A DNA stretch of 64,000 bases from Bacteroidota bacterium (GTDB taxonomy: Bacteria > Bacteroidota > Ignavibacteria > UBA10030 > SZUA-254): positions 1-64,000 of the forward strand of contig DATDFQ010000001.1 in NCBI GenBank assembly GCA_036522515.1, given 5' to 3'. Below, in pieces: positions 1 through 64,000 of this stretch; position 1 is the first letter of the stretch; every line of letters starts with the position of its first letter. The translations under genes were made by a program, and so were the position numbers. Below the pieces are notes generated by a model. That model made no database searches, was not told the origin of the DNA, and worked only from the letters and a program-made list of their open reading frames with translations.

Positions 1-657
1 GGAGTTCTGGTCACCAAGGGAGTTCTCACCATCAAGACGATTCTGGCGAATGGGTCCGGCGAGCCTGATTCGGGATCCGGCATCCATTCCAGGCCCGAGA
101 GCTATTCCAGGGTCGTCTCACTGATCGATCCGAAGGATTCCGTTCTGCTGTTGAAAAGACCGGGAGACACGCTCCGGGAAAAGGAAATAATAGGCCGAAT
201 CGACCGCGCAAGGTTTTTCAATGAACAAAAGGACCTTCTCGAACAAAAATTGAGCGCGGCCCGGGAACGCTCGCATGACCTCTCCGTCGACTTTCAACGC
301 CGGATAAGCGACGCAGAGCAAGCGGTAAAAGTAGATTCTGCGGAATACGGCCAGAGCGAAGAGCTTCTCCGAAACGGCTTCATCTCGCAAGAGCTGTTCA
401 GGGTGTCGCAGTTGAAATGGCTCAGAAACAAGAGGGTCGCCTCCGAGCTGGTTTCATCGAAGGATGCCGAGGCCGCAAAGTCCCGTCTTGAGATGGCGAC
501 TCTGTCTCTGGCCATCAAAGAAACCGGGGCAAAAGCGACGGCGGCCGAGCGGGAATCAGAGATACGCTCCCCGGTGCACGGCCTCCTGGCCGATATCCGC
601 CGCCTCCCGCGCGACCGGAAAACGGAGGTCGTGTTTATCATCAAGCGCCTTCCTTGA
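1..657 (+). CDS. C-terminal part of an adaptor-like (HlyD/membrane-fusion type) protein, 5' end outside window
   Basis: The frame is open from base 1 and ends at TGA 655-657, giving 218 visible residues. A lipoyl-like half (residues about 38-65, PGDTLREKEIIGRID) is followed by a long charged coiled-coil hairpin (about 66-190) containing ELLRNGFISQ, a pattern often seen at the hairpin turn of adaptor proteins. The second lipoyl half (SPVHGLLADI) comes near the C terminus. This order is that of periplasmic adaptors of secretion and efflux pumps. Unlike usual adaptors, the protein stops right after the lipoyl half, with no beta-barrel or membrane-proximal domain. No membrane segment is visible in this part. 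It lies 24 bases before the RadA-like gene on the same strand, so the two may be co-transcribed. The pump partner, if any, is not in the window. Confidence 0.55.
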   Translation, partial: GVLVTKGVLTIKTILANGSGEPDSGSGIHSRPESYSRVVSLIDPKDSVLLLKRPGDTLREKEIIGRIDRARFFNEQKDLLEQKLSAARERSHDLSVDFQRRISDAEQAVKVDSAEYGQSEELLRNGFISQELFRVSQLKWLRNKRVASELVSSKDAEAAKSRLEMATLSLAIKETGAKATAAERESEIRSPVHGLLADIRRLPRDRKTEVVFIIKRLP

Positions 658-681
658 GAGCGCTCACCGGATCCGCATTCG

Positions 682-1491
682 ATGCCGTACCGCTGTTCCG
701 GTTGCCAGCACGCCTTTCCCCTCTTTCACCTCTCCTGCCCCGACTGCGGAGCATGGAACTCGTTCCAAAACCAATCATCAAGAGTCTCGCCGGAGGATCC
801 TCACCCTGTCGCGCTCGCAGACATGGCGTCGGCTCCATCCCCGCGCATCACGTCGAACATCGGACCGCTTGACTTACTTCTCGGGGGCGGTTTCGTTCCC
901 GGCAGTTCAATTCTTCTGATCGGAACACCCGGCGCGGGAAAATCGACGCTTGTATTGCAGTTGCTCAGAAAGTCGAAAGTAAAGTCGCTGTACGTGAGCG
1001 GGGAGGAGTCTGTTCAGCAGCTAAAGCTCCGGGCAGACCGGTTAAAGATCAATTCACCGGGAATCTTCCTCCTCTTCGAAACGAACGTCTCGAAGATCAT
1101 CCCGCACGTAGAAACATGCCGTCCCGCAATTCTCGTTATTGATTCGATACAGACTCTCTACAGCGATGCTTCGGAGTCCATTCCGGGAGGCCCGGCGCAG
1201 ATCCGGAAGTGCTCATACCTGCTCCGACGTTCGGCGCAAGAGAAGGGGTTCATCCTCATATTGGTCGGGCAGGTCACGAAAGGCGGGAGAGCCGCAGGAC
1301 CCAAACTTCTCGAGCATGCCGTTGACGTGGTCCTCTATCTTGAGGAGCCGGAAGGGAATGGGGCGGAACGCGAGCTCTATTTATCAAAGAACCGCTTCGG
1401 CTCGACCATCCCCCGATGCAGGCTCAGGATGGGGGAACGCGGGTTGGAATTCCTCGGGAGACGTCCGCCCGGTCGCGATGAAGGGCGATGA
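682..1491 (+). CDS. RadA/Sms-like RecA-fold ATPase lacking the Lon-like C-terminal domain
   Basis: This is a 269-residue protein. It begins with a four-cysteine zinc ribbon (CSGCQHAF at residue 4, then CPDCGAWN), as in RadA. A RecA-type ATPase core follows: Walker A GTPGAGKST, the RadA-typical LYVSGEES, Walker B ILVIDSIQTLY, and the RadA signature KNRFG near residue 236. RadA normally promotes branch migration in recombination and is about 450 residues long, with a C-terminal Lon-protease-like domain. Here the protein ends about 30 residues after KNRFG. The stop codon overlaps the ATG of the next gene (ATGA at 1488), so the short form looks natural rather than frameshifted. All core motifs remain, so ATP and DNA binding are plausible. 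Its function with the membrane ATPase downstream is unknown. It may be a specialised paralogue, with ordinary radA elsewhere in the genome. Confidence 0.75.
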   Translation: MPYRCSGCQHAFPLFHLSCPDCGAWNSFQNQSSRVSPEDPHPVALADMASAPSPRITSNIGPLDLLLGGGFVPGSSILLIGTPGAGKSTLVLQLLRKSKVKSLYVSGEESVQQLKLRADRLKINSPGIFLLFETNVSKIIPHVETCRPAILVIDSIQTLYSDASESIPGGPAQIRKCSYLLRRSAQEKGFILILVGQVTKGGRAAGPKLLEHAVDVVLYLEEPEGNGAERELYLSKNRFGSTIPRCRLRMGERGLEFLGRRPPGRDEGR

Positions 1492-2510
1492 CCCCGGTTG
1501 GTCCCGTCGAAGATCTACGGCACGACACGATATTCATCGGCAGGCACGACGAACTGTTCGAGCTTGTCAGAAATCTCCAGCGGGGGAGGCATACATTGCT
1601 GCTGGGAGAGAAGGGAATCGGCAAAAGCCGGCTGATAATGGAGGCGAAGTGGATTCTGAGCGGACGGGTGAGGCGAATCGAATTTTCGCCTTACCTCCTC
1701 GCTCGCAGCCGGGGAAAGCTCGCGCTTCACATCGATCCCGGACAATACAAAGAGCTCTTCATCGAACATTCGAGCCCGCTCGGCGAGTGCCTGAAGGAAC
1801 TGGCGGAGAAACTCTATTATAGAGGAGACCTGCGGATCGAGACGGGCGAAGAGCGCTCCGATTGGGGTGTGGTCAAGAAACGACTGTCGGCTATTGGATC
1901 GGTCAGGCTCCAGGCGGCGGTGTTCGAGGCGATTTCCCGGTCACCGAAGCCGTACCTGATCTTCTTCGATACGCTCGATAGAATCTCACCGGGGCAACAG
2001 GCATTTCTGGAAGCGCTTCTGAATATCGCGGTGGTTTGCGCCGCCTCAGTCGAAATGAAGGAGCACTACGTCTTCAAAAAAATCTGGGCGGCGTTCTCAA
2101 AAATCAGGCTTGAACCACTTCCGGAGCCCGTCTGCATTCAACTCATTGATTATTATTGCGAGCACTATCCGCTGCGGGTTGTCGACCGCGAGTTGTACCG
2201 AAGGGAAATACTCAAGGCGTCGAACGGGAATCCGTTTCATATCAAGAACATGCTCTGGCACGGCTCGCGCGAGAAGTACGTGGACAACGAGGAAATCCGG
2301 AAGCTCCGGCAGGTGGACGAGGGGCATTACTTCAACATGGGGCCGGTCTATATCTTCGGAGTGGCGATGTTCACGCTCTTCAAGATTTTCTCGATCGGTC
2401 CCGAGAGCCGAGAATTCTACATTTACTTCTCCGCCTTGGGCTTTATCGCATACCTTGTGTTTAGAGTCTTCCGGGCATTCTTCCTGTTCCGTCCGCAGAA
2501 GTACCAGTGA
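1488..2510 (+). CDS. STAND/AAA-type ATPase with two C-terminal membrane segments
   Basis: This protein has 340 residues. An N-terminal FIGRHDEL box is followed by Walker A LLLGEKGIGKS (near residue 45) and Walker B YLIFFDTLDRI (near residue 164). These motifs match the archaeal-type/AAA_16 branch of signal-transduction ATPases. The segment LEPLPEPVCIQLIDYY fits the helical region after the ATPase core. Two hydrophobic stretches near the C terminus (about 286-302 and 308-330) should anchor it in the inner membrane, leaving a short basic tail. Its start overlaps the stop of the RadA-like gene by four bases, which implies translational coupling and a shared role. No effector domain such as a nuclease, protease or TIR is visible. 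The pairing with a zinc-ribbon RecA ATPase is unusual, and I do not recognise a named system. Confidence 0.6.
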   Translation: MTPVGPVEDLRHDTIFIGRHDELFELVRNLQRGRHTLLLGEKGIGKSRLIMEAKWILSGRVRRIEFSPYLLARSRGKLALHIDPGQYKELFIEHSSPLGECLKELAEKLYYRGDLRIETGEERSDWGVVKKRLSAIGSVRLQAAVFEAISRSPKPYLIFFDTLDRISPGQQAFLEALLNIAVVCAASVEMKEHYVFKKIWAAFSKIRLEPLPEPVCIQLIDYYCEHYPLRVVDRELYRREILKASNGNPFHIKNMLWHGSREKYVDNEEIRKLRQVDEGHYFNMGPVYIFGVAMFTLFKIFSIGPESREFYIYFSALGFIAYLVFRVFRAFFLFRPQKYQ

Positions 2511-2541
2511 CCTCCAGTGTTCCGGCCCGCCGGAACACGTG

Positions 2542-3012
2542 CTACAAGTTTATGCCTCTGCGGATATAGTGAGAGAAATCCGTAAGGGTGGGGGCGTAGT
2601 CGGCTACAAAGAGGGGAGACGATATCAGAAAATCCGCCGTCGAACGGTTACACGCGGTCGGAACATTGTAGAGGACCGCGATTCTGAGCAATGCCTTCAC
2701 GTCCACATCATGGGGCTGGGGTTCCATCGGATCCCACAAGAAAATGATCACATCAATCTCTCCTTCGGTGATCAACGCTCCGAGCTGCTGATCACCCCCC
2801 AACGGTCCTGACTTGAGCTTGCGGATATTGATTTTCCTACCCGGGCTCCCCTCCATGTCCTTTTTCAGGACCTCTTCGACCAGTTTTCCCGTGGTGCCTG
2901 TACAAATCAGCCTGTGCTCCAGTAACGCCGATCGATTCCACTCGATCCACTCGATGAGGTCTTTCTTCCGGTTGTCGTGCGCGACGAGAGCGATGCGTTT
3001 TGTGCTTTCCAT
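2542..3012 (-). CDS. mgsA: methylglyoxal synthase
   Basis: This 156-residue protein converts dihydroxyacetone phosphate to methylglyoxal and phosphate, a bypass of lower glycolysis used when phosphate is short or sugar phosphates accumulate. The N-terminal IALVAHDNRKK, the phosphate-binding TGTTG, and GPLGGDQQLGALI with the catalytic aspartate are all present. So are WDPMEPQPHDVDVKALLR, with the conserved His-Asp, and NVPTACNRSTADFLI. Length and motif order match the enzyme family throughout. It is cytoplasmic. The gene converges on the ATPase gene that ends at 2510 and lies downstream of the HEAT-protein operon on the same strand, separated from it by a hairpin at 3161-3193. No good Shine-Dalgarno sequence is visible before ATG 3012. 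Confidence 0.95.
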   Translation of the reverse strand: MESTKRIALVAHDNRKKDLIEWIEWNRSALLEHRLICTGTTGKLVEEVLKKDMEGSPGRKINIRKLKSGPLGGDQQLGALITEGEIDVIIFLWDPMEPQPHDVDVKALLRIAVLYNVPTACNRSTADFLISSPLFVADYAPTLTDFSHYIRRGINL

Positions 3013-3160
3013 GGGAGTATCATGAAGAAATGATGGTTCTTACAGCTACTCAAAGATAAGAAAAGGAATGAAACTTTACCGTCAATTTGCGCTGACCATT
3101 GTACTTAATTTAGGGGGGAGGAGAGTTGCAGGTTTGATGTTGATGTGAGGCGGGGTTAAA

Positions 3161-3193
3161 GCAGCCCCGGAATCCAGAAGGATCCGGGGCTGC
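3161..3193 (-). terminator. hairpin terminator of the ECF/HEAT operon
   Basis: GCAGCCCCGGA pairs with TCCGGGGCTGC around a short loop. On the minus strand it lies five bases after the stop of the last HEAT gene and is followed by TTTAA. It is a plausible intrinsic terminator, with a short T run. Confidence 0.55.
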
Positions 3194-3197
3194 AGTC

Positions 3198-4340
3198 TTA
3201 GTGCCGGACGATATCGATCAGGGCTTCGACAGCCCGCTTATCCTCCGACTGACCGAGCCAGAAGATCGCTTCTTTCCGGATTTTCGGATTCGGGTGGGTG
3301 GTGGCGATCTTGATCACATCCTCGACTGCCCCGCCGTTGGAGCACTGGGTGAGAGCGAAGAGCGCATTCTTTTGAAGTTCAGTATCCTTGCTTGAGTAGA
3401 CGATGTCCTTCAGAGTGGATATTGCCTTCTCCGACGCCCGCTGACCCAGCCAGAAGGCCGCCTTCTTCCCGACTTCCCGTTCTGGACTCTCCTTGGCGAG
3501 TTTAATCAGGCCTTCCAGTCCGCGGTTTCCCTCCATCTGGCTGATCCCGAAGACCGCCTGCTCCTTGACCTTTTCGGATGCATCAGTTTCAGCCGCGTGC
3601 ATGAGAGCTCCGAGCGCCTCATCGGTATTCAATTGTCCGAGCCAGAAGGCGCTTTCCTCCCTCACGCTGCCTGTCTCCTTGCTTGTAAGAAGATCCCGCA
3701 GGAACGTAAAGACCGCCGGCGACGGTTCGTGAAGCCCGATCGCCCTCACGAGCTCCTTTTTTACCTCGGTCCACTGGGAGGCCGAGAATCTTGCCTTCAG
3801 GAATTCGATACTCTCCCCGTCCGCGGCGCCGCCAAGCCAGAGAAGAGGTGCGTCTTCGAAGTCGACGCGGAGCGAGAGGCTGCTGATCTTAATTTTGTCC
3901 GGCTCGATGGATGGCTTTCCCGAAAAGCGGAGCAGGATGCCCACTTCCTTTGCGACCTTTCTGCCTGACCCCCGGCCGTCATCGTCGTTAGTCACCACGT
4001 CATTGTCGTTGTCGTCACCGGTTATTCCGTCGGCGCGGATGTCGAGCTGTCTTGCGCCTGTGACGAGCTCGCTAAGCGAGGGCCTGTTCCGTCGCGGGTC
4101 GGAATAGAACGATCCGATATAGGAGTGCTCGGACATCTGCCGCTGGATGGAGTAGCCGACCCAATATCCGCTTTCGAATCCCCGCTTTTTCGCCTCGGCC
4201 TGGGCCCAGGCAAACTTACCCGGGAGCGGTGCCGCGGTATCGGGATCCCGCACGACCTTTTGAGCGGATGTGCCCGTGATCCCGATTGCGATCAAAAGTC
4301 CAAAAACGAAGTGCCGGGAGAAAAGTGTACCCTGTTTCAT
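3198..4340 (-). CDS. exported HEAT-repeat protein (second HEAT gene of the ECF operon)
   Basis: This is a 380-residue protein with an N-terminal signal peptide (hydrophobic core FVFGLLIAIGI, cleavage after TSA). Residues about 40-200 form a mixed region with an acidic stretch, DGITGDDNDNDVVTNDDD, that could bind calcium. The C-terminal 160 residues contain five HEAT-like repeats of about 31 residues, three of them marked FWLGQ (AFWLGQL, AFWLGQR, IFWLGQS). HEAT repeats are protein-binding solenoids. A strong ribosome-binding site (AAAGGAGT) precedes ATG 4340 inside the end of the upstream gene; only three bases separate the two genes, so they are one operon. It probably acts in the periplasm or at the outer membrane. 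Its partner is unknown. It has no catalytic motif. Confidence 0.8.
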   Translation of the reverse strand: MKQGTLFSRHFVFGLLIAIGITGTSAQKVVRDPDTAAPLPGKFAWAQAEAKKRGFESGYWVGYSIQRQMSEHSYIGSFYSDPRRNRPSLSELVTGARQLDIRADGITGDDNDNDVVTNDDDGRGSGRKVAKEVGILLRFSGKPSIEPDKIKISSLSLRVDFEDAPLLWLGGAADGESIEFLKARFSASQWTEVKKELVRAIGLHEPSPAVFTFLRDLLTSKETGSVREESAFWLGQLNTDEALGALMHAAETDASEKVKEQAVFGISQMEGNRGLEGLIKLAKESPEREVGKKAAFWLGQRASEKAISTLKDIVYSSKDTELQKNALFALTQCSNGGAVEDVIKIATTHPNPKIRKEAIFWLGQSEDKRAVEALIDIVRH

Positions 4341-4343
4341 CGG

Positions 4344-5933
4344 TCACTCCTTTCCCTTGGGCTTCATCTCGAGGATTTCAAGAAGTGCGGCCCGGGCCTT
4401 TTCGCTCCCGATCTGACCGAGCGCGTTCACCGCCGCGCTCCGGATATGTTTGTTCCCTCCGCTCTTTGCGACGCCCGCGAGGATGGGCACGGCGTCGTCG
4501 CTCCCCGTATTGCCGAGTGCGTTCACCGCCGCGCCCTGCAGTTCAGGATCGTTCTCATCGGCAGCGACACTGCCGAGCACTTTTATCGCGCCCGGCCCCT
4601 CCGCGTTGTTGCCGATCTGGTAGAGCGCCTGCTTCCGGACTTCGGGGAGCTTTGAACTTTTCACGATCTGCAGCATAAGCTCGGCGTCGTGGCCGTCGCT
4701 CAGATTTCCGAGGGCATACACCGCCGTCTTGCCGGTTTTCTCATCCGTACTGTTGACCGCGGTCTGCATGAGAAATTTCTTCGCTTCTTCTCCGCCCATG
4801 TTTCCGAGACTGTAGAGTGCCGCCTCGGTCACCTTCGGATTCGCGCTTTTTCCCGCGATCTCTTCGAGGGCGGTGAGGGCGCCGGCGCCTCCGATATTCC
4901 CGAGCGCGTACGCCGCATCCTTACCAAGGTCATGGTCGGGATCTGTGAGGCAGGCGTCTTTCAGGGCTGCGACTGCAACCGAGTTTCCCTGGTTCCCCAG
5001 CGCGTACATTGCGGCTTTCCGAACTTCCATCTGGGTCGCTTCCTTGATGACTCTCCGGAGCCCGTTCGAGGCCGCCGTGGTCGAAATATTGCCCAGCGCG
5101 TTTGCCGCCGCCTTCGCGAGGGCGGGATCACGGTCTGTCCGTGCAATTTCTTCCAGGAATGACGCGGCAGAATCCCCTTCGACGTTTCCGATCGTATAGA
5201 GGGCCGCGGTTCGCAATTCGGGATCGGCGTCCGAGTGGACGACTTTCTCGAGCGCCGAAACCGAGCCCGGGCCCCCGCTGTTCCCGATGGCGTAAACCGC
5301 ATCCTTCCTGACCTTGATGCTGGGATCTTTCAACGCGATCTCGCTCAGCTTCTGCCTGCTCTCCGCCGTTTCGAAATTGCCGAGAATGTAGACGATCTTG
5401 CTCCGGATGTTCTCGCTCGGCATCCCGGCATACAGAGAAACGATTGTGGAATACGCTTCTTTGCTCCCCATGTTTCCCAGTGCGTAGAGGGCCGCCAGCT
5501 TCACGTCCTCATCGCCCGAATCGTCCATCCCCTTGACGATCTTCTCGTACTCCGGTTTCCCTTCGCGCGAGAGCTGGTATGCGAGGTTGACCATGTTCGA
5601 TTTCGCGTCCTTCACCCATTTGCTCTTGGGGTAGGAGGAGATAAAGTCGCGATAACAGCCGAAGACCGCTTCCCTGGATTCTCCCAGCTTGTCGCGCGTG
5701 TAGCAGTGCCAGTAGCGGGCCGCGTCGATCAGGTTGCTCTTCGGATACTTCTTGACGAAGTCGGAGAGGGCGCTCTGCGCATCCCCCCATTTCTCATCGA
5801 GGATGCGGCTGTAGGCGGCTTCGTAGGCTTTCGAAGAGCCGTCCTGCGCCCGTGCCATCCCGGAGAGTCCGAGTGCGATGAGCACCGCCAGAATGATTGT
5901 GGTCTTGATTGAATTGCTGATCCGTTTTTGCAT
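4344..5933 (-). CDS. exported TPR/HEAT-repeat protein (first HEAT gene of the ECF operon)
   Basis: This 529-residue protein has a clear signal peptide (TTIILAVLIALGLSG, cleavage after ARA). Residues about 33-130 resemble BamD/YbgF-type TPRs (YEAAYSRILDEKWGDAQSAL, then FVKKYPKSNLIDAARYW). After that come twelve HEAT-like repeats of about 31 residues, most ending in an ALYALGN-type motif. The repeats are very regular, which suggests one extended solenoid. GGAGGA before ATG 5933 is a good ribosome-binding site. It follows the anti-sigma gene by 16 bases and precedes the second HEAT gene by three. The location suggests an envelope protein whose amount, or whose interaction with the anti-sigma factor, is tied to the sigma factor. 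That role is inferred; the repeats show only protein binding. Confidence 0.85.
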   Translation of the reverse strand: MQKRISNSIKTTIILAVLIALGLSGMARAQDGSSKAYEAAYSRILDEKWGDAQSALSDFVKKYPKSNLIDAARYWHCYTRDKLGESREAVFGCYRDFISSYPKSKWVKDAKSNMVNLAYQLSREGKPEYEKIVKGMDDSGDEDVKLAALYALGNMGSKEAYSTIVSLYAGMPSENIRSKIVYILGNFETAESRQKLSEIALKDPSIKVRKDAVYAIGNSGGPGSVSALEKVVHSDADPELRTAALYTIGNVEGDSAASFLEEIARTDRDPALAKAAANALGNISTTAASNGLRRVIKEATQMEVRKAAMYALGNQGNSVAVAALKDACLTDPDHDLGKDAAYALGNIGGAGALTALEEIAGKSANPKVTEAALYSLGNMGGEEAKKFLMQTAVNSTDEKTGKTAVYALGNLSDGHDAELMLQIVKSSKLPEVRKQALYQIGNNAEGPGAIKVLGSVAADENDPELQGAAVNALGNTGSDDAVPILAGVAKSGGNKHIRSAAVNALGQIGSEKARAALLEILEMKPKGKE

Positions 5934-5949
5934 TATGAATCCTCCGGTG

Positions 5950-6780
5950 TTACAGTGTGGTTTTCTTGGGTTGTTCGCCGGGCGACCTGCGCGCCATCGA
6001 GCGCATTTCTTCGAGATTAATCTTAAGCAATATGGATTTCTGATCGATGCCTTTTTGCACCATCTCGATGGCCGGGACCCCCGGTTTCACCTCGATGTTC
6101 GCAAGCTGCACGAGAATCACTTCGAGATCCATGATGAGCTGCCGGACCTGTTGCTGGCTCGGTTTGTTCAACGAGACGGTCAGCACGTCCGCCTGTTCGA
6201 TCAATTCCCGGGAGACTTCCTGGTTGTGCTTCAGGTCGATCGTGGCGCGGTGCTCCGCGTCGAGATTCGCGAGGCCGATGAGGAGATTCTTCGACCGCTG
6301 AAGGTAGGCGACGGCCTGGGAGGTGGCGCTGTCTTCGCTTTCGGGCAGGGGCGCGAGGGCGGGCGGGCTGCTCCGCTGTACGATTTCCGGCTGGTGAGTC
6401 CCGAAGTATGTTTTTCCCAGGTAGAACCCCACTGCGAGAAGAATTGTCGCGGCGATTCCGTATGCCCAGGCCGGCATGGCCGCCGGCCGGGTTGCAGCCT
6501 TCCTCCCCGGAAGGGGAGCCCGGTCGCCTGTAGCACGTGCGCCGGTTTCCCGGGTGCCGAGTTGCGCGTTGATCCGGTTCCAGAGCCCGGCTTCGAACGC
6601 TTCGCGGGGCTCGGGGATCCTGCGCCCGTCCATGATCGCGAGTGTTTCCTTGAGCGCCTGATATTCCCTGGAACAGGAGGCGCAGGTGGCGATATGTCCG
6701 GTGAGTTCCTTCTGGAGTTCCGGAGAAAGCTCGCCGTAGAGCCCCTCCGTGAATAATTCTCTTGCGTGATCACATGTCAT
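5950..6780 (-). CDS. zinc-finger anti-sigma factor, single-pass membrane protein
   Basis: This is a 276-residue protein. The N-terminal domain has the zinc-binding anti-sigma (ZAS/zf-HC2) pattern: C3-D-H5, then H29-x3-C33-x2-C36. A linker of about 65 residues leads to one membrane segment (about 104-122, YGIAATILLAVGFYLG). A periplasmic domain of about 150 residues follows, with a helical C terminus and no known catalytic residues. Such proteins hold their ECF sigma factor inactive until an envelope signal releases it. I chose ATG 6780 because AAGGAGA lies seven bases upstream; a TTG at 6786 overlaps the sigma-factor stop. The partner is the sigma factor directly upstream, two bases away. The periplasmic part may sense the exported HEAT proteins encoded next. 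Confidence 0.88.
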   Translation of the reverse strand: MTCDHARELFTEGLYGELSPELQKELTGHIATCASCSREYQALKETLAIMDGRRIPEPREAFEAGLWNRINAQLGTRETGARATGDRAPLPGRKAATRPAAMPAWAYGIAATILLAVGFYLGKTYFGTHQPEIVQRSSPPALAPLPESEDSATSQAVAYLQRSKNLLIGLANLDAEHRATIDLKHNQEVSRELIEQADVLTVSLNKPSQQQVRQLIMDLEVILVQLANIEVKPGVPAIEMVQKGIDQKSILLKINLEEMRSMARRSPGEQPKKTTL

Positions 6781-6782
6781 GG

Positions 6783-7367
6783 TCAATCTCCTTCCAATCC
6801 CAATTCAGGCCTGTAGAAAGCGAGCTCGCGCCGGAGGCGTTGCAGCGCGCGGAAGAGGTGCGACTTGACGGTCCCTTCCGCGATCTGCATCGTGTCGGCG
6901 ATCTCCCTCAAGGGGAGGTCGTGGTAGTGCCGGAGCACGAACACGGACCGTTCCTGGGGCGAGAGCCGGCCGAGCGCGCGTTCGATGTGCTCGTGAATCA
7001 TGCCTGACTCCGTTTCTCTGTCCGGCATGATGGCAGTGGCGCTGCGGCCCGGTTCCTGTTGCAGATCGTCATCGATATCTTCCCTGTATTCAAGGCGCTT
7101 TCCTGAGCGTGCATCCCGGTGGTCGAGACAAATGTTCACCGTGATACGGTAGATCCATGTGCTCCATTTGGCCTCCCGACGGAAGCCCGGAAGCGCCCGG
7201 TATGCCCGGACAAAGACTTCCTGCGACAGGTCTTCCGCATCGTGGCGGTTGCCGGTCAGATCGTATGCAAGCCGGTACACTGTGCGATTCGAGCGCTCCA
7301 CGAGTTGCCGGAACGCGTCCCCGTCTCCCTGCTGTGCACGATCGATGAGCAACTGTTCATCGGTCAA
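6783..7367 (-). CDS. ECF-family RNA polymerase sigma factor (RpoE/SigW type)
   Basis: This 194-residue protein has sigma region 2 (AFRQLVERSNRTVYRLAYDL with GNRHDAEDLSQEVFVRAY) and region 4 (LSPQERSVFVLRHYHDLPL, then EGTVKSHLFRALQRLR). The likely start is TTG 7367, preceded by AAGGAG five bases upstream. A longer reading from 7451 adds 28 residues that match no sigma factor and would read across the promoter at 7384-7418. It should direct polymerase to envelope-stress genes and is held by the anti-sigma factor encoded immediately downstream. Two copies of a shared ECF-type promoter, one before this gene and one before the DUF5916 gene, indicate autoregulation and at least one further target. 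Confidence 0.93.
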   Translation of the reverse strand: MTDEQLLIDRAQQGDGDAFRQLVERSNRTVYRLAYDLTGNRHDAEDLSQEVFVRAYRALPGFRREAKWSTWIYRITVNICLDHRDARSGKRLEYREDIDDDLQQEPGRSATAIMPDRETESGMIHEHIERALGRLSPQERSVFVLRHYHDLPLREIADTMQIAEGTVKSHLFRALQRLRRELAFYRPELGLEGD

Positions 7368-7383
7368 TGGAGCTCCTTCTTTA

Positions 7384-7418
7384 CTGTATAAGACGGAAAG
7401 TACGAGGAAAAGGTTTAC
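7384..7418 (-). promoter_or_regulatory. ECF-type promoter of the sigma-factor operon
   Basis: On the minus strand, GTAAACCTTT (-35 region) is followed by CCGTCT (-10 region) and ATACAG. The layout is like AAAC/CGTC promoters of ECF sigma factors. It aligns without gaps over 35 bases with the site at 10485-10519. Transcription would start near 7385, leaving a leader of about 18 bases before TTG 7367. Confidence 0.7.
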
Positions 7419-7470
7419 GGAACAACAAAACAAGCTGATTTGGGCTATCACGGTTTCGCGATATTTCTCT

Positions 7471-7556
7471 CCACCTCGTCATGCTGACATGCTCCTGGTC
7501 AGCATCTTTCAACTCTTTTATAAAGATCCCGACCTAAAACATGCCGGGATAACGAG
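7471..7556. repeat. dispersed palindromic repeat, CTCGTCAT family (copy 1)
   Basis: An imperfect hairpin runs from CCACCTCGTCATGCTGACAT to CATGCCGGGATAACGAG. Each arm contains its own small hairpin. Related copies lie at 50788-50876 and 60663-60754. All are intergenic, and no protein is encoded. Confidence 0.75.
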
Positions 7557-7590
7557 AGAGGGTGAAACTGCGACACTACCGGGCGGTTTG

Positions 7591-7730
7591 GTAGGTGTAG
7601 ACTTCAGGCTGCGCCCAAAAAAAACGCGACCTAAAGGTCGCGCCTACCGTTATCTCTGCCGGTTTCTCCTGGTAGCCGCAGCCTTCAGGCTGCGCTGAAT
7701 GGCACGCGACCTGAAGGTCGCGCCTACCGG
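7591..7730. repeat. REP-like cluster: two CGCGACC palindromes and two CGCAGCC palindromes
   Basis: Perfect 18-base palindromes of type A (CGCGACC/GGTCGCG) lie at 7625-7642 and 7705-7722. A type B copy (CGCAGCC/GGCTGCG) lies at 7677-7694, with a decayed B copy near 7591-7613. Each palindrome is flanked by CTACC or GGTAG. The cluster fills the gap between the DUF5916 gene and the sigma promoter. The 7368-7743 gap holds no gene. Confidence 0.85.
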
Positions 7731-7743
7731 GAGATCTGAAATA

Positions 7744-10389
7744 CTACATATTCCACCAGTACGAAAGCTTGACGAGGAAAATGTTGTCGGGCGTCGCATC
7801 GAAGAGGTGCCCGATCGATCTGTTAAACTGGAATTCGCCGTCATCGTCCATTCCGCTCCGGCTCTGCGTCCAGACAAAATAGACCGTCGAGCCGGGGAGG
7901 TACTCCCACCGCAGGATCGCGCTTCCGCGCAGCGACTTCAGGTTGAAATCGGGGTTTGAAAACGTGAAGGGGGAGGAGCCGGCCGGTGTCACGGAATACT
8001 CGTTCGTTGCATCGTCCAGTCCAATCGTCGATCCATTCTCACCGTAATAGTTGAAATCGTATGTTTTCGGCTGCGCCAGTTCCTTGAAACGGTTGAATTG
8101 CGCCGCGGAAATAAGGGGCTGAACATACACCTGGAGGCTCATCTGGGGAGTAAAGGTCCAGTTCAGCCGCATCCCCGCCGAGAGGGTGTTCTGATTCATT
8201 TCTCCAAACACATACCGTCTCCCGAACGTGGACCGGGCGGCCGGGTCGACGAAGGTCCCCACATACTGGGCGCCTTCGAAGTCGTGCTCGAACGACGGGC
8301 TGAACGAGAAGGAAATATTCGTCGAGGGCCTCCACTGGACACTGGGCGAAAAAGCCCAATCCCTGGTATGGACCGCCTGGTACGTGAACCAATCGAAGCT
8401 GAAAACCAAACTCTTGCGTTGATCAGTGGAGGGATAGAGATCAAACTGGTACCCCGGCGGTGTCAGCATCGCCGGTCCGCCGCGAGTCCTGCGGGTGCTG
8501 ATCGTCTGCGGGTTATAGGCGGTGTTCCAATTGAGCGAGTAAAAGTTAGGAAACTCAATGTACCCGAAGTGGAACAGGCCTCTCCAGGTGGAATTCATAT
8601 CGAAGTCGTAATTTTGAAAGAGCGAGCCGCCGAGTTCTATAAACCGGTAGAATGACCGGGGCTCCGTCCAGCGGTAGCTCATCACGAGATGACCATTGAT
8701 GACATCCGAGCGCGACATGAAACCGAGATCGTTCGGTTCGTACTTCGGGTTGATGACACCGAGAGAGGCGTTGAGATAGAAGTTGCCTTTTTGCTTGTTC
8801 AGCCTGAAGCGGGCTGAGTAGCCGGTCATGGAGGTCGCATTACTGTCGACCGCTACATCATCCGCGTCGGGGCGCTGGAAGTAATGCTGGGAATTCCGTT
8901 GCAGGGAGAGCATGCGCGCCCTGTTGCCGTCGACCCGCGACACCGAAGCCCATGCGCCAAGGACCCAGGTTTTGTCCTGATCGATCGTCCACCACCCGTC
9001 GAGACCGCCGACGAATCCGTCTTTGTTGATCTGATCCCTGAGCCGGTCGTCCTGAAACTGCCGCGACGCAAGCGAGGAGAAAAAGCCGAGCGCTTCGCGC
9101 CCCTTCTCGAATTCTTTCTGCGCCCGCACGACGCCGTAGTAGGTGAGGGGTTCCACTTCCGCCCGTGACCGGACGCTGCCGGTTTGAATGTCCGCGAACT
9201 CGCGGGATGTGACTGCCTGGATCGCGCCGATATTCCAGCTCTCGAGTACTTTTCCGGTGATCTTCGCCGCGCCCAGGATGTCGGTTCCGGAAGGAACGTC
9301 CGCGAAATCGGCGTTCGGCGTGCTCCCCTGGGGGGCTCTGCCGATGCGCCGGCTGTAGAGGAACGTGACGCCGGGCCAGTTGAATCCCCAGTTGTTGTTC
9401 GTCCCTCCGGAGCCGAAATTGAAGATGGTCGATCCCTCGATGAAGAACGGGCGCTTTTCCTGGAAGAACGTTTCCACATCGCTCAGGTTGACCACCGCCG
9501 GATCGACCTCGACCTGTCCGAAATCGGGATAAACGGTTCCGTCGAGCGTCAGGTTCGGGCCAAGGCCCATCTTGAGGTCTCCCCCAAACTTCGGAGTGTA
9601 CCGGGAACCGCTGTTGAACGGATCGTTCGGGAGGTGGCTCGAGTATTCGGCTCGCGTCGTAAGGTAGGGAAGAAACTCCGCCTGCCGCGCGGCGTTGATA
9701 TTCTCGATCCCGACGAGATCGGGAAACCGGGAGACGAAGCCGCTGCCGTTCTTCGGCGTGAAGACCACATAGGCGCGCTCGTTGCGGCGCGCGACGTCCC
9801 TCCGGAAGTTGATCCCCCATGTGTACTGGTCTTTCTGCTGAAACCGGAGCTGCGAAAAAGGAATCCGCATCTCCGCGGTCCAACCATGGTCGTCGCGATG
9901 CACTTTTCCCTCCCACACCCCGTTCCACGAGTCGTCGTTCCATTCGTCGTTGTAGAGGGTGCCGTCGTAGAGGGTGCCGGCCGCGTCGAGGGCGAAATAG
10001 AATCCGCTGATCTGGTCATGATAGGGATCGAGATAGCAGAAGAACATGTCGGAATCCCAGTTTCCGTCGCGGCGGCTGAGCCGCACGACCATCGAATCAG
10101 GGGCGGTATCGACGCAACGCGCTCCGATGTAGAGGGCTGCGTCGTCGTATGCCACATGGACGGTCGTGGTTTGTGAAGCGGGAGCTCCTTCCACGGGATC
10201 GAGCTGCCGGAAGGTTGAAATACCGTCGTCCTTGCTCCAGACCGGCTCGCTCAGCATCCCGTCGATGACGACCGGTTCGGTAATATGTATGGCATGAACG
10301 GTGAGTTTGGGGGTTGCGGCCGAATCGGGCACCTCTGCCCGGATGAGGCCCGGGAGGGCGAACAGAAGCGCGCAGAGCAACAATTTCAT
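7744..10389 (-). CDS. CBM9-like / DUF5916 outer-membrane beta-barrel protein
   Basis: This 881-residue protein has a signal peptide (LLLCALLFALPGLIRA). Residues about 30-220 match the family-9 carbohydrate-binding fold found at the N terminus of DUF5916 proteins (PVVIDGMLSEPVWSKDD, VHVAYDDAALYIGARC). The rest is a DUF5916-type barrel, with VDPAVVNLSDVETFFQEKRP near residue 300 and many alternating aromatic strands, ending in YWWNM. The function of the family is not settled; it is common in FCB bacteria and is presumed to handle a glycan or another surface ligand. The start has a good AAGGAG. An ECF-type promoter identical in layout to that of the nearby sigma operon lies 96 bases upstream (10485-10519), so expression is probably under that sigma factor. 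Confidence 0.9.
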   Translation of the reverse strand: MKLLLCALLFALPGLIRAEVPDSAATPKLTVHAIHITEPVVIDGMLSEPVWSKDDGISTFRQLDPVEGAPASQTTTVHVAYDDAALYIGARCVDTAPDSMVVRLSRRDGNWDSDMFFCYLDPYHDQISGFYFALDAAGTLYDGTLYNDEWNDDSWNGVWEGKVHRDDHGWTAEMRIPFSQLRFQQKDQYTWGINFRRDVARRNERAYVVFTPKNGSGFVSRFPDLVGIENINAARQAEFLPYLTTRAEYSSHLPNDPFNSGSRYTPKFGGDLKMGLGPNLTLDGTVYPDFGQVEVDPAVVNLSDVETFFQEKRPFFIEGSTIFNFGSGGTNNNWGFNWPGVTFLYSRRIGRAPQGSTPNADFADVPSGTDILGAAKITGKVLESWNIGAIQAVTSREFADIQTGSVRSRAEVEPLTYYGVVRAQKEFEKGREALGFFSSLASRQFQDDRLRDQINKDGFVGGLDGWWTIDQDKTWVLGAWASVSRVDGNRARMLSLQRNSQHYFQRPDADDVAVDSNATSMTGYSARFRLNKQKGNFYLNASLGVINPKYEPNDLGFMSRSDVINGHLVMSYRWTEPRSFYRFIELGGSLFQNYDFDMNSTWRGLFHFGYIEFPNFYSLNWNTAYNPQTISTRRTRGGPAMLTPPGYQFDLYPSTDQRKSLVFSFDWFTYQAVHTRDWAFSPSVQWRPSTNISFSFSPSFEHDFEGAQYVGTFVDPAARSTFGRRYVFGEMNQNTLSAGMRLNWTFTPQMSLQVYVQPLISAAQFNRFKELAQPKTYDFNYYGENGSTIGLDDATNEYSVTPAGSSPFTFSNPDFNLKSLRGSAILRWEYLPGSTVYFVWTQSRSGMDDDGEFQFNRSIGHLFDATPDNIFLVKLSYWWNM

Positions 10390-10484
10390 AGGGAACTCCT
10401 TGACGACCTGATGGAGCCGGTAAGTTCGGTTGGCTTCGCAGCGCCGTTCGCCCGGGGGTGAGCCGGCAGCCGTTTACTTGTATA

Positions 10485-10519
10485 CTGTCTTAGACGGGAA
10501 TGGTTACAGAAAGGTTGAC
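10485..10519 (-). promoter_or_regulatory. second ECF-type promoter, upstream of the DUF5916 gene
   Basis: On the minus strand, GTCAACCTTT is followed at identical spacing by CCGTCT and AGACAG. It aligns with 7384-7418 over 35 bases with no gap, matching almost fully in both end blocks while the middle differs. That pattern is expected of a promoter. The leader would be about 96 bases. Confidence 0.68.
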
Positions 10520-10538
10520 AGGCGGGAGGGGGGAAAGT

Positions 10539-11771
10539 TCAGCCTTCTATCTCTTCCTCCAGATATGCCGTTTCAGAATGCAACGATGCATCGAGACCCG
10601 CCTCTTCGTCCGCTTCTTTGACCTTGACAGGCGTAATCCGGTCGATGATCCAGAGCATGCCGTAGGTGAATCCGAATGCCCAGACGGAAGAAAAGAGAGC
10701 TGCAATGAGCTGTTTGAAGAAGAACGTGCTATTGCCGGAAAAGAGGCCGTCGGTTCCGGCGGATGGGTTGAATGCGAGCGATGCGAATGCGCCCAGAAGT
10801 ATGATTCCGAGAAATCCCCCGACGCCGTGGACACCCCAGACGTCGAGTGCGTCATCGAGGGCAAGCTTATTCTTGAGCGCGACGGCAAAATAACAGACCA
10901 CCCCCGCAACGATCCCGATGATGACCGCAGTTGTGGGCGAAACGTATCCGGCAGCCGGCGTGATGGTTGCCAGACCAGCCACGGCCCCTGTGAGGAGCCC
11001 GAGAAACTTCGGTTTCTTGGAGATCAGCCAGTCGACCGCCATCCAGGTGACAGCCGCAAACGATGCGGCGATGTCTGTGTTCAGGAATGCGCTGGCGGTG
11101 ACGGAGTCGACGCGGAACTCGCTTCCCGCGTTGAACCCGTACCAGCCGAACCAGAGGAGACCCGTCCCGAGGGCGACAAGAGGAATGCTGTGCGGCCCGC
11201 GATCCTGGACCCTTCGCTTCCCGACGTAGAGGACGGATGCAAGAGCTGCCATCCCGGCGATGTTATGAACCACGATGCCGCCGGCAAAATCGAGGACGCC
11301 CCATTTCTGGAGGAAGCCGCCGCCCCAGACCATGTGTACGAACGGAAAATAAACGAAGACAAGCCAACCCGTGAGAAACCACATATACGCCTTGAACGTC
11401 ACCCTGTTGGTGAACGCTCCGGTGATGAGCGCGGGAGTGATGATCGCAAACATCATCTGGTAGGCGACAAACACGATCAGGGGAATGCTGTCATTGATAG
11501 GGGACGGGGTGGAAAGGTCCACTCCCCTGAGGAATGCCATGTCGAGGTTCCCGATCACCCCGCCCACATCCCCGCTGAAACAGAGCGAGTAACCGAAGGC
11601 GTACCAGAGGACGGTGGTCCAGCCCATCGAGACAAAACTCTGGATCATGATCGCGAGGACGTTTTTCCGTCCGACGAGGCCGCCGTAGAAAAACGCAAGG
11701 CCGGGGGTCATCAACATCACGAGGCTGCAGCAGAGGAGCATGAAGCCCGTGTTACCCGTATCGATGTGCAT
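10539..11771 (-). CDS. amt: ammonium transporter (Amt family)
   Basis: This 410-residue protein has about eleven membrane helices and the family signatures throughout: TGFMLLCCSLVMLMTPGLAF, then FYGGLVGRKNVLAIMIQSF, FVYFPFVHMVWGGGFLQ, DFAGGIVVHNIAGMAALA, WFGWYGFNAGSE, and the twin-histidine region near GVHGVGGFLGIILLG. It conducts ammonia/ammonium across the inner membrane. No glnK (PII) gene is adjacent, unlike many amt loci, and the cytoplasmic tail is short and acidic. ATG 11771 follows AAGGAAGAG. Its stop lies 20 bases from the 35-base ECF promoter of the DUF5916 gene, so the genes read the same way but probably have separate promoters. Confidence 0.95.
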   Translation of the reverse strand: MHIDTGNTGFMLLCCSLVMLMTPGLAFFYGGLVGRKNVLAIMIQSFVSMGWTTVLWYAFGYSLCFSGDVGGVIGNLDMAFLRGVDLSTPSPINDSIPLIVFVAYQMMFAIITPALITGAFTNRVTFKAYMWFLTGWLVFVYFPFVHMVWGGGFLQKWGVLDFAGGIVVHNIAGMAALASVLYVGKRRVQDRGPHSIPLVALGTGLLWFGWYGFNAGSEFRVDSVTASAFLNTDIAASFAAVTWMAVDWLISKKPKFLGLLTGAVAGLATITPAAGYVSPTTAVIIGIVAGVVCYFAVALKNKLALDDALDVWGVHGVGGFLGIILLGAFASLAFNPSAGTDGLFSGNSTFFFKQLIAALFSSVWAFGFTYGMLWIIDRITPVKVKEADEEAGLDASLHSETAYLEEEIEG

Positions 11772-11838
11772 GGCTCTTCCTTCTCGCTGGTGGAGTTGGA
11801 GTGTATTGAATTTCAGCGAGACTTACAAGCCGGTCACA

Positions 11839-14800
11839 TCACTTCAAAAGCATCATCTTTCCGGTCTGGCTCAGCGAACTGGGAGCAACGGACCCGTCTT
11901 CGTCATTCAGAGGGGTGACGTCCAGACGGTAGAAATAGACGCCGGAGGGCAGGTTGTGGGCGTCGAACTCGACATCTTGTTCTCCCTCGTCGAGGTTCGC
12001 ATGGTCGATGAGTGTTGCGATTTGTTGCCCGAGGACGTTGAAGACGCGCAGGGTCACCACGCCGCTTCCCGGCAGGTCGAAACTGATCGTCGTCGTCGGA
12101 TTGAACGGGTTGGGATAATTCTGGTGCAGCGAGAACGCCGGAGGCAAATCGACCTGGTGGAATCCGGGTGGATTCATCGCGGTCGGAATCGAGCCGGGAA
12201 GGGCCCGGAGGAAAGCCACCTCCTGCAGCGGTCTCACCGCGGCGTAGACCAGCGTTCTGGCAAAGGAAAGCGAATCGACCGCCCCCTCGAACGAAGAGTT
12301 TACTCTTGCGATGACGGTGTCCATGCCGACGAATGATTGAGTCAAAATACCCCGCCAGAACGTCAGCATCGAGTCGGCCCGGGAGGCGAGTTGCCGCACC
12401 GTAAGGCCGCTCAACGGGCTGACGCCGTCATCGAAGATCAATTCCCCGAAGCCGTGTGCGGTGATGCCAAGCACGCTCGCCGCGATGTTGATCTTCAGCG
12501 CAGCGACATCCGCGAAGAGCCGGTTATTCTGCTTTGTGGGAGGGAGTGTTTTCAACTCTTTCACCAACGGTTTGTGAACCAGGTCGTTGTATCCGTGTGT
12601 GTTATCGGAGTGAATTCCGGTCCTTCCGTAGAACGACTTCTTGAGGTCCTTCGCAAGACGTAACCGGACCCAGCCGTAGTGGCGGGGATTGTCAGGCCGG
12701 GGGATGCCCACCACCAGCCCCCCTGTGTCGGGCGTGCCGAATCCGTTGTCCAAAAACACTTCGTCGTACATGTTGGCGGGGTTCGGCTTCGGATACCGCG
12801 GCTCATTCATCGTGAAGATCGCTTTGGGAAGCGTCGGCACGGTGGAATTCGGGTTCTTCCAGACATAGCTCGCGCTCTGCCGCTTGACCTTCTTCCCCCA
12901 ACCGCAAAATGTTATCGAATCGCCCACGTTGATATCATGGTCGAACGTGATGTCGATCTGTTTTCCCGAGAATCCGCTGGTTGTGATCATCCGGGGTGCA
13001 GGGGAGATGACAATCGGGTAACCCGGGTCGTCGATGTAGAGGGGCACACGAAAATAGACCCGAAGGAACGAAGCCGGAGTGCCGGTCTGGTTGGTGATAA
13101 TGGCGCAAAACTGAACCTTGTCGGGTCTTCTTCTGATCGGTCCGATCTTTCCTCTGGCATACTGTGCCTGCGCCATCGCCGCATATCCGAATGTCCTGAA
13201 GCCTATGGTATCGGATGAGGAGCTGTTTCCGAAGCGCAACCCCGTTATATCAGCGCCGCTCGTGATGACCTCCGCATAGGACCCGTTGACGGGCGGGATC
13301 TGATATCCCAGGGGGATATGCTCGGAGAGCGTATAGTCGCCGGCGAGCATGTTGGTGATCGACCAGGCTCCGCCGGTGAGCGTGAAGGTATGATAACTGC
13401 GGGCGGGTGAGACCGCATCGATCTGGAGTCCGACCATACCCGGTTCACCCGGTTCCTGCGTTCCGTTATGGTTGAGGTCGTAGTAGGAAATTCCGGAGAT
13501 GGATCCCAGGCGGAAGTTACCGAAGTCGCGGTTGACCAGGTTCGTTCCTCCGGCGGTGATATTCGCGGCGTAGCCGGCGGGCGACGCAGGAAGAGTTTGA
13601 ATCCATCCCGATGCGGATGATTCGACGACCGCATACGCGCCGGTCGGGAGACTATCGAAAGCGTAATGGCCGTTCAGATCGGTACGCATGCTGTCGACCT
13701 GGCTGCCGTTCTTGAGAAGACGCATCCGCCATCCGGCGATCCCCTGCTCCCCCGCGTTCTTCACCGAGTCTCCGTTGAAATCGTCGAACTTCACTCCGGA
13801 GATGGAACTTGCCTGAAAATTGCCAAAATCCTTTCCGGTCACGAATGTTCCCGACAGGATGTTGATCGAGTACATCGCCGGCGACACGGGAAACGTCTGA
13901 ACCCACCCCGGCTGCACCGTCTCTCCTATGACCCACGTCCCTGTCTCGGAGGGAAGGAATGTGAGCGTGTAATTTCCGGAAGCGTTCGTCAGAGTCGATT
14001 TTGTGCCGCCGCCCCCCACCTTTGCCGCCGTGATCTCCCAGCCCGGGATACCGGACTCGGACCCGTCTTTTGTTCCGTTCCCGTTCAGATCGTTGAATTT
14101 CATGCCGAGGATGGCGGGCCCGCTGTAATTTCCAAAATTGACGTTCGGAACCTGCTGGCCCGCTGCAAGATGAACCGGATTGGGCGGCGTCAATGTGGGC
14201 GACCACCCGCTCTGGACGGTTTCTCCGATGGTATAGTCGCCGGGCGTGAGATTGTCGAATTCGTAATATCCCACCGGCCAGGGAGTGGTTCCGGTTACGG
14301 CCGAAAAAGGCCCGTTGGGGCCGGCAAGATTAATTGTCCAGCCGCTCAAAGGCGGTTCCGCCGGCTGATCCCAACTCCCATTCCCGTTCAGGTCGTTAAA
14401 TTTGTAACCTGAAATCTGTCCGAATTCTCCCCCGCCGTTGATGTGGGACGCCCCGGTGAGATCTGTGATGTCGCGATAGTTGTCGGACGGATTGATTTCG
14501 CTGACGCCCGTCCGGATCAGGGCGGGCAAATTCACCCATGTAAGCCCGGCCGAAAGGACGGGCACATTCACGCCGGTGATCCGGTAGGTTGAGATCCTGG
14601 TCCCCGGTCCCGGGGTGGCAATGTCGGCGGCGCCGGCGAACGATCCGTTTCCTCCGAGTGAGATCATCAGCTTGCCGCCCGAAATCACCTGATCGAAGAA
14701 GAATCCCGAACCGATCTGTTCCGTCGAAACCACGCGGGAAAACGCAGGCGAGGTGAACGCCCCGGAATTGAATGAGAGGATAAACTGGCTGTTCCCGATT

Positions 14801-14976
14801 CGGAAGGGAGTCGCGCCCGTGCGCCTCACATAGAGATCGAATTGATAGGTGGTGCCGTTCAGCACCGGATTTCGCACGGTCAGCTCGTACTGCGGAACCG
14901 GTTGTCCGAAGAGAAACGCGGTCCCCGTGGCCGATAAAAGGAAGATCGTGCAGAAGAACCGAAGGATGAATTTCAT
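11839..14976 (-). CDS. exported protein with four SdrD-B-like repeats and a T9SS sorting domain
   Basis: This protein has about 1045 residues from ATG 14976; a TTG at 14994 would add six. A signal peptide (FFCTIFLLSATGTAFLFG) is followed by a cohesin-like beta domain (about 30-185). Four prealbumin-like SdrD-B repeats come next, each opening with SGYKFNDLNGNGSWD-type calcium-binding sequence and ending in DFGNF-like strands. A helical region of unknown role (about 600-940) follows. The last 95 residues are a T9SS type-A sorting domain ([20 protein letters not shown], then VYFYR and GKMMLLK). It should be secreted across the outer membrane by T9SS and attached to the surface or released. It is the last of four exported-protein genes in a row. 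The ligand is unknown. Confidence 0.88.
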   Translation of the reverse strand: MKFILRFFCTIFLLSATGTAFLFGQPVPQYELTVRNPVLNGTTYQFDLYVRRTGATPFRIGNSQFILSFNSGAFTSPAFSRVVSTEQIGSGFFFDQVISGGKLMISLGGNGSFAGAADIATPGPGTRISTYRITGVNVPVLSAGLTWVNLPALIRTGVSEINPSDNYRDITDLTGASHINGGGEFGQISGYKFNDLNGNGSWDQPAEPPLSGWTINLAGPNGPFSAVTGTTPWPVGYYEFDNLTPGDYTIGETVQSGWSPTLTPPNPVHLAAGQQVPNVNFGNYSGPAILGMKFNDLNGNGTKDGSESGIPGWEITAAKVGGGGTKSTLTNASGNYTLTFLPSETGTWVIGETVQPGWVQTFPVSPAMYSINILSGTFVTGKDFGNFQASSISGVKFDDFNGDSVKNAGEQGIAGWRMRLLKNGSQVDSMRTDLNGHYAFDSLPTGAYAVVESSASGWIQTLPASPAGYAANITAGGTNLVNRDFGNFRLGSISGISYYDLNHNGTQEPGEPGMVGLQIDAVSPARSYHTFTLTGGAWSITNMLAGDYTLSEHIPLGYQIPPVNGSYAEVITSGADITGLRFGNSSSSDTIGFRTFGYAAMAQAQYARGKIGPIRRRPDKVQFCAIITNQTGTPASFLRVYFRVPLYIDDPGYPIVISPAPRMITTSGFSGKQIDITFDHDINVGDSITFCGWGKKVKRQSASYVWKNPNSTVPTLPKAIFTMNEPRYPKPNPANMYDEVFLDNGFGTPDTGGLVVGIPRPDNPRHYGWVRLRLAKDLKKSFYGRTGIHSDNTHGYNDLVHKPLVKELKTLPPTKQNNRLFADVAALKINIAASVLGITAHGFGELIFDDGVSPLSGLTVRQLASRADSMLTFWRGILTQSFVGMDTVIARVNSSFEGAVDSLSFARTLVYAAVRPLQEVAFLRALPGSIPTAMNPPGFHQVDLPPAFSLHQNYPNPFNPTTTISFDLPGSGVVTLRVFNVLGQQIATLIDHANLDEGEQDVEFDAHNLPSGVYFYRLDVTPLNDEDGSVAPSSLSQTGKMMLLK

Positions 14977-15012
14977 AGACTTGCTCTTTTTCAATTGTTG
15001 GATGAGCGGGGG

Positions 15013-16080
15013 TTACGGCCGCTGCCGTACCTTCAAACGGTTGCCGAGAACGATTGTGTCGTCATTGGAGTTGGTGACGTTGTCGCCGTTAGTGTCGGTC
15101 GGCAGGTGTCCGGTCAGGGTCCTGTTGTTCCAGGTCAGGTTGCGGTCGAGAAAGTCGACGACCCCGTCCTGGTTGACGTCGCCGCCCCAGGAGACGAACG
15201 AGCTTCCGACCTGCCTGAGTGCGTTGACCCCGAACGCCGTTCCGGCGCCGGTTGAAAAATCGTAGCTCGAGATGCTCGTCGTCCCTTTGACCAGAGCCAT
15301 CGGGGACGCGCTCCACACTTCGAGATGGTTGCGATGCCGGATTACGAGGTAATAACTCCCCGATGCGGCGTTCCGGAACACCGGCAACCCTGATCCCGAC
15401 CCTGAGAGGGCCGCTGCCGACGAATCGAGAAGCCCGAAGGGTGAGATGGACGAAGCCAGGTATGCAGTCACCGTATCCTGGACCTGTGATGTGCCGTTCC
15501 AAAACCCTTCCATGAGGTAGCGGAGGTCTATCTTCACGGCCCCGATAATCTGAAAATCCCGTTTGGTGCTGTAGACGAAGGAGTAACGGCCGGCGTGTTT
15601 CATATCCGTCAGCGAACCGGCCGCGATGTCGAACAGGAAGAGCTGTGCCCGGGGTTCGATGGAAGCGGCGTAGGCCGAGTCCCATGTAAGCGTCACCGGT
15701 CCGGCGGAGGAGGCCTCGACGCTCATATTCCAAACGGGATCGGCGGGCCCCTGGAAATCCACCGCATACTCGGTCCCGAGAACTGCCGGGTAATTGCCCC
15801 CCGAATGAGGAAAGTACACCTCGAGATAGATTCCCGAGGGGGATCTCGGAGGCCGGGGGACGTCGTAGGCGTTGTCATAGCCCGGTGTGGCGTCGCTCCG
15901 AATCCCGAGGATGGCGAGCGAATCGGTGATCGTGCCGTTCGCGCCCTTGATCAGGAAATTCCAATTGTCATAGTTTATCTGGGCTACTGCGTGCGACAGG
16001 AAACAGACCGCAAGACAGAACAGCCCCGGGATGAGTGATCGTACTCTCATGAATGGTATTCGAGGTTTATGGAGAATCAT
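15013..16080 (-). CDS. exported protein with shared YDxPxPP domain and dockerin-like C terminus
   Basis: This protein has 355 residues from ATG 16080, which overlaps the upstream stop (TAATG). ATG 16050 also gives a good signal peptide (SLIPGLFCLAVCFLSHAVA). Residues about 40-180 form a domain shared with the two genes upstream: GIRSDATPGYDNAYDVPRPP, then YLEVYFPHSGGNYPAVLG, and VTLTWDS. A second beta region follows. The C terminus has two calcium-loop motifs (DVNQDGVVDFLDRN and DTNGDNVTNSNDD) in the style of a type-I dockerin. It lacks a T9SS sorting domain, unlike its neighbours. It might therefore attach to a partner's cohesin domain rather than by sorting. That attachment is inference. 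Confidence 0.75.
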   Translation of the reverse strand: MILHKPRIPFMRVRSLIPGLFCLAVCFLSHAVAQINYDNWNFLIKGANGTITDSLAILGIRSDATPGYDNAYDVPRPPRSPSGIYLEVYFPHSGGNYPAVLGTEYAVDFQGPADPVWNMSVEASSAGPVTLTWDSAYAASIEPRAQLFLFDIAAGSLTDMKHAGRYSFVYSTKRDFQIIGAVKIDLRYLMEGFWNGTSQVQDTVTAYLASSISPFGLLDSSAAALSGSGSGLPVFRNAASGSYYLVIRHRNHLEVWSASPMALVKGTTSISSYDFSTGAGTAFGVNALRQVGSSFVSWGGDVNQDGVVDFLDRNLTWNNRTLTGHLPTDTNGDNVTNSNDDTIVLGNRLKVRQRP

Positions 16081-17777
16081 TATCGTAGATACATCAACTT
16101 GTTCGTTGCGGTGAAGGTCCTGCCGGTGGCCTGCCCGGTGGTTTCGAGGCGGTAGAAGTAGACTCCGCTGGAGAGCTTGAGAACCGTGCCGTCGATCGTC
16201 ACCTCGTGGGCTCCTGCTTCCCTCAAGCCCTGGTCGAGCAAGCCGATTTCCCTTCCGAGGGCATCGGCGAGGAGGAGCCGGACCTCGGATTTCTCCGCAA
16301 GGGAATAGCTGATCGTGGAGGACGGATTGAACGGGTTGGGGTAATTCTGCAGAAGGCACGTTCCGGCCGGTTGCAATTCCAATGGCGAGGTGCGTACGAC
16401 GAGTTCACGGTGGGCCGGGTCCCGGAGTGTCACGGTCAGCGTGGCTCCTCCGTGGGAAGCCCCGAGCTCACGTCCTGAGAGGCAATCCGTGACTGACAAA
16501 CAAATATCCGGATCGCCGGGGCCAATCTCGACCCGAACAGGATAGCTTGGAGACTGTATGCGAATGGTGAACGATGCCGGTTCGCCGGCGGGGTATTCTT
16601 CGCGGAAGCGCTGTGAGGTAAACCGCGCATCAAAGGCCCCTTCGTCCGGCACTGGCGGCAGTTCGTATTTCGAACTTTCGCCCGGCGGACGTCCGGCGGG
16701 AGAGAGCATCATCTGCTGACGTCCATTATCCGGGTTCGTGATGGTTATCAGCGTGACTGGTTCAGGCTGGAATCGCGACGTTTGTTTCCCGATGTTCTGT
16801 GTGCCGGGCCCCAGATGGATTGTCCCGTTCCCCGAGACCTTTACCCAATATCCTCCGCCGGATTTCAGCGAATCGACGGGCTGATACCCCCCGTCGTACG
16901 AGAAGAACCGTGAAGTGATGGACCCTCCCCCGGGGGCGGGGATGGTCGCGTCGACCGTTCCGATCATGTTCCATCCGTCGGAGACCGGAATATCGAGCGA
17001 GGCGATCCCCAGGCCGGGAACAGAGACGGTCTCCTGGTGGTGAAATCTGATCCAGTAGCCGCTTCCTTTGTGCAGTTCGGTCTGTATCGAATAGGCTCCG
17101 TTATATCCGAACGCCCGCGAGGCCGCGGTGGGGAAGAGGAATTGGACCGAAGAATCCGCCGCGATCCGCGAAAGGGAAAGGAGATTCCAGCCTCCCTTCA
17201 GGTTGTAGACCGTCGCACCCTGCTCGGCCTCGACGACGAACAACCTCGGAGCCGAGTATTGGAACGAATAGCTGTTATGGTTTCGCATATTAGTGATGAC
17301 GCCCGTCGCCGAATCCTTCATCAATAGGACGTACGCCGGCGGAAGTTTGTTGATCCGGGATGTGTCCCAGGAAAGCGTGAGCGTGCCCGGAGTGATATTT
17401 GTTTCGACATCGAACACCCATCTCGCTCCCAGGGGACTCGTATAGTCGAACGCATATCTCGAACCCCAGATCGGCGGCCAGTTGCCGCCGGAGTGGGGGA
17501 AAAAGACTTCGAGGTACGTTCCGATCTCCGGAGGATGCGGTACGTCGTAGAGCGAATCATACGACGGCGTGGCGTCGGATTTCACGCCGAGCGTCGCGAG
17601 AGAATCGCTGAAAACGCCAATAGCGGCCCTGATGACCGCCGACCAGGCTGTCGTTGTGACAGAATCGAGAATACCATCGCCACGGGCGGCACCGGGAGGG
17701 TGTTCGCGCGAGGGAGCCGGGCCTGTCGAGCCAATCAGAAGTAGAACAAGAAAAATTTTAGTCCGCCACATTGCCAT
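16080..17777 (-). CDS. exported protein with shared YDxPxPP domain, GWNxxS repeats and T9SS sorting domain
   Basis: The protein has about 565 residues. ATG 17777 and ATG 17771 are both possible; GGTGGAGAG favours 17771. A short signal peptide (IFLVLLLIGSTG) is followed by the shared domain: LGVKSDATPSYDSLYDVPHPP, YLEVFFPHSGGNWPPIWG, LTLSWDTS. Next are two copies of a GWNLLS...GSGYWIRF / GWNMIG...GGGYWVKV module. A region with SYPVRVEIGPGDPDICLSV precedes the T9SS sorting domain (LLQNYPNPFNPSSTISYSLA ... VYFYRLET ... NKLMYLR). It should be exported by T9SS. It reads into the next gene with a TAATG overlap, so the pair is coupled. Its activity is unknown. Confidence 0.85.
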   Translation of the reverse strand: MAMWRTKIFLVLLLIGSTGPAPSREHPPGAARGDGILDSVTTTAWSAVIRAAIGVFSDSLATLGVKSDATPSYDSLYDVPHPPEIGTYLEVFFPHSGGNWPPIWGSRYAFDYTSPLGARWVFDVETNITPGTLTLSWDTSRINKLPPAYVLLMKDSATGVITNMRNHNSYSFQYSAPRLFVVEAEQGATVYNLKGGWNLLSLSRIAADSSVQFLFPTAASRAFGYNGAYSIQTELHKGSGYWIRFHHQETVSVPGLGIASLDIPVSDGWNMIGTVDATIPAPGGGSITSRFFSYDGGYQPVDSLKSGGGYWVKVSGNGTIHLGPGTQNIGKQTSRFQPEPVTLITITNPDNGRQQMMLSPAGRPPGESSKYELPPVPDEGAFDARFTSQRFREEYPAGEPASFTIRIQSPSYPVRVEIGPGDPDICLSVTDCLSGRELGASHGGATLTVTLRDPAHRELVVRTSPLELQPAGTCLLQNYPNPFNPSSTISYSLAEKSEVRLLLADALGREIGLLDQGLREAGAHEVTIDGTVLKLSSGVYFYRLETTGQATGRTFTATNKLMYLR

Positions 17778-17847
17778 CTCTCCACCATCGATCTCCAAAT
17801 CGAAATTCCCCCCGGCACAAGAGGCAGGGGGGATTTCGTCACAAACG

Positions 17848-20800
17848 TTACTTGATCAACATCATCTTCTTGCTGCCGGTGAAGAGTACGCCATTGGCCG
17901 AGGTGGCCGTGATCCGGTAGAAATACATTCCGCTTGCAAGCCGGGACGCGTCGAACACCACCTCATGATATCCGGCGGAAAGAGTCTGGTTCACCAATTC
18001 TGCCACCTTCTCTCCAAGAAAGTCGTACACTGCGACCTGCACCCTTGCATCGCCCGGCAGCGCATAACTGATCTTGGTGGTGGGGTTGAACGGGTTCGGG
18101 AAGTTCTGTGTCAGGTCGAACTTCTGTGGAACGGCCTGTCGTGAACTGTTCACCGAGAATTCGTGCGTTGTCCCCTGTTGCGCGTACGTGTACGAACCGA
18201 CCTTCTTCATGTCGATTCCTGCATGGCCTGCCCCGTCGAACAGTTCGATCCGCACGTCCGCTGCAAGTCCGGAGATGGAATTGCGATCCCACGTCAGGGT
18301 AACTGTCCCTTCGGCGGAGCTCCTCACCACAAACGTCCAGGCCGCTTTGCCCGGAGTGCGGTAATCGCGCGCGTAGGAATCGAATCCTGCCGGATATCCC
18401 TCTCCGCGGGCCGGGAAGCTCACCTCGACGAAGTCCTTCGAAGGCGCCCTCGGCGGCCGGGGGGCATCGTACACCGGGTTGAACGCATCACCTGCATCCT
18501 CGCGGACTCCGAAGGAGGCGATCCTGTCGCCGAAACGATCGCCGTTGACGGTCATCGAGGCGGCGAGATCGACGCTCCAGTGGACAGGGGTCGCCGCTTC
18601 GGCAATCACGTCTACTTTCGGCGTCGGCACGCCGACGGCCGGTGTGTACTGGATTGTTTTCCCGCTCAGAAGCATGGGAATCCAGTAGCCGTTCCATACC
18701 GCCATCGCCGAATTCTCCACGAAATAGCTCGTCCCGCTGTAGCCGTAGAGGACGTTCGAGAGCCATCCCGCCGTTGCCGCCTGCGCCATTGTTTTCACCA
18801 GGAATCCGTCGGTGAACTTCAAGCTGTCCTTCGGTTCCGCGACGGGGAAGGGATTGCCCACAATGTTGAATCCCGCCGCAAGTCCGAGACTGGCGGAACT
18901 CACCGGAGTCCCGACCGCGTCGATCACCTGCGCGCTGTTGGATCCGAGCCAGTATCCCTGTCCCATGTTCAGCGTCGAGGGGATTGAATAACCCGAGAGC
19001 GGGCTGTACTGGAACGTGAAGAAGGGCGTCGCGCCGTAGTCGTCTCCGAATACCGCGGCCGGAGTCATCGTTCCCTGCTGCATGGCGGGGCTGACGAGGT
19101 TCCATCCTGCCAGCGCGCTGAAGGAGATGCTGTTGGTCGCGAGGATCGTAAACGAATGGTCGCTGACATCCGTCTGTTCATTCAGAACGGAGTCGCGCGC
19201 GATAACTTTGATGCTCGCCACGCTCGCCGCCGACGGAGGCGTCCACAGTTTTGAGAAGACATTCCCGTTCGTCGAATCGATCAGCGTGTACGGGGCCCCG
19301 CCGGTGAGTGAATAATAGATATAGTGCCGCAGAACCCCGGTTCCGTCCGATGACGTCCAGGTGATGTTATAGGGCGTCCCCACGACGAGGAATTCCCCGC
19401 CGTTCGGCGCCGTAACAGCCACATTCGGTTTTGTGCTGTCGCCGATCAGGAGGCGGAAATCGGTCGGTATGACTGATGCCGGTGTCGTGAACACATAGAA
19501 CGGCGTCGATCTCAGGTTCACGTAGTTGGTGGTCGATAGATCATACAGCGTCGGCTTGAACCCGCTGGGAAGCGCAGGATCAACGGGCAGCTCCATCGTG
19601 ATCACATGTGTTGTCAGATCCGAAAGTGCCTTCAGATTCCACGCTTTTGCCGCCGCGGCGAGACTTGCCTCATCCTTCTTGACATCGACCGAGTAGTTCG
19701 GCAGTGGATTTCCCGGATCGAGCGGGAAGTAAAGGTAGACATAGTTGGTCGGTGGAGGCGGAGGGGCCACCGTGTCACGCGAATCGACACCGTCAAGGGC
19801 AGCCGGATCCACGCCTGCGAAGACGGAATTCGAGGTCGGGCTTCCGTATGCTCCGGCCGAAATTCCTCCACCATGAGCGCCATGGTTGCTTTGACCGATC
19901 CAGGGGAAATAGTTCACGTTTTCGCTCGCGCCATTACCCAGATTGCCGGGCGGGATGGTGTTTTTCACCGTCGCGACCGATGGTGCAGGCGAGGTTGGGA
20001 CTTCAATCGTCCCGGTGGGATCGCTCGGACCGAAGATGCTGCCCCAGTAGTTATTCGTCGCATTTACCGTGGTGCTAGGGGAGGTGTTGTCGTTCTGGAC
20101 GCCGATCGCATTCCCCGAAATTTGGTTGCCGTGCGCGACAAGCTGGTCGGAGATCGTGCCTACAGGCACGAGGATCCCGGCATCCACCATGTTCGTAATC
20201 GTATTGTTCAGTACCTGGATGTTCTGGTTTATCCCGGTGCCGAAGAAGCTCGCGAGGCGAACCCCCCTGTACCCTGCGTCAAGGCTGTTGTTCTGGATGG
20301 TGACGCCGTTGTTGCCGAGTGCAAGGAAGATACAGGAGCTCTGGTGGAAGCCGGACGGACCCGAGCTGCTGGAGCTGTTCCCGCTGACGTTCACGGTCAC
20401 ATCATTGACCAGGACGAGGAAGCTGCCGTCGTTATGGCTCGTGTTGTTTGTGATCGTCAGGTTCGTGCACTTGTCGATGTTGACTGCGGCATAATCGCCT
20501 CCGTCTCCAAGGTCATGCCCCGAGAAGCTATTGTTCGTGATGGTGAGATTGTTGCTCGGTGCCGATGCCATCCAGATACCTGCATCCTTTGCAAAGAGGT
20601 CGCCCGGATCGTCAAAGAAGGCGTTCTTGTCAATGGTCATGTTGCTCGACACGTTTGCATCCGGCCCCTGGACGTGTGCGCCTTCGTAGAGGTTCTGGAA
20701 TCTGTTGTTCGTGATGTGGACCCCGGAGGTGGGTGTCCCGGCAGCGGCGTTGATACCCCAGGTTTGGGCGCCTGCCGTCCCGGCCCCCTGGATCGTGAAG

Positions 20801-23442
20801 CCGTCAATCGTCACGTTATTCGCACTGATAGAGAAGGCCGAGTTGGAGGGACCGCCGGTCTGTGCAACGACGATCGATTCAGATCCCGTTCTCCCGCGTG
20901 CATCGACGCCGGCCCGAACACCGTTCAGGGTCACGGTTTTGTTGGCTGCGACCGCCTCATTGTACGTCCCTGCGGCGACGCTCACCGTACTGCCGGAAAC
21001 GAGGTTGACACCCTCCTGGATGCGGCCGGTCGCTCCGGTTTGCGGGCTCGCCGCACTCACGTTGAGGTATGAAAAATCGCCCTGGAACCCGGAGGTGACC
21101 GGTTGGGTGTCGGTGCCCGCGTTGAGCCACGGGGTGTAATCGAGACTTCCGGACATGAGTCCGAGGATGGTGCTCTCCGTCGCGCTTCCCCACCAATTTG
21201 CCGAAGCATCCTGCTGAACGCCGGTCGAGTTGTATGCGGCGTACGTATTCCCGCCGAGACTATTGGAGTTGACCGTCGCACTCAGGGTCGCTCCCGCGTC
21301 CTTATAGAAGTAGACGCCGTATCCCCAGCCCGTCACCATGTTCTGCGTCGCAGTCACGTTCAGGGTCGTCGTGCCGAGCGCGTCAAGTTCCAAACCGGTG
21401 CTCCCGGTACCCTGGCCGGTTACCGAATTCTGAGAGATCGTCGTTGTGGTCGTCGTCGTAAGGCTCGAAGTAGCGCGAACCTGACCCTTTATCGGGGCGG
21501 GCTCCTGGTCGAACGGCTGCGGGTTCACTCGAGGTTTTCCCCCCGGGTCGGCAACGATGCCCCAGAAGGCGGAAGTTCCCACACCGGCAACCGTCGCCGC
21601 AACGGTATTTCCGGTGATCGACCCGCCGACATCGATGTAGTAGATCCCGACCGTCGATTCATTGATGATGTTGTTTGTCGCAGAGATTGTACCGGAAGGT
21701 TGGTACAGCAGCAGGCCGCATGCGACATCCGTGTTGGGTGTGTAGGCAACTGCGCTCACCGTGTTCCCGGTGATTGAGCCCGTTGCACCGAATCCGATCT
21801 GAATCCCATTCTGGGCGTTGAAGTTGATCGCCCCAGCTCCGGTGACGGTGTTCCCCGAAACGTTCGCCGTCAGATTGGTGCCGTTCAGAGCCATGCCGTT
21901 CTTCTGGAAACCGCTGATCGTGTTGTTGCTGACATTGAGCGTGCGGAGCGTGGCGGTGGTCACGTTGGCATATATGGAGACACCGTGCTGATCGCCGTTG
22001 ATCGGAGTTTCGCGGATATCCTTGATATCGCAACCGTCGATGGTTCCACCCGCATTATAGTACGCCACGCCGATAAACCGGTAATTGCCGTTTCCACGCC
22101 CCGCTCCGTCCACTCTGAGGCTCTTTATCGAGACGCCGTTCGCGTCGTGGACATAGAGGATCGGATAGTTGTTGGCGCTCGTCGCGAAGAACTTGACGAG
22201 AGTCACGGGTGATTTGACGATTGTCGAGGTCGAGGAGGCGCCCCGAAGCGTCAATTGTGAAGTGAGTTCGAGTTGTTCCTCGTACGTCCCCGCAAGCACC
22301 TGCACGGTGTCGCCCGCAACCGCCTTGTTGATCGCATACCGTTGAATCGCGCTGTAGATTCCCTTGATATTGGTGAAGGGGGGAGAATCCCAGCTGCGTG
22401 CGTCGACTCCCGGAGCCCACGCGATTGCCGCCTTGTCGAACGTATTGTTCGCGGCGATCGCCCGCCAATCCGGATTTTGATACCCGAGCGCGGCGGCATA
22501 CGTTCCCCAGGCGATCACGTGCCTGCGGTCCGCAGCGCTGAATGTGTTGCCGGTAATCGTGGCCGCTCCGACCGGGTACGCATCCCATGGATCGACCCCC
22601 GGTCCGACAAATGCGATGCCGTCCACATAGTTCGTAAAGGTATTGCCGGTAATCACGCGTCCGCTGACGGGCCCGCTCCAGCCGGCGCCGCTCGAGAAGC
22701 GTATCCCGTCGGCATCCGGTCCGCCCCCCTCGAGAAGGTTCCCTTCGAAGCGATAGGCGACAAGATGCGATGTGTTCGTCCCGGAATTGTAATGATTATC
22801 GTCGACGTAGAGAGCCGCCGTCGCGTCGAGTCCGTGCAGCTTGCAATACTTGATGATGCAATTATCTCCGACGACCTCGATGGTCTTGTTGTTGTCGACC
22901 GCCCATCCCGTGACGTCCAGGCCTGTGATCGTGACATTGTCGGCTGCGACAAAAATGGCGTCGGCGCCGAAAGTCGGAAGATTTCGCTTTGCCGAGACGA
23001 AGGCCGCGACGCTGGAGTAGCTGGTGATGGGCGCCCCGCCCGCAGTCACACCCTGAATCGTGACCGATTTGTTGACGAAAATATTAAAGTCGTTGCCTCC
23101 CGCGCCGCCCGTCACCGGATCGCGGCCGTTTGCCTCGTCTATATTGTATGTTCCCGGAAACACTTTGATCAGGTCGCCGTTGCTCGCGGCGTCGATCGCG
23201 GCCTGGATGGTCGGTTGGTCGCCCGGTACGTTAATCGTGACGGAGGTTGCGGATGCGGCGGATCGTGTAGCGGGACTTTTCACCGGAGCGCTTCCTGTTA
23301 AGACGCGATCACCGAGGATTCCTCTGTACGGAGCCACCTCATCGGTCCGGATCTTTGCTGTTTGTTGTTGCGTCCGGATTGTGCCGGTGCAGAACATCAT
23401 GGCGCAGCCGAGCGTCATCACGCAAATCATGAACTTACTCAT
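17848..23442 (-). CDS. giant exported right-handed beta-helix protein with T9SS sorting domain
   Basis: This protein has 1864 residues. ATG 23442 is chosen because GAGGAGGTT lies just before it and a signal peptide follows; an upstream in-frame ATG at 23550 lacks both. Residues about 60-1250 are parallel beta-helix repeats, rich in ITGNTF and VTITNNSF-type turns, as in pectate-lyase-like and NosD-like surface proteins. [20 protein letters not shown] near residue 75 is the usual lead-in. A beta-sandwich ([20 protein letters not shown]) comes next, then a [12 protein letters not shown]...GQGYWLGSN module. After that are the domain shared with the two downstream genes ([34 protein letters not shown]) and the T9SS domain ([20 protein letters not shown] ... 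MMLIK). It is likely a surface adhesin or glycan-binding protein; no catalytic residues can be assigned by eye. Confidence 0.85.
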
Positions 23443-23981
23443 GGTGCAACCTCCTCGAAAGAGATGAGAAATTCCTGCAGTGGGGCAGGCCTGGTGAAAG
23501 TGAAATTTGCTGAAGATGTGGGACCTCCGAACGGAGTGTCGAACGAACACTCGCTACGAATTCCTGATCAGGCGAACGACCTGGCCGGTCTGATGTGCCG
23601 GGAAACTGTCTCTGTTGACTGGAAGAGAAGGGCGATGACCTACCGTGGCCCTGAAATCCTGCTTCTCCGGTATAAAATGAACAGCAGGATCAGGAAGAAG
23701 AAGAATCACTTCTTCAAGAACATTCGCGCCGTAGAAAGTAGGAATTGCAGGACTTGATTGTCCCGCAGCGTTTGAATGGAGTGCCGAGAAATGTGCTCCC
23801 CCCTAAGCTATCTAGTCCTAACGGCGGTCGTCGATACAATCTTCCGCCGTTCCACCCGTGCTGAATCTAGATCAAATGCAAACCAGACGCAAGTTAAATC
23901 GGTCTCACAAACATTAGATTCTTCTTATTTTTGGAATCACGTGTGTGTCATCCCGGGGCAACGTCTGAATTTCACCGAACC

Positions 23982-24116
23982 TGTCATCCTGAGGGAGCGT
24001 AGCGACAATTGTCATTCTGAGCTGAACGGAGTGAAGCGAAGAATCTCCTCTCCCGAAAGAATGAGATCCTTCGCGGAGTTTACACTGAGCGAAGCGAATG
24101 TGCTCAGGATGACAAT
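23982..24116. repeat. dispersed palindromic repeat, TGTCATCCTGAG family (copy 1)
   Basis: TGTCATCCTGAG at the left end pairs with CTCAGGATGACA at the right. The interior carries GAAGCGAAGAATCT-like and AGATCCTTCGCGGAG sequences. The related copy at 44231-44331 shares both ends and the CGCGGAGTTTA core. The element is non-coding. Confidence 0.8.
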
Positions 24117-24250
24117 TTAAGACACTACCCATCTCCGGAGGTCTTCTCAGGGTACGGTGGCGGGATTGCCCCGGCCCTTCAATGGGAGCATTCCAGAATT
24201 CCGGCGAGAAGGTAATCCGGGAAAAACGAGTAGGTCTAGCGGGTTTTTTC

Positions 24251-24279
24251 TTGACTTTTGTCCATCCAGTCATTACTTT
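24251..24279 (+). promoter_or_regulatory. sigma-70-like promoter of the small lipoprotein gene
   Basis: TTGACT and TACTTT are separated by 17 bases. The expected start point near 24286 leaves a leader of about 53 bases before ATG 24339. Confidence 0.45.
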
Positions 24280-24338
24280 GGGACATTCCCGCTTCGTCTT
24301 CTGAAGACCTCATAAACAATGAACAGGAGGACCTGTTT

Positions 24339-24815
24339 ATGAAAACATCGGCATTTCTCGCTCTATTACTCTCGCTCCTCATCTCGCTCACGGAGGGATG
24401 TTCCCCCGACTCGCCCACGGAAGCCGCCGTGCCGTTTGATCCCGGCACATGGTCGGGCGATTTTACCTATAAGGCGAATTACGGTTCGGAGGGAAGCGTG
24501 ACACAGACGGGCGTCGTCACGTTCAAGTTTTCGGCTTCGGAGTACTCGTATGAAGCGACCGTGACTTCACTGGTCAATAGGACCACGACACGATATTGGG
24601 CCCCCGGTACGCTACTCAGGGACAGGGGGAATTTTACAAAGTTCGATCAGAAAGCGAATATGGTCGACTTTTCAAGCCTCCGGACGACCGACGTTCCCCA
24701 GCGAAGCCTTTATTTCCACGGCACGTATTCCTATTCCGCTTTCGGAAACTCGTTGTCCTTCTCGAAGAGTGAGGACGGCGCTTCGTTAACTGTTACGATT
24801 TCGAAGCAGGAGTAG
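24339..24815 (+). CDS. small predicted lipoprotein, function unknown
   Basis: This is a 158-residue protein. Its signal peptide (AFLALLLSLLISLTEGC) ends in a probable lipidated cysteine; the lipobox is not ideal because a glutamate sits at -2. The mature part is beta-rich, with FDPGTWSGDFTYKANYG, GVVTFKFSASEY and SLYFHGTYSYSAFGNSLSFS, like small lipocalin- or fatty-acid-binding-like barrels in this group. ATG 24339 follows ACAGGAGGAC, a strong ribosome-binding site. An upstream in-frame start at 24258 is not supported. The gene stands alone between two intergenic regions. I do not recognise a named family. Confidence 0.75.
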   Translation: MKTSAFLALLLSLLISLTEGCSPDSPTEAAVPFDPGTWSGDFTYKANYGSEGSVTQTGVVTFKFSASEYSYEATVTSLVNRTTTRYWAPGTLLRDRGNFTKFDQKANMVDFSSLRTTDVPQRSLYFHGTYSYSAFGNSLSFSKSEDGASLTVTISKQE

Positions 24816-24899
24816 TCGAAACCGATCCCACCCTCCCGGGTGAGTGATCCTCCTTTTTCCCCCCTTTTACCTCAAATTACGCCGGTACATGTCCCCCAC

Positions 24900-24975
24900 G
24901 GTCAAGGGGGGTTCATTACTACCCTCGGAGGTAGGTATAGACCTACCCCCCTCGTAGTAATCAACCCCATTGACG
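24900..24975. repeat. large hairpin with nested inner palindrome
   Basis: The outer arms are GGTCAAGGGGGGTTCATTAC and GTAATCAACCCCATTGAC. The inner palindrome is AGGTAGGTATAGACCTACC. It lies in the 24816-25157 gap, after the lipoprotein gene and beyond the end of arsC. That gap otherwise shows only a weak CACCC/GGGTG hairpin before a T run at 24829-24857. Confidence 0.65.
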
Positions 24976-25077
24976 GAGAACAAGAGATAGCGTAGATTGC
25001 TCCACGAGTTTCTGAGAGGGCGAAGAGAGCATAGGCGCACCAACAGCGAGGCGAAGACATCCCCCTCGTTCGCTTTT

Positions 25078-25127
25078 GATACGGACTTTTGATTTCGGAT
25101 GGGGATCAAAAGTCGAGGGCCCGTATC
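25078..25127 (-). terminator. hairpin after arsC, possible terminator or repeat end
   Basis: GATACGGACTTTTGAT pairs with ATCAAAAGT and then, after a bulge, with CCGTATC. It lies about 30 bases past the arsC stop on the minus strand. There is no long T run, so it may be a mobile-repeat end rather than a terminator. Confidence 0.4.
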
Positions 25128-25157
25128 GAGTGGGCGGGGGGGATTGTTTTTACGGCG

Positions 25158-25592
25158 TCATCGGCGTGAGGGACCAGCGGCGATTGAGTTCCTGTAGAAC
25201 TGTTGGAAGGCATCCTTGATTTCATCCCGGACACGCCGGAATTCCGCAAGAATGTGCTCCCCGGTCCCTCCCGATGCCATAGGATCGTCAAACCCGAGGT
25301 GAAGCCGGTGCGCCACATGGCCGGTGAAAAGAGGGCAGGTTTCCCTCGCGTGGTCGCAAACCGTGATGACATAGTCGAACGGCTCGTCCAGGAACACCTC
25401 GACGCTCTTCGGGCGGGCGCGACTGATGTCGATCCCCTCCTCGTTCATCACTCTGACGGCAAGCGGGTGGACCTGCCGGGCCGGAGCAGTGCCCGCCGAC
25501 TCGACTTCGAGGGCGGGGTCGAACGATTTGAGAAATCCCTCCGCCATCTGGCTGCGGATGGAGTTTCCGGTGCAGAGGATCAGGATCTTCAC
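25158..25592 (-). CDS. arsC: thioredoxin-coupled arsenate reductase
   Basis: This 144-residue protein of the low-molecular-weight phosphatase fold reduces arsenate to arsenite. The catalytic loop CTGNSIRS (Cys7 to Arg13) is the C-x5-R motif. The two resolving cysteines sit in VCDHARETCPLF. DDPMASGG matches the family's general-acid region. These three cysteines mark the thioredoxin-dependent class rather than the glutaredoxin-dependent E. coli type. The start codon is GTG 25592, immediately after the arsM stop, so the genes are translationally linked. It is the last gene of arsR-arsM-arsC. No arsenite efflux pump is encoded nearby. Confidence 0.93.
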   Translation of the reverse strand: MKILILCTGNSIRSQMAEGFLKSFDPALEVESAGTAPARQVHPLAVRVMNEEGIDISRARPKSVEVFLDEPFDYVITVCDHARETCPLFTGHVAHRLHLGFDDPMASGGTGEHILAEFRRVRDEIKDAFQQFYRNSIAAGPSRR

Positions 25593-26360
25593 CTACTTCG
25601 TCCCCGAGACCGTGATGGAAAACATCCCGGCGCCGCTTGAGAGCGTGTAGTCGTATTTCTTCTCCGAAGCCACTTCCACGTCCCGGAAACCGGTCCGCCG
25701 GATAATTTCAAGATACTCCCTGCGCCCGAGCGCTCCGCTGATGCATCCGGCCCATAAGGCCGCATCGTGCCTCTCGGCATCGGAGATCGCTCCGTCGATG
25801 ACAATGTCGGAGATGGTAAACCTCCCGCCGCTTTTCATCACGCGATGAATTTCTTTGAACGCGGCCGCTTTGTCTGGCACGAGATTAATGACGCAATTAC
25901 TGATGACTCTGTCCACGCTCTCGTTTTCGACCGGGAGCGACTCGATCTCTCCTAGCCTGAACTCGACATTCGTCGCATTCACTTTCGCCTTGTTCTCGTT
26001 CGCGCGGCGGATCATCGCCTCGGTCATGTCGACCCCGATCACCTTGCCCGTCGATCCCACATAGCTCGAGGCGACGAAGCAGTCGATCCCGGCGCCCGAG
26101 CCGAGGTCCAGCACCGTCATTCCCTGCTTGAAGGATGCAAACGCGGTCGGAGTCCCGCAGCCGAGACCCAGGTCCGCCCCTTCGGGTATCGCCGCCCGTG
26201 CCGCATCGCCATACTTCAGAGCCATGTTCACAAGCCCCTCCGGTTCGCAGCCGCCGCTTCCGCAGCAGGAGGTTGCCGCGTCTCCCTGCGCCTGTTCCCC
26301 GCGGGCGATCTCCGCGTACTTCTGCTTGACCGCATCCTTGATTTCTGTGCTTGTATTCAT
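25593..26360 (-). CDS. arsM: arsenite S-adenosylmethionine methyltransferase
   Basis: This 255-residue enzyme methylates trivalent arsenic with S-adenosylmethionine, giving volatile or exportable methylarsenicals. The SAM motif VLDLGSGAGIDCFVAS and the ISDIVIDG region are present. The cysteines expected to bind arsenic are visible in SCCGSGGC (near residue 31), SNCVINLV and GCISGALG, matching the ArsM pattern. The N-terminal KDAVKQKYAEIARG is typical of the bacterial family. GGAAGGGAAC precedes ATG 26360. It lies 26 bases after arsR and directly abuts arsC. In an operon without a pump, methylation is likely the main detoxification route. Confidence 0.93.
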   Translation of the reverse strand: MNTSTEIKDAVKQKYAEIARGEQAQGDAATSCCGSGGCEPEGLVNMALKYGDAARAAIPEGADLGLGCGTPTAFASFKQGMTVLDLGSGAGIDCFVASSYVGSTGKVIGVDMTEAMIRRANENKAKVNATNVEFRLGEIESLPVENESVDRVISNCVINLVPDKAAAFKEIHRVMKSGGRFTISDIVIDGAISDAERHDAALWAGCISGALGRREYLEIIRRTGFRDVEVASEKKYDYTLSSGAGMFSITVSGTK

Positions 26361-26386
26361 CGAAGTTCCCTTCCTGAGAGTTATTG

Positions 26387-26731
26387 TTAACAGCAGATTC
26401 CCATCTGTTCTTTGACTTTGTCGAGCGTTCGCCGGTCGCGCCCGAGAATTTCTTCATCGATGAACCACCGCGAGAGGGAGGAGAGCAATTCCCTGTTCGG
26501 GGAGGTGAGCGATCTCGTGTTCACGCGGTAGTAGTTCCACTTGCCCCGTTTCTCATCCTGCAAAAGCCCTGCGTCCCTCAGCGTGATCAGATGGTGGGAG
26601 AGCTTCGATTGGGCCATCTGATAGACGGACATCAATTCGCAAACGCACGCTTCCCGGTCCATCAGCAACAGCAGCAATCGGACCCGAATTTCCTCGGAGA
26701 CGGCTTTGATCGATGTAAGGGTGTCGTTCAT
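26387..26731 (-). CDS. arsR: ArsR-family arsenic-responsive repressor
   Basis: This 114-residue winged-helix repressor has SEEIRVRLLLLLMDREACVC at the N terminus, and ACVCEL is the classical arsenite-binding motif (ELCVCDL type). The recognition helix region is MAQSKLSHHLITLRDAGLLQ, followed by the wing GKWNYYRVN. Two further cysteines end the protein (GICC). It should repress the operon and dissociate when arsenite or a related metalloid binds. It is the first gene of the arsenic operon. A 5-6-5 palindrome nine bases upstream of its start (26740-26755) is the probable operator. Confidence 0.92.
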   Translation of the reverse strand: MNDTLTSIKAVSEEIRVRLLLLLMDREACVCELMSVYQMAQSKLSHHLITLRDAGLLQDEKRGKWNYYRVNTRSLTSPNRELLSSLSRWFIDEEILGRDRRTLDKVKEQMGICC

Positions 26732-26739
26732 ATTGACGC

Positions 26740-26755
26740 ATCAAAATATATTGAT
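26740..26755. promoter_or_regulatory. probable ArsR operator
   Basis: ATCAA and TTGAT are inverted around six bases, in a T/A-rich stretch just before arsR. This is the ATCAA-N6-TTGAT form known for some ArsR proteins. On the minus strand TTGACG lies upstream, so the operator would cover the -10 region. Confidence 0.6.
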
Positions 26756-26912
26756 ATAATACGAAATATCTCCGTCAATGGCAACTGTCAGCCAAATATG
26801 CTTATTTTGACAGTGCGCCGGAGAACTTCCATTGCATCCGGTACCGCCACCGGCGGAGTGAGACCGAATCGGCGAATCGGATTGTTACACTATTATAGAG
26901 AAGGGGAGAATC

Positions 26913-27674
26913 ATGCGCTTGAAACCCGGAATACCCACGTTCATCGCGGCATCTTTCTGGCTTTTCTCCGGTTGCGGGGGAGAAAAGCCCGCGCCGCCGA
27001 GACCGGCGGCCGCACCGCAGGAACAGGTTCAGACGCCCGCATCCGTCTCCTGCAAGATACTCCTCGAGGGTACTCCCCCGAAGATGGAGAGCGTCAAAAT
27101 GAATGCCGACAGAAAGTGCATCACGATGCACAAGGAGCCTGTCTATTTCCAGAATGTGCTGACAAACGGGAAAGGGATGCTCCGAAACGCCTTTGTGTAT
27201 GTGAAAGAGGGGCTGGGTTCTCAAACCTACCCGGTGCCGAAGGAGCCCGTCACGATCGACCAGGAGGGATGCATGTATCATCCGCACGTCATGGGAATCC
27301 GGGTGGGTCAGCCTTTGCAGGTTGTAAATCTGGACCCGGTCCTGCATAATATCCACGCGCTTCCGAAGGTCAACGCTGGATTCAATTTCGCGCAACCGCG
27401 CGAAGGAATGAAAAAGGAGGAGGTTTTTTCCCAACCGGAGATCATGGTGAGAGTGAAATGCGATGTCCATTCGTGGATGAGCGCATATGTTGGGGTCCTT
27501 GACCACCCTTTTTTCGCCGTTTCCGACTCAAACGGAGCGTGTACGCTGAAAAACCTCCCCCCGGGGCAATATACCCTGGCGGCGTGGCATGAAACGTTCG
27601 GAACGCTGGAACAGAAAATAGTTGTTGCCGCCGGTGAATCGAAGAATGTAACATTTCAGTTTGCGGCAAAGTAA
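26913..27674 (+). CDS. cupredoxin-like lipoprotein with a carboxypeptidase-regulatory-like end
   Basis: The protein has 253 residues and a lipoprotein signal peptide (FIAASFWLFSGCGG). A central beta domain carries a possible type-1 copper site: His in NIHALP, then Cys, His and Met in KCDVHSWM (C-x2-H-x2-M). The last 70 residues (DSNGACTLKNLPPGQYTLAA) match the carboxypeptidase-regulatory-like beta-sandwich common in methylamine-utilisation-like and plastocyanin-like proteins. It is likely a periplasmic or outer-membrane electron-transfer or copper-binding protein. It is divergent from arsR. A TATTAT element lies just upstream of an AGAAGGGGAG ribosome-binding site. Copper binding is inferred from the spacing of the ligands. 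Confidence 0.75.
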   Translation: MRLKPGIPTFIAASFWLFSGCGGEKPAPPRPAAAPQEQVQTPASVSCKILLEGTPPKMESVKMNADRKCITMHKEPVYFQNVLTNGKGMLRNAFVYVKEGLGSQTYPVPKEPVTIDQEGCMYHPHVMGIRVGQPLQVVNLDPVLHNIHALPKVNAGFNFAQPREGMKKEEVFSQPEIMVRVKCDVHSWMSAYVGVLDHPFFAVSDSNGACTLKNLPPGQYTLAAWHETFGTLEQKIVVAAGESKNVTFQFAAK

Positions 27675-27724
27675 AAACCCTCCATGGAAAGGTTAAAAGT
27701 TTTTAAACATCCTGCTCCGGGAGC

Positions 27725-27756
27725 AAAAAACGGTCGGGATCGCCGGCCTTTTTTCA
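27725..27756. terminator. intrinsic terminator after the cupredoxin-like gene
   Basis: GGTCGG and CCGGCC form a GC hairpin flanked by AAAAAA on the left and TTTTTT on the right, so it could act in both directions. It lies about 50 bases after the stop at 27674. Confidence 0.7.
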
Positions 27757-27876
27757 TTATAAATGAATGAATTTTTATTAACTGGACATTTTCTGATACC
27801 TTCTTTACCTTGCCGCAAGATGATGAATACGAAGGGGTGAGGCGAACCGATACAGCAACAAAGCCGGAAGGGAACT

Positions 27877-28188
27877 ATGATGAGATCGCAGGAACACACC
27901 CACACGCCTGTCCTTGAAGAGGCCTCGGACCATGTCGGTCAGCATTTCCGCGAAACTGCGGATCATTTGCGTGAGACCGTGGCTCGAGCCCGTCAGGAGC
28001 TGCAGGAAGGCCTCGAGAACATCGAGAAAAAGTTCACCGAGGCGCGCGATACCGTCGTCCATAAGACGAAACAGGTTGCGCGCACAACTGACAGGTATGT
28101 CAACAAGAACCCCTGGAAAGCCGTAGGGATATCCGCCGGTGTGGCGTTTCTGGCAGGTATCATAATCGCCCGGCGGCGACCCCACTAA
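27877..28188 (+). CDS. DUF883 / ElaB-YqjD-like membrane-anchored protein
   Basis: This 103-residue protein has an amphipathic helical body (HFRETADHLRETVARARQEL ... IEKKFTEARDTVVHKTKQ). It ends in the family hallmark NKNPWKAVGISAGVAFLAG followed by arginines. ElaB/YqjD proteins sit in the inner membrane through this single C-terminal helix and associate with ribosomes in stationary phase in E. coli. Here the role is inferred from the family. GGAAGGGAAC precedes the start; ATG 27880 is an equal alternative. It is followed 52 bases later by a small outer-membrane barrel gene, in a short envelope-protein cluster. Confidence 0.85.
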   Translation: MMRSQEHTHTPVLEEASDHVGQHFRETADHLRETVARARQELQEGLENIEKKFTEARDTVVHKTKQVARTTDRYVNKNPWKAVGISAGVAFLAGIIIARRRPH

Positions 28189-28240
28189 TTCTAAGATTTA
28201 GTTGGATGTTGTATATGTCCAATCTTGGAAAGGGCGTGGT

Positions 28241-28789
28241 ATGTCAAAACACATTTTTCTGATCCTCGGATTGGCAACGTTGATCGTTGTCAGCGCAAAC
28301 GCACAGAGTGTAAGCCTCGGTCCCCAAATCGGATATCAAAGGAGCCGGGACGCGGATGACGGCAAAATGATGGTGGGAGCGGCGCTTCGAATGAGATTGA
28401 GCCCCGGACTGGGGCTCGAGGGATCGCTCGGGTACCGCGACCAAAGCTATTCCAATGGGGCGGTAACGGTCAGGGAATGGCCTGTCATGGTAACCGGTTT
28501 GGTTTATGTGTTTCCCGTCGTCTACGGCGCGATGGGCGCAGGCTGGTATAACACCTCGTTCGATTATGATGAGGGGAGATTTCCCCCGAGGGCGGTCGTC
28601 GACGAGACGAAGCAGAGCGTAGGATGGCACTTTGGCGGCGGGTTGGAACTGCCGACAGGGGCCGGATCGAAGTTGACTGCCGACCTGCGGTATGTCTTCC
28701 TGGACTACAATTTCACCGCCGTTCCCGGCAGTTCCGGCGTGAACAGCAACTTTTATATTTTCTCCGTCGGTTATCTGTTTGACCTCTGA
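28241..28789 (+). CDS. small outer-membrane beta-barrel protein
   Basis: This 182-residue protein has a signal peptide (HIFLILGLATLIVVSANA). The mature part alternates hydrophobic and polar residues in eight or so strands (VSLGPQIGYQRSRD, GLGLEGSLGYRDQSY, ADLRYVFLDYNFTAV) and ends in FSVGYLFDL with a C-terminal hydrophobic residue, as in OmpX/OmpW-like porin-type barrels. ATG 28241 follows AAAGGGCG; an upstream in-frame start at 28202 lacks a ribosome-binding site and a signal peptide. The stop lies 59 bases before the start of the DUF6600 lipoprotein gene. No substrate can be assigned. Confidence 0.8.
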   Translation: MSKHIFLILGLATLIVVSANAQSVSLGPQIGYQRSRDADDGKMMVGAALRMRLSPGLGLEGSLGYRDQSYSNGAVTVREWPVMVTGLVYVFPVVYGAMGAGWYNTSFDYDEGRFPPRAVVDETKQSVGWHFGGGLELPTGAGSKLTADLRYVFLDYNFTAVPGSSGVNSNFYIFSVGYLFDL

Positions 28790-28848
28790 TGACCCGGTCG
28801 CGTGAAAGGCATTTGATGCAGGCTCGGATGAATATGATGGGGGATGCC

Positions 28849-30243
28849 ATGAAAACTATCCCGAAAATACTCCTCGTGCTGGCGCTCGTGAGCACCAGCG
28901 CATGCGTCGTCACACAGCGGGCGGCGCCCGAGAGAATCTACCCGCAGGAAACGACGGTCAGCTTCCAGCTTTTTTATGATCAGATGTCGCCCTACGGCTC
29001 GTGGGTCGAATACAGGAACTATGGCTACGTCTGGATCCCGGACGCCGACAGGGATTTCAGCCCCTATTGTTCCAACGGCCATTGGGTCTACACTGATTAC
29101 GGGTGGACATGGGCCTCCGATTATCCCTGGGGTTGGGCGGCGTTTCATTACGGCCGGTGGGGATATGACGACGACTTCGGGTGGTTCTGGATCCCGGGTA
29201 ACGAATGGGGGCCGGCATGGGTGACGTGGAGGCGCGCGCCGGGGTATTACGGATGGGCGCCGATGGGGCCGGGCATTTCGGTCGATATCTCCTTCGGACG
29301 GGAATATCGTGTCCCCGCCGATCACTGGACGTTTGTCGGGGAGAGGGATTTTTGCCGGTCCGATCTCGACCGCCATTACATCGATCGATCGACGAATATC
29401 ACGATCATTAATAACACGACGGTTATCAACACTACGAACGTCGACCGGAGCAGGCGGACGACCTATGTGTCGGGTCCCGATAGGACAGAGGTTGAGCGGG
29501 TAACAAGCCAGGCGGTGAGACCCATCGCGGTCAGGGAAAACGACAGGCCGGGTCAGTCGGTCAGCGGCGACCAGATGAGGATTTACCGGCCCCAGGTCCA
29601 GCAGGGGGATACTCATGACCGGAGAGTCGCACCGTCCAAACTGAGGGATCTGCGAGATATCAGGCGGAACCCTGACCGCGACCGGGGGAACCGGCGGCGG
29701 GAGGAAAATCAGCCCGCGGATAACACCGGGAGGGGTGATGTATCACAACCGCAGACCGGTACCCCGCCTGCGCCCAGGGAAGGCGGAGACCCGCGTAGAG
29801 AGGTGGCACCGCCTCAGAAGGATCGGAGCGATGAGCGTGCACCGGAACGGCAGAATCTAACGCCGCCCGATCCGCCCAAGGACGAACATCAACCTCCGCA
29901 GGTGAATCCGCCCGAGAAAAAGAAAATCGATCAGCAGGAACCCGAGATCCAGAAAGAGAGACCGACCGACAGCAAGGGAAGGGAACAACCATGGATCGGG
30001 TCTCCCCCTGAAAAGAGAAATAACGCAGATCGTCCTTCCGGACGCGGGAACCCCCCGGATGTCAAGCCGCAGCCGGGCCAACCCCCGACACCGCCGAACG
30101 CCAGAGGCGGGAGGGGAAGGATGTCACAGCCCGGGAAGAACTACCAGCCCAAAAAGAACGTGAAGAAACCTCCGGAGGATCAGAAGAAACCGGACGAACC
30201 CCGGAAGGATGAAAAAAAGGAGAAGGAGCCACCCCCGTACTAG
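28849..30243 (+). CDS. DUF6600 lipoprotein with aromatic N-domain and proline/lysine-rich tail
   Basis: This is a 464-residue protein. A lipoprotein signal peptide (ILLVLALVSTSAC) leads into a tryptophan/tyrosine-rich domain (about 30-180, SPYGSWVEYRNYGYVWIP ... HWVYTDYGWTWASDYPWG) that matches the DUF6600 family. A basic, low-complexity tail of about 200 residues is rich in Pro, Arg, Lys and Glu (PPDPPKDEHQPPQVNPPEKK). The tail may cross or bind peptidoglycan, or bind polyanions; this is inference. I use ATG 28849, with GGGGGATG upstream, since the signal peptide starts there. The stop lies just before the composite repeat unit at 30264-30395. Confidence 0.78.
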   Translation: MKTIPKILLVLALVSTSACVVTQRAAPERIYPQETTVSFQLFYDQMSPYGSWVEYRNYGYVWIPDADRDFSPYCSNGHWVYTDYGWTWASDYPWGWAAFHYGRWGYDDDFGWFWIPGNEWGPAWVTWRRAPGYYGWAPMGPGISVDISFGREYRVPADHWTFVGERDFCRSDLDRHYIDRSTNITIINNTTVINTTNVDRSRRTTYVSGPDRTEVERVTSQAVRPIAVRENDRPGQSVSGDQMRIYRPQVQQGDTHDRRVAPSKLRDLRDIRRNPDRDRGNRRREENQPADNTGRGDVSQPQTGTPPAPREGGDPRREVAPPQKDRSDERAPERQNLTPPDPPKDEHQPPQVNPPEKKKIDQQEPEIQKERPTDSKGREQPWIGSPPEKRNNADRPSGRGNPPDVKPQPGQPPTPPNARGGRGRMSQPGKNYQPKKNVKKPPEDQKKPDEPRKDEKKEKEPPPY

Positions 30244-30263
30244 GGGTGGCCCTTCGCGGTAGT

Positions 30264-30395
30264 GACTGAGTTTCGTTGCCATCTCGGTACGCGACCTGAA
30301 GGTCGCGCCTACCGGCACCTCGGGTTTGGTAGCCGCAGCCTTTAGGCTGCGTCTTTTTGGTTCGGCAGTTTAGCTTCACCCACCACGGCCCTCCG
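30264..30395. repeat. composite REP-like unit: type A palindrome, spacer, type B palindrome
   Basis: The type A palindrome CGCGACCTGAAGGTCGCG at 30290-30307 and type B CGCAGCCTTTAGGCTGCG at 30334-30351 are joined by CCTCGGGTTTGGTAGC. Another unit with the same order and similar flanks lies at 38716-38845. The whole 130-base unit is thus a repeated element. Confidence 0.85.
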
Positions 30396-30429
30396 CCCCA
30401 AGGATTCGCATCTCCCTCTTTTTTAGTAC

Positions 30430-30487
30430 ATTCCAACACGCCCACCCCCTGGGCTTCTAGCTCCAGGGTCCTCTACCACACTGGAAT
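30430..30487 (+). promoter_or_regulatory. structured leader before the ABC-F gene
   Basis: ATTCCA pairs with TGGAAT at the ends of a 58-base segment. Inside, CCCTGG pairs with CCAGGG around a ten-base loop. The segment ends 15 bases before GTG 30503. ABC-F genes are often controlled by leader attenuation; that role here is inference. Confidence 0.4.
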
Positions 30488-30502
30488 CCGCCAGTTCGGC
30501 CT

Positions 30503-32410
30503 GTGTCAAAAGCCATCAGCCCGGTCATCGTAACCGGACACGAACTCTCCGCCCGTTTCGGGGAGCAGGTTGTGTTGCAGGGCGCGTCGTTGACGATCCA
30601 CGAGGGAAACCGAATCGGATTGATCGGAAACAACGGCTCCGGCAAATCGACGCTCCTGAAAATCCTGGCCGGCATCATGGAACCGGATTCCGGGACGGTG
30701 TCCCGGCGCAGGGACATTGTCATCGGATATCTCGCCCAGGACTTCCAGCTCGATCCCGCGTTATCGGTCTACGAGAATATCGTGGAGGGGGCGCACGACG
30801 TCATCGCGATACTCCGTGAATACGAATCGCTTCCGTTCACCTCCGCCCGCCGGCATATACTCGAGGGGCAGATCCATCACCGGGAAGGTTGGAATCTTGA
30901 AAACAGGATCGAGGCGGCGATGCACTCGCTGAACGTTCCGGAAAAGGGCCGCGACATCGCCACCCTTTCCGGCGGTGAGAAGCGGAGGGTTGCGTTGTGC
31001 AAGGCGATCATCTCACGGCCCGACCTCCTTCTTCTCGACGAGCCGACCAACCACCTCGACACGCAATCGATCGAGTGGATGGAGGATTTCCTTTCGAACT
31101 ATCCGGGGGCATGCCTCTTTGTCACCCATGACAGGTATTTCCTCGATTCGATCGCGACGCGGATCGTCGAACTCGCGCAGGGCCGGTGCCATTCGCACGC
31201 GGGCAATTACACGGACTTCCTGTTGAACAAGGCGGAACGAGAAGCGCAATTGGAGACGGAGGAACGGAAAAGGAACAGGTTCCTCCTGCGCGAGCTCGAA
31301 TGGGTCCGCAAGGGACCACGGGCGAGAAGAACAAAATCGAAAAGCAGGCTCAGCAAGTATTTTGAAGAAGTCGATAAGAAGGGGTACGCGCCGGAAGCTG
31401 ATGTCGAACTGGTGATACCTCCGGCGGCTGTGCTCGGATCAAAAATCCTGAACCTGAAGAATGTCGGGATGACGCTGGGAGGGAGGCAACTGTTCAAGGG
31501 AGTAGACTTCAAGTTCGACGGAAAGAGGAAACTCGGGATCATCGGCCGTAACGGTCTCGGCAAGACGACCCTCCTGAAGATCATCCTGTCGGAACTCCGC
31601 CCCACGGAAGGGCGTGTCGAGGCGGGCGATCGAACCCTGTTCAACTATGTGGACCAGTCGCGGGTCGCGCTGAACGATGAACATACCGTCCTCGAGGAGA
31701 TTGCCGAGGGTAATGAGTGGATCATGTTCGGAGAGGAGCGCCTGACCGTGTGGAAGTATCTCCGTCGGTTCCTCTTTGTCGACGACCGGATGCAGACGAA
31801 GGTGGGAAAGCTGTCGGGCGGGGAACGGAGCCGGCTGTTGCTCGCGAAGATCCTGAAAAACGGCGGGAATTTCCTCATCCTGGACGAGCCGACGAACGAC
31901 CTGGATCTCTCGACCCTGAGGATCCTGGAGGAAGCGCTCTCCGCGTTCGACGGATGCGTGATAGCTGTCAGCCATGACAGGTATTTCCTCAATCGCGTGT
32001 GCAACGGAATCCTTGCGTTCGAAGGGGATGGCAACGTCCATTTCAGCGAGGGCGACTACGACTACTACATCGAAAAGCGGAACGCCCGGCTCGCCGAGGC
32101 AGCGGCGCGCGCCCGCCCTCCGGGACAGCGCGACCCGGATCCGATGTCGCGCCCCGATGCTCAGGTTCCCAAATCGAAGAAGAAACTGAAGTGGAAGGAG
32201 GAGAGAGAACTCGAAACCATCGAGCCCGAAATCCTCCTGGCGGAGGCGGATGTCAGACGGATAGAATCGATCTTTTCAAGCCCCAACTTCTACGAAACGC
32301 ATGGGGGAGAAACGGAGAGGTTGACGGCAGAGCTTGCCGCCGCGAAGCTGAAAGTCGAGCGCCTCTATGCCCGGTGGCATGAACTCGACCTGTTGCGCCA
32401 GGGGAGTTAG
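30503..32410 (+). CDS. ABC-F family ATPase (Uup/EttA-like), translation or ribosome-associated
   Basis: This 635-residue protein has two ABC domains and no membrane segment. Walker A motifs are GNNGSGKST and GRNGLGKTT, the signatures are LSGGEKRR and LSGGERSR, and the Walker B/Asp boxes are LLLLDEPTNHLD and LILDEPTNDLD. The charged inter-domain linker (ELEWVRKGPRARRTKSKSRL) is the type that reaches the ribosomal P-site region in ABC-F factors. The C-terminal coiled region (about 555-635) resembles the Uup extension. ABC-F proteins act on stalled ribosomes or confer antibiotic resistance; this one is nearest Uup by features, but resistance cannot be read from sequence. It starts with GTG, has a weak ribosome-binding site, and is preceded by a structured leader. 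Confidence 0.92.
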   Translation: MSKAISPVIVTGHELSARFGEQVVLQGASLTIHEGNRIGLIGNNGSGKSTLLKILAGIMEPDSGTVSRRRDIVIGYLAQDFQLDPALSVYENIVEGAHDVIAILREYESLPFTSARRHILEGQIHHREGWNLENRIEAAMHSLNVPEKGRDIATLSGGEKRRVALCKAIISRPDLLLLDEPTNHLDTQSIEWMEDFLSNYPGACLFVTHDRYFLDSIATRIVELAQGRCHSHAGNYTDFLLNKAEREAQLETEERKRNRFLLRELEWVRKGPRARRTKSKSRLSKYFEEVDKKGYAPEADVELVIPPAAVLGSKILNLKNVGMTLGGRQLFKGVDFKFDGKRKLGIIGRNGLGKTTLLKIILSELRPTEGRVEAGDRTLFNYVDQSRVALNDEHTVLEEIAEGNEWIMFGEERLTVWKYLRRFLFVDDRMQTKVGKLSGGERSRLLLAKILKNGGNFLILDEPTNDLDLSTLRILEEALSAFDGCVIAVSHDRYFLNRVCNGILAFEGDGNVHFSEGDYDYYIEKRNARLAEAAARARPPGQRDPDPMSRPDAQVPKSKKKLKWKEERELETIEPEILLAEADVRRIESIFSSPNFYETHGGETERLTAELAAAKLKVERLYARWHELDLLRQGS

Positions 32411-33162
32411 GGAAAGCCGGTCCCTCCCCACGATGTTCCTTCAAGCCGGCGGCCGGTAAATAATACCCCGGTAAAGGTAAAAAGTTCTCGCCGGGGGAAT
32501 CAGTCCCGGTAACGACAGGGGATAACCTCCGAATATTCCTCAATTAGAACGCCTTTTCGCTCTTAGAAGCTTACTTCCCCAACGGTATAGGAGTTGCTGC
32601 CTTTTACCCGATCGGGGACGTATGACTATCAGTGTTGATCAAATAAATCAGATTCGGGGCCCACGGAGCGGGATCAAGACCTTTCTGCTCATGGTGGTGA
32701 TGTTCTGTTACCTGGGCTCCTCGTACGCCATGGCGCAGGGTCGACAACCCCGGCCCATGATGTCTATCGAACGTTTCAGTTTCTGTAAATGCTATATTCC
32801 CGGAATAGCCGACCCCCCGTCGCACCGGGCCCCAAAACGTCATCTGCCCCTGACGCAAAGATTTCAGGATTGGTTCGTCCTCTCTCTGGTGGGACACAAC
32901 CATCCTGATCTGGCCGAGCGGTCGGATCCCCATTCCAGCCCGATAGGGCTCCACGTTCAACTCTCGGCCACAGCTCTCGACGCAGGCCGGGCACCCCCGT
33001 CTATTTCCTGACTTTCTCCGTTGGCTCGGTGAAGAGCGTTTGACGAATCGGCAATCCGATCGTCTTTGCTCGGCACATTGTTCCAACGCGATTCGAAAAC
33101 TTAAAACACGTTCGCAGCAAGTAACTTTTTCCATTCACTAAAGCAGAAAGGGAGTTCTTGGT
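32411..33162. other. intergenic region with alternative hairpins and a doubtful short ORF
   Basis: CCGGGG at 32491-32496 can pair with CCCCGG at 32466-32471 or, through CCGGG, with CCCGG at 32505-32509, so the two hairpins exclude each other. A signal-peptide-like ORF begins at 32622. Nothing else is evident. The leader of the next gene ends in AAAGGGAG. Confidence 0.45.
32622..33011 (+). pseudogene. possible remnant of an exported protein gene
   Basis: The 129-residue frame starts with a credible signal peptide (TFLLMVVMFCYLGSSYAMAQ). After about residue 45 it turns into proline- and histidine-rich sequence unlike folded protein. Codon use is less biased in the second half. It could be a small secreted protein, a decayed gene, or chance. 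There is no clear ribosome-binding site and no recognised family. Confidence 0.25.
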
Positions 33163-33540
33163 ATGGGACAACAGCAGCTTCTACTCATTATCCTCGGTGT
33201 GATCATCGTCGGCATCGCGATTGCCGTGGGTATCTCGCAGTTCGGTGCACACAGCACGCAGGCCAACAAGGACGGCGTCACCTCCAGTCTGGTGAACGTT
33301 TCGGCCAACGCGTATCAGTACAAGATCCGCCCCACGACGATGGGCGGCGGCGGGGGCACATATACCGGCTACACGATTCCGTCGAAGATGTCAAAGGACG
33401 ATAACGGAACCTTCGCAACCGGAACGGTGAACGCCCAGACGATACAGATCGTGGGCACCTCCACTATCAACACCGCGTGGATTGCCACCTGCACGGCAGA
33501 CGACTCTGGAAAAACCACGATCGTGTATGCCGGCTGGTAA
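33163..33540 (+). CDS. small pilin-like membrane-anchored protein
   Basis: This 125-residue protein opens with MGQQQ and then a hydrophobic helix (LLLIILGVIIVGIAIAVGI, about 6-24), like the N terminus of a type IV pilin or major pseudopilin. The body is small and Gly/Thr-rich (TTMGGGGGTYTGYTIPSK), with TAWIATCTADDSGKTTIV near the end. If a prepilin peptidase cuts after Gly2, the leader would be only two residues; the glutamate normally at mature position 5 is absent, and QQQ precedes the helix. AAAGGGAG precedes the ATG and a strong terminator follows, so it is a single-gene unit, probably highly expressed. Whether it forms a filament is unknown. Confidence 0.7.
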   Translation: MGQQQLLLIILGVIIVGIAIAVGISQFGAHSTQANKDGVTSSLVNVSANAYQYKIRPTTMGGGGGTYTGYTIPSKMSKDDNGTFATGTVNAQTIQIVGTSTINTAWIATCTADDSGKTTIVYAGW

Positions 33541-33604
33541 GTAACTTGAACCTCTTCGGGGACTGAATCGAAAGATCAACGGGCCCCGGGGCTTTTGCAT
33601 CGTA

Positions 33605-33661
33605 CTTCGCCGGGATTGAGGAGAAGAAGGGAAGCTCCTCGATTCCGGCGAAGCTATTTTT
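33605..33661 (+). terminator. intrinsic terminator of the pilin-like gene
   Basis: CTTCGCCGGGATTGAGGAG and CTCCTCGATTCCGGCGAAG form a 19-base stem with two G-U-type mismatches. The loop is short, and CTATTTTT follows directly. Confidence 0.85.
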
Positions 33662-33665
33662 ACAC

Positions 33666-33694
33666 TTGACTATCGCATTTATGTTTAGAATATT
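33666..33694 (+). promoter_or_regulatory. sigma-70-like promoter of the first kinase gene
   Basis: TTGACT and AATATT are separated by 17 bases, directly after the terminator. Transcription would begin near 33701, about 40 bases before GTG 33740. Confidence 0.5.
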
Positions 33695-33739
33695 AACCCC
33701 AAACGGGGGAGGCAATGCCGGAACTTCTCATACCCGGGG

Positions 33740-35968
33740 GTGTCTGACGATCCTGTGACCGGTCGAACAATCTCACATTATACGCTCCTCGAGCAGGTCG
33801 GCAAGGGAGGCATGGGAGAGGTCTATAAGGCCAGGGATGAACGGCTCGACCGCATCGTGGCCATCAAGTTCCTGACCGAAGAGCTTTCCGTCGACGGCGA
33901 CGAACGGCAACGCTTCTCGCTGGAGGCCCGCGCCGCTTCTGCGCTGAACCATTCCAACATCTGTACGATCCATGAGATCGACGAGGCGGATGGAAGAATG
34001 TTCATCGTGATGGAATTCATCGAGGGACAAAGCCTTCGCCGGAGAATCGAGGCAGGGGTTCTGCCGATCGCCGAGGCGGTGGGGATCGCGTTACAGGTTA
34101 CGGAAGGACTGCGCGCCGCCCACGGAAAAGGGATCGTCCACCGGGACATCAAGCCTGAGAACATCCTCATCACCGCCGGCGGGATCGCGAAGATTGCCGA
34201 CTTTGGACTCGCCCGGACGCAGGATCACCCCGTGGCTCCGGAGACAGAGAATGTCCCCGGCACCATCGCGTACATGGCCCCGGAACAACTCCTCGGAAAT
34301 CCTTCGGGACCTTTGGCCGATATCTGGTCCCTGGGCGTTGTGCTCTACGAGATGGTCGCGGGCCGGCGGCCGTTTCAGGGCGACTATGAGCAGGCGATCA
34401 TGTACTCGATTGTGAACGAAAGGCACCCTCCGGCGTCTGCGAGACGCCCGGATATTCCTTCCTCACTCGAGGAGATCATCGAGAGGTGTCTCAGGAAGGA
34501 TCCTGCCGAGCGCTTCCAGGAGACGGGTGCTCTTCTTGACGCGTTGCGGCGGATAAAAGAAAGCCCTGCAAACCCGCCGCCAGCGGCCTCGAAGTCGATC
34601 GCCATACTTCCATTCTCCGATCTCAGCCCGGAACAGGATAACAAGTACTTCAGCGACGGATTGACGGAGGAAATCATCGCAAATCTTTCGAGGCTCCGGA
34701 ATGTGAAGATCATTTCCCGCACTTCCGTGATGCAGTTCGAGCGCACGGGGAAAACGATGAAGCAGGTCGGCGCCGAGCTGGGCGTACAATATGTTCTCGA
34801 AGGGAGCGTGAGGAAAAGCGGTTCCGATCTCCGGATCACCGCACAGCTGGTAGACACCGGTCAGGATGCCTACCTTTGGTCCGAAAAATACAGCGGGACG
34901 ATGGGACAGATCTTCGATTTCCAGGAGGATGTCGCCGTCCGGATCGTGAAAGCCCTCAGGATGCGGTTGACGCCGATCGAGCGAAAGAACCTGAAGCGCA
35001 GGTCGACTCAGAATACCGAGGCGTACCAGCTCTACCTCAGAGGACGATTCTTCTGGAACAAGCGGACCAAGGAGTCCATTTTTACGGCAATCCGGTATTT
35101 TGAGGAGGCGATTCAAATCGACGAGACGTACGCGCTGGCATGGGCCGGGATTGCCGACTCCTACAATCTCCTGAGCGAGTATGAGAGTATTCCGCGGCAC
35201 GAGCTGTATCCGAAGGCGAGGGCTGCCGCGGACAGGGCGCTGGAGCTCGACAAGGGTCTGGCTGAAGCGCACACCTCTCTCGCGCTTTTGATCATGTTGA
35301 ATGAGCTCGACTGGGCAAACTCCGAAAAGGAATATAAGACTGCAATCCGGCTCAACCCCAATTACCCGACATCGCATCACTGGTATGCCGAGTGGCTGAT
35401 CTTTAATGGCCGGACCGGGGAAGCCCTGCGTGAAATCGCGAAGGCGGCGGAGTTGGATCCTCTCTCAGCGGCGATCCTGAAAGATCAGGGGTTAACACTC
35501 TACTATGCCCGTGATTACGACGCGGCGATCGAATACGCAAAAAAGTCCCTGGAGTTGGACCCGAATTTTAACACCGCGCACCGCCTTCTTTCACTCGCGT
35601 ACCAGGGGAAGAAAATGTTCGCGGAAGCCATTTCGGAGAACCGGCTCTGGGGAGAACTCCCGGATAACAGGAATGAGGCGTGGATCGCACTTGCTCAGTT
35701 GTACGCTGCATCCGGAAACCGGGCCGAGGCGTTGAAACTGATCGAGGGTTTGAATGAGGAGAACCTTACGGTCGGAAACCTGTTCCGTGGAATCGGCCTC
35801 GTCTATGCTTCTCTGGGTGAGGCCGACCTCGCGTTCACCTGGCTGGAGAAAAGCTTCGAACACAAGGCAGAGTCGCTCGCCAGTCTTAAAGTCGATCCCA
35901 AAGTGGACGGGCTTCGCAACGACCCCAGGTTCGCTTCTCTGATGAGAAAGGTGGGTCTCGAACCCTGA
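33740..35968 (+). CDS. Ser/Thr protein kinase fused to TolB-like and TPR domains (paralogue 1)
   Basis: This protein has 742 residues. The kinase domain (about 12-270) has all catalytic motifs: GKGGMGEVY glycine loop, Lys43 in VAIKF, HRDIKPEN (near 134), DFGLA (154) and YMAPEQ. A linker leads to a TolB-N-like domain (about 288-415: SIAILPFSDLSPEQDNKYFS, DGLTEEIIANLSRLRNVKII, VLEGSVRKSGSDLRITAQLV). Tetratricopeptide repeats (about 430-720) follow (YALAWAGIADSYNLL, FNTAHRLLSLAYQGKKMF). No membrane segment is seen, so it should be cytoplasmic. The kinase may phosphorylate proteins bound by its TPR part; no target is known. It begins at GTG. A T9SS protein gene follows 135 bases downstream. A paralogue is at 45587-47716. 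Confidence 0.92.
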   Translation: MSDDPVTGRTISHYTLLEQVGKGGMGEVYKARDERLDRIVAIKFLTEELSVDGDERQRFSLEARAASALNHSNICTIHEIDEADGRMFIVMEFIEGQSLRRRIEAGVLPIAEAVGIALQVTEGLRAAHGKGIVHRDIKPENILITAGGIAKIADFGLARTQDHPVAPETENVPGTIAYMAPEQLLGNPSGPLADIWSLGVVLYEMVAGRRPFQGDYEQAIMYSIVNERHPPASARRPDIPSSLEEIIERCLRKDPAERFQETGALLDALRRIKESPANPPPAASKSIAILPFSDLSPEQDNKYFSDGLTEEIIANLSRLRNVKIISRTSVMQFERTGKTMKQVGAELGVQYVLEGSVRKSGSDLRITAQLVDTGQDAYLWSEKYSGTMGQIFDFQEDVAVRIVKALRMRLTPIERKNLKRRSTQNTEAYQLYLRGRFFWNKRTKESIFTAIRYFEEAIQIDETYALAWAGIADSYNLLSEYESIPRHELYPKARAAADRALELDKGLAEAHTSLALLIMLNELDWANSEKEYKTAIRLNPNYPTSHHWYAEWLIFNGRTGEALREIAKAAELDPLSAAILKDQGLTLYYARDYDAAIEYAKKSLELDPNFNTAHRLLSLAYQGKKMFAEAISENRLWGELPDNRNEAWIALAQLYAASGNRAEALKLIEGLNEENLTVGNLFRGIGLVYASLGEADLAFTWLEKSFEHKAESLASLKVDPKVDGLRNDPRFASLMRKVGLEP

Positions 35969-36048
35969 GCCGAAAAAGCACCATCACTCTGTTGAATCCG
36001 TAAGGCTGTTTTGGACGGATCTCGGGTCAAGGGTAGGGTATCCCCCCA

Positions 36049-36077
36049 TTGACACTCCACACGTTAGTTCCTACCTT
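36049..36077 (+). promoter_or_regulatory. sigma-70-like promoter of the T9SS propeller gene
   Basis: TTGACA and TACCTT are separated by 17 bases. The predicted start at about 36084 leaves a leader of about 20 bases to GTG 36104. Confidence 0.4.
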
Positions 36078-36103
36078 GAGAAACACCCGAAGGGAATTCT
36101 TCC

Positions 36104-37807
36104 GTGAGTCGACCTGCCTCCATATGTATTCTGCTCCTCGCGTGCGTCGTCGCCGCATTCTCTCAGACGCAGCTCTGGGATCTTGCCCTTGGCGACAGAG
36201 ATAATCCCAACGACGGGTATCGGCTCGACAACGCCGGAAACGCATTCATAGCGACGCCGCATCTTACGAGAAAAATATCTCCCGGGGGATCGGAACTCTG
36301 GCAAAGGAACTTCGGCGGGTCGCTGGTCGTCGACGCTCTGGGAAATGTCTGTGTTCAGGACGGTGCGCAGGTGCGAAAGTATAGCCCGGCCGGAGATTCA
36401 CTCTGGACATACGATCTCGGCGCATGGGAGTGTGGGGAGGTATTTCAGTATTATCACCTTTCGCTTGATTTTGCCGGCAGGCTCTACATCTTCAACCAAT
36501 GCACGAAGGAACTCACGAAGTTATCCTCCGATGGCGTACGGCAGTGGACGGTGGTTCTTCCATTGTTCCGGATGCTCACCGATCGATTCGGGCACGCAGG
36601 CAGAATCCAGTTTGACCGCAATGGAAATGGCTACATTCCGTTCGAAGATCGCTTCACCGCCGCCTCCGGAGGGCCGGACCTGGTCGGGATGATGAAGGTG
36701 CGACCCGACGGATCGATTTCCTGGAGGACGACTTGGCCGAGTGATATCCGGTCCAACCAGGAGAACTTCACGACCGTGCGGTTCAAAGAATACAGCTGGG
36801 GGGTTACAAATGCGGTGGTCGATTCAAGCGGGAATTCCTATTTGGCGGGCACAGAGTTCCTCGAGGTCGACCGAAATTCTTCGATGGGTGAGTATCAGTC
36901 GGTCATCGGCCGATGGCGAATCACGCGGTTGAACACATTCGGCGAAGAGAACACGCGCATCATCAAAGGCCCCGGCAAGGTTGTCACCAGGACGCGGGTG
37001 GGGCGGGAGATAAGCACCACGGCGTTCAACGAGACCGCGGTCCATAATATCGCGCTGCGCGGCGATCAACTCCTTGTCTACGGGGCCATCGACGAGCGAA
37101 AGAGATCACGCGGCAGCATCGTCGGACTGCTCGTCCCCACAGTGGCGCAATTTAACGGTACCAGCACACACCCTGTATGGAAAACCAAACTTCCTCCGAA
37201 CAGGTTTGGGGCTCCGTGGGAACTGTTGCTCACCCATCCTTCAAAAGCGTTCTTCATTCCGTCGCAACTCAACACGATCCCGCCAGCCGCTCATCTGATC
37301 CGCATCGATACCGGCGGCGTGGCGCAAATCGCCTCGGAGGAATGGACCCCCGCCCAAACTCTGTTCGATTGGAGAACAGCATCCCTCGACGCCTCGGGCA
37401 ATCTGTTCGTCCTGGGGCTCGGCGAAGGGGGACTGCATCTGGTAAAGTATTCAAATACGACATTCTCTCCGCTTGCCGGAATGGAAGGATATCCATCGCG
37501 GCTTCCGGAGCCGGGTCTTTCAGGCTTCACTCTTTCGGGCAACTATCCCAATCCCTTCAACCCCGCTACAACGATTGAGTTTGCGCTCGAGCGGGATGCG
37601 CTTATCACGGCCAGGGTTTATAATACGCTCGGCCAGGAAGTAGCGGTCCTCGCTAACAAAGAGGAGTTTACGGAAGGCATCAATGATCTTGAATTTGACG
37701 CATCGAACCTCCCTTCCGGAGTGTACTACTGCAGGATTGTTGTGGAGGGCCTGGATGGAATGGGGATGCTTTACTCGAACGTGAAGAAGATGATGTTGGT
37801 AAAGTAA
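36104..37807 (+). CDS. exported beta-propeller-like protein with T9SS sorting domain
   Basis: This 567-residue protein has a signal peptide (ICILLLACVVAAFS). Residues about 25-460 contain repeated strands typical of SBBP/propeller-like surface proteins: LDNAGNAFIATPHLTRKISP, VDALGNVCVQDGAQVRKYSP, DLAGRLYIF-type and DSSGNSYLAGTEFL. The last 85 residues are a T9SS type-A sorting domain (SGNYPNPFNPATTIEFALER ... VYYCRIV ... KKMMLVK). It should be exported and attached to, or released from, the cell surface. It starts at GTG 36104; GAAGGGAA lies upstream, so GTG use is plausible. It may be co-regulated with the kinase before it. Substrate unknown. Confidence 0.85.
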   Translation: MSRPASICILLLACVVAAFSQTQLWDLALGDRDNPNDGYRLDNAGNAFIATPHLTRKISPGGSELWQRNFGGSLVVDALGNVCVQDGAQVRKYSPAGDSLWTYDLGAWECGEVFQYYHLSLDFAGRLYIFNQCTKELTKLSSDGVRQWTVVLPLFRMLTDRFGHAGRIQFDRNGNGYIPFEDRFTAASGGPDLVGMMKVRPDGSISWRTTWPSDIRSNQENFTTVRFKEYSWGVTNAVVDSSGNSYLAGTEFLEVDRNSSMGEYQSVIGRWRITRLNTFGEENTRIIKGPGKVVTRTRVGREISTTAFNETAVHNIALRGDQLLVYGAIDERKRSRGSIVGLLVPTVAQFNGTSTHPVWKTKLPPNRFGAPWELLLTHPSKAFFIPSQLNTIPPAAHLIRIDTGGVAQIASEEWTPAQTLFDWRTASLDASGNLFVLGLGEGGLHLVKYSNTTFSPLAGMEGYPSRLPEPGLSGFTLSGNYPNPFNPATTIEFALERDALITARVYNTLGQEVAVLANKEEFTEGINDLEFDASNLPSGVYYCRIVVEGLDGMGMLYSNVKKMMLVK

Positions 37808-37865
37808 GCGTCGGGAATCGTTCTGCTACTATAGCCGGCTCAGGCTCCGGGCAGGACGGTCCCTA

Positions 37866-38525
37866 TCACGGGTTCGACGCGTTGAATGCGATTGAGATCC
37901 GTTCTCCTTCTCCCCCAAACGGTTCCACCCGGTGTTCCAGCCAGGCGGGAAACATGATGAGAAGACCCGTGGCGGGAGTAAATGGAACGCCGACACCCGT
38001 GCCTACCCACGGCAGATCGATCCCCGGAGTTTCATACATCGCCACCGCCGGCCCACGGGGGTCGCGAAAATAAATTTGCCCGCCTTTCATCTCCGGGGGA
38101 ACGCTCACATAGTACGTTGCGGAGAGGAACGAGCCCGGGTGGCAATGGAGAACATTGGAGTCGCCCGCACGGTTCACGTTGATCCAACCCTCCAACCGGA
38201 AGGAATCCTTCTTCCTCTTATCCTGTTCCCGGAAGTGATTGAGAAATCCCTGCACATGTTGCTCCATGTATGCCCGGAAGTCATCCACAACAGGATCCTG
38301 CAGTTTGAAAAGGTCGTGCGCATAATGCCAGCCCCCGGCGTTCGTCCGTGTGGTGGCATTCCGGTCGTCGGCCATGAGTTTCCGGGTGAGGAGTATGAGA
38401 GATTCGTTGAGATGTTGCGGGCCCTCGTCGCAACGATAGATCCAGGTCGAGAAGAGCGGCACGACGCCGACTTTGATTCGCGGTTTTTCGGCGGGCGGTT
38501 TGATCATTGAATGGTTCTCAGCCAT
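37866..38525 (-). CDS. putative 2-oxoglutarate/Fe(II)-dependent oxygenase (TIGR02466 type)
   Basis: This 219-residue protein matches the small cupin-like oxygenase family that hydroxylates unknown substrates. Iron ligands are probably the histidines in LHCHPGSFLSATYYVSVP and in FPAWLEHRVEPFGG; an arginine in ERISIAFN would bind 2-oxoglutarate. NAGGWHYAHDLFKL and SFRLEGWINVNRAGDSN are also conserved in the family. It is cytoplasmic and has no signal peptide. It lies next to tRNA-Glu, reading in the same direction. The substrate is not known; homologues include proteins that act on amino acids or peptides. The start at ATG 38525 has GGAGGGAAC just upstream. Confidence 0.85.
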   Translation of the reverse strand: MAENHSMIKPPAEKPRIKVGVVPLFSTWIYRCDEGPQHLNESLILLTRKLMADDRNATTRTNAGGWHYAHDLFKLQDPVVDDFRAYMEQHVQGFLNHFREQDKRKKDSFRLEGWINVNRAGDSNVLHCHPGSFLSATYYVSVPPEMKGGQIYFRDPRGPAVAMYETPGIDLPWVGTGVGVPFTPATGLLIMFPAWLEHRVEPFGGEGERISIAFNASNP

Positions 38526-38568
38526 TGTTCCCTCCAGTTGTGGTTGACAGCCTATGTTGGAAAGAATG

Positions 38569-38640
38569 TAGCGCTAACGGGAATCGAACCCGTATTTGAG
38601 CCTTGAGAGGGCTCCGTCCTAACCGTTAGACGATAGCGCC
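38569..38640 (-). tRNA. tRNA-Glu (anticodon CTC)
   Basis: The 72-base minus-strand molecule folds as a full cloverleaf. The acceptor stem is GGCGCTA with TAGCGCT (one G-U), the D arm GTC/GAC, the anticodon stem GAGCC/GGCTC with loop CTCTCAA, and the T stem ACGGG/CCCGT with TTCGATT. The CCA end is not encoded. It reads GAG codons. Confidence 0.95.
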
Positions 38641-38715
38641 GGGATTTGGAGCAGGAAAGCAGTATAAACTTACTGTTTTTTTCCCTCCCATGCAATTAAG
38701 CATCCTTCCCGGTAC

Positions 38716-38845
38716 TGGCTGATTTTTCTCGCCTTCTCGTCCCGCGACCTGAAGGTCGCGGCTACCGATGCCTCGGGCTTGGTAGCCGCAGCCTTTAGGC
38801 TGCGGGTTTTCGGCTCGGCAGTAAAATCACCCACTACCTCCTTCC
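38716..38845. repeat. composite REP-like unit, second copy
   Basis: Type A palindrome at 38743-38760 and type B at 38787-38804 are separated by CTACCGATGCCTCGGGCTTG. The following CTCGGCAGT and CACCCACTACC resemble the tail of the copy at 30264-30395. It fills the gap between the tRNA and the RND gene. The 38526-38869 interval has no protein gene. Confidence 0.85.
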
Positions 38846-38869
38846 CCCGGGGAGACCGGCCTAACAGGA

Positions 38870-41800
38870 CTACCGGTTGCTTCGCCGGAACGACAACATC
38901 ATCGGAAGCGCGAAAAGGGTGAGGATCGTCGACATCGCAAAACCACCGATCACTGCGATGGCGAGGGGGCGCTGCATCTGAGCGCCGGCCCCGACTCCGA
39001 GCGCAAGGGGGAGGAGTGTCAGGATTGTCGCAAGGGCAGTCATGATGATCGGGCGAAGCCGCATTGTTCCAGCCGCAAGCAGTGCATCTACTTCCCCGGC
39101 TCCCCCATCGCGATATTTTCTCGCAAAGTGGACGTAGAAGATGCAGTTTTCGGCGACCGCCCCCACGATCAAAATCATGCCGACAAAGCTCGACACGTTG
39201 AAGGTGGAATTCGTAAGCCAGAGCGCGAAAAAGACGCCGGAGAGCGAGAGGAGCGTGAGCAAATAGATAACGCCGGTGATGAAAAACGATTCGAACTCGA
39301 TCAGGAGTACGATCCACACCAATAGCGATGCCGCAATCAGGACCATCAGCAATCCGCGGAATGATTCCTGCTGAGTCTGATAGAGACCTCCATAACTGAG
39401 CGTCACCCCCTGCGGTATGGTGAGATGCTTCCTCAGGCGGCTCTGAATATCCCCGATGGTCCCGCCCAGGTCCCGCCCGGAAATCCTCGAAGTCACGGCA
39501 ACCATCGGTTTCAGATTCTCCCTCTCGATCTCCGTCTGTCCGGGATCAGTCCTGATCGACGCCAGCGAACTCAGCTGAAATATTCCCCCGTTCGTAGAAT
39601 GAACACGGAGTGATCCAATCTTCTCCGGATCTTCCCGGTACTCATTGGGTAGGCGGACCCTGACGCCGATCAGTTTTTCGCCATGCTGAAGTTCTGTTGC
39701 GACGCTTCCCCGGATGTCGTTCTCAAGCTGCTGGACCAGATCTTCGACGGTGAGCCCGGCTCTGCCGATCGCTCGCCCGTCGGGGACGACGATGAGCGCG
39801 GGACCGCTGACGGTGATCCCGTCGAACACATCGACCACTCCGGGTACGTCGGTAATAATCGTGGCAATCTCCTTTGCGGTCTTTTCGATGAGCAGCTTGT
39901 CCGCTCCGAACACCTTGATTTCGATGGGCGAAGGGACGTTCGTCAGGTCGCCGACCAGGTCCTGAATTGCCTCGCCGAATTCAATTCTGAGGGCAGGTTG
40001 GGATGCCTCGATCTTGGAGCGAAGTTCATCCATGATCTCATCTGCTGACCGGTCTCGCTTCTCCTTAAGCTTGATCATTAAATCGCCGGTATTCGGCTCC
40101 GTAATAAAAAAACCTAGCTCTGTCCCGGTGCGACGAGAATAGGATTCAACTTCAGGCGTCTGCATGATCAGCTTCTCGACCTCCAGCATGATGCGATGTG
40201 TCTCGTCGAGTGAGCTTCCGGGTGGAGACCAGTAATCAAGGACGAAAGCGCCCTCATCCATTTCCGGCATGAAGCTGCTGCCGAGCGTTGTATAGAGATA
40301 CCCGCCCCCGGCCAGGAGAACGATCATCAACGGAACGATCAGAATCCGGCGCCGAATTAAGGAACCCAGCATGCGTTGGTAGAGCGGGTGTGAATGTGCT
40401 TTCAAATTGCCCCTCGCAACATCCCCCGGAGTGCCTCCAGACATCTTGAACCTGGATGCGAGGAGCGGTGCCACCAGCAACGACACGACGAACGAGACGA
40501 CCAGCGCGAAGATCATCGTGAGAGAGAGGGGCTTGAAAAACGAGCCGGCCACGCCCGAAAGGAATGCGAAAGGGATATGAATAACGATCGTGCTGGCGCT
40601 CGAACCGACGATCGCCGGAAACATTTCGGAGACCGACGACTGGGCCGCGCTGAGGAAGCTCTCCCGCTTCTCTTCGAAATGCCGGAAGATGTTCTCGACA
40701 ATGACGATCGTATCGTCGATGATAAGGCCGATTGCTGCCGCGATCCCTCCGAGCGTCATGATATTGAACGATTCGTTCAGCGTATGAAGCAGGAGGGCGG
40801 TGATGGAAACCGTAATGGGGATGATGATCGCGGCGATAAAAATCACCCGCCAGTTTTTCAGGAAGACCAGCAGAATGAGGATTGCAAGCACCACACCCAT
40901 CCCGATACTGTCCCGGACGGTCGCGAACGACTCCTGGATGATGTCGGACTGGTCGTAGAAGTTGCTGATCGTGACGTCGGAGGGTATTTGAGAGCGGAGG
41001 TCGGCGAGCATGCTCTTCACATCGTTTGAGATCTGCACCGTATTTCCGTCGGGCTGCTTGACGATGTTGATCAGGACAGCTTCCTTCCCGTCGCTCGTCA
41101 CGCGGATGTATTCGTCCTTTTCCGATGGTGCGACCGAGGCGAGCTCGCCCAAGAGGATCGGCGTGCTCCCGCGCGTGCCGACCACAATATCTCGCACCGC
41201 CTCAATCGAAACTTGACGGTTATCCACCAGAGTGAGGTAAAGGCGGTGACTCGCATCCACGAGCCCGACCGACTCAAGCAGATTCGTCTTGCGGAGCGCC
41301 TCCGAGACTTGAGTGATATCGAGATTGTATGCCAGGAGTTTCGCCGGGTCTGCGGTGACGAGGAACTCACGGGTTCTCCCGCCCACGATACGGGTCTGCG
41401 AAACTCCGTAGATGCGGCTCAACGCAGGGCGAATCGTGTACAGTGCGATATCCCGCAATTCCACAAGGCTCCGTTTGCCGGATGTGAGAGCATAGCCGAC
41501 GATTGGCAAAAAGGTCGCGTTCATTCTCTCGACAAGGATCGCGGCGCTAGCGGGCAGCTGGCTTCGCACTGAGGAGATTCTGGCCTGAAGTAACTGCTGC
41601 GAAAGGAGGATATCCGTGCCCCAGTTGAAATTGACGAAGATCTCCGAGGAGCCCCTCGTTGTCTTGGAGCGGACACTACTCACACCCGCAACTGAGTTCG
41701 CAGCCTCTTCGAGCGGCTTAGTCAACGTGACCATGATGCGTTCAGCCGGCTGATCTCCGTCGTCGACGATGATGGCAATTCTGGGGAAGGTGATGTCCGG

Positions 41801-41911
41801 AAAAATGGAGATCGGGAGGTTTAGCGCGGCGAGGACACCCGCGGCTGCAACTGCCGCGACAATGAAAAGAATCGCCCGCGGATGCCGGTGAGAAAAGCCG
41901 GTAATATTCAA
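38870..41911 (-). CDS. RND-family inner-membrane efflux transporter
   Basis: This 1013-residue pump has the usual two halves of six membrane helices with large periplasmic loops. The N-terminal helix (ILFIVAAVAAAGVLAAL), NLPISIFPDITFPRIAI, the proton-relay pair in GLIIDDTIVIVENIF (TM4), and the duplicated periplasmic docking segments are all present. The length and the DD pair fit the HAE-1/AcrB-like branch rather than a heavy-metal CzcA, but substrate cannot be read reliably. It moves solutes from periplasm or inner leaflet to the outside, powered by protons. It overlaps the adaptor gene by four bases, and the TolC gene is the first of the operon. Confidence 0.93.
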   Translation of the reverse strand: MNITGFSHRHPRAILFIVAAVAAAGVLAALNLPISIFPDITFPRIAIIVDDGDQPAERIMVTLTKPLEEAANSVAGVSSVRSKTTRGSSEIFVNFNWGTDILLSQQLLQARISSVRSQLPASAAILVERMNATFLPIVGYALTSGKRSLVELRDIALYTIRPALSRIYGVSQTRIVGGRTREFLVTADPAKLLAYNLDITQVSEALRKTNLLESVGLVDASHRLYLTLVDNRQVSIEAVRDIVVGTRGSTPILLGELASVAPSEKDEYIRVTSDGKEAVLINIVKQPDGNTVQISNDVKSMLADLRSQIPSDVTISNFYDQSDIIQESFATVRDSIGMGVVLAILILLVFLKNWRVIFIAAIIIPITVSITALLLHTLNESFNIMTLGGIAAAIGLIIDDTIVIVENIFRHFEEKRESFLSAAQSSVSEMFPAIVGSSASTIVIHIPFAFLSGVAGSFFKPLSLTMIFALVVSFVVSLLVAPLLASRFKMSGGTPGDVARGNLKAHSHPLYQRMLGSLIRRRILIVPLMIVLLAGGGYLYTTLGSSFMPEMDEGAFVLDYWSPPGSSLDETHRIMLEVEKLIMQTPEVESYSRRTGTELGFFITEPNTGDLMIKLKEKRDRSADEIMDELRSKIEASQPALRIEFGEAIQDLVGDLTNVPSPIEIKVFGADKLLIEKTAKEIATIITDVPGVVDVFDGITVSGPALIVVPDGRAIGRAGLTVEDLVQQLENDIRGSVATELQHGEKLIGVRVRLPNEYREDPEKIGSLRVHSTNGGIFQLSSLASIRTDPGQTEIERENLKPMVAVTSRISGRDLGGTIGDIQSRLRKHLTIPQGVTLSYGGLYQTQQESFRGLLMVLIAASLLVWIVLLIEFESFFITGVIYLLTLLSLSGVFFALWLTNSTFNVSSFVGMILIVGAVAENCIFYVHFARKYRDGGAGEVDALLAAGTMRLRPIIMTALATILTLLPLALGVGAGAQMQRPLAIAVIGGFAMSTILTLFALPMMLSFRRSNR

Positions 41912-42909
41912 CGGCGGATCCGCACTCTCGTTGAGTCGGGCAGGCCGTACTGCCCCTCGATGATGACGAGGCTTCCGGCGGAAAGATGAGAAGACGAGAC
42001 TTCAACGGTCGAATCCGTCGCGAGTCCCGTTTTTACTTCAATGGTATGGGCAAGCGAATCGGTGCCGACGATCATCAGGCTTGTCGTGTTATTCTCGTCG
42101 TTTTTCAGGAGCGCGGGTTTCGGGACGAGAAGAATATTCTTGTGTTCGCCGACGGAGATCGCCGCCTGCCCGAAGAGCGATCCCTCGAGATCGGGATTCG
42201 AAGCCGCAAAGGTGACCTGAACCGGTATCGATTGATCCCCCGGATTCACTTCCGGCTGGATCCTGTGAACGACCCCGGAATAGATCTTTCCCGGACGCGT
42301 TGTGAATGACATCGTCACTTGCTGGCCGAGCCGAACTCTGCTCGCAGAGGAGGGTGTCACCTGCGCGAGAAAAAGGAGGGACGCGGGATCGACGATGGTC
42401 GCGATGAGTTCGCCCTCCGCGACGACCTCCTGCTCGTTCTTGGCTTTGTCGCTGAAGATACCACCGGTGGGCGCGGTAATGTCGATCGTGTTCACGGTCT
42501 TCATCGCGAGGTCGAGCGACTTCTGTGCCTCCTCGCGCTGGGATTCCGTCGTTGCGGTCCGGAGCAACTGTTGAGCGCCGCTGATCGAAGCCTGCGATTC
42601 CTTGGTTCGGACTTGAGCGACGATCTCCCCCCGCTTCACCTCGTCGCCGTTATACAGCGTGCAACGGGTGATCAGCCCCGCGATGGGAGATCGGATCTGC
42701 GCCTCTACCCGGTACTGCGTGGCTCCGGAAACGGTGATGGTTTCGTCGATCCGTCCGCTCTTGACCACTGCAGTCCTGACATCGACCAGAGCTTCGGGAG
42801 TAGAATCGGTTTCCTCCCGTTTTGCGCAATCGGGGAGTAGTCCAATCAACAAAACAAAACTGAGCGCGACAAGCACCCGGATTCCACGAAGGATAGGTTC
42901 TTTTTTCAT
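41908..42909 (-). CDS. RND periplasmic adaptor (membrane-fusion lipoprotein)
   Basis: This 333-residue protein has a signal peptide ending in a probable lipid cysteine (LVALSFVLLIGLLPDC). The lipoyl half (RSPIAGLITRCTLYNGDEVK), a short alpha-hairpin (about 95-140), the second lipoyl half (TAPTGGIFSDKAKNEQEVVA) and the barrel/membrane-proximal domains (ASRVRLGQQVTMSF; LEGSLFGQAAISVGEHKN) are all in order. It bridges the pump at 38870 and the outer-membrane channel at 42955. The ATG of the pump overlaps its stop (ATGA at 41908-41911). The short hairpin suggests contact with a TolC-like channel through the tip only. Confidence 0.93.
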   Translation of the reverse strand: MKKEPILRGIRVLVALSFVLLIGLLPDCAKREETDSTPEALVDVRTAVVKSGRIDETITVSGATQYRVEAQIRSPIAGLITRCTLYNGDEVKRGEIVAQVRTKESQASISGAQQLLRTATTESQREEAQKSLDLAMKTVNTIDITAPTGGIFSDKAKNEQEVVAEGELIATIVDPASLLFLAQVTPSSASRVRLGQQVTMSFTTRPGKIYSGVVHRIQPEVNPGDQSIPVQVTFAASNPDLEGSLFGQAAISVGEHKNILLVPKPALLKNDENNTTSLMIVGTDSLAHTIEVKTGLATDSTVEVSSSHLSAGSLVIIEGQYGLPDSTRVRIRR

Positions 42910-42954
42910 TGGGGGTCTTACCGCGGGAATGTTGTCATTATCTCTCGAAGAACG

Positions 42955-44199
42955 TTATTTTCCGCTCAGCCTGTAGAGTTCCGCAAGAGAAGCCCGGTAC
43001 GTGAACAGGGTGGAGCTATAATTCAGTTTTGCCTCCACCCAGAGCCGGTGGGCGTCGAGCACCTCGAGATTGAGCCCCGATCCGCCCGCGAAACGCGACT
43101 TCGCGGAGAGGTAATTTTTCTCGGCCTCTTCGATGTTGGCCCGATAACGTGTAAGGTTCAGCCGGGCGAGGTTCAGATCGGACGTTGCATTGCGCCATTC
43201 GACCTCGAGCGTGCGTTGCTGAAGGAGAAGCTGCGCGTCAAGCTGTTCGAGGGCCAGTTCCCTTTGCTCGATCCGGTTATCAATGCCGCCCCATGAGAAA
43301 ATCGGCACTTCGAGCGAGAGGAATACAGAATAGCCGAAGTCGTGATGCAGTTCGTTCAGATGAATCCCGAGGGCGCCCACGTCGCCGGCCAGTGTGAGCG
43401 TTGGAAGCCGTTCTCCCTTCGCGATCGTGATGCCATAGTCCGCCGACTTGCGCTCACGGTCAAGAAGTTGCAGTTCCGGATTTTCCTCCGCCACCAGGAC
43501 CGGAGTCCCCGAGGTGTCGCCGTCGAGCGGAAGAACCTCGATCTCCCGGTCGGGGGCACGGCCGAGGAGGTTCGAGAGCAGCCGTTTCGATTTTTGCACA
43601 GCCTGGACGGCGCCGTCGGATGCGATCATCGAATTGTTCAAATCGACCTGGGTTTTTAACCGGTCGCTCTCCGTCGCGTTGCCGCCGAGCCGAAGCTGGT
43701 TCACGAATGTGAGATAGTCCTGGAGCCGTGCGACCGTTTCGCCGCGGATCAGAGCTTCTTCTTCGGCGCGGAGAGTCTCATAGTATTGAATCCTGACGTT
43801 GAACGCCAGCTCGGCGCTGCTTTTGTGAAGGCCCGCCTGGGATTTTGTGATTTCATTCGTCGATTGATCGATCTGAGCGCTGCGCACGCCTCCGTCGAAG
43901 AGGGGAAGGCCTGTTGCCAGTTGAACGCCGTACTCTCCGCCGTTGGTGACGGCCTCGTTGTATCCTGTCTCGGGAGTATAGAGGTAATGCGAACGGAATG
44001 CGAGCGCAGGGTATCGGGCGGATGTTACTTCACGAAGCCGGGATTCATCCTGCCTGATGCCGATCTCGGCGATTTTGATCGCCGGGTTGTTCTTCTGGGC
44101 GATTTCCAACGCGTCCTTGAGTGAAATCGAGTCTGTCTGGGTGAACACCCGTGGGGAATGTGCAGCGATGAGGGAGAGACAAAGAATCAGCTGCTTCAT
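42955..44199 (-). CDS. TolC-family outer-membrane efflux channel
   Basis: This 414-residue protein forms the trimeric tunnel of the RND efflux system. A signal peptide (QLILCLSLIAAHSPRVF) leads to the two TolC-type helical repeats, each with an N-terminal SLKDALEIAQKNNPAIKIAE-like segment. Coiled-coil stretches such as GETVARLQDYLTFVNQLRLG and LQQRTLEVEWRNATSDLNLA follow. I use ATG 44199; the open frame extends to 44250 through sequence that belongs to a palindromic repeat. It is the first gene of the operon and lies 46 bases before the adaptor gene. A palindromic operator at 44385-44400 lies upstream. Confidence 0.93.
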   Translation of the reverse strand: MKQLILCLSLIAAHSPRVFTQTDSISLKDALEIAQKNNPAIKIAEIGIRQDESRLREVTSARYPALAFRSHYLYTPETGYNEAVTNGGEYGVQLATGLPLFDGGVRSAQIDQSTNEITKSQAGLHKSSAELAFNVRIQYYETLRAEEEALIRGETVARLQDYLTFVNQLRLGGNATESDRLKTQVDLNNSMIASDGAVQAVQKSKRLLSNLLGRAPDREIEVLPLDGDTSGTPVLVAEENPELQLLDRERKSADYGITIAKGERLPTLTLAGDVGALGIHLNELHHDFGYSVFLSLEVPIFSWGGIDNRIEQRELALEQLDAQLLLQQRTLEVEWRNATSDLNLARLNLTRYRANIEEAEKNYLSAKSRFAGGSGLNLEVLDAHRLWVEAKLNYSSTLFTYRASLAELYRLSGK

Positions 44200-44230
44200 C
44201 GAAAGAAGTCTGTTGAAAGAGACTCTTGAA

Positions 44231-44331
44231 TTGTCATCCTGAGGGAGCATAGCGACCGAAGGATCTCAGTCCATGATAAAGGAGATCCCTCGCGGAGTTT
44301 ATCCCGCGCAGGCGGGACTCAGGATGACAAT
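44231..44331. repeat. dispersed palindromic repeat, TGTCATCCTGAG family (copy 2)
   Basis: TTGTCATCCTGAG at the left end pairs with CTCAGGATGACAA at the right. The core has GGATCTCAGT and AGATCCCTCGCGGAGTTTA. It is related to the copy at 23982-24116 and lies in the leader of the TolC gene. Confidence 0.85.
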
Positions 44332-44384
44332 GGATTTGAAATCGCCGTTGTAGTATATGAAAAATCGCCTAGAAAAACCATTTA

Positions 44385-44400
44385 TAAGCGGTTCCGCTTA
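44385..44400. promoter_or_regulatory. palindromic operator between divergent efflux and propeller genes
   Basis: TAAGCGG and CCGCTTA are perfect inverted arms around TT. The site abuts the -35 (TTGACA at 44402) of the rightward promoter. It also lies within a possible leftward promoter (TATAAA near 44382-44387 with ATGTCA 16 bases upstream). A TetR-like regulator is plausible, but none is encoded nearby. Confidence 0.5.
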
Positions 44401-44401
44401 A

Positions 44402-44430
44402 TTGACATTCGGCGTGATTAGGTTTATATT
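44402..44430 (+). promoter_or_regulatory. strong sigma-70-like promoter of the YncE-like gene
   Basis: TTGACA and TATATT are separated by exactly 17 bases, matching the -35 fully and the -10 at all but one position. The start point near 44437 gives a leader of about 60 bases to GTG 44498. Confidence 0.65.
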
Positions 44431-44497
44431 ATTCACGAAGAATCAGCCACGCCCGGCGTATTCACGCCACACTAACACCAGCGAACAGGGAATCAAC

Positions 44498-45538
44498 GTG
44501 AAAAAAAACTCTCTCATAATCATTCTCTTTCTCCTTATCCTGCCCGTGTTTGGAATTTCTCAGGAAGCGTCCTTGGGTGCCGGCTACAAGCTCCTGGAAA
44601 AACTGAAGCTCGGAGGAGAAGGGGGCTGGGATTATCTCACCTACGATACCGCCGCTCATCGCCTCTATATCTCGCGCAGTACGCATGTCCAGGTAGTCGA
44701 TGCCGATAAGAAAGAGGTCGTCGGGGATATTCCGAATACGACCGGAGTGCACGGAATTGCGCTCGTGCCGGCCTTGAACCGGGGATTCACAAGCAATGGG
44801 AGGGACTCCTCTGTTACCGTCTTCGATCTCACAACCCTGAAAACGATCAAGACGATCAAGATCGATGCCCGAAATCCGGATGCGATCATGTATGATCCCG
44901 TCTCCGGCCGGGTGTTTACGTTCAACGGAGGGAGCCATAACGCGACCGCGATCGATGCCCAATCGGACTCCGTGGTGGGGACGATTCCCCTCGGTGACAA
45001 ACCGGAGTTCGCAGTCTCGGATGGGAAGGGTATGGTGTATGTCAATCTCGAAGACAGCAGTATGATCGTCGCCATCGACGCGCGCACGTTGAAAGTCGCA
45101 AACAGGTGGTCCATCGCGCCGGGCGAGCACCCGAGCGGTCTCGCGATAGACCGGGAGCATCGGCGGCTCTTCAGCGGATGCGACAACAAGATGATGGTCG
45201 TCTTTGATCCCGATAACGGAAAGGTTGTCACGACCGTACCGATCGGCGAGGGTGTCGATGCGACCGCATTTGATCCCGCGACTGGTCTGGCGTTCTCCTC
45301 GAACGGAGAGGGAACACTGACTGTGGTTCACGAAGATGCGCCGGATAAGTTTACCGTCATCGAAAACGATTCGACTCAACGCGGCGCCCGCACGATGGCG
45401 CTCGATCCGGCGTCGCACCGGGTGTACCTGTCAACCGCGGAGTTCGGACCTCCTCCGGCTCCCACCGCCGACAGGCCCCATCCGCGCCCGAGCGTGGTTC
45501 CGGGGTCATTTACGATCGTCATCATGGGAAGGAAATAG
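44498..45538 (+). CDS. YncE-like seven-bladed beta-propeller, exported
   Basis: This 346-residue protein has a signal peptide (SLIIILFLLILPVFGIS). Repeats such as RLYISRSTHVQVVDADKKEV, GIALVPALNRGFTSNGRDSS, RNPDAIMYDPVSGRVFTFNG, and VDATAFDPATGLAFSSNGEG follow the YVTN/YncE propeller pattern. YncE-like proteins act in the periplasm or on the surface and bind DNA or metals in some species; here the function is unknown. The start is GTG 44498, since a signal peptide begins there; an upstream in-frame ATG at 44402 is inside the promoter. The second kinase gene follows 48 bases downstream, so the two may be one unit. Confidence 0.85.
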   Translation: MKKNSLIIILFLLILPVFGISQEASLGAGYKLLEKLKLGGEGGWDYLTYDTAAHRLYISRSTHVQVVDADKKEVVGDIPNTTGVHGIALVPALNRGFTSNGRDSSVTVFDLTTLKTIKTIKIDARNPDAIMYDPVSGRVFTFNGGSHNATAIDAQSDSVVGTIPLGDKPEFAVSDGKGMVYVNLEDSSMIVAIDARTLKVANRWSIAPGEHPSGLAIDREHRRLFSGCDNKMMVVFDPDNGKVVTTVPIGEGVDATAFDPATGLAFSSNGEGTLTVVHEDAPDKFTVIENDSTQRGARTMALDPASHRVYLSTAEFGPPPAPTADRPHPRPSVVPGSFTIVIMGRK

Positions 45539-45586
45539 CTTGTCGAACAGGATTGGGCAGGGACTGATCACCAATAAGGTACGCGG

Positions 45587-47716
45587 ATGATCGGCGAGTC
45601 GATTTCTCACTATACTATTCTGGAAAAGTTGGGCGAGGGGGGGATGGGTGTGGTTTACAAGGCCCAGGATCTCAAACTCGACCGCTTCGTGGCCATCAAG
45701 TTTCTGCCGGCCCATCTCTCGGCTTCGCCGGAGAACAAATCGAGGTTTATGCAGGAGGCAAAGGCCGCCGCGGCGCTCAACCATCCGAACATTCTGGGCG
45801 TCTACGAGATCGACGAACAAAACGGCGCACTCTTCTTCGCCATGGAATATGTCGAAGGCAAGACACTGAAGTCCCATATCTCGGACCAGAGGTCCGGCAC
45901 CGGGATTCCCACCAAACAAGCTCTCAACTGGATGATGCAAATCGGTGAGGGGCTCAAGGCCGCTCACGATAGAAATATTGTCCATCGCGATATCAAGCCC
46001 GAGAACATCATGATCACTCCCGAAGGGAAAGTGAAGATCATGGATTTCGGGATCGCGAAACTCAAGAGCAGCTCCGGGTTGACGAAGACAGGGACATCTC
46101 TCGGGACGCTCTCCTATATGTCGCCCGAACAGGCGCACGGGGTTGCCACGGATTCCCGGTGCGACATCTGGTCGCTCGGTGTGGTTTTCTATGAGATGTT
46201 GACCGGGGAGAAGCCGTTCCGCGCGGAACATGACGCCGGCCTCTTGTACCTGATCGTAAACGAGCAGCCTCCTCCACCGAGTTCGTTGGACAAAAAGATA
46301 CACCGGCAGATCGACGCCGTCGTGATGAGGATGCTGGAAAAGGACCGCACCCATCGATACTCGGATATGCGTGAATTCCTCCGGTCGCTCGAAGAAGTCA
46401 AAACGGCAATTGAAAACACGGCGGCAACGTCGATCTCGAAAGCCATCGCTGTCCTTCCTTTCGGCAATATCAGTCCGGATAAAGAGGGCGACTATTTCAG
46501 CGACGGGCTTACCGAGGAGTTGATCGCCAATCTGGCAAGGCTAAAAGATATCCGTGTCGTTCCCAGGGCCACATCCATGCAGTACAAAGGGACAACCAAG
46601 GACTTGAAATCAATCGGGCGTGAACTTGGAACCCGCTACGTCTTATCGGGAAGCGTAAGAAAATTTCAGGACAATCTGCGGATCACGGTGGAACTTATCG
46701 ACATCGAGGCAGACGCCCAGCTCTGGGCAGAGACGTACAAAGGAATACTTGCGGATGTCTTCGACATCCAGGAGCAGGTGTCGAAGCAGATCGTCGATGC
46801 TCTGATGGTCAAGCTTTCCCCGACCGAGAAAGTCGTCCTTACGAAACGGGCCACCCTCAACCCGCAGGCGTTCGACTGTAACTTGAGGGCACGCGATTCG
46901 CTGTATCGTTATACCAGACACGGAGTTCAGATCGCGATCCAGCTTTTCCAGAAGGCGATCGAACACGATCCGCGTTATGCCGATGCCTACGCCGGGTTGG
47001 GAGAAGCCTATGCCACCCTCTATCAGCAATTCGAACGCAAGGATACCTGGCTTGAAAAGGCGCTGGAGGCAGGCTTGAAGGCGCTCATGTACGATCCCAC
47101 ACTGTCTGAAGCGTATGCCGCGCTCGGCCTCGCCTATCTTCACAAGAAATCCCACGAGGAGGCCGCCACGGCGAGCAAGAAAGCAATCGAGCTTGATCCG
47201 AACAATTTTCTCGGCTACTGGATCCTTGGGCGCATCTATCACACGACCGACCGGGACAGAGAAGCGGTGGACCTGTTCTTAAAGGTCATCACCCTTAATC
47301 CCGATTTTTATTCCGGATACGGTGATCTACGGATGGCCTATGAATCGCTGGGTGAGAAGGCGAAGGGTCTTGAGTTGCATAAGTCTGAAATTCAGGTCTA
47401 CCCCCGATATCTCGCGAAGCATCCTGACGATGCGCGGGCGCACATGTTTTATGCCCTCTCGCTGATAAAGGATGGAAAAATGGAGGATGCAAGGGCCGAG
47501 GGAGCCAGGGCGATCGAATTGAGCCCGGATGATTCGCTCATGCTCTATAATGCGTCTTGTTTCTACGCGTCACTGGGTGATAAGGTGCTGGCAGTCGAAA
47601 CACTCAGAAAAGCCATCGCCGCCGGTTATGAATTCTACGAATGGATCAAACGTGATTCCGATCTTGAGCCCATCCGCAACGAGCCGGGCTATCTCGAGAT
47701 CATGAGGGGCAAATAA
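45587..47716 (+). CDS. Ser/Thr protein kinase fused to TolB-like and TPR domains (paralogue 2)
   Basis: This 709-residue protein has the same order as the gene at 33740. The kinase (about 8-265) has GEGGMGVVY, Lys38 in VAIKF, HRDIKPEN (near 133), DFGIA and YMSPEQ. The TolB-N-like part (about 285-420) has AIAVLPFGNISPDKEGDYFS, DGLTEELIANLARLKD and VLSGSVRKFQDNLRITVELI. TPRs (about 435-690) include YADAYAGLGEAYATLYQQFE and LSEAYAALGLAYLHKKSHEE. No membrane segment is seen. It starts at ATG 45587 with a weak ribosome-binding site. Genes for a PepSY protein and a membrane protein follow closely (17 and 35 bases), so it may control an envelope response. Targets are unknown. Confidence 0.92.
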   Translation: MIGESISHYTILEKLGEGGMGVVYKAQDLKLDRFVAIKFLPAHLSASPENKSRFMQEAKAAAALNHPNILGVYEIDEQNGALFFAMEYVEGKTLKSHISDQRSGTGIPTKQALNWMMQIGEGLKAAHDRNIVHRDIKPENIMITPEGKVKIMDFGIAKLKSSSGLTKTGTSLGTLSYMSPEQAHGVATDSRCDIWSLGVVFYEMLTGEKPFRAEHDAGLLYLIVNEQPPPPSSLDKKIHRQIDAVVMRMLEKDRTHRYSDMREFLRSLEEVKTAIENTAATSISKAIAVLPFGNISPDKEGDYFSDGLTEELIANLARLKDIRVVPRATSMQYKGTTKDLKSIGRELGTRYVLSGSVRKFQDNLRITVELIDIEADAQLWAETYKGILADVFDIQEQVSKQIVDALMVKLSPTEKVVLTKRATLNPQAFDCNLRARDSLYRYTRHGVQIAIQLFQKAIEHDPRYADAYAGLGEAYATLYQQFERKDTWLEKALEAGLKALMYDPTLSEAYAALGLAYLHKKSHEEAATASKKAIELDPNNFLGYWILGRIYHTTDRDREAVDLFLKVITLNPDFYSGYGDLRMAYESLGEKAKGLELHKSEIQVYPRYLAKHPDDARAHMFYALSLIKDGKMEDARAEGARAIELSPDDSLMLYNASCFYASLGDKVLAVETLRKAIAAGYEFYEWIKRDSDLEPIRNEPGYLEIMRGK

Positions 47717-47733
47717 AAGGAAGGGACACGAAC

Positions 47734-48222
47734 TTGAAACTCGCAATCACGATCCTCGCAGTATGTCTCGTCGTTTCAACCGGCTTCGCTTCGAAGAAGG
47801 CGCATCCCCGGATCAGCAAGGGGCAGGCGGCGAAAATTGTCCAAAAGGAGTTCAAGGGAGCGCTCATCGAGAGCTCTGAGCTGGAGAATGAGGAAGGAAA
47901 GCTCATCTGGTCATTCGATCTCAAAATCGGCGGAGCGACTAAAGAAGTGTGGATTGACGCAAAGAACGGAAAAGTGATCAAGACAGAAGATGAGTCGCTG
48001 GCCGCGGTGGAGGAAGAACGCGCCACCGACGAGGCGGAGAAAGCCGCGCTGAAGAAAGTACCCGGGAGCGTCGTCAAAAGCACCCTGAAAGAGAAGAAAG
48101 GCAAAATGATCTGCTCGGTCGAAATCCTCACCAAGGCCGGAAAGACCGTTGAAGTGGATGTAGACCGGAAAACGAACAAGATTGTACAGATTGAAACCGA
48201 GGAAGCGGCAAAAAAAGAGTAG
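47734..48222 (+). CDS. exported protein with two PepSY domains
   Basis: This 162-residue protein has a signal peptide (LAITILAVCLVVSTGFA) and begins at TTG 47734, preceded by AAAGGAAGGG. Two PepSY-type domains are visible: one begins ISKGQAAKIVQKEFKGALIE with WIDAKNGKVIKTE, and the second ends in TVEVDVDRKTNKIVQIETEE. PepSY domains inhibit or modulate proteases in the envelope, including M4 peptidase propeptides. The gene is 17 bases after the kinase gene and 35 bases before a small membrane protein gene, so a three-gene operon is likely. The partner protease is not in the window. Confidence 0.85.
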   Translation: MKLAITILAVCLVVSTGFASKKAHPRISKGQAAKIVQKEFKGALIESSELENEEGKLIWSFDLKIGGATKEVWIDAKNGKVIKTEDESLAAVEEERATDEAEKAALKKVPGSVVKSTLKEKKGKMICSVEILTKAGKTVEVDVDRKTNKIVQIETEEAAKKE

Positions 48223-48257
48223 ATTGTATCCGCACTCTATATAGAGAGAGGATTGTA

Positions 48258-48569
48258 ATGGCTGAAGTGGAAAAAAGAGACCGCAACGCCTCGTTTCTGG
48301 GGCTCTCGTTCACTATTATCGGCCTCATCTTTCTTCTCCGGAACCTTGAGGTCATTCACCTCGGGCACAGATGGTGGGCTCTCTTTTTTCTGATCCCTAT
48401 CGCGTACCTGTTGTCGGATCTGATGCAGGGCAGGCAAAGCCGGCGCAACGTGGTCGGCCTCGTGACGATCGTATCGATGATGGTGATCTTTCTCATCGGC
48501 GTGAGCTGGTCGCTGGTGTGGCCTATTTTTATCATCATCGGAGGATTGTCGTTCCTCCTTGCGCGGTAG
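48258..48569 (+). CDS. small membrane protein, DUF5668 / LiaI-LiaF-like
   Basis: This 103-residue protein has a short acidic start and three to four hydrophobic stretches (FLGLSFTIIGLIFLL, WALFFLIPIAYLL, VGLVTIVSMMVIFLIG, WPIFIIIGGLSFLLA). The pattern matches the LiaI/LiaF-like membrane domain, which in Gram-positives monitors envelope stress; here only the fold is implied. ATG 48258 follows GAGAGAGGA. It is the last gene of the kinase cluster. It ends at 48569, one base before the type B palindrome in the REP cluster. Confidence 0.75.
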   Translation: MAEVEKRDRNASFLGLSFTIIGLIFLLRNLEVIHLGHRWWALFFLIPIAYLLSDLMQGRQSRRNVVGLVTIVSMMVIFLIGVSWSLVWPIFIIIGGLSFLLAR

Positions 48570-48745
48570 CCGCAGCCTTCAGGCTGCGTGATTCCGTGTC
48601 GGTGGCCGAACCCTTTAGAGGAATCGGTAGCCGCAGCCTTTAGGCTGCGGGTTTGCTCTTGGGTTCCATGACCTCCGTATCCACCCAGACCGTGGAGGCG
48701 ATGCTCTCTTCGACTCGGTAGCCGCAGCCTTTAGGCTGCGGGTTT
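48565..48745. repeat. tandem cluster of three type B REP-like palindromes
   Basis: CGCAGCCTTCAGGCTGCG at 48571-48588, CGCAGCCTTTAGGCTGCG at 48632-48649 and again at 48723-48740 are each preceded by GGTAGC or GGTAGCC. The spacing is irregular. The cluster fills the gap between two genes and could end transcription or bind proteins. Confidence 0.88.
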
Positions 48746-48773
48746 TGTTTCTCTTGCCTCCATCGAACGATGT

Positions 48774-49481
48774 ATGTGCGGGCGCTATACCATAACGGCG
48801 GACAAGGTCGAATTCATCCTGAAGCGGTTTCAGGCCGAGCTGGCTCCGGGCTTCGGCGACTACAGTCCGAGATACAACGCCGCTCCGGCCCAACTTGTGC
48901 CGGGCATCGTGTCGAAGGAGGATGGGAAGCGCTATCTGACGCATCTCTACTGGGGCTTGACTCCGCCGTGGGCTGAAAAGGAGGGGAGCAAGTACTCGAC
49001 CCAGATCAACATCCGCAACGACACGATTGAAAAAAACAAGTTCTTCCGTTCCCTTCTCCTCTCCCAACGCTGCATCTTTGTCGCCGACGGTTTCTACGAA
49101 TGGCAGGCCCCCAAAGGGTATGAGAAAAAGCCCCTGCCGAAGGGAGTCAGAAAAACCCCCTACCGAATTGTGTTCAAAAATGGCGATCTGTTTCCTCTCG
49201 CCGGGCTCTGGCGGACAATGAAAGACGGCAACCGGTCCGTCCTCACCGGAGCAATCATCACCACCGACCCGAACAAGTTGATGAAACCGATCCACAACAG
49301 GATGCCGGTGATTCTGAACGACGCCGGGTTGAAGCACTGGCTCGACCCGGAATACAAGGACTTCGATCAGCTTAAACTCTATATGAGTCCGTTCCCCGAC
49401 ACGAAGATGAAAGCCTATCCTGTCTCCACTGCCGTCAATAACGCAAAGTTCGACTCCGCGGCCGTCATCGAGCCGGCCTGA
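48774..49481 (+). CDS. yedK: SRAP-domain protein (YedK/HMCES-like), shields abasic sites
   Basis: This 235-residue protein starts MCGRYT; the cysteine exposed after removal of the initiator Met is the one that forms a thiazolidine crosslink with abasic sites in single-stranded DNA. YNAAPAQLVPGI, YWGLTPPWAEKE, INIRNDTIEKNKFF, CIFVADGFYEWQ and the histidine in IHNRMPVILN are conserved SRAP features. It is cytoplasmic and protects abasic sites during replication. No ribosome-binding site is clear; the upstream gap is taken by the REP cluster. It is followed directly by the DUF4032 gene. Confidence 0.93.
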   Translation: MCGRYTITADKVEFILKRFQAELAPGFGDYSPRYNAAPAQLVPGIVSKEDGKRYLTHLYWGLTPPWAEKEGSKYSTQINIRNDTIEKNKFFRSLLLSQRCIFVADGFYEWQAPKGYEKKPLPKGVRKTPYRIVFKNGDLFPLAGLWRTMKDGNRSVLTGAIITTDPNKLMKPIHNRMPVILNDAGLKHWLDPEYKDFDQLKLYMSPFPDTKMKAYPVSTAVNNAKFDSAAVIEPA

Positions 49482-49491
49482 GGAGGTTCAA

Positions 49492-50748
49492 CTGTCCGTT
49501 CCGCAGATTGAGGAGGCTGGTACTACTGAGGCAGGGGAGCCGGAGAACGGCCGAACGAACCTCGCCATCACCTTCGACAAGGAGTATGTCTCTCTCCTCC
49601 AAAAGCTACCCTGGTATAAGCCTCTCGCGGAGTGGACAGAGCGGGACGCCCGTTCGCTGAAGGTGAAGAGTGGCCTCTCACGCCACCTTGTCCGGTTCAT
49701 CAAGGTCCGGGGGAAGGCCTTCGCCATCAAGGAGACATCCGCCGAAACTGCCGTGCGGGAGTACAATACCTACGTACAGCTCCGGCAGATGAGCGTTCCC
49801 ACGCTTCAGGCCGTGGGGAAGGTCGTGCGTGAAGACCGGAGGATGCTTACCGAGACAAAGGCCGCGATGCAGGCCGAATCCGATTCTACCGGCTACGTCG
49901 TCACCCGGTTACTTGAGTATGCCATCCCGGATTACTATCTTTTCAGGCGGGCATTCACCACCGTGTCGCGGAGGCGTATCTGGGACGCGATTGTGAGGCT
50001 GTTCGTCCAGCTCCATTGCAAGGGGGTGTACTGGGGCGACGCTTCGTTGTCGAACATGATGATACTCTTCGTGAACGAACGATTCCCCGAGATCGGTATC
50101 CGGACGGTCCTCAAGGCGGTCCTCGCCGATGCGGAGACGGTCGAGATCTATCCCCAGGTCTCGGAACGGCTGCGCCTGTCGGACGTTGAGTACTTCCTTG
50201 AGACGATGGCGTGGACGGAGGCGGATGCGATCGCGAGCGGTCTTACCCGGGAGCGGCTGATGACCGAAACCGACCGAAAGTATATCATGAACCGGTATCT
50301 CGATCTCTTTGAGATCGAGCGGGAGGAGCAGTCGTTCGCATTGATCACGAAGATCGACGTCGATGCGATGCTGGGGCCGTTCGGCGCGAAGGGTCAGTCG
50401 AAGGCGCTGCTCCAGCACATCTACGAGCATAAATGGTATTTGAGCGAGCGCAGCGGCAAGGAGGTGGCGATCGGGGATGCAGCGCGTGACTGGTATGTCG
50501 ACGTGTTCAAACCTGTGATCCATCTCTTTGAAGAATTTTCGATTCTCGATGATTTTCCGGACCGCACCGCCGCATCACTCTATCTCGATATCATGCTCCA
50601 TAAATATTATCTGAGTGAGAAATTCGGAAAGGATGTCGGATTGGTCGCGGCGTTCGAAAGCTATTCGCGCCAGTTCAAGGGAAAACACGCCACCATGGAG
50701 AAAATGATTGGCCTTGCCCATTCAATGAAAAGACTGCTTGAGAGGTAA
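49492..50748 (+). CDS. DUF4032-domain protein, kinase-like fold, probable CTG start
   Basis: The reading frame stays open upstream of the GTG at 49663, and the added residues (DKEYVSLLQKLPWYKPLAEW) belong to the DUF4032 family. The best start is therefore CTG 49492, five bases after TGAGGAGG, giving 418 residues. The frame holds SGLSRHLVRFIKVRGKAFAI, AVREYNTYVQLRQ and LHCKGVYWGDASLSNMM, typical of lipopolysaccharide-kinase-like folds with an Asp in the catalytic-loop position; the domain is linked to nucleotide or phosphate transfer in the annotation of some homologues. No signal peptide is present. It follows yedK by ten bases, so the two may form an operon. The function is unknown. Confidence 0.75.
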   Translation: MSVPQIEEAGTTEAGEPENGRTNLAITFDKEYVSLLQKLPWYKPLAEWTERDARSLKVKSGLSRHLVRFIKVRGKAFAIKETSAETAVREYNTYVQLRQMSVPTLQAVGKVVREDRRMLTETKAAMQAESDSTGYVVTRLLEYAIPDYYLFRRAFTTVSRRRIWDAIVRLFVQLHCKGVYWGDASLSNMMILFVNERFPEIGIRTVLKAVLADAETVEIYPQVSERLRLSDVEYFLETMAWTEADAIASGLTRERLMTETDRKYIMNRYLDLFEIEREEQSFALITKIDVDAMLGPFGAKGQSKALLQHIYEHKWYLSERSGKEVAIGDAARDWYVDVFKPVIHLFEEFSILDDFPDRTAASLYLDIMLHKYYLSEKFGKDVGLVAAFESYSRQFKGKHATMEKMIGLAHSMKRLLER

Positions 50749-51118
50749 AGTCGGGGGGGGAGCAGAGGTGCTGTCCTAATTTCACCCCGCTCGTCATCCC
50801 GGCATGCTTTAGGCCGGGATCTTCATTGGGTGACCTTTGTAACGATGCCGAACAGAATCATTTCGGAATGACGGGAAATTGGGTATTCTGCGATCCGGGC
50901 AAACTAGGACAGCACCGGAGGAGATCTTGACTATCCAAACATTTATTTCTAAATTGGTCTTGGAGAATCGAGTTAATCTTGTGGGCTGGGAGTAAATTTC
51001 TACGCCGCCCCAATCCTGCCCGGGGCAATCATACCGCTTTCCGTTCTTCCAGTGTCACCAAAACAAGCCGCTACGTGGCTCTCAAAATGAGCGCCCGCGA
51101 GTGTCTTTAGGGGGAGCA
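50749..51118. other. intergenic region with a palindromic repeat
   Basis: These 370 bases hold the repeat at 50788-50876 and no coding pattern. A TTGACT at 50927-50932 could be a -35 element, but no good -10 follows at 17 bases. GGGGGAGC at 51110-51117 is the ribosome-binding site of the next gene. Confidence 0.5.
50788..50876. repeat. dispersed palindromic repeat, CTCGTCAT family (copy 2)
   Basis: The left half CTCGTCATCCCGGCATGCTT and the following AGGCCGGGATCTTCA form a small hairpin. The right half, TTTCGGAATGACGGGA, is diverged. It is related to 7471-7556 and 60663-60754. Confidence 0.75.
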
Positions 51119-54100
51119 ATGAAAGCAGACCTTCTTTTCCCGCATATCTTGATACCGCCAAAACGAATCTTAGAATCAGGGCTCATCGCGCTCGCATTGT
51201 CTTTCGGCTATTGTGCCGGTGTCGCACAATCTCCGCGTGTCTGGATTCAGACAACAGTTGAGGATTTCTCGGCGGGGAGGGTCGAGAACGATACCGTAAC
51301 CAATTCCTCCGGCGGTGAGGTAAGACTGATGCCGTTCTTAGTTAAGACCATCCCCGATACGAGAGATTACTCATTCCTTCCTGATCGGGTGTACAACAGT
51401 CGCGGTGAGTATCTTCAGTACTGGATCCACAATGTCTGGCAAGATACCGGGAGCGGTCTTCTCATCCAGCGCTATGACTCGGAAGGGAATGCCGTCGGCC
51501 CTGTCCTCCGAGCCAACGATGGCGAGGGCCCCGCAGCCGGGTCGGTTGGTTACATGTCGAACGGATACTTCTATGCCGCATGGTGGGCCGGGAATTTCAA
51601 CACGTACGGACAACTATTTGATAGCAACGGGGTGAAGGTCGGTACCAACCAGATCGTTTCGGTCGGAGGGATCGATCCCGTCATTCTCACGGAGCCGGGC
51701 GATTCGGCGTTCCGGGTGTTCGTGCGGAAGCCGGACTATTCAGGCGGGGCGGTGGCTGACTCAACCATAATATTCTATTCGAAAGTGGACCTCCACGGGA
51801 TGCTCATCGATACCGGGCGAAGGATCCACCCACACAATCTGAAAGCCTTTGAACGTCCCTTGCTGGCTTCTGCGTCATCTGACAGCGAGTTTATTCTGGT
51901 TTTCGCGGCGACGGAAGCCTTTTGGGGCGGAGCCGACGATCTCTATCTCCAGCGTTTATCGATCGCAGGAGATCAAACCGGAGAAATCCAGGAACTCGGT
52001 GACGTCTCCACGCTCGATTTCGCCCTGGCGCAGATTGCACGGGACGAAGCCGGACGGCAGGTGATCATCTGGAGCGATAACCGGCCTCAAGCCGTTCAAC
52101 CCCCGGGGTCCTGGAATCTTTACGGCCAGCTCTTGGATCGGGAGGCGCGGAAAATGGGAAGGAACTTTTCCATCAATTCCATCAAGCCGGGCGAGACCGG
52201 TACCAGGTATGCGTGCATGCATTATCACAATGGTGTGTTCAGTGTCTGGTGGGGTGCCGACAGCCTCCCGGTGGGCCCGGTCATTCCCTACCGCAATGAA
52301 TGGGGATTTAATTATGATCTGACCGGGGTGTATACCTCGAGCGTACATGATGCCGGACCGCTGATCGCTACCTACGATTCCCTGAGTTTCATGGCAACAA
52401 CTCCATCGGGAACTTCTCTCAAATTTCAGCTGAGGTCAGGAACTACGCCGGCAGAATTCGATACGGCGGTCTGGAGGGGGCCCGACGGAACGGCAGGCAG
52501 CTATTACACGGTCAGCGGAGAAGCGATCAGCACGACTCACCATGGGCAACGGTACCTGCAATGGAGGGCTCATTTTTCCACTACGCTATTCGGTGAATCT
52601 CCGACGCTCTTTGGGTTGGCGCTGGCTTACAGTCTTTCGAGCTCTCCTCCTCCGGAACCGCCTGCGCTTGTCGACGCATCGCCGGGACATGGGATCGTCA
52701 CCTTGCAGTGGCAGCACTCTCCTTCCCCCGCAATCTACCGCTACAAAATCTATCGCGGGATGTCGCCCGGTTCATTTGATTCGATTTGGACCAAAACTCT
52801 GTCCGACACAAGCCTGAGCTATCAGGATTCGGAGGTTGTGAATCGATCGACCTATTATTATGCGGTCACCGCTGAGGACAGCAATTATCAGGAAAGTGAT
52901 TATTCCGCGGGAGTGAGCGCAGTACCCTATGGCATCACGATATACGTTTCTGCAAGCGCGCTTGCTCAGGGATCCGGGACCATTGAACAACCGTATCCAG
53001 AAATCAGCCGGGGGATGAATCGTGCGCTGCGGTTCGATACGGTATCTGTCTTGCCGGGTATCTACCATGAGACGGTCCGGATTCGACCAGACGTGTTTCT
53101 CGCGGGCAGCGGACCGGCTCGGACCTCCATCGAAGGGGGAAGTGATTCCGGCGTGGTCATCTGCAGACGAGGGTCAGGGGTCTCGGGCTTTACGATCAAC
53201 ATGATTTCAACGACTTCTACCGACTGCGCGATATGGTGTTCAAACTCGGGACCCCTGATCGAGGGGAACGTCATCATCAAGACGTTTTCGACCACCATTC
53301 CCGAAAACGCAATCATCGCGACCGGAGGGACTACGCGAATTTTACGGAATTACATTGTCGGGTTCGACGGGGGAGTGATTGTTTCTGAATTTCTCTCATC
53401 TCTGGAAATGGCAAACAATATCATCGTGGCGAAATTGCTGGGGAGCGCCCTCTACAATGATGCCGGGGGTTCAATCATTAATAATACTCTCGTAATCGAG
53501 GGTTACGGGGTAGCCGTATCGCTGTATTCCTATCCACCTGCAACTATCAAGAACAACATCATCATTGGTCCCTCGACTGCCGGCGGACAGGGATTTAGTC
53601 TGAATGACGACCCTGCATATCGGAGGGTCTCCGTCAGCTATAATAACGTCTCTAATTTTCACGACAACTACTATAGTTGGATGCTGGATTCAAATAACAT
53701 ATCCGCCGATCCGGGGTTTGTGAACAGGGGAGGAGCTGATTTCCGGTTGCAATCCGGCTCGGTTTGCGGGCACGCTGGCGATCCCGATGCTCTCTACAAT
53801 AATCGAGATGGATCACGCAATGACATGGGAGCATTCGGGGGTCCGAATCCGATCGACCCGGCCATCATTCCCGGATTCGCCGTCTCCTTCGCATCCGAGA
53901 GCGTATCCGGCTTTCCCGGCGATACGGTGTTGGTAGAGGTTACGATCGATAATGCAAGCCGTCTCGCGAGCGCTCAGTTCTCCCTCTCCTATGATTCTTC
54001 GATTGTGAGGCTGCTTTCTATAGAGAAGACTATTCTCACGAATTCAATGCAGATCTCTATGGACACATCCCGCACCGGGTGGCTTGGAGTTTTGATGACC

Positions 54101-56047
54101 GGCGATAGGAATATCGGGGGAGGGAGCGGTGCACTCGTTGATCTTCACTTTCGAATCTCTCCATCGGTGCCGGAAGGTGTGCCGGCGTCACCGGTAACTG
54201 TCGAGAGCGTGAACTTGAGGGACAGTTTGAGTCAGCCACTGCTTTTGCGGGAGGTCAAATCCGGGGTCATTGCGGTGAGTCCGGGAGGGAGGGGAGGTCG
54301 ATATGTTTTTGTAGATTGGCGCAATAGTTCTCCGATTGAGGATGGCTCGCGCAGAAATCCATGGAAGACCGCGCAGCGTGGTCTAGACCATGCGCTTCCG
54401 GGTGACACTGTACTCCTTGCCGCCGGAACCTATGAAGAACCGGTCCAGCTACGCGACAGCCTCGAGCTCCGGGGCAACGGAGCCGGGGTGACGAGCCTGA
54501 AACTGGATTCAATCGACCTGGTATTGTCTAAGAGTCCGGTCGCATGCTCAAACGTGAAAGGAGTTTGCATCTCACATCTGACGATTGTCTCGCCCGATCC
54601 CGACGTTTTGGGCACTGTCGATTGTCGAGCATCAACCGTGGAGATCCATGACTGCCGTATTATCGGATCTCCCGATAATTCGGAGGCCCTTATCGCCGTG
54701 CGGAACGGTTCAGCGATGGAGGTGCACGATACATACCTCTCCGGCTCCACGGGGATCGCAGTCTCAAATTCCTCGCTCGATGTCACACGCACTGTGATCA
54801 AGAGCGTAGGCGGCGCAGGCGGTATTTTCCTCACGAACTCAACGGCCCGGATCACGAATGACAGATTCTACATTACAGATGCATATGGTATAAATGTCGT
54901 CTCTGGGCGCGGGATCACAATCCGAAATAACCTCATCCGCGGCGCGACCACGGTCACGGGCGGTATACTTGTGTGGGCGGGGGACAGTCTGTCCATAACA
55001 AATAACACGCTCGATACAAGGTTTACCGGCATGGACATCCGCTCCGCCTCCGGCAATGTCATGAATAACATCATTACGGGGGACGGGCGCTTCGGTGTGA
55101 GTATCGGTGCGTCCGGACTGAATTCGTTTAACGACGTCTGGGGGAACACCGTCAATTTTTCTGCCACAACTCCCGGAATGGGGGACCTTTCGCTCGATCC
55201 CAAATACGTCGACCTCAACATGGAGGATTATCGTCTGCAACAAACCTCCCCATGCAGAGATGCGGGTACCCCGGACAGCCTGTTTAACGACGGCGATGGC
55301 TCGCGGAGCGACATGGGGTTATATGGCGGCGGGTTTCTTGATACCCTGTTTTTCAATCTTCATGGTGCCTGGTTGAGTATGCGTGGATCCACCGTAGCTC
55401 AGGGGGATACATTCATCCTCCCAATTACCGGAGCGACGATCCGTGGAACCGCATCGGCCGAGGTCGAAGTTTCATTTGACTCGACACATCTCGAACTGAT
55501 TTCTGCTTCAACCGCTTCGGGAACTTCGATGTTTGCGCTCTCGCGGATCGAAGATCATGCCGGAAACTTGATTCTGAAGCTGGACAACGAGCATGGTTTT
55601 TCAGGCGACTCCGCCGACATCATCCGGCTCAAATTTGTGCCACGAAAGAGTGTCTCCGCAACAGCGGTGCAATTCCGGCGGGCGAAGCTTTACAATGAAT
55701 CTACCGCCGAAATTCCAGTTACGAGATTGAGTAATGCGCAAGTGATCATTACGTCTGTCGCGGAGAAAAAGCCGGTTATTCCGGTCTCTTTTGAACTCGG
55801 GCAGAACTATCCCAATCCGTTCAATCCGGTGACAACCATCTCCTACACTGTCGCGAAGGCGGGGATGGTCTCTCTTGATGTTTACAACATCCTTGGTCAG
55901 CAGGTGGCAATCCTGGTTTCTGAGTACCAACGTCCGCATACTTATTCTGCTCAGTGGGATGCGAGCAAGTTTTCAAGCGGTGTCTACTTTTATCGATTGA
56001 GAGCTTCCGGGTTTCTTGATACGAAAAAGATGATATTGATTCGATGA
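51119..56047 (+). CDS. giant T9SS surface protein with two beta-helix and two cohesin-like regions
   Basis: The protein has 1642 residues from ATG 51119; AGGGGGAGC lies six bases upstream, and a GTG at 51101 would add six residues. A signal peptide (LIALALSFGYCAGVAQ) is followed by a beta-rich sensor-like region, an FN3-like domain (LVDASPGHGIVTLQWQHSPS) and a first right-handed beta-helix with a DUF1565-like lead. A cohesin-like domain follows (VSGFPGDTVLVEVTIDNASR), then a second beta-helix (DGSRRNPWKTAQRGLDHALP) and a second cohesin-like domain (TVAQGDTFILPITGATIRGT). The T9SS sorting domain is at the end (GQNYPNPFNPVTTISYTVAK ... KKMILIR). It is likely surface-attached. The cohesin-like domains could hold dockerin-bearing partners. 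Confidence 0.85.
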   Translation: MKADLLFPHILIPPKRILESGLIALALSFGYCAGVAQSPRVWIQTTVEDFSAGRVENDTVTNSSGGEVRLMPFLVKTIPDTRDYSFLPDRVYNSRGEYLQYWIHNVWQDTGSGLLIQRYDSEGNAVGPVLRANDGEGPAAGSVGYMSNGYFYAAWWAGNFNTYGQLFDSNGVKVGTNQIVSVGGIDPVILTEPGDSAFRVFVRKPDYSGGAVADSTIIFYSKVDLHGMLIDTGRRIHPHNLKAFERPLLASASSDSEFILVFAATEAFWGGADDLYLQRLSIAGDQTGEIQELGDVSTLDFALAQIARDEAGRQVIIWSDNRPQAVQPPGSWNLYGQLLDREARKMGRNFSINSIKPGETGTRYACMHYHNGVFSVWWGADSLPVGPVIPYRNEWGFNYDLTGVYTSSVHDAGPLIATYDSLSFMATTPSGTSLKFQLRSGTTPAEFDTAVWRGPDGTAGSYYTVSGEAISTTHHGQRYLQWRAHFSTTLFGESPTLFGLALAYSLSSSPPPEPPALVDASPGHGIVTLQWQHSPSPAIYRYKIYRGMSPGSFDSIWTKTLSDTSLSYQDSEVVNRSTYYYAVTAEDSNYQESDYSAGVSAVPYGITIYVSASALAQGSGTIEQPYPEISRGMNRALRFDTVSVLPGIYHETVRIRPDVFLAGSGPARTSIEGGSDSGVVICRRGSGVSGFTINMISTTSTDCAIWCSNSGPLIEGNVIIKTFSTTIPENAIIATGGTTRILRNYIVGFDGGVIVSEFLSSLEMANNIIVAKLLGSALYNDAGGSIINNTLVIEGYGVAVSLYSYPPATIKNNIIIGPSTAGGQGFSLNDDPAYRRVSVSYNNVSNFHDNYYSWMLDSNNISADPGFVNRGGADFRLQSGSVCGHAGDPDALYNNRDGSRNDMGAFGGPNPIDPAIIPGFAVSFASESVSGFPGDTVLVEVTIDNASRLASAQFSLSYDSSIVRLLSIEKTILTNSMQISMDTSRTGWLGVLMTGDRNIGGGSGALVDLHFRISPSVPEGVPASPVTVESVNLRDSLSQPLLLREVKSGVIAVSPGGRGGRYVFVDWRNSSPIEDGSRRNPWKTAQRGLDHALPGDTVLLAAGTYEEPVQLRDSLELRGNGAGVTSLKLDSIDLVLSKSPVACSNVKGVCISHLTIVSPDPDVLGTVDCRASTVEIHDCRIIGSPDNSEALIAVRNGSAMEVHDTYLSGSTGIAVSNSSLDVTRTVIKSVGGAGGIFLTNSTARITNDRFYITDAYGINVVSGRGITIRNNLIRGATTVTGGILVWAGDSLSITNNTLDTRFTGMDIRSASGNVMNNIITGDGRFGVSIGASGLNSFNDVWGNTVNFSATTPGMGDLSLDPKYVDLNMEDYRLQQTSPCRDAGTPDSLFNDGDGSRSDMGLYGGGFLDTLFFNLHGAWLSMRGSTVAQGDTFILPITGATIRGTASAEVEVSFDSTHLELISASTASGTSMFALSRIEDHAGNLILKLDNEHGFSGDSADIIRLKFVPRKSVSATAVQFRRAKLYNESTAEIPVTRLSNAQVIITSVAEKKPVIPVSFELGQNYPNPFNPVTTISYTVAKAGMVSLDVYNILGQQVAILVSEYQRPHTYSAQWDASKFSSGVYFYRLRASGFLDTKKMILIR

Positions 56048-56063
56048 AAACGATTCTTGAGTG

Positions 56064-57533
56064 ATGAAGCCCCCGGCAAGAGCTACCTCGATGACCGCCG
56101 CGTTCCTCTTCCAGGCGATTCTATTTCTTTTCCCGATGACTGTTTGCCCGCAGGATCGGGGTGTTGCCGATAGCGCGAGGGGGCTGATCGCCGGCAGCCG
56201 CTATGACGATGCGATTCAATTACTCCGGCATGCGATCGACGATCAGAAAGATTCCGTACGGTTTCACCGGCTCCTCGGTGAAGCCTATCACCGGAAGCGC
56301 GACTATTCCAACGCGATCGATGCGTATCGCCGCGCCGCCGCTCTGCAAGATTGCGATACGTGCCACCAGGATTATGATACACTCGGCGTTCTCTCCCTTG
56401 AAATGAAAGACCACAAATCGGCGACGGAGTATGCGGAGAAAGCCTCCCGTCACCACAGCGGGGCTTCGCCGAGGGTCCTGGCGGCCGCGCGCATTTTGAA
56501 AGGGGATGAGTATAGGGCTGATTATGAGTGCGACAAGGCCCTCGATGAGTACAAAGAGTCGCTCAAACTAATTGAGGATACTCTTGCATACCGGGGAATA
56601 CTTTCTTGCCTATCATTCAGAGGTGAGATGAAGGAGCTTCTTGAACTTGCAGCGAAGCTCATGGAAAAGCAACCGCAGTTCTATACACCACGAAAGTACC
56701 TCTGCGAGGCATATTACGATGCGGGTCTTACGCTGGAGTTAAAACAGGATCTAACAGGGGCAATCGGTTGGTTCGAGAAGGCGATTTCGATCGATCCTCT
56801 CCGGGTTGCGGATCTCGCGATCGAGATAGGAAAATGTTATGAGCATCAGGGCGACACTAGCCAAGCCGTCCAGTATTACAGCAATGCACTCTTCGATACG
56901 CTCGCTTCATCCGAGGCAGCCCTTGCGCTTGCAAAGATCTGTATCCGGAGGGACAGGTTTACTGAGGCTCTCACAACTCTTCAGACCTCTCTGAAGGGGT
57001 TTCCGGTGAATAGTGAGTGCTGGGTCTTGCTGGGAGATCTGTACTTGAAATTAGGAAAGAAAGCAGAGGCGATCGAATGCGATAAGATAGCCGCAAAGCT
57101 CGGCGACTCCCCGGCCCAGGGTCGCTTACGAAACAACTATATTCCATACGACTCGATTAATTTTAGGACCCTGCCATGGCTGGCCGCTGATCCCTTTGCA
57201 AAAAAGTGGTGGGCGGATTGGCTTCTCGCCGATCGGCTATCATCTCCCGATTTAGTGCCGGTCGAGAAATTGCCGGTGCCCCTCAAGATCGTACAGCCTG
57301 ATTATCCGAACGGTGCCCGTATTGCCGGAAGCGAAGGTACCGTTTTTCTGAAATGCCTGGTCGACAAGCGAGGGCGAGTCCGGAAAATCACAGTGATCAA
57401 GTCAGAGAACGACATCTTTATCGCGCCGGCTGTCGCTGCGGCACTTCAGTGGCAGTTCACTCCGGCGACGATGCATGGCATACCCGTCGCGGTCTGGACG
57501 ATGGTTCCCTTTCGTTTCAAAATAAATCGTTGA
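56064..57533 (+). CDS. TPR protein with TonB C-terminal domain
   Basis: This 489-residue protein has an N-terminal hydrophobic segment (FLFQAILFLFPMTVC) that is a signal peptide or anchor. TPR repeats run from about 40 to 370 (RLLGEAYHRKRDYSNAIDAY, REDYDTLGVLSLEMKD-type, LGDLYLKLGKKAEAIECD). The last 90 residues form a TonB C-terminal domain (VQPDYPNGARIAGSEGTVFL, LVDKRGRVRKITVIKSEND, AAALQWQFTPATMHGIP). TonB C-terminal domains usually bind the TonB box of outer-membrane receptors. Here the protein may instead be an independent envelope protein. A GTG three bases upstream (56061) is an alternative start. It lies 16 bases after the giant T9SS gene and 56 bases before a barrel gene. Confidence 0.85.
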   Translation: MKPPARATSMTAAFLFQAILFLFPMTVCPQDRGVADSARGLIAGSRYDDAIQLLRHAIDDQKDSVRFHRLLGEAYHRKRDYSNAIDAYRRAAALQDCDTCHQDYDTLGVLSLEMKDHKSATEYAEKASRHHSGASPRVLAAARILKGDEYRADYECDKALDEYKESLKLIEDTLAYRGILSCLSFRGEMKELLELAAKLMEKQPQFYTPRKYLCEAYYDAGLTLELKQDLTGAIGWFEKAISIDPLRVADLAIEIGKCYEHQGDTSQAVQYYSNALFDTLASSEAALALAKICIRRDRFTEALTTLQTSLKGFPVNSECWVLLGDLYLKLGKKAEAIECDKIAAKLGDSPAQGRLRNNYIPYDSINFRTLPWLAADPFAKKWWADWLLADRLSSPDLVPVEKLPVPLKIVQPDYPNGARIAGSEGTVFLKCLVDKRGRVRKITVIKSENDIFIAPAVAAALQWQFTPATMHGIPVAVWTMVPFRFKINR

Positions 57534-57589
57534 TTCCATCCGCTCACCCGGTCAGGCGCATTTCATCACAACAGGGAAGGAACAAACCT

Positions 57590-58330
57590 ATGAAAGGCTC
57601 CAGGAGGCGATTCATCATCGCTGTCTCGGCGTGCCTGCTACTCGCAGGCCGGCCGTCATTGGCCCAGAGTACCGAAGGCGCGGAGGCGGGCAAACATAAT
57701 TCTCTTACGGAGGGTGCCTGGGCTCTGCAATTCGCTGTCGCGGGCAATTTTACGTTGACGAATTTCCAGGGTGCGGTGATCTCTCTCAAGCGCCAGCTTA
57801 CCCCCGGTCATGCGATTCGACTGGGGATTGGGGGAGCGCTGAGTATCGGGGATAATACGAACCTGAATACCTCCACTCAGTTTGATACTATCACTTCGAC
57901 GAATTCGAGCTCCTCGCAATTGAACTCATCAAGCATTCAGCTGAACCTCCAGTATCTCTGGTATCCGGACCCGGGCGCGGAGGTAAATCTTTTTTTCGGG
58001 GCCGGACCACTCGTCACCTACTCGCACAGTTCCAGCGATGGCGATATCGTCTATGCAGCTACCGGTTCCCCCTCCAACAGTTCAGTCTCAAGCTCTGAAT
58101 CAAATTCGACGGCCCTTGGGCTTTCCGGACTTCTCGGCGCCGAATGGTTTGCATTCAGAAGCTTCTCACTCCATGCGGAATACGGGGCATCTGTGCGTTA
58201 TTCATGGTTCGACAGCACGACCGATGATCGTATCATAGGTCAACCGTTTCACAGTACCACCGACCGGAAGAGTAAGGGTTGGAGCTCGCCCACGTCTGCG
58301 GTGAGATTCGGCGTGAGCGTCTATTTCTAA
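57590..58330 (+). CDS. outer-membrane beta-barrel protein
   Basis: This 246-residue protein has a signal peptide (FIIAVSACLLLAGRPSLAQ). Strand-like repeats include AVAGNFTLTNFQGAVISLKR, LTPGHAIRLGIGGALSIGDN and NLQYLWYPDPGAEVNLFFGA; it ends in FGVSVYF with an aromatic last residue, as porin-like barrels do. Serine/asparagine-rich loops (SSSQLNSSS, PSNSSVSSSESNS) mark long surface loops. AACAGGGAAGGAAC precedes ATG 57590; an upstream in-frame start at 57353 overlaps the TonB-domain gene and is not supported. It may be co-transcribed with the genes before it. Its cargo is unknown. Confidence 0.8.
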   Translation: MKGSRRRFIIAVSACLLLAGRPSLAQSTEGAEAGKHNSLTEGAWALQFAVAGNFTLTNFQGAVISLKRQLTPGHAIRLGIGGALSIGDNTNLNTSTQFDTITSTNSSSSQLNSSSIQLNLQYLWYPDPGAEVNLFFGAGPLVTYSHSSSDGDIVYAATGSPSNSSVSSSESNSTALGLSGLLGAEWFAFRSFSLHAEYGASVRYSWFDSTTDDRIIGQPFHSTTDRKSKGWSSPTSAVRFGVSVYF

Positions 58331-58352
58331 CAACTAATCTCTTTACACAGCC

Positions 58353-58967
58353 ATGGGAAAAAAAGACAAGCGCGTTGACGCATATATCGAACGTTCCGCC
58401 GACTATGCCCGGCCGATTCTCACCCATCTCCGGAGTGTGATTCACAAGGCCTGCCCGGATGTGGAGGAGACCATCAAGTGGGGATTTCCGAGTTTTGAGT
58501 ACCGCGGGATTCTCTGCGGCATAGGAGCCTTTAAGGAGCACTGCATCCTGGGATTCTGGAAGGCCGCTCTCATGAAGGATTCGACGAGACTCCGTTCGAA
58601 GGACGGCAAGGATGCCATGGGGAATTTCGGGCGGATTCAGAAGCTCTCCGATCTGCCTTCCCAAAAAATCCTGATGGAGTACGTCAGGGAGGCCGCGGAA
58701 TTAAACGAGAAGGGGATCAAGCTCCCCCCGAGAGCGAGGTCCGCGGGGAAGCGGAGGCTCGTCGTGCCGGCTTATTTCAAGAAGGCACTCGCGAAAAACA
58801 AGAAGGCGTCCAAGGCCTTCGAAGAGTTCACCTATTCCCACAAGAAGGAATATCTCGAGTGGATTACGGAAGCGAAGACCGAGGAGACGAGGAACAGGCG
58901 GATCGAAACGGCGCTCGAATGGATGGCTCAAGGCAAATCGAGAAACTGGAAGTACATGCGAAAGTAA
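58353..58967 (+). CDS. DUF1801 / YdeI-like cytoplasmic protein
   Basis: This 204-residue protein has the DUF1801 core (AYIERSADYARPILTHLRSV, ETIKWGFPSFEYRGILCGIG, FKEHCILGFWKAALM) and a C-terminal YdeI/OmpD-associated segment (VVPAYFKKALAKNKKASKAF, ETRNRRIETALEWMAQGKSR). Family members bind small molecules or act in unknown stress responses; structures show a ligand pocket. It is cytoplasmic. The start lacks a strong ribosome-binding site. It lies 66 bases before the ArsR/DUF2087 repressor gene, in the same direction, but that gene has its own promoter. Confidence 0.85.
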   Translation: MGKKDKRVDAYIERSADYARPILTHLRSVIHKACPDVEETIKWGFPSFEYRGILCGIGAFKEHCILGFWKAALMKDSTRLRSKDGKDAMGNFGRIQKLSDLPSQKILMEYVREAAELNEKGIKLPPRARSAGKRRLVVPAYFKKALAKNKKASKAFEEFTYSHKKEYLEWITEAKTEETRNRRIETALEWMAQGKSRNWKYMRK

Positions 58968-58983
58968 GTCCCGCAAAAGCCGT

Positions 58984-59012
58984 TTGCATCTTAATCGATT
59001 TATTTCTATATT
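58984..59012 (+). promoter_or_regulatory. sigma-70-like promoter of the ArsR/DUF2087 gene
   Basis: TTGCAT and TATATT are separated by 17 bases. The -10 element lies wholly inside the palindromic operator at 58996-59027. Transcription would begin near 59019, so the leader is about 15 bases. Confidence 0.6.
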
Positions 59013-59027
59013 CATAGAAATAAATCG
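58996..59027. promoter_or_regulatory. perfect palindromic operator of the ArsR/DUF2087 repressor
   Basis: CGATTTATTTCTAT and ATAGAAATAAATCG are perfect 14-base inverted arms around ATTC. The site covers the promoter -10, the transcription start and the edge of the ribosome-binding site. Autorepression is therefore very likely. It is T/A-rich, unlike its surroundings. Confidence 0.85.
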
Positions 59028-59033
59028 GAGACC

Positions 59034-59618
59034 ATGATGACTGAATTAATGACATCCGCCGAGCTGTTGCCCCTGTTCAAGGCCCTGGCGGATAAGAACC
59101 GCCTCAAGATTATCGGATTCCTCGCTCAGCGGCCCCACGCCGTCGAGGAACTTTCAAAATCCCTCAAGATCGGCGCGTCCACGGTGTCGCACCATCTTTC
59201 CGTGCTCGGGAAAGCCGGGCTCGTTGCGGGAAAGGTACAGGGTTACTATAGCATCTATTCCCTCCAGGTGAGCCCGCTCGAGGCCACGGCGAAACGTCTG
59301 CTCCAGCGCGAAGATCTGAAGGAGTTCGCCGGTAATACAGAGGCCGACTCGTTCGACCAGAAGGTGCTCGCGACGTTTTGCACGCCCGAAGGCCGGATCA
59401 AGGCGTTCCCCGTCCAGGAGAAGAAGTTTCTTGTCCTGCTCAGGCACGTCCTGAAGGAATTTCAGACCGGGATTCGCTACAGCGAGAAGCAGGTGAACGG
59501 GATCCTGTCGAGATTCAACAAGGATACCGCGCGACTGCGGCGCGCGCTGGTGGACTACCGTTATATGGACCGGGAGGGCGGCGGCGGGAAATACTGGCGA
59601 ACCGAACAGCCGGAGTAG
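59034..59618 (+). CDS. ArsR-type helix-turn-helix repressor with C-terminal DUF2087 domain
   Basis: This 194-residue protein begins with a winged helix (LLPLFKALADKNRLKIIGFL, GASTVSHHLSVLGKAGLVAG, KVQGYYSIYSLQ). The C-terminal part (VQEKKFLVLLRHVLKEFQTG, RFNKDTARLRRALVDYRYMD) matches DUF2087. No metal-binding cysteines are visible in the winged helix, so the signal is probably not a metalloid. The 14-base palindrome immediately upstream suggests direct autorepression. ATG 59034 and 59037 are both possible; CGGAG lies before them. The target besides itself is unknown. The next gene (Band 7) begins 134 bases later. Confidence 0.88.
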   Translation: MMTELMTSAELLPLFKALADKNRLKIIGFLAQRPHAVEELSKSLKIGASTVSHHLSVLGKAGLVAGKVQGYYSIYSLQVSPLEATAKRLLQREDLKEFAGNTEADSFDQKVLATFCTPEGRIKAFPVQEKKFLVLLRHVLKEFQTGIRYSEKQVNGILSRFNKDTARLRRALVDYRYMDREGGGGKYWRTEQPE

Positions 59619-59751
59619 GCGGTTGACAACCTGGCCGCCGCTCCATCCGTTCCGGCCGTCCCGGCGTATGAAGCCGGCGCTTTTCATCGGTAACATCCTG
59701 CGCAATTCCCGCAGGCATTACGCTCATTCTATTCTCTAAAGGGAGTCGAAC

Positions 59752-60633
59752 ATGGAAAACGGCACAACCATTGGCCTCGGAACAATACTCACGATCGTCG
59801 TGATCGTGGTGTTTCTCCTCGGTATACGCATCGTCCGTCCCACGAACAGGGGACTGGTGGAACGGCTCGGCAAGTATCGCAAATTCGCGGGACCCGGCTT
59901 TCACTGGATTATCCCGGTGATCGACCACATGTACCGGGTCAACACGACCGAGCAGATGATCAACGCCGAACCCCAGGAGATCATCACCAACGATAACCTG
60001 AACGCTGTCGTCGACGCTCAGATCTATTTCAAGGTGAAAGCCGACGAAGAGGACGTGAAGAATTCGCAATACAACGTGAATAATGTCACGTTCCAGATCG
60101 TCAATCTCGCGCGCACGACGCTGAGAAACATCATCGGAACGATGACGCTAAAATCCGCCAACAGCGAGCGGGGCCGGATCAACGACGAACTCCACAAGAT
60201 CCTGATCCAGGAAACCACGACGTGGGGGATCGACATCGTCCGGGCCGAATTGAAGGAGATCGATCCGCCGAAGGACGTGCAGGAAACCATGAACAAGATC
60301 GTGAAGGCGGAAAATGAAAAAATCGCCGCAATCGATTTCGCCACGGCCGCTGAAACGAACGCCGACGGAACCAAGCGGGGAGAAATCAAAAAGGCGGAAG
60401 GCATCCGGCAGGCGAGAATTCTTCAGGCCGAAGGCGAGGCGGAGGCGATCCGGCTTGTCAACGAGGCGGCGAACAAGTACTTCATCGGGAATGCGCAGCT
60501 GCTGAAGAGACTGGAGACGACGCAGGCGTCGCTTGAGAGAAATACAAAAGTCGTCGTTCCCGCGAACACCGATCTTGTGAACGTCATCGGCGATCTCGCC
60601 GGAGTATTGCCTCTGAAGAGGGATGCGGGCTAA
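59752..60633 (+). CDS. SPFH/Band 7 (stomatin-like) membrane protein
   Basis: This 293-residue protein has one N-terminal membrane segment (GTILTIVVIVVFLLGI, about 10-27). The SPFH core follows: VRPTNRGLVERLGKYRKFAG, PGFHWIIPVIDHM, VDAQIYFKVKADEED, and LRNIIGTMTLKSANSERGRI. A long helical segment (about 190-255) is rich in alanine and glutamate (ADGTKRGEIKKAEGIRQARI). Stomatin-type proteins form ring assemblies in the membrane and organise proteases or channels. No NfeD-type partner is next to it. AAAGGGAG precedes the ATG. It is followed by a repeat and a strong promoter. Confidence 0.92.
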   Translation: MENGTTIGLGTILTIVVIVVFLLGIRIVRPTNRGLVERLGKYRKFAGPGFHWIIPVIDHMYRVNTTEQMINAEPQEIITNDNLNAVVDAQIYFKVKADEEDVKNSQYNVNNVTFQIVNLARTTLRNIIGTMTLKSANSERGRINDELHKILIQETTTWGIDIVRAELKEIDPPKDVQETMNKIVKAENEKIAAIDFATAAETNADGTKRGEIKKAEGIRQARILQAEGEAEAIRLVNEAANKYFIGNAQLLKRLETTQASLERNTKVVVPANTDLVNVIGDLAGVLPLKRDAG

Positions 60634-60662
60634 GACCGCATGAGGTGCCATCGCATGTCTCC

Positions 60663-60754
60663 CCCTCGTCATCCCGGCATGATTCTGGCCGGGATCTTCA
60701 TTCTTGTGCTGTCATCGAGATGCTGACCTAAAGCATGTCAGCATGACGAGGTGG
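60663..60754. repeat. dispersed palindromic repeat, CTCGTCAT family (copy 3)
   Basis: CCCCCTCGTCATCCCGGCAT at the left pairs with GCATGACGAGG at the right. The small internal hairpin CCCGGCATGATTCTGGCCGGG and a second hairpin GCTGACCTAAAGCATGTCAGC lie inside. It is the most complete of the three copies and is non-coding. Confidence 0.85.
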
Positions 60755-60799
60755 AGAGTAGCCCCGCCATACTGAGACACCAGCGGAGCGGCGGGGAGA

Positions 60800-60828
60800 T
60801 TGACACTCGCGCCAAAAAATCGTATAAT
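60800..60828 (+). promoter_or_regulatory. consensus sigma-70 promoter of the prolyl oligopeptidase gene
   Basis: TTGACA and TATAAT match both consensus hexamers exactly, with 17 bases between them. Transcription should begin near 60835, about 86 bases before ATG 60921. Confidence 0.8.
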
Positions 60829-60920
60829 CGTAAAATCGCCGCCGGTTTGAAGCCTCCTATTCCCGGACGCACCGGCGAGAATCCCGAATTTCCCCATCCA
60901 ATCATAGGAATTATCCTCCG

Positions 60921-63035
60921 ATGAAGAGAGCTTCGCTGATCTTTGGTCTGTTACTCGCCGTCTCCGGTCTCCACGCTCAACCTCTCTTATACCCGAAAAC
61001 TCCGAAAGTTGAACACTCCGACAACTATTTCGGGACGGTCGTCCCCGATCCATACCGGTGGATGGAGAACGACACCGCCGCGAGCGTCGCCGACTGGGTG
61101 CAGGCAGAAAACAAAGTGACTTTCGGGTATCTCGAAAAAATCCCGTTCCGGGACCAGGTGAAGGCCCGGATGACGAAGATTTGGAACTACGCGAAGTACA
61201 GCACCCCGTTCCGGGAAGGGGACAACTATTACTTTTTCAAGAATTCCGGGCTGCAGAATCAGAGCGTCCTCTATTACCAGCGCGGCCTCGACGGCAAGCC
61301 GGCGATTTTTCTCGATCCGAACACCCTGTCCTCCGATGGAACAGTCGCCCTGAGCGATTTCGCCTTCTCGAAAGACGGCAAGTACATGGCGTACAGCATC
61401 TCCCGCAGCGGATCGGACTGGCGCGAGATCTACCTCCTCTATGTCCCGACGAGGACGCAACTGAAAGACCATCTCCGGTGGGCGAAATTCACCGGACTTT
61501 CGTGGTACCACGGGGGATTCTACTATAGCAGATACGATGCGCCGGCCGATACGACGAAGGCGTTGACAGCGAAGAACGAATTCCAGAAGGTCTACTACCA
61601 CGCGATCGGTGACGACCAGAGCGCCGACAAGCTTGTCTATCAGGACACCGCCCATGCAATGCGGACATTCGGCCTCACGGTGACGCAGGACGAGCGATTC
61701 GGCGTCCTGACGATCGGGCAGGGGGGCTCGAAGGGAAACGCCGCGTTCCTCCGCGAGATGGAATCGCAGGATCCTTCGTTCCGGCCGGTCATCGAAACGT
61801 TCGACGACGATTTCAATCCGATCGGCAATGTCGACGGCAAGGTTTACTTCCGCACGAACAGGAATTCTCCCAACGGCAGAGTGGTTCTCGTCGACCCCGC
61901 CAATCCGGCCGAGCCGAACTGGAAAGTGGTCCTTCCGGAACAGCCCGACGTGCTCATGAACTCCTCCCTCGTGGGGGGAAAGCTCCTCGCGACGTACATG
62001 AAAGACGTCAGCCACCGGGTGTATGTCTACGACACGGAAGGGAAGCTCGAGAATGAAATCGGGATGCCCACGCTCGGGACCGTCGGCGGGTTCGCGGGGA
62101 AAAAGGAAGATCAGATTGTGTTTTACTCGGTAACGTCATTCACATTTCCTTCCACAATCTACCAGTACGATTTCCGGACGAAGGAGTCGAAGCTCTACCG
62201 CAAGCCGGAGATCGATTTCACCTCGGAGAAGTACGAGACGAAGCAGGTGTTCTACAAGAGCAAGGACGGGACGCGCATACCGATGTTTATCGTCCATAAG
62301 AAGGGTCTCGTGCTGGACGGGACGAACCCCACGCTCCTCTACGGGTACGGCGGGTTCGACATCAGCCTCGCACCCGGCTTCAACACGGCCCGTCTGGTCT
62401 GGCTGGAGCAGGGGGGAGTCTATGCCCAGGCGAACCTGCGCGGAGGGGGGGAGTATGGCGAGAAGTGGCATGAGGGGGGGATGGGGCTCCATAAGCAAAA
62501 CGTGTTTGACGACTTTATCGCGGCAGCCGAGTACCTGATTGCCGAACGGTACACCTCGCCCGCGAAGCTGGCGATCCAGGGAGGGTCCAACGGAGGATTG
62601 CTCATCGGCGCGGTCACGAACCAGCGCCCCGATCTGTTCCGCGTCGCCCTCCCGGCGGTAGGCGTGATGGATATGCTCCGGTTCCACAAGTTCACGATCG
62701 GCTGGGCGTGGGTTCCGGACTACGGCTCGAGCGACGATTCTGTGAATTTCCATAACCTCTACTCGTTTTCACCGGTTCAGAATATCCGCGAGGGAGTGGA
62801 ATATCCTTCCACGCTCGTGACGACGGCAGACCATGACGACCGTGTCGTGCCCGCACATTCCTTCAAGTATATTTCCACCCTCCAGGAAAAGTACCACGGC
62901 AACAACCCGGTGCTCATACGGATTGAGACGAAGGCGGGCCATGGCGGAGGCAAGCCGACTTCGAAGATCATCGAGGAAACGGCGGACATCTATTCGTTCA
63001 CATTCTATAATATGGGCGTGACACCGGCGTACTGA
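60921..63035 (+). CDS. prolyl oligopeptidase family serine protease, exported
   Basis: This 704-residue S9A protease has a signal peptide (SLIFGLLLAVSGLHAQ), so it acts in the periplasm or outside. The N-terminal propeller begins with PDPYRWMENDTAASVADWVQ, the classical S9A start. The alpha/beta-hydrolase domain carries LYGYGGFDISLAPGFN, the nucleophile serine in GGSNGG (residue 556), the aspartate in DHDDRVVP and the histidine in KAGHGGG. It cleaves after proline in short peptides. A perfect sigma-70 promoter lies upstream. It may serve peptide nutrition, together with the envelope theme of this window; that link is inference. Confidence 0.95.
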   Translation: MKRASLIFGLLLAVSGLHAQPLLYPKTPKVEHSDNYFGTVVPDPYRWMENDTAASVADWVQAENKVTFGYLEKIPFRDQVKARMTKIWNYAKYSTPFREGDNYYFFKNSGLQNQSVLYYQRGLDGKPAIFLDPNTLSSDGTVALSDFAFSKDGKYMAYSISRSGSDWREIYLLYVPTRTQLKDHLRWAKFTGLSWYHGGFYYSRYDAPADTTKALTAKNEFQKVYYHAIGDDQSADKLVYQDTAHAMRTFGLTVTQDERFGVLTIGQGGSKGNAAFLREMESQDPSFRPVIETFDDDFNPIGNVDGKVYFRTNRNSPNGRVVLVDPANPAEPNWKVVLPEQPDVLMNSSLVGGKLLATYMKDVSHRVYVYDTEGKLENEIGMPTLGTVGGFAGKKEDQIVFYSVTSFTFPSTIYQYDFRTKESKLYRKPEIDFTSEKYETKQVFYKSKDGTRIPMFIVHKKGLVLDGTNPTLLYGYGGFDISLAPGFNTARLVWLEQGGVYAQANLRGGGEYGEKWHEGGMGLHKQNVFDDFIAAAEYLIAERYTSPAKLAIQGGSNGGLLIGAVTNQRPDLFRVALPAVGVMDMLRFHKFTIGWAWVPDYGSSDDSVNFHNLYSFSPVQNIREGVEYPSTLVTTADHDDRVVPAHSFKYISTLQEKYHGNNPVLIRIETKAGHGGGKPTSKIIEETADIYSFTFYNMGVTPAY

Positions 63036-63136
63036 GCGTTGCCCGCTTACTCCGGGTGGCTGATGTCGATCCGGTATCAATAATCCTGAAATCCAAGCAC
63101 ACATAATCCAACATCCATCCAGAAAGGAGCTATCCT

Positions 63137-63412
63137 ATGCCGAAATATGTGATCGAGCGCGAAATCCCCGGAGCAGGCAAAATGTCTGCACAGGATCTCC
63201 AGGGAATTGCGAAAAAGTCCTGCGGTGTGTTAGGCCAAATGGGCCCGAGAATTCAGTGGCTCCATAGCTATGTTGTCGACGATAAAATCTATTGCGTGTA
63301 TATCGCCCCGAATGAGAAGATGGTGCGGGATCACGCCACCGCGGGTGGATTTCCCGCGAACAGGGTCTCCGAAGTCATGGCCATCATCGATCCGGTCACC
63401 GGCGGAGCCTGA
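63137..63412 (+). CDS. DUF4242-family small protein
   Basis: This 91-residue protein starts MPKYVIEREIPGAGKMS and has the family patterns LHSYVVDDKIYCVYIAPNEK and GGFPANRVSEVMAIIDPVTG. DUF4242 proteins are ferredoxin-like small proteins, some of which bind nickel or copper; no function is established here. AAAGGAG precedes ATG 63137 at good spacing. It has no signal peptide and is probably cytoplasmic. The gene follows the protease gene by about 100 bases and precedes a haloperoxidase-like gene by about 70. Confidence 0.85.
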   Translation: MPKYVIEREIPGAGKMSAQDLQGIAKKSCGVLGQMGPRIQWLHSYVVDDKIYCVYIAPNEKMVRDHATAGGFPANRVSEVMAIIDPVTGGA

Positions 63413-63484
63413 GCGATCGGAAGCATTTTCTACGTGCTGAACGCCCCGGCCGCTCCGGGAAGAGAGAAATACGAAGGGATGAAA

Positions 63485-64000
63485 ATGGGTGCCGACCGGC
63501 GTCCGGTGACATCGCGCTGTTTAAGGGGGAGAGCACAGGTTCTGTTGCTCTCCCTCGCTCTTTTTGGCATCGCCGGGCCCGTTCGGGCGCAGCATTCCGT
63601 TGCGCGCCAGTGGAACGAAGTGCTGATTGCCGCGATCAGGCAGGACCTCGCCAGGCCGACGGTTCACGCCCGCAATCTCTTTCACACCTCGATCGCGATG
63701 TACGACGCCTGGGCGGTCTACGATACGCTCGCTCAGACCTATTTTCTTGGAAAAACCGTCGGGGGATTCACCTGTCCCTTTGCGGGCATCGCCCCTCCCG
63801 TCGATCTGCATGCCGCGAGGGAACAGGCCATCAGCTACGCGACCTATCGTTTTCTTACGCACCGGTTCAGCAAGTCCCCCGGGGCCGTGCAGTCATTGCA
63901 CCGTTTTGATTCCTTGATGATCAGACTCGGGTATGACACATCGTTCGCCTCCACAGACTACTCGAACGGTTCTCCTGCCGCGTTGGGCAACTACCTCGGG
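63485..64000 (+). CDS. N-terminal part of a vanadium-haloperoxidase/PAP2-like exported protein, 3' end outside window
   Basis: The frame is open from ATG 63485 to the end of the window (172 residues). GAAGGG six bases upstream supports ATG 63485; ATG 63479 is an alternative. A signal peptide (LLLSLALFGIAGPVRAQ) is followed by ARQWNEVLIAAIRQDLARPT and VHARNLFHTSIAMYDAWAVY, a pattern typical of the exported haloperoxidase-like proteins of FCB bacteria. Their C-terminal half carries the vanadate- or phosphate-binding histidines, which are outside this window. The enzyme class is therefore inferred from the N terminus only. Confidence 0.75.
   Translation, partial: MGADRRPVTSRCLRGRAQVLLLSLALFGIAGPVRAQHSVARQWNEVLIAAIRQDLARPTVHARNLFHTSIAMYDAWAVYDTLAQTYFLGKTVGGFTCPFAGIAPPVDLHAAREQAISYATYRFLTHRFSKSPGAVQSLHRFDSLMIRLGYDTSFASTDYSNGSPAALGNYLG

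Follow-up and report, generated by a model that had tools for sequence, protein, structure and literature searches.

A small predicted ECF regulon joins a sigma factor operon and a DUF5916 gene through matching promoters in an Ignavibacteria genome

Among the described hallmarks of extracytoplasmic function (ECF) sigma factors are promoters of the AAC/CGT type, positive autoregulation and an anti-sigma gene transcribed together with the sigma gene (PMC8103513). We analyzed a 64,000-nucleotide stretch of an Ignavibacteria genome assembly (contig DATDFQ010000001.1, hereafter the window), in which one operon encodes such a sigma factor, here called SIG. The locus resembles general ECF/zinc-finger anti-sigma operons in that the sigma factor has regions 2 and 4 only, a predicted AAC/CGT promoter is of the type in question and belongs to its own gene, and the anti-sigma gene lies directly downstream (PMC8103513). 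It differs from them in that the operon runs on into two putatively exported HEAT-repeat proteins and in that its predicted second target encodes a probable DUF5916 barrel. The E. coli RpoE-RseA-RseB system (described in part in PMC8103513) would work in a similar way, with a membrane anti-sigma factor, exported accessory proteins and a link to the outer membrane. In contrast to that system, however, the anti-sigma factor of SIG is of the zf-HC2 type, the HEAT proteins are not demonstrably RseB-like, and the regulon seemingly comprises two genes rather than many. An autoregulated ECF circuit is known, whereas a recurrent DUF5916 output is new with respect to the literature searched: we found no paper naming the DUF5916 family, and searches on HEAT-ECF operons and on Ignavibacteria anti-sigma factors returned nothing relevant. 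Our favored reading, which we hold to be fairly probable, is that the window contains a small ECF regulon in which matching promoters allow SIG to drive the DUF5916 gene as well as its own operon.

Table 1. Features of the predicted regulon (positions in the window)
Feature	Position	Strand	Basis
ECF sigma factor (SIG), TTG start	6783..7367	-	Pfam Sigma70_r2 4.7e-18, Sigma70_r4_2 1.4e-17; NCBIfam sigma70-ECF; orthologue clade
Anti-sigma factor, N-terminal zf-HC2	5950..6786	-	Pfam zf-HC2 5.2e-07; hydropathy
HEAT-repeat protein 1	4344..5933	-	Pfam HEAT_2 7.5e-66, YfiO 3.6e-06; hydropathy
HEAT-repeat protein 2, signal-peptide-like start	3198..4340	-	Pfam HEAT_2 2.4e-22; operon order kept in relatives
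DUF5916 protein	7744..10389	-	Pfam DUF5916 5.7e-62, CBM9_1 7.8e-08
Predicted ECF-type promoter of sigma operon	7384..7418	-	sequence; top-2 matrix match; same element ~50 bp before orthologue starts
Predicted ECF-type promoter of DUF5916 gene	10485..10519	-	sequence; top matrix match; kept before unlinked orthologues

SIG is a protein of 194 aa in which only regions 2 (Sigma70_r2, residues 22-86) and 4 (Sigma70_r4_2, residues 128-178) are present. It scores above the cut-off for TIGR02937 (sigma70-ECF), while all its scores against the NCBIfam equivalogs shown fall below theirs. This domain content, together with the adjoining anti-sigma gene and the predicted AAC/CGT promoter at its own gene, places SIG among the ECF (group IV) sigma factors. 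The zf-HC2 gene overlaps the 3' end of the sigma gene, and its true start is probably the ATG at 6780; hydropathy predicts a single membrane helix near residue 106 of its product. HEAT-repeat protein 1 has a signal-peptide-like start and an N-terminal YfiO-like stretch.

The DUF5916 protein combines a signal-peptide-like start with a CBM9-like N-terminal domain and a C-terminal part rich in beta strands, and it matches the PF19313 profile with 210.7 bits (curated cut-off, 22.6). No match was found when solved structures were searched with the DUF5916 profile. The protein shows many long strands. Modeling on the basis of 15 orthologues gave a structure of low confidence (mean pLDDT 51), and the best solved structures that Foldseek matched to it were outer-membrane barrels and a carbohydrate-binding module of family 9. 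The name barrel, which the gene had been given from sequence inspection, fits the signal-peptide-like start and the Foldseek matches, but a model at pLDDT 51 is no proof of it, and we regard the protein as probably an outer-membrane barrel. Two copies of a dispersed palindromic repeat, CGACCTNNAGGTCGCG, lie between the DUF5916 and sigma genes (7625-7642 and 7705-7722), and two more at 30290-30307 and 38743-38760; these make eight strand-wise matches against 0.06 expected.

Both predicted promoters are intergenic and read on the minus strand, as GTAAACCTTTTCCTCGTACTTTCCGTCTTATACAG (7418-7384) and GTCAACCTTTCTGTAACCATTCCCGTCTAAGACAG (10519-10485). The original prediction had described two 35-base sites that align without a gap, 17 and 96 bases before their genes, and the sequence bears this out. 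The sigma site, GTAAACCTTT-N12-CCGTCTTATACAG, ends 17 bases before the TTG at 7367, which has GAAGGAG just upstream; its -35 element is AACCTTT (7415-7409) and its -10 element CGTCTTA (7395-7389). The DUF5916 site, GTCAACCTTT-N12-CCGTCTAAGACAG, lies just past the end of an ammonium-transporter gene (10539) and stops 96 bases short of the DUF5916 start codon, the ATG at 10389, with AACCTTT at 10516-10510 and CGTCTAA at 10496-10490. In ECF terms the layout at both is AAC-N17-CGTC, which supports their reading as ECF-type promoters. Of the element proposed as shared, AAC-N17-CGTC followed by T or C is conserved, whereas ACAG is not fixed, and we dropped it from the motif because it is missing from the corresponding position in sigma orthologues.

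To score the sites we used a matrix derived solely from the promoters that precede the sigma gene in nine other genomes, a set that excludes the source genome (G000) and its congener G001. Among 127,926 positions of the window, the DUF5916 site ranked first (28.1 bits) and the sigma site second (27.3 bits), and the third match reached just 11.4 bits. The core including CCGTCT and ACAG, with up to three mismatches, occurs in the window at the two exact sites and at one site with three mismatches (chance mean 0.31). Throughout the 3.5-Mb genome, the exact pattern AACYTTT-N13-CGTCTWA has two matches, both of them the window sites, and the reversed-pattern control has none; allowing one mismatch adds two matches. 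Short motifs do recur, and near matches exist in every genome, which would favor a chance likeness of two intergenic stretches. Against this, both sites score 27-28 bits where the next position scores 11.4, and they are conserved before unlinked orthologues; we consider chance similarity refuted on these grounds. In genome-wide pattern searches, the 11-base pattern with one mismatch was not enriched over reversed controls, so genome-wide enrichment is unusable as an argument, while position and conservation are usable. A one-mismatch copy, AACGTTT-N13-CGTCTAA (G000:C24:3543-3569, L358), lies 40 bp before a possible start of a beta-lactamase-family gene (PF00144), which is a possible third member of the regulon.

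The site at the sigma gene is kept far beyond the source genome. Our close relatives for comparison were Ignavibacteria metagenome-assembled genomes, and SIG orthologues with 47-75% identity were found in seven genomes (G001, G003, G004, G008, G009, G019 and G062) and on three contigs labeled SpSt-1156 (L034), Calditrichaeota (L035) and Neomarinimicrobiota (L036). In all ten, AAC-N17-CGTC precedes the aligned start by about 50-55 bp, so that conservation of the sigma gene's own promoter spans Ignavibacteria, Calditrichota and Neomarinimicrobiota. The upstream region of the orthologue in G014 falls off its contig, and no such site was seen before the sigma gene on a Krumholzibacteria contig (L037). 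Most of the orthologue loci retain the order sigma, anti-sigma, HEAT, and G019, which belongs to a different family, also keeps the order of DUF5916 and SIG. One of the proposed checks was whether related genomes keep the site beside this sigma factor; they do, and the autoregulation that had been proposed is strongly supported at the sequence level. Conservation by itself cannot separate a promoter from an operator, and both sites might accordingly be bound by some other regulator. We judge this very improbable, given that layout and spacing match ECF promoters, that 17 bases separate the first site from the sigma start, and that several ECF clades have a variant of their own at a similar place.

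The second site recurs as well. In G001, G003 and G004 the exact pattern occurs exactly twice per genome, once upstream of the orthologue of SIG and once upstream of that of DUF5916, and these two genes are on separate contigs. Across the 15 genomes of the family, all 13 exact sites lie at genes of these two types; for 12 of them the gene was seen directly, and for the one in G010, where the contig ends, it was assigned by synteny with G006. The two predicted promoters are the sole exact copies in the source genome and are conserved before the same two gene types, and the proposal of a small regulon comprising the sigma operon and DUF5916 holds as far as sequence can tell. In the source genome, one of five DUF5916 genes has the site, namely that in the window. 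The comparisons support a small regulon and a promoter common to DUF5916 even where it is unlinked from the sigma gene, and a part in an envelope response is probable for DUF5916 proteins. By eye, most family members appeared to have their DUF5916 orthologue divergent from a GldA/GldF/GldG-like ABC transporter cluster (L297-L301, L380, L381, L388). Tandem ECF-type promoters, CGTCTAAT and TGTCTTAA, lie 58 bp apart before one DUF5916 gene in G004 (L386) and G012 (L296).

Which sigma factor reads the DUF5916 promoter is a separate matter. For the source genome, the assignment to SIG is well supported, though short of proof: the window sites are the top matrix matches, and the spacing and -10 bases (N17, CGTC) fit SIG and do not fit its nearest universal paralogue, group B, or group C. 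Group B and group C ECF factors are disfavored as readers by their -10 bases (TGTCTAA and mostly CATCTAA, respectively), with the exception that the group C promoter of G013 reads CGTCTAA. Among genomes lacking a close SIG orthologue, however, the DUF5916 promoter is clear in G006 and G007 and has altered letters or spacing in G005 and G011; it is degraded in G013 and was not recognized in G002. G012, which is just 81% complete, also has the promoter, but SIG is present in both of its congeners, G004 and G014. The SIG-less relatives that keep the promoter are near-complete. Elsewhere, the -10 element of DUF5916 reads AGTCTTA in G019 and is weak in G008, and no site was found before DUF5916 in G062. 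Since the promoter is kept in SIG-less relatives, it is not established that SIG is the reader, or the sole reader, of the DUF5916 promoter.

An alternative is that a different ECF factor serves the DUF5916 promoter, E2 in some members and another in others, with SIG autoregulating its own operon only and the likeness of the promoters arising because related ECF factors have near-identical promoters. Besides the near-complete SIG-less genomes, a consistent difference at the -10 element favors this, with CGTCTTA before most SIG orthologues and CGTCTAA at most DUF5916 genes. So does the lack of a significant relation between the matrix score of the DUF5916 promoter and the presence of SIG (Mann-Whitney p = 0.45); the score was higher in genomes with SIG or E2 than in those with neither, a difference that is not significant (p = 0.075) in genomes that are related to each other. 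E2 is a separate ECF clade whose gene in G006 is divergent from DUF5916 and has its own promoter, AACATTT-N13-CGTCTAA, and in G010 the E2 gene is likewise accompanied by this pair of promoters. However, E2 is absent from G000 (best match 4.2e-12), G001, G005, G007, G008, G009, G011 and G013, and we rejected it as the general reader on that account. G005, G007, G011 and G013 lack both SIG and E2, so no named alternative covers all cases. Moreover, no other ECF gene detected by Pfam in the source genome has a clean CGTCTAA promoter of its own, no other window position comes near the two sites in its SIG matrix score, and SIG and DUF5916 share the motif in another phylum too. For the window we therefore think this alternative rather unlikely and prefer SIG as the reader, with cross-reading by other ECF factors in the source genome possible; in relatives, the DUF5916 promoter probably has one or more further ECF factors as readers.

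If SIG does control both genes, family knowledge suggests how the circuit would most likely operate. The zinc-finger anti-sigma factor encoded beside SIG would span the membrane and keep SIG bound until it is released by an envelope signal, for which the exported HEAT proteins are perhaps the sensors. Free SIG would then transcribe its own operon (SIG, anti-sigma factor and the two HEAT-repeat proteins) from the first promoter and the DUF5916 gene from the second. The HEAT proteins would reside in the periplasm, where they may detect or modulate the signal, and the DUF5916 protein would be the outer-membrane effector.

Another phylum shows this pairing of targets too. On a Neomarinimicrobiota chromosome (CP070638), exact AACCTTT-N13-CGTCT occurs at four sites: before the SIG orthologue, before one DUF5916 gene and before two small secreted proteins. 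For one of the three further exact sites to land by chance in the 200 bp upstream of a DUF5916 gene, the probability is about 8e-4. A site with one mismatch precedes a second DUF5916 gene, giving two with a site among nine DUF5916 matches. The two small secreted proteins (L428 and L429; 117 and 132 aa) are related to each other. The sharing of a conserved promoter between DUF5916 and an ECF operon, seen in two phyla, offers a first functional handle on these proteins, for which the literature searched describes no role. A broader reading, which we put forward tentatively and rate as somewhat doubtful, is that DUF5916 barrels are a standing ECF partner in Ignavibacteria and Neomarinimicrobiota, with several ECF clades, each having a distinct -10 variant, separately wired to a DUF5916 gene, the ECF factor exchangeable and the barrel promoter kept. 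Were this true, the wiring could be by shared promoter, operon or divergent pair, and the barrel may be either the sensor or the output of the circuit.

The ECF genes of ten family genomes form clades with their own promoter variants, and the factors of other clades likewise use AAC-N16/17-GTC promoters. The -10 element is CGTCTTA in the sigma clade, TGTCTAA in group B, RGTCTAA in B2, mostly CATCTAA in group C and mostly CGTCTAA in E2, and these paralogous modules are a natural test bed for the divergence of ECF -10 specificity. In other families of the order, a CGTCTAA-type site lies about 40 bp before DUF4097-like proteins. Promoters of the CGTCTAA/CGTCTTA type are found there close before proteins of about 300 aa (L315-L318, L320-L325 and L327), one of which is a confirmed DUF4097 protein, and they likely belong to another ECF regulon. 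Because DUF5916 genes, DUF4097-like genes and several ECF clades share the motif type, AAC-N17-CGTC alone identifies no single sigma factor across the order.

Two of the paralogous modules also include DUF5916. The B2 module has the order ECF, anti-sigma, toastrack-like protein, DUF5916, where the toastrack reading rests on the repeat pattern (one protein scanned, no Pfam match). The group B module (G000:C56:37-43 kb) has the same parts in the same order as the SIG locus, namely DUF5916, ECF promoter, ECF, anti-sigma (in relatives) and a HEAT/YfiO-like protein; unlike the SIG locus, it has TGTCTAA as its -10 element, and a search upstream of its DUF5916 gene gave no matching promoter. The wider region (G000:C56:34000-50000, L396) contains DUF5916, the group B ECF gene with its TGTCTAAC promoter, the HEAT/YfiO-like protein and a second DUF5916 gene.
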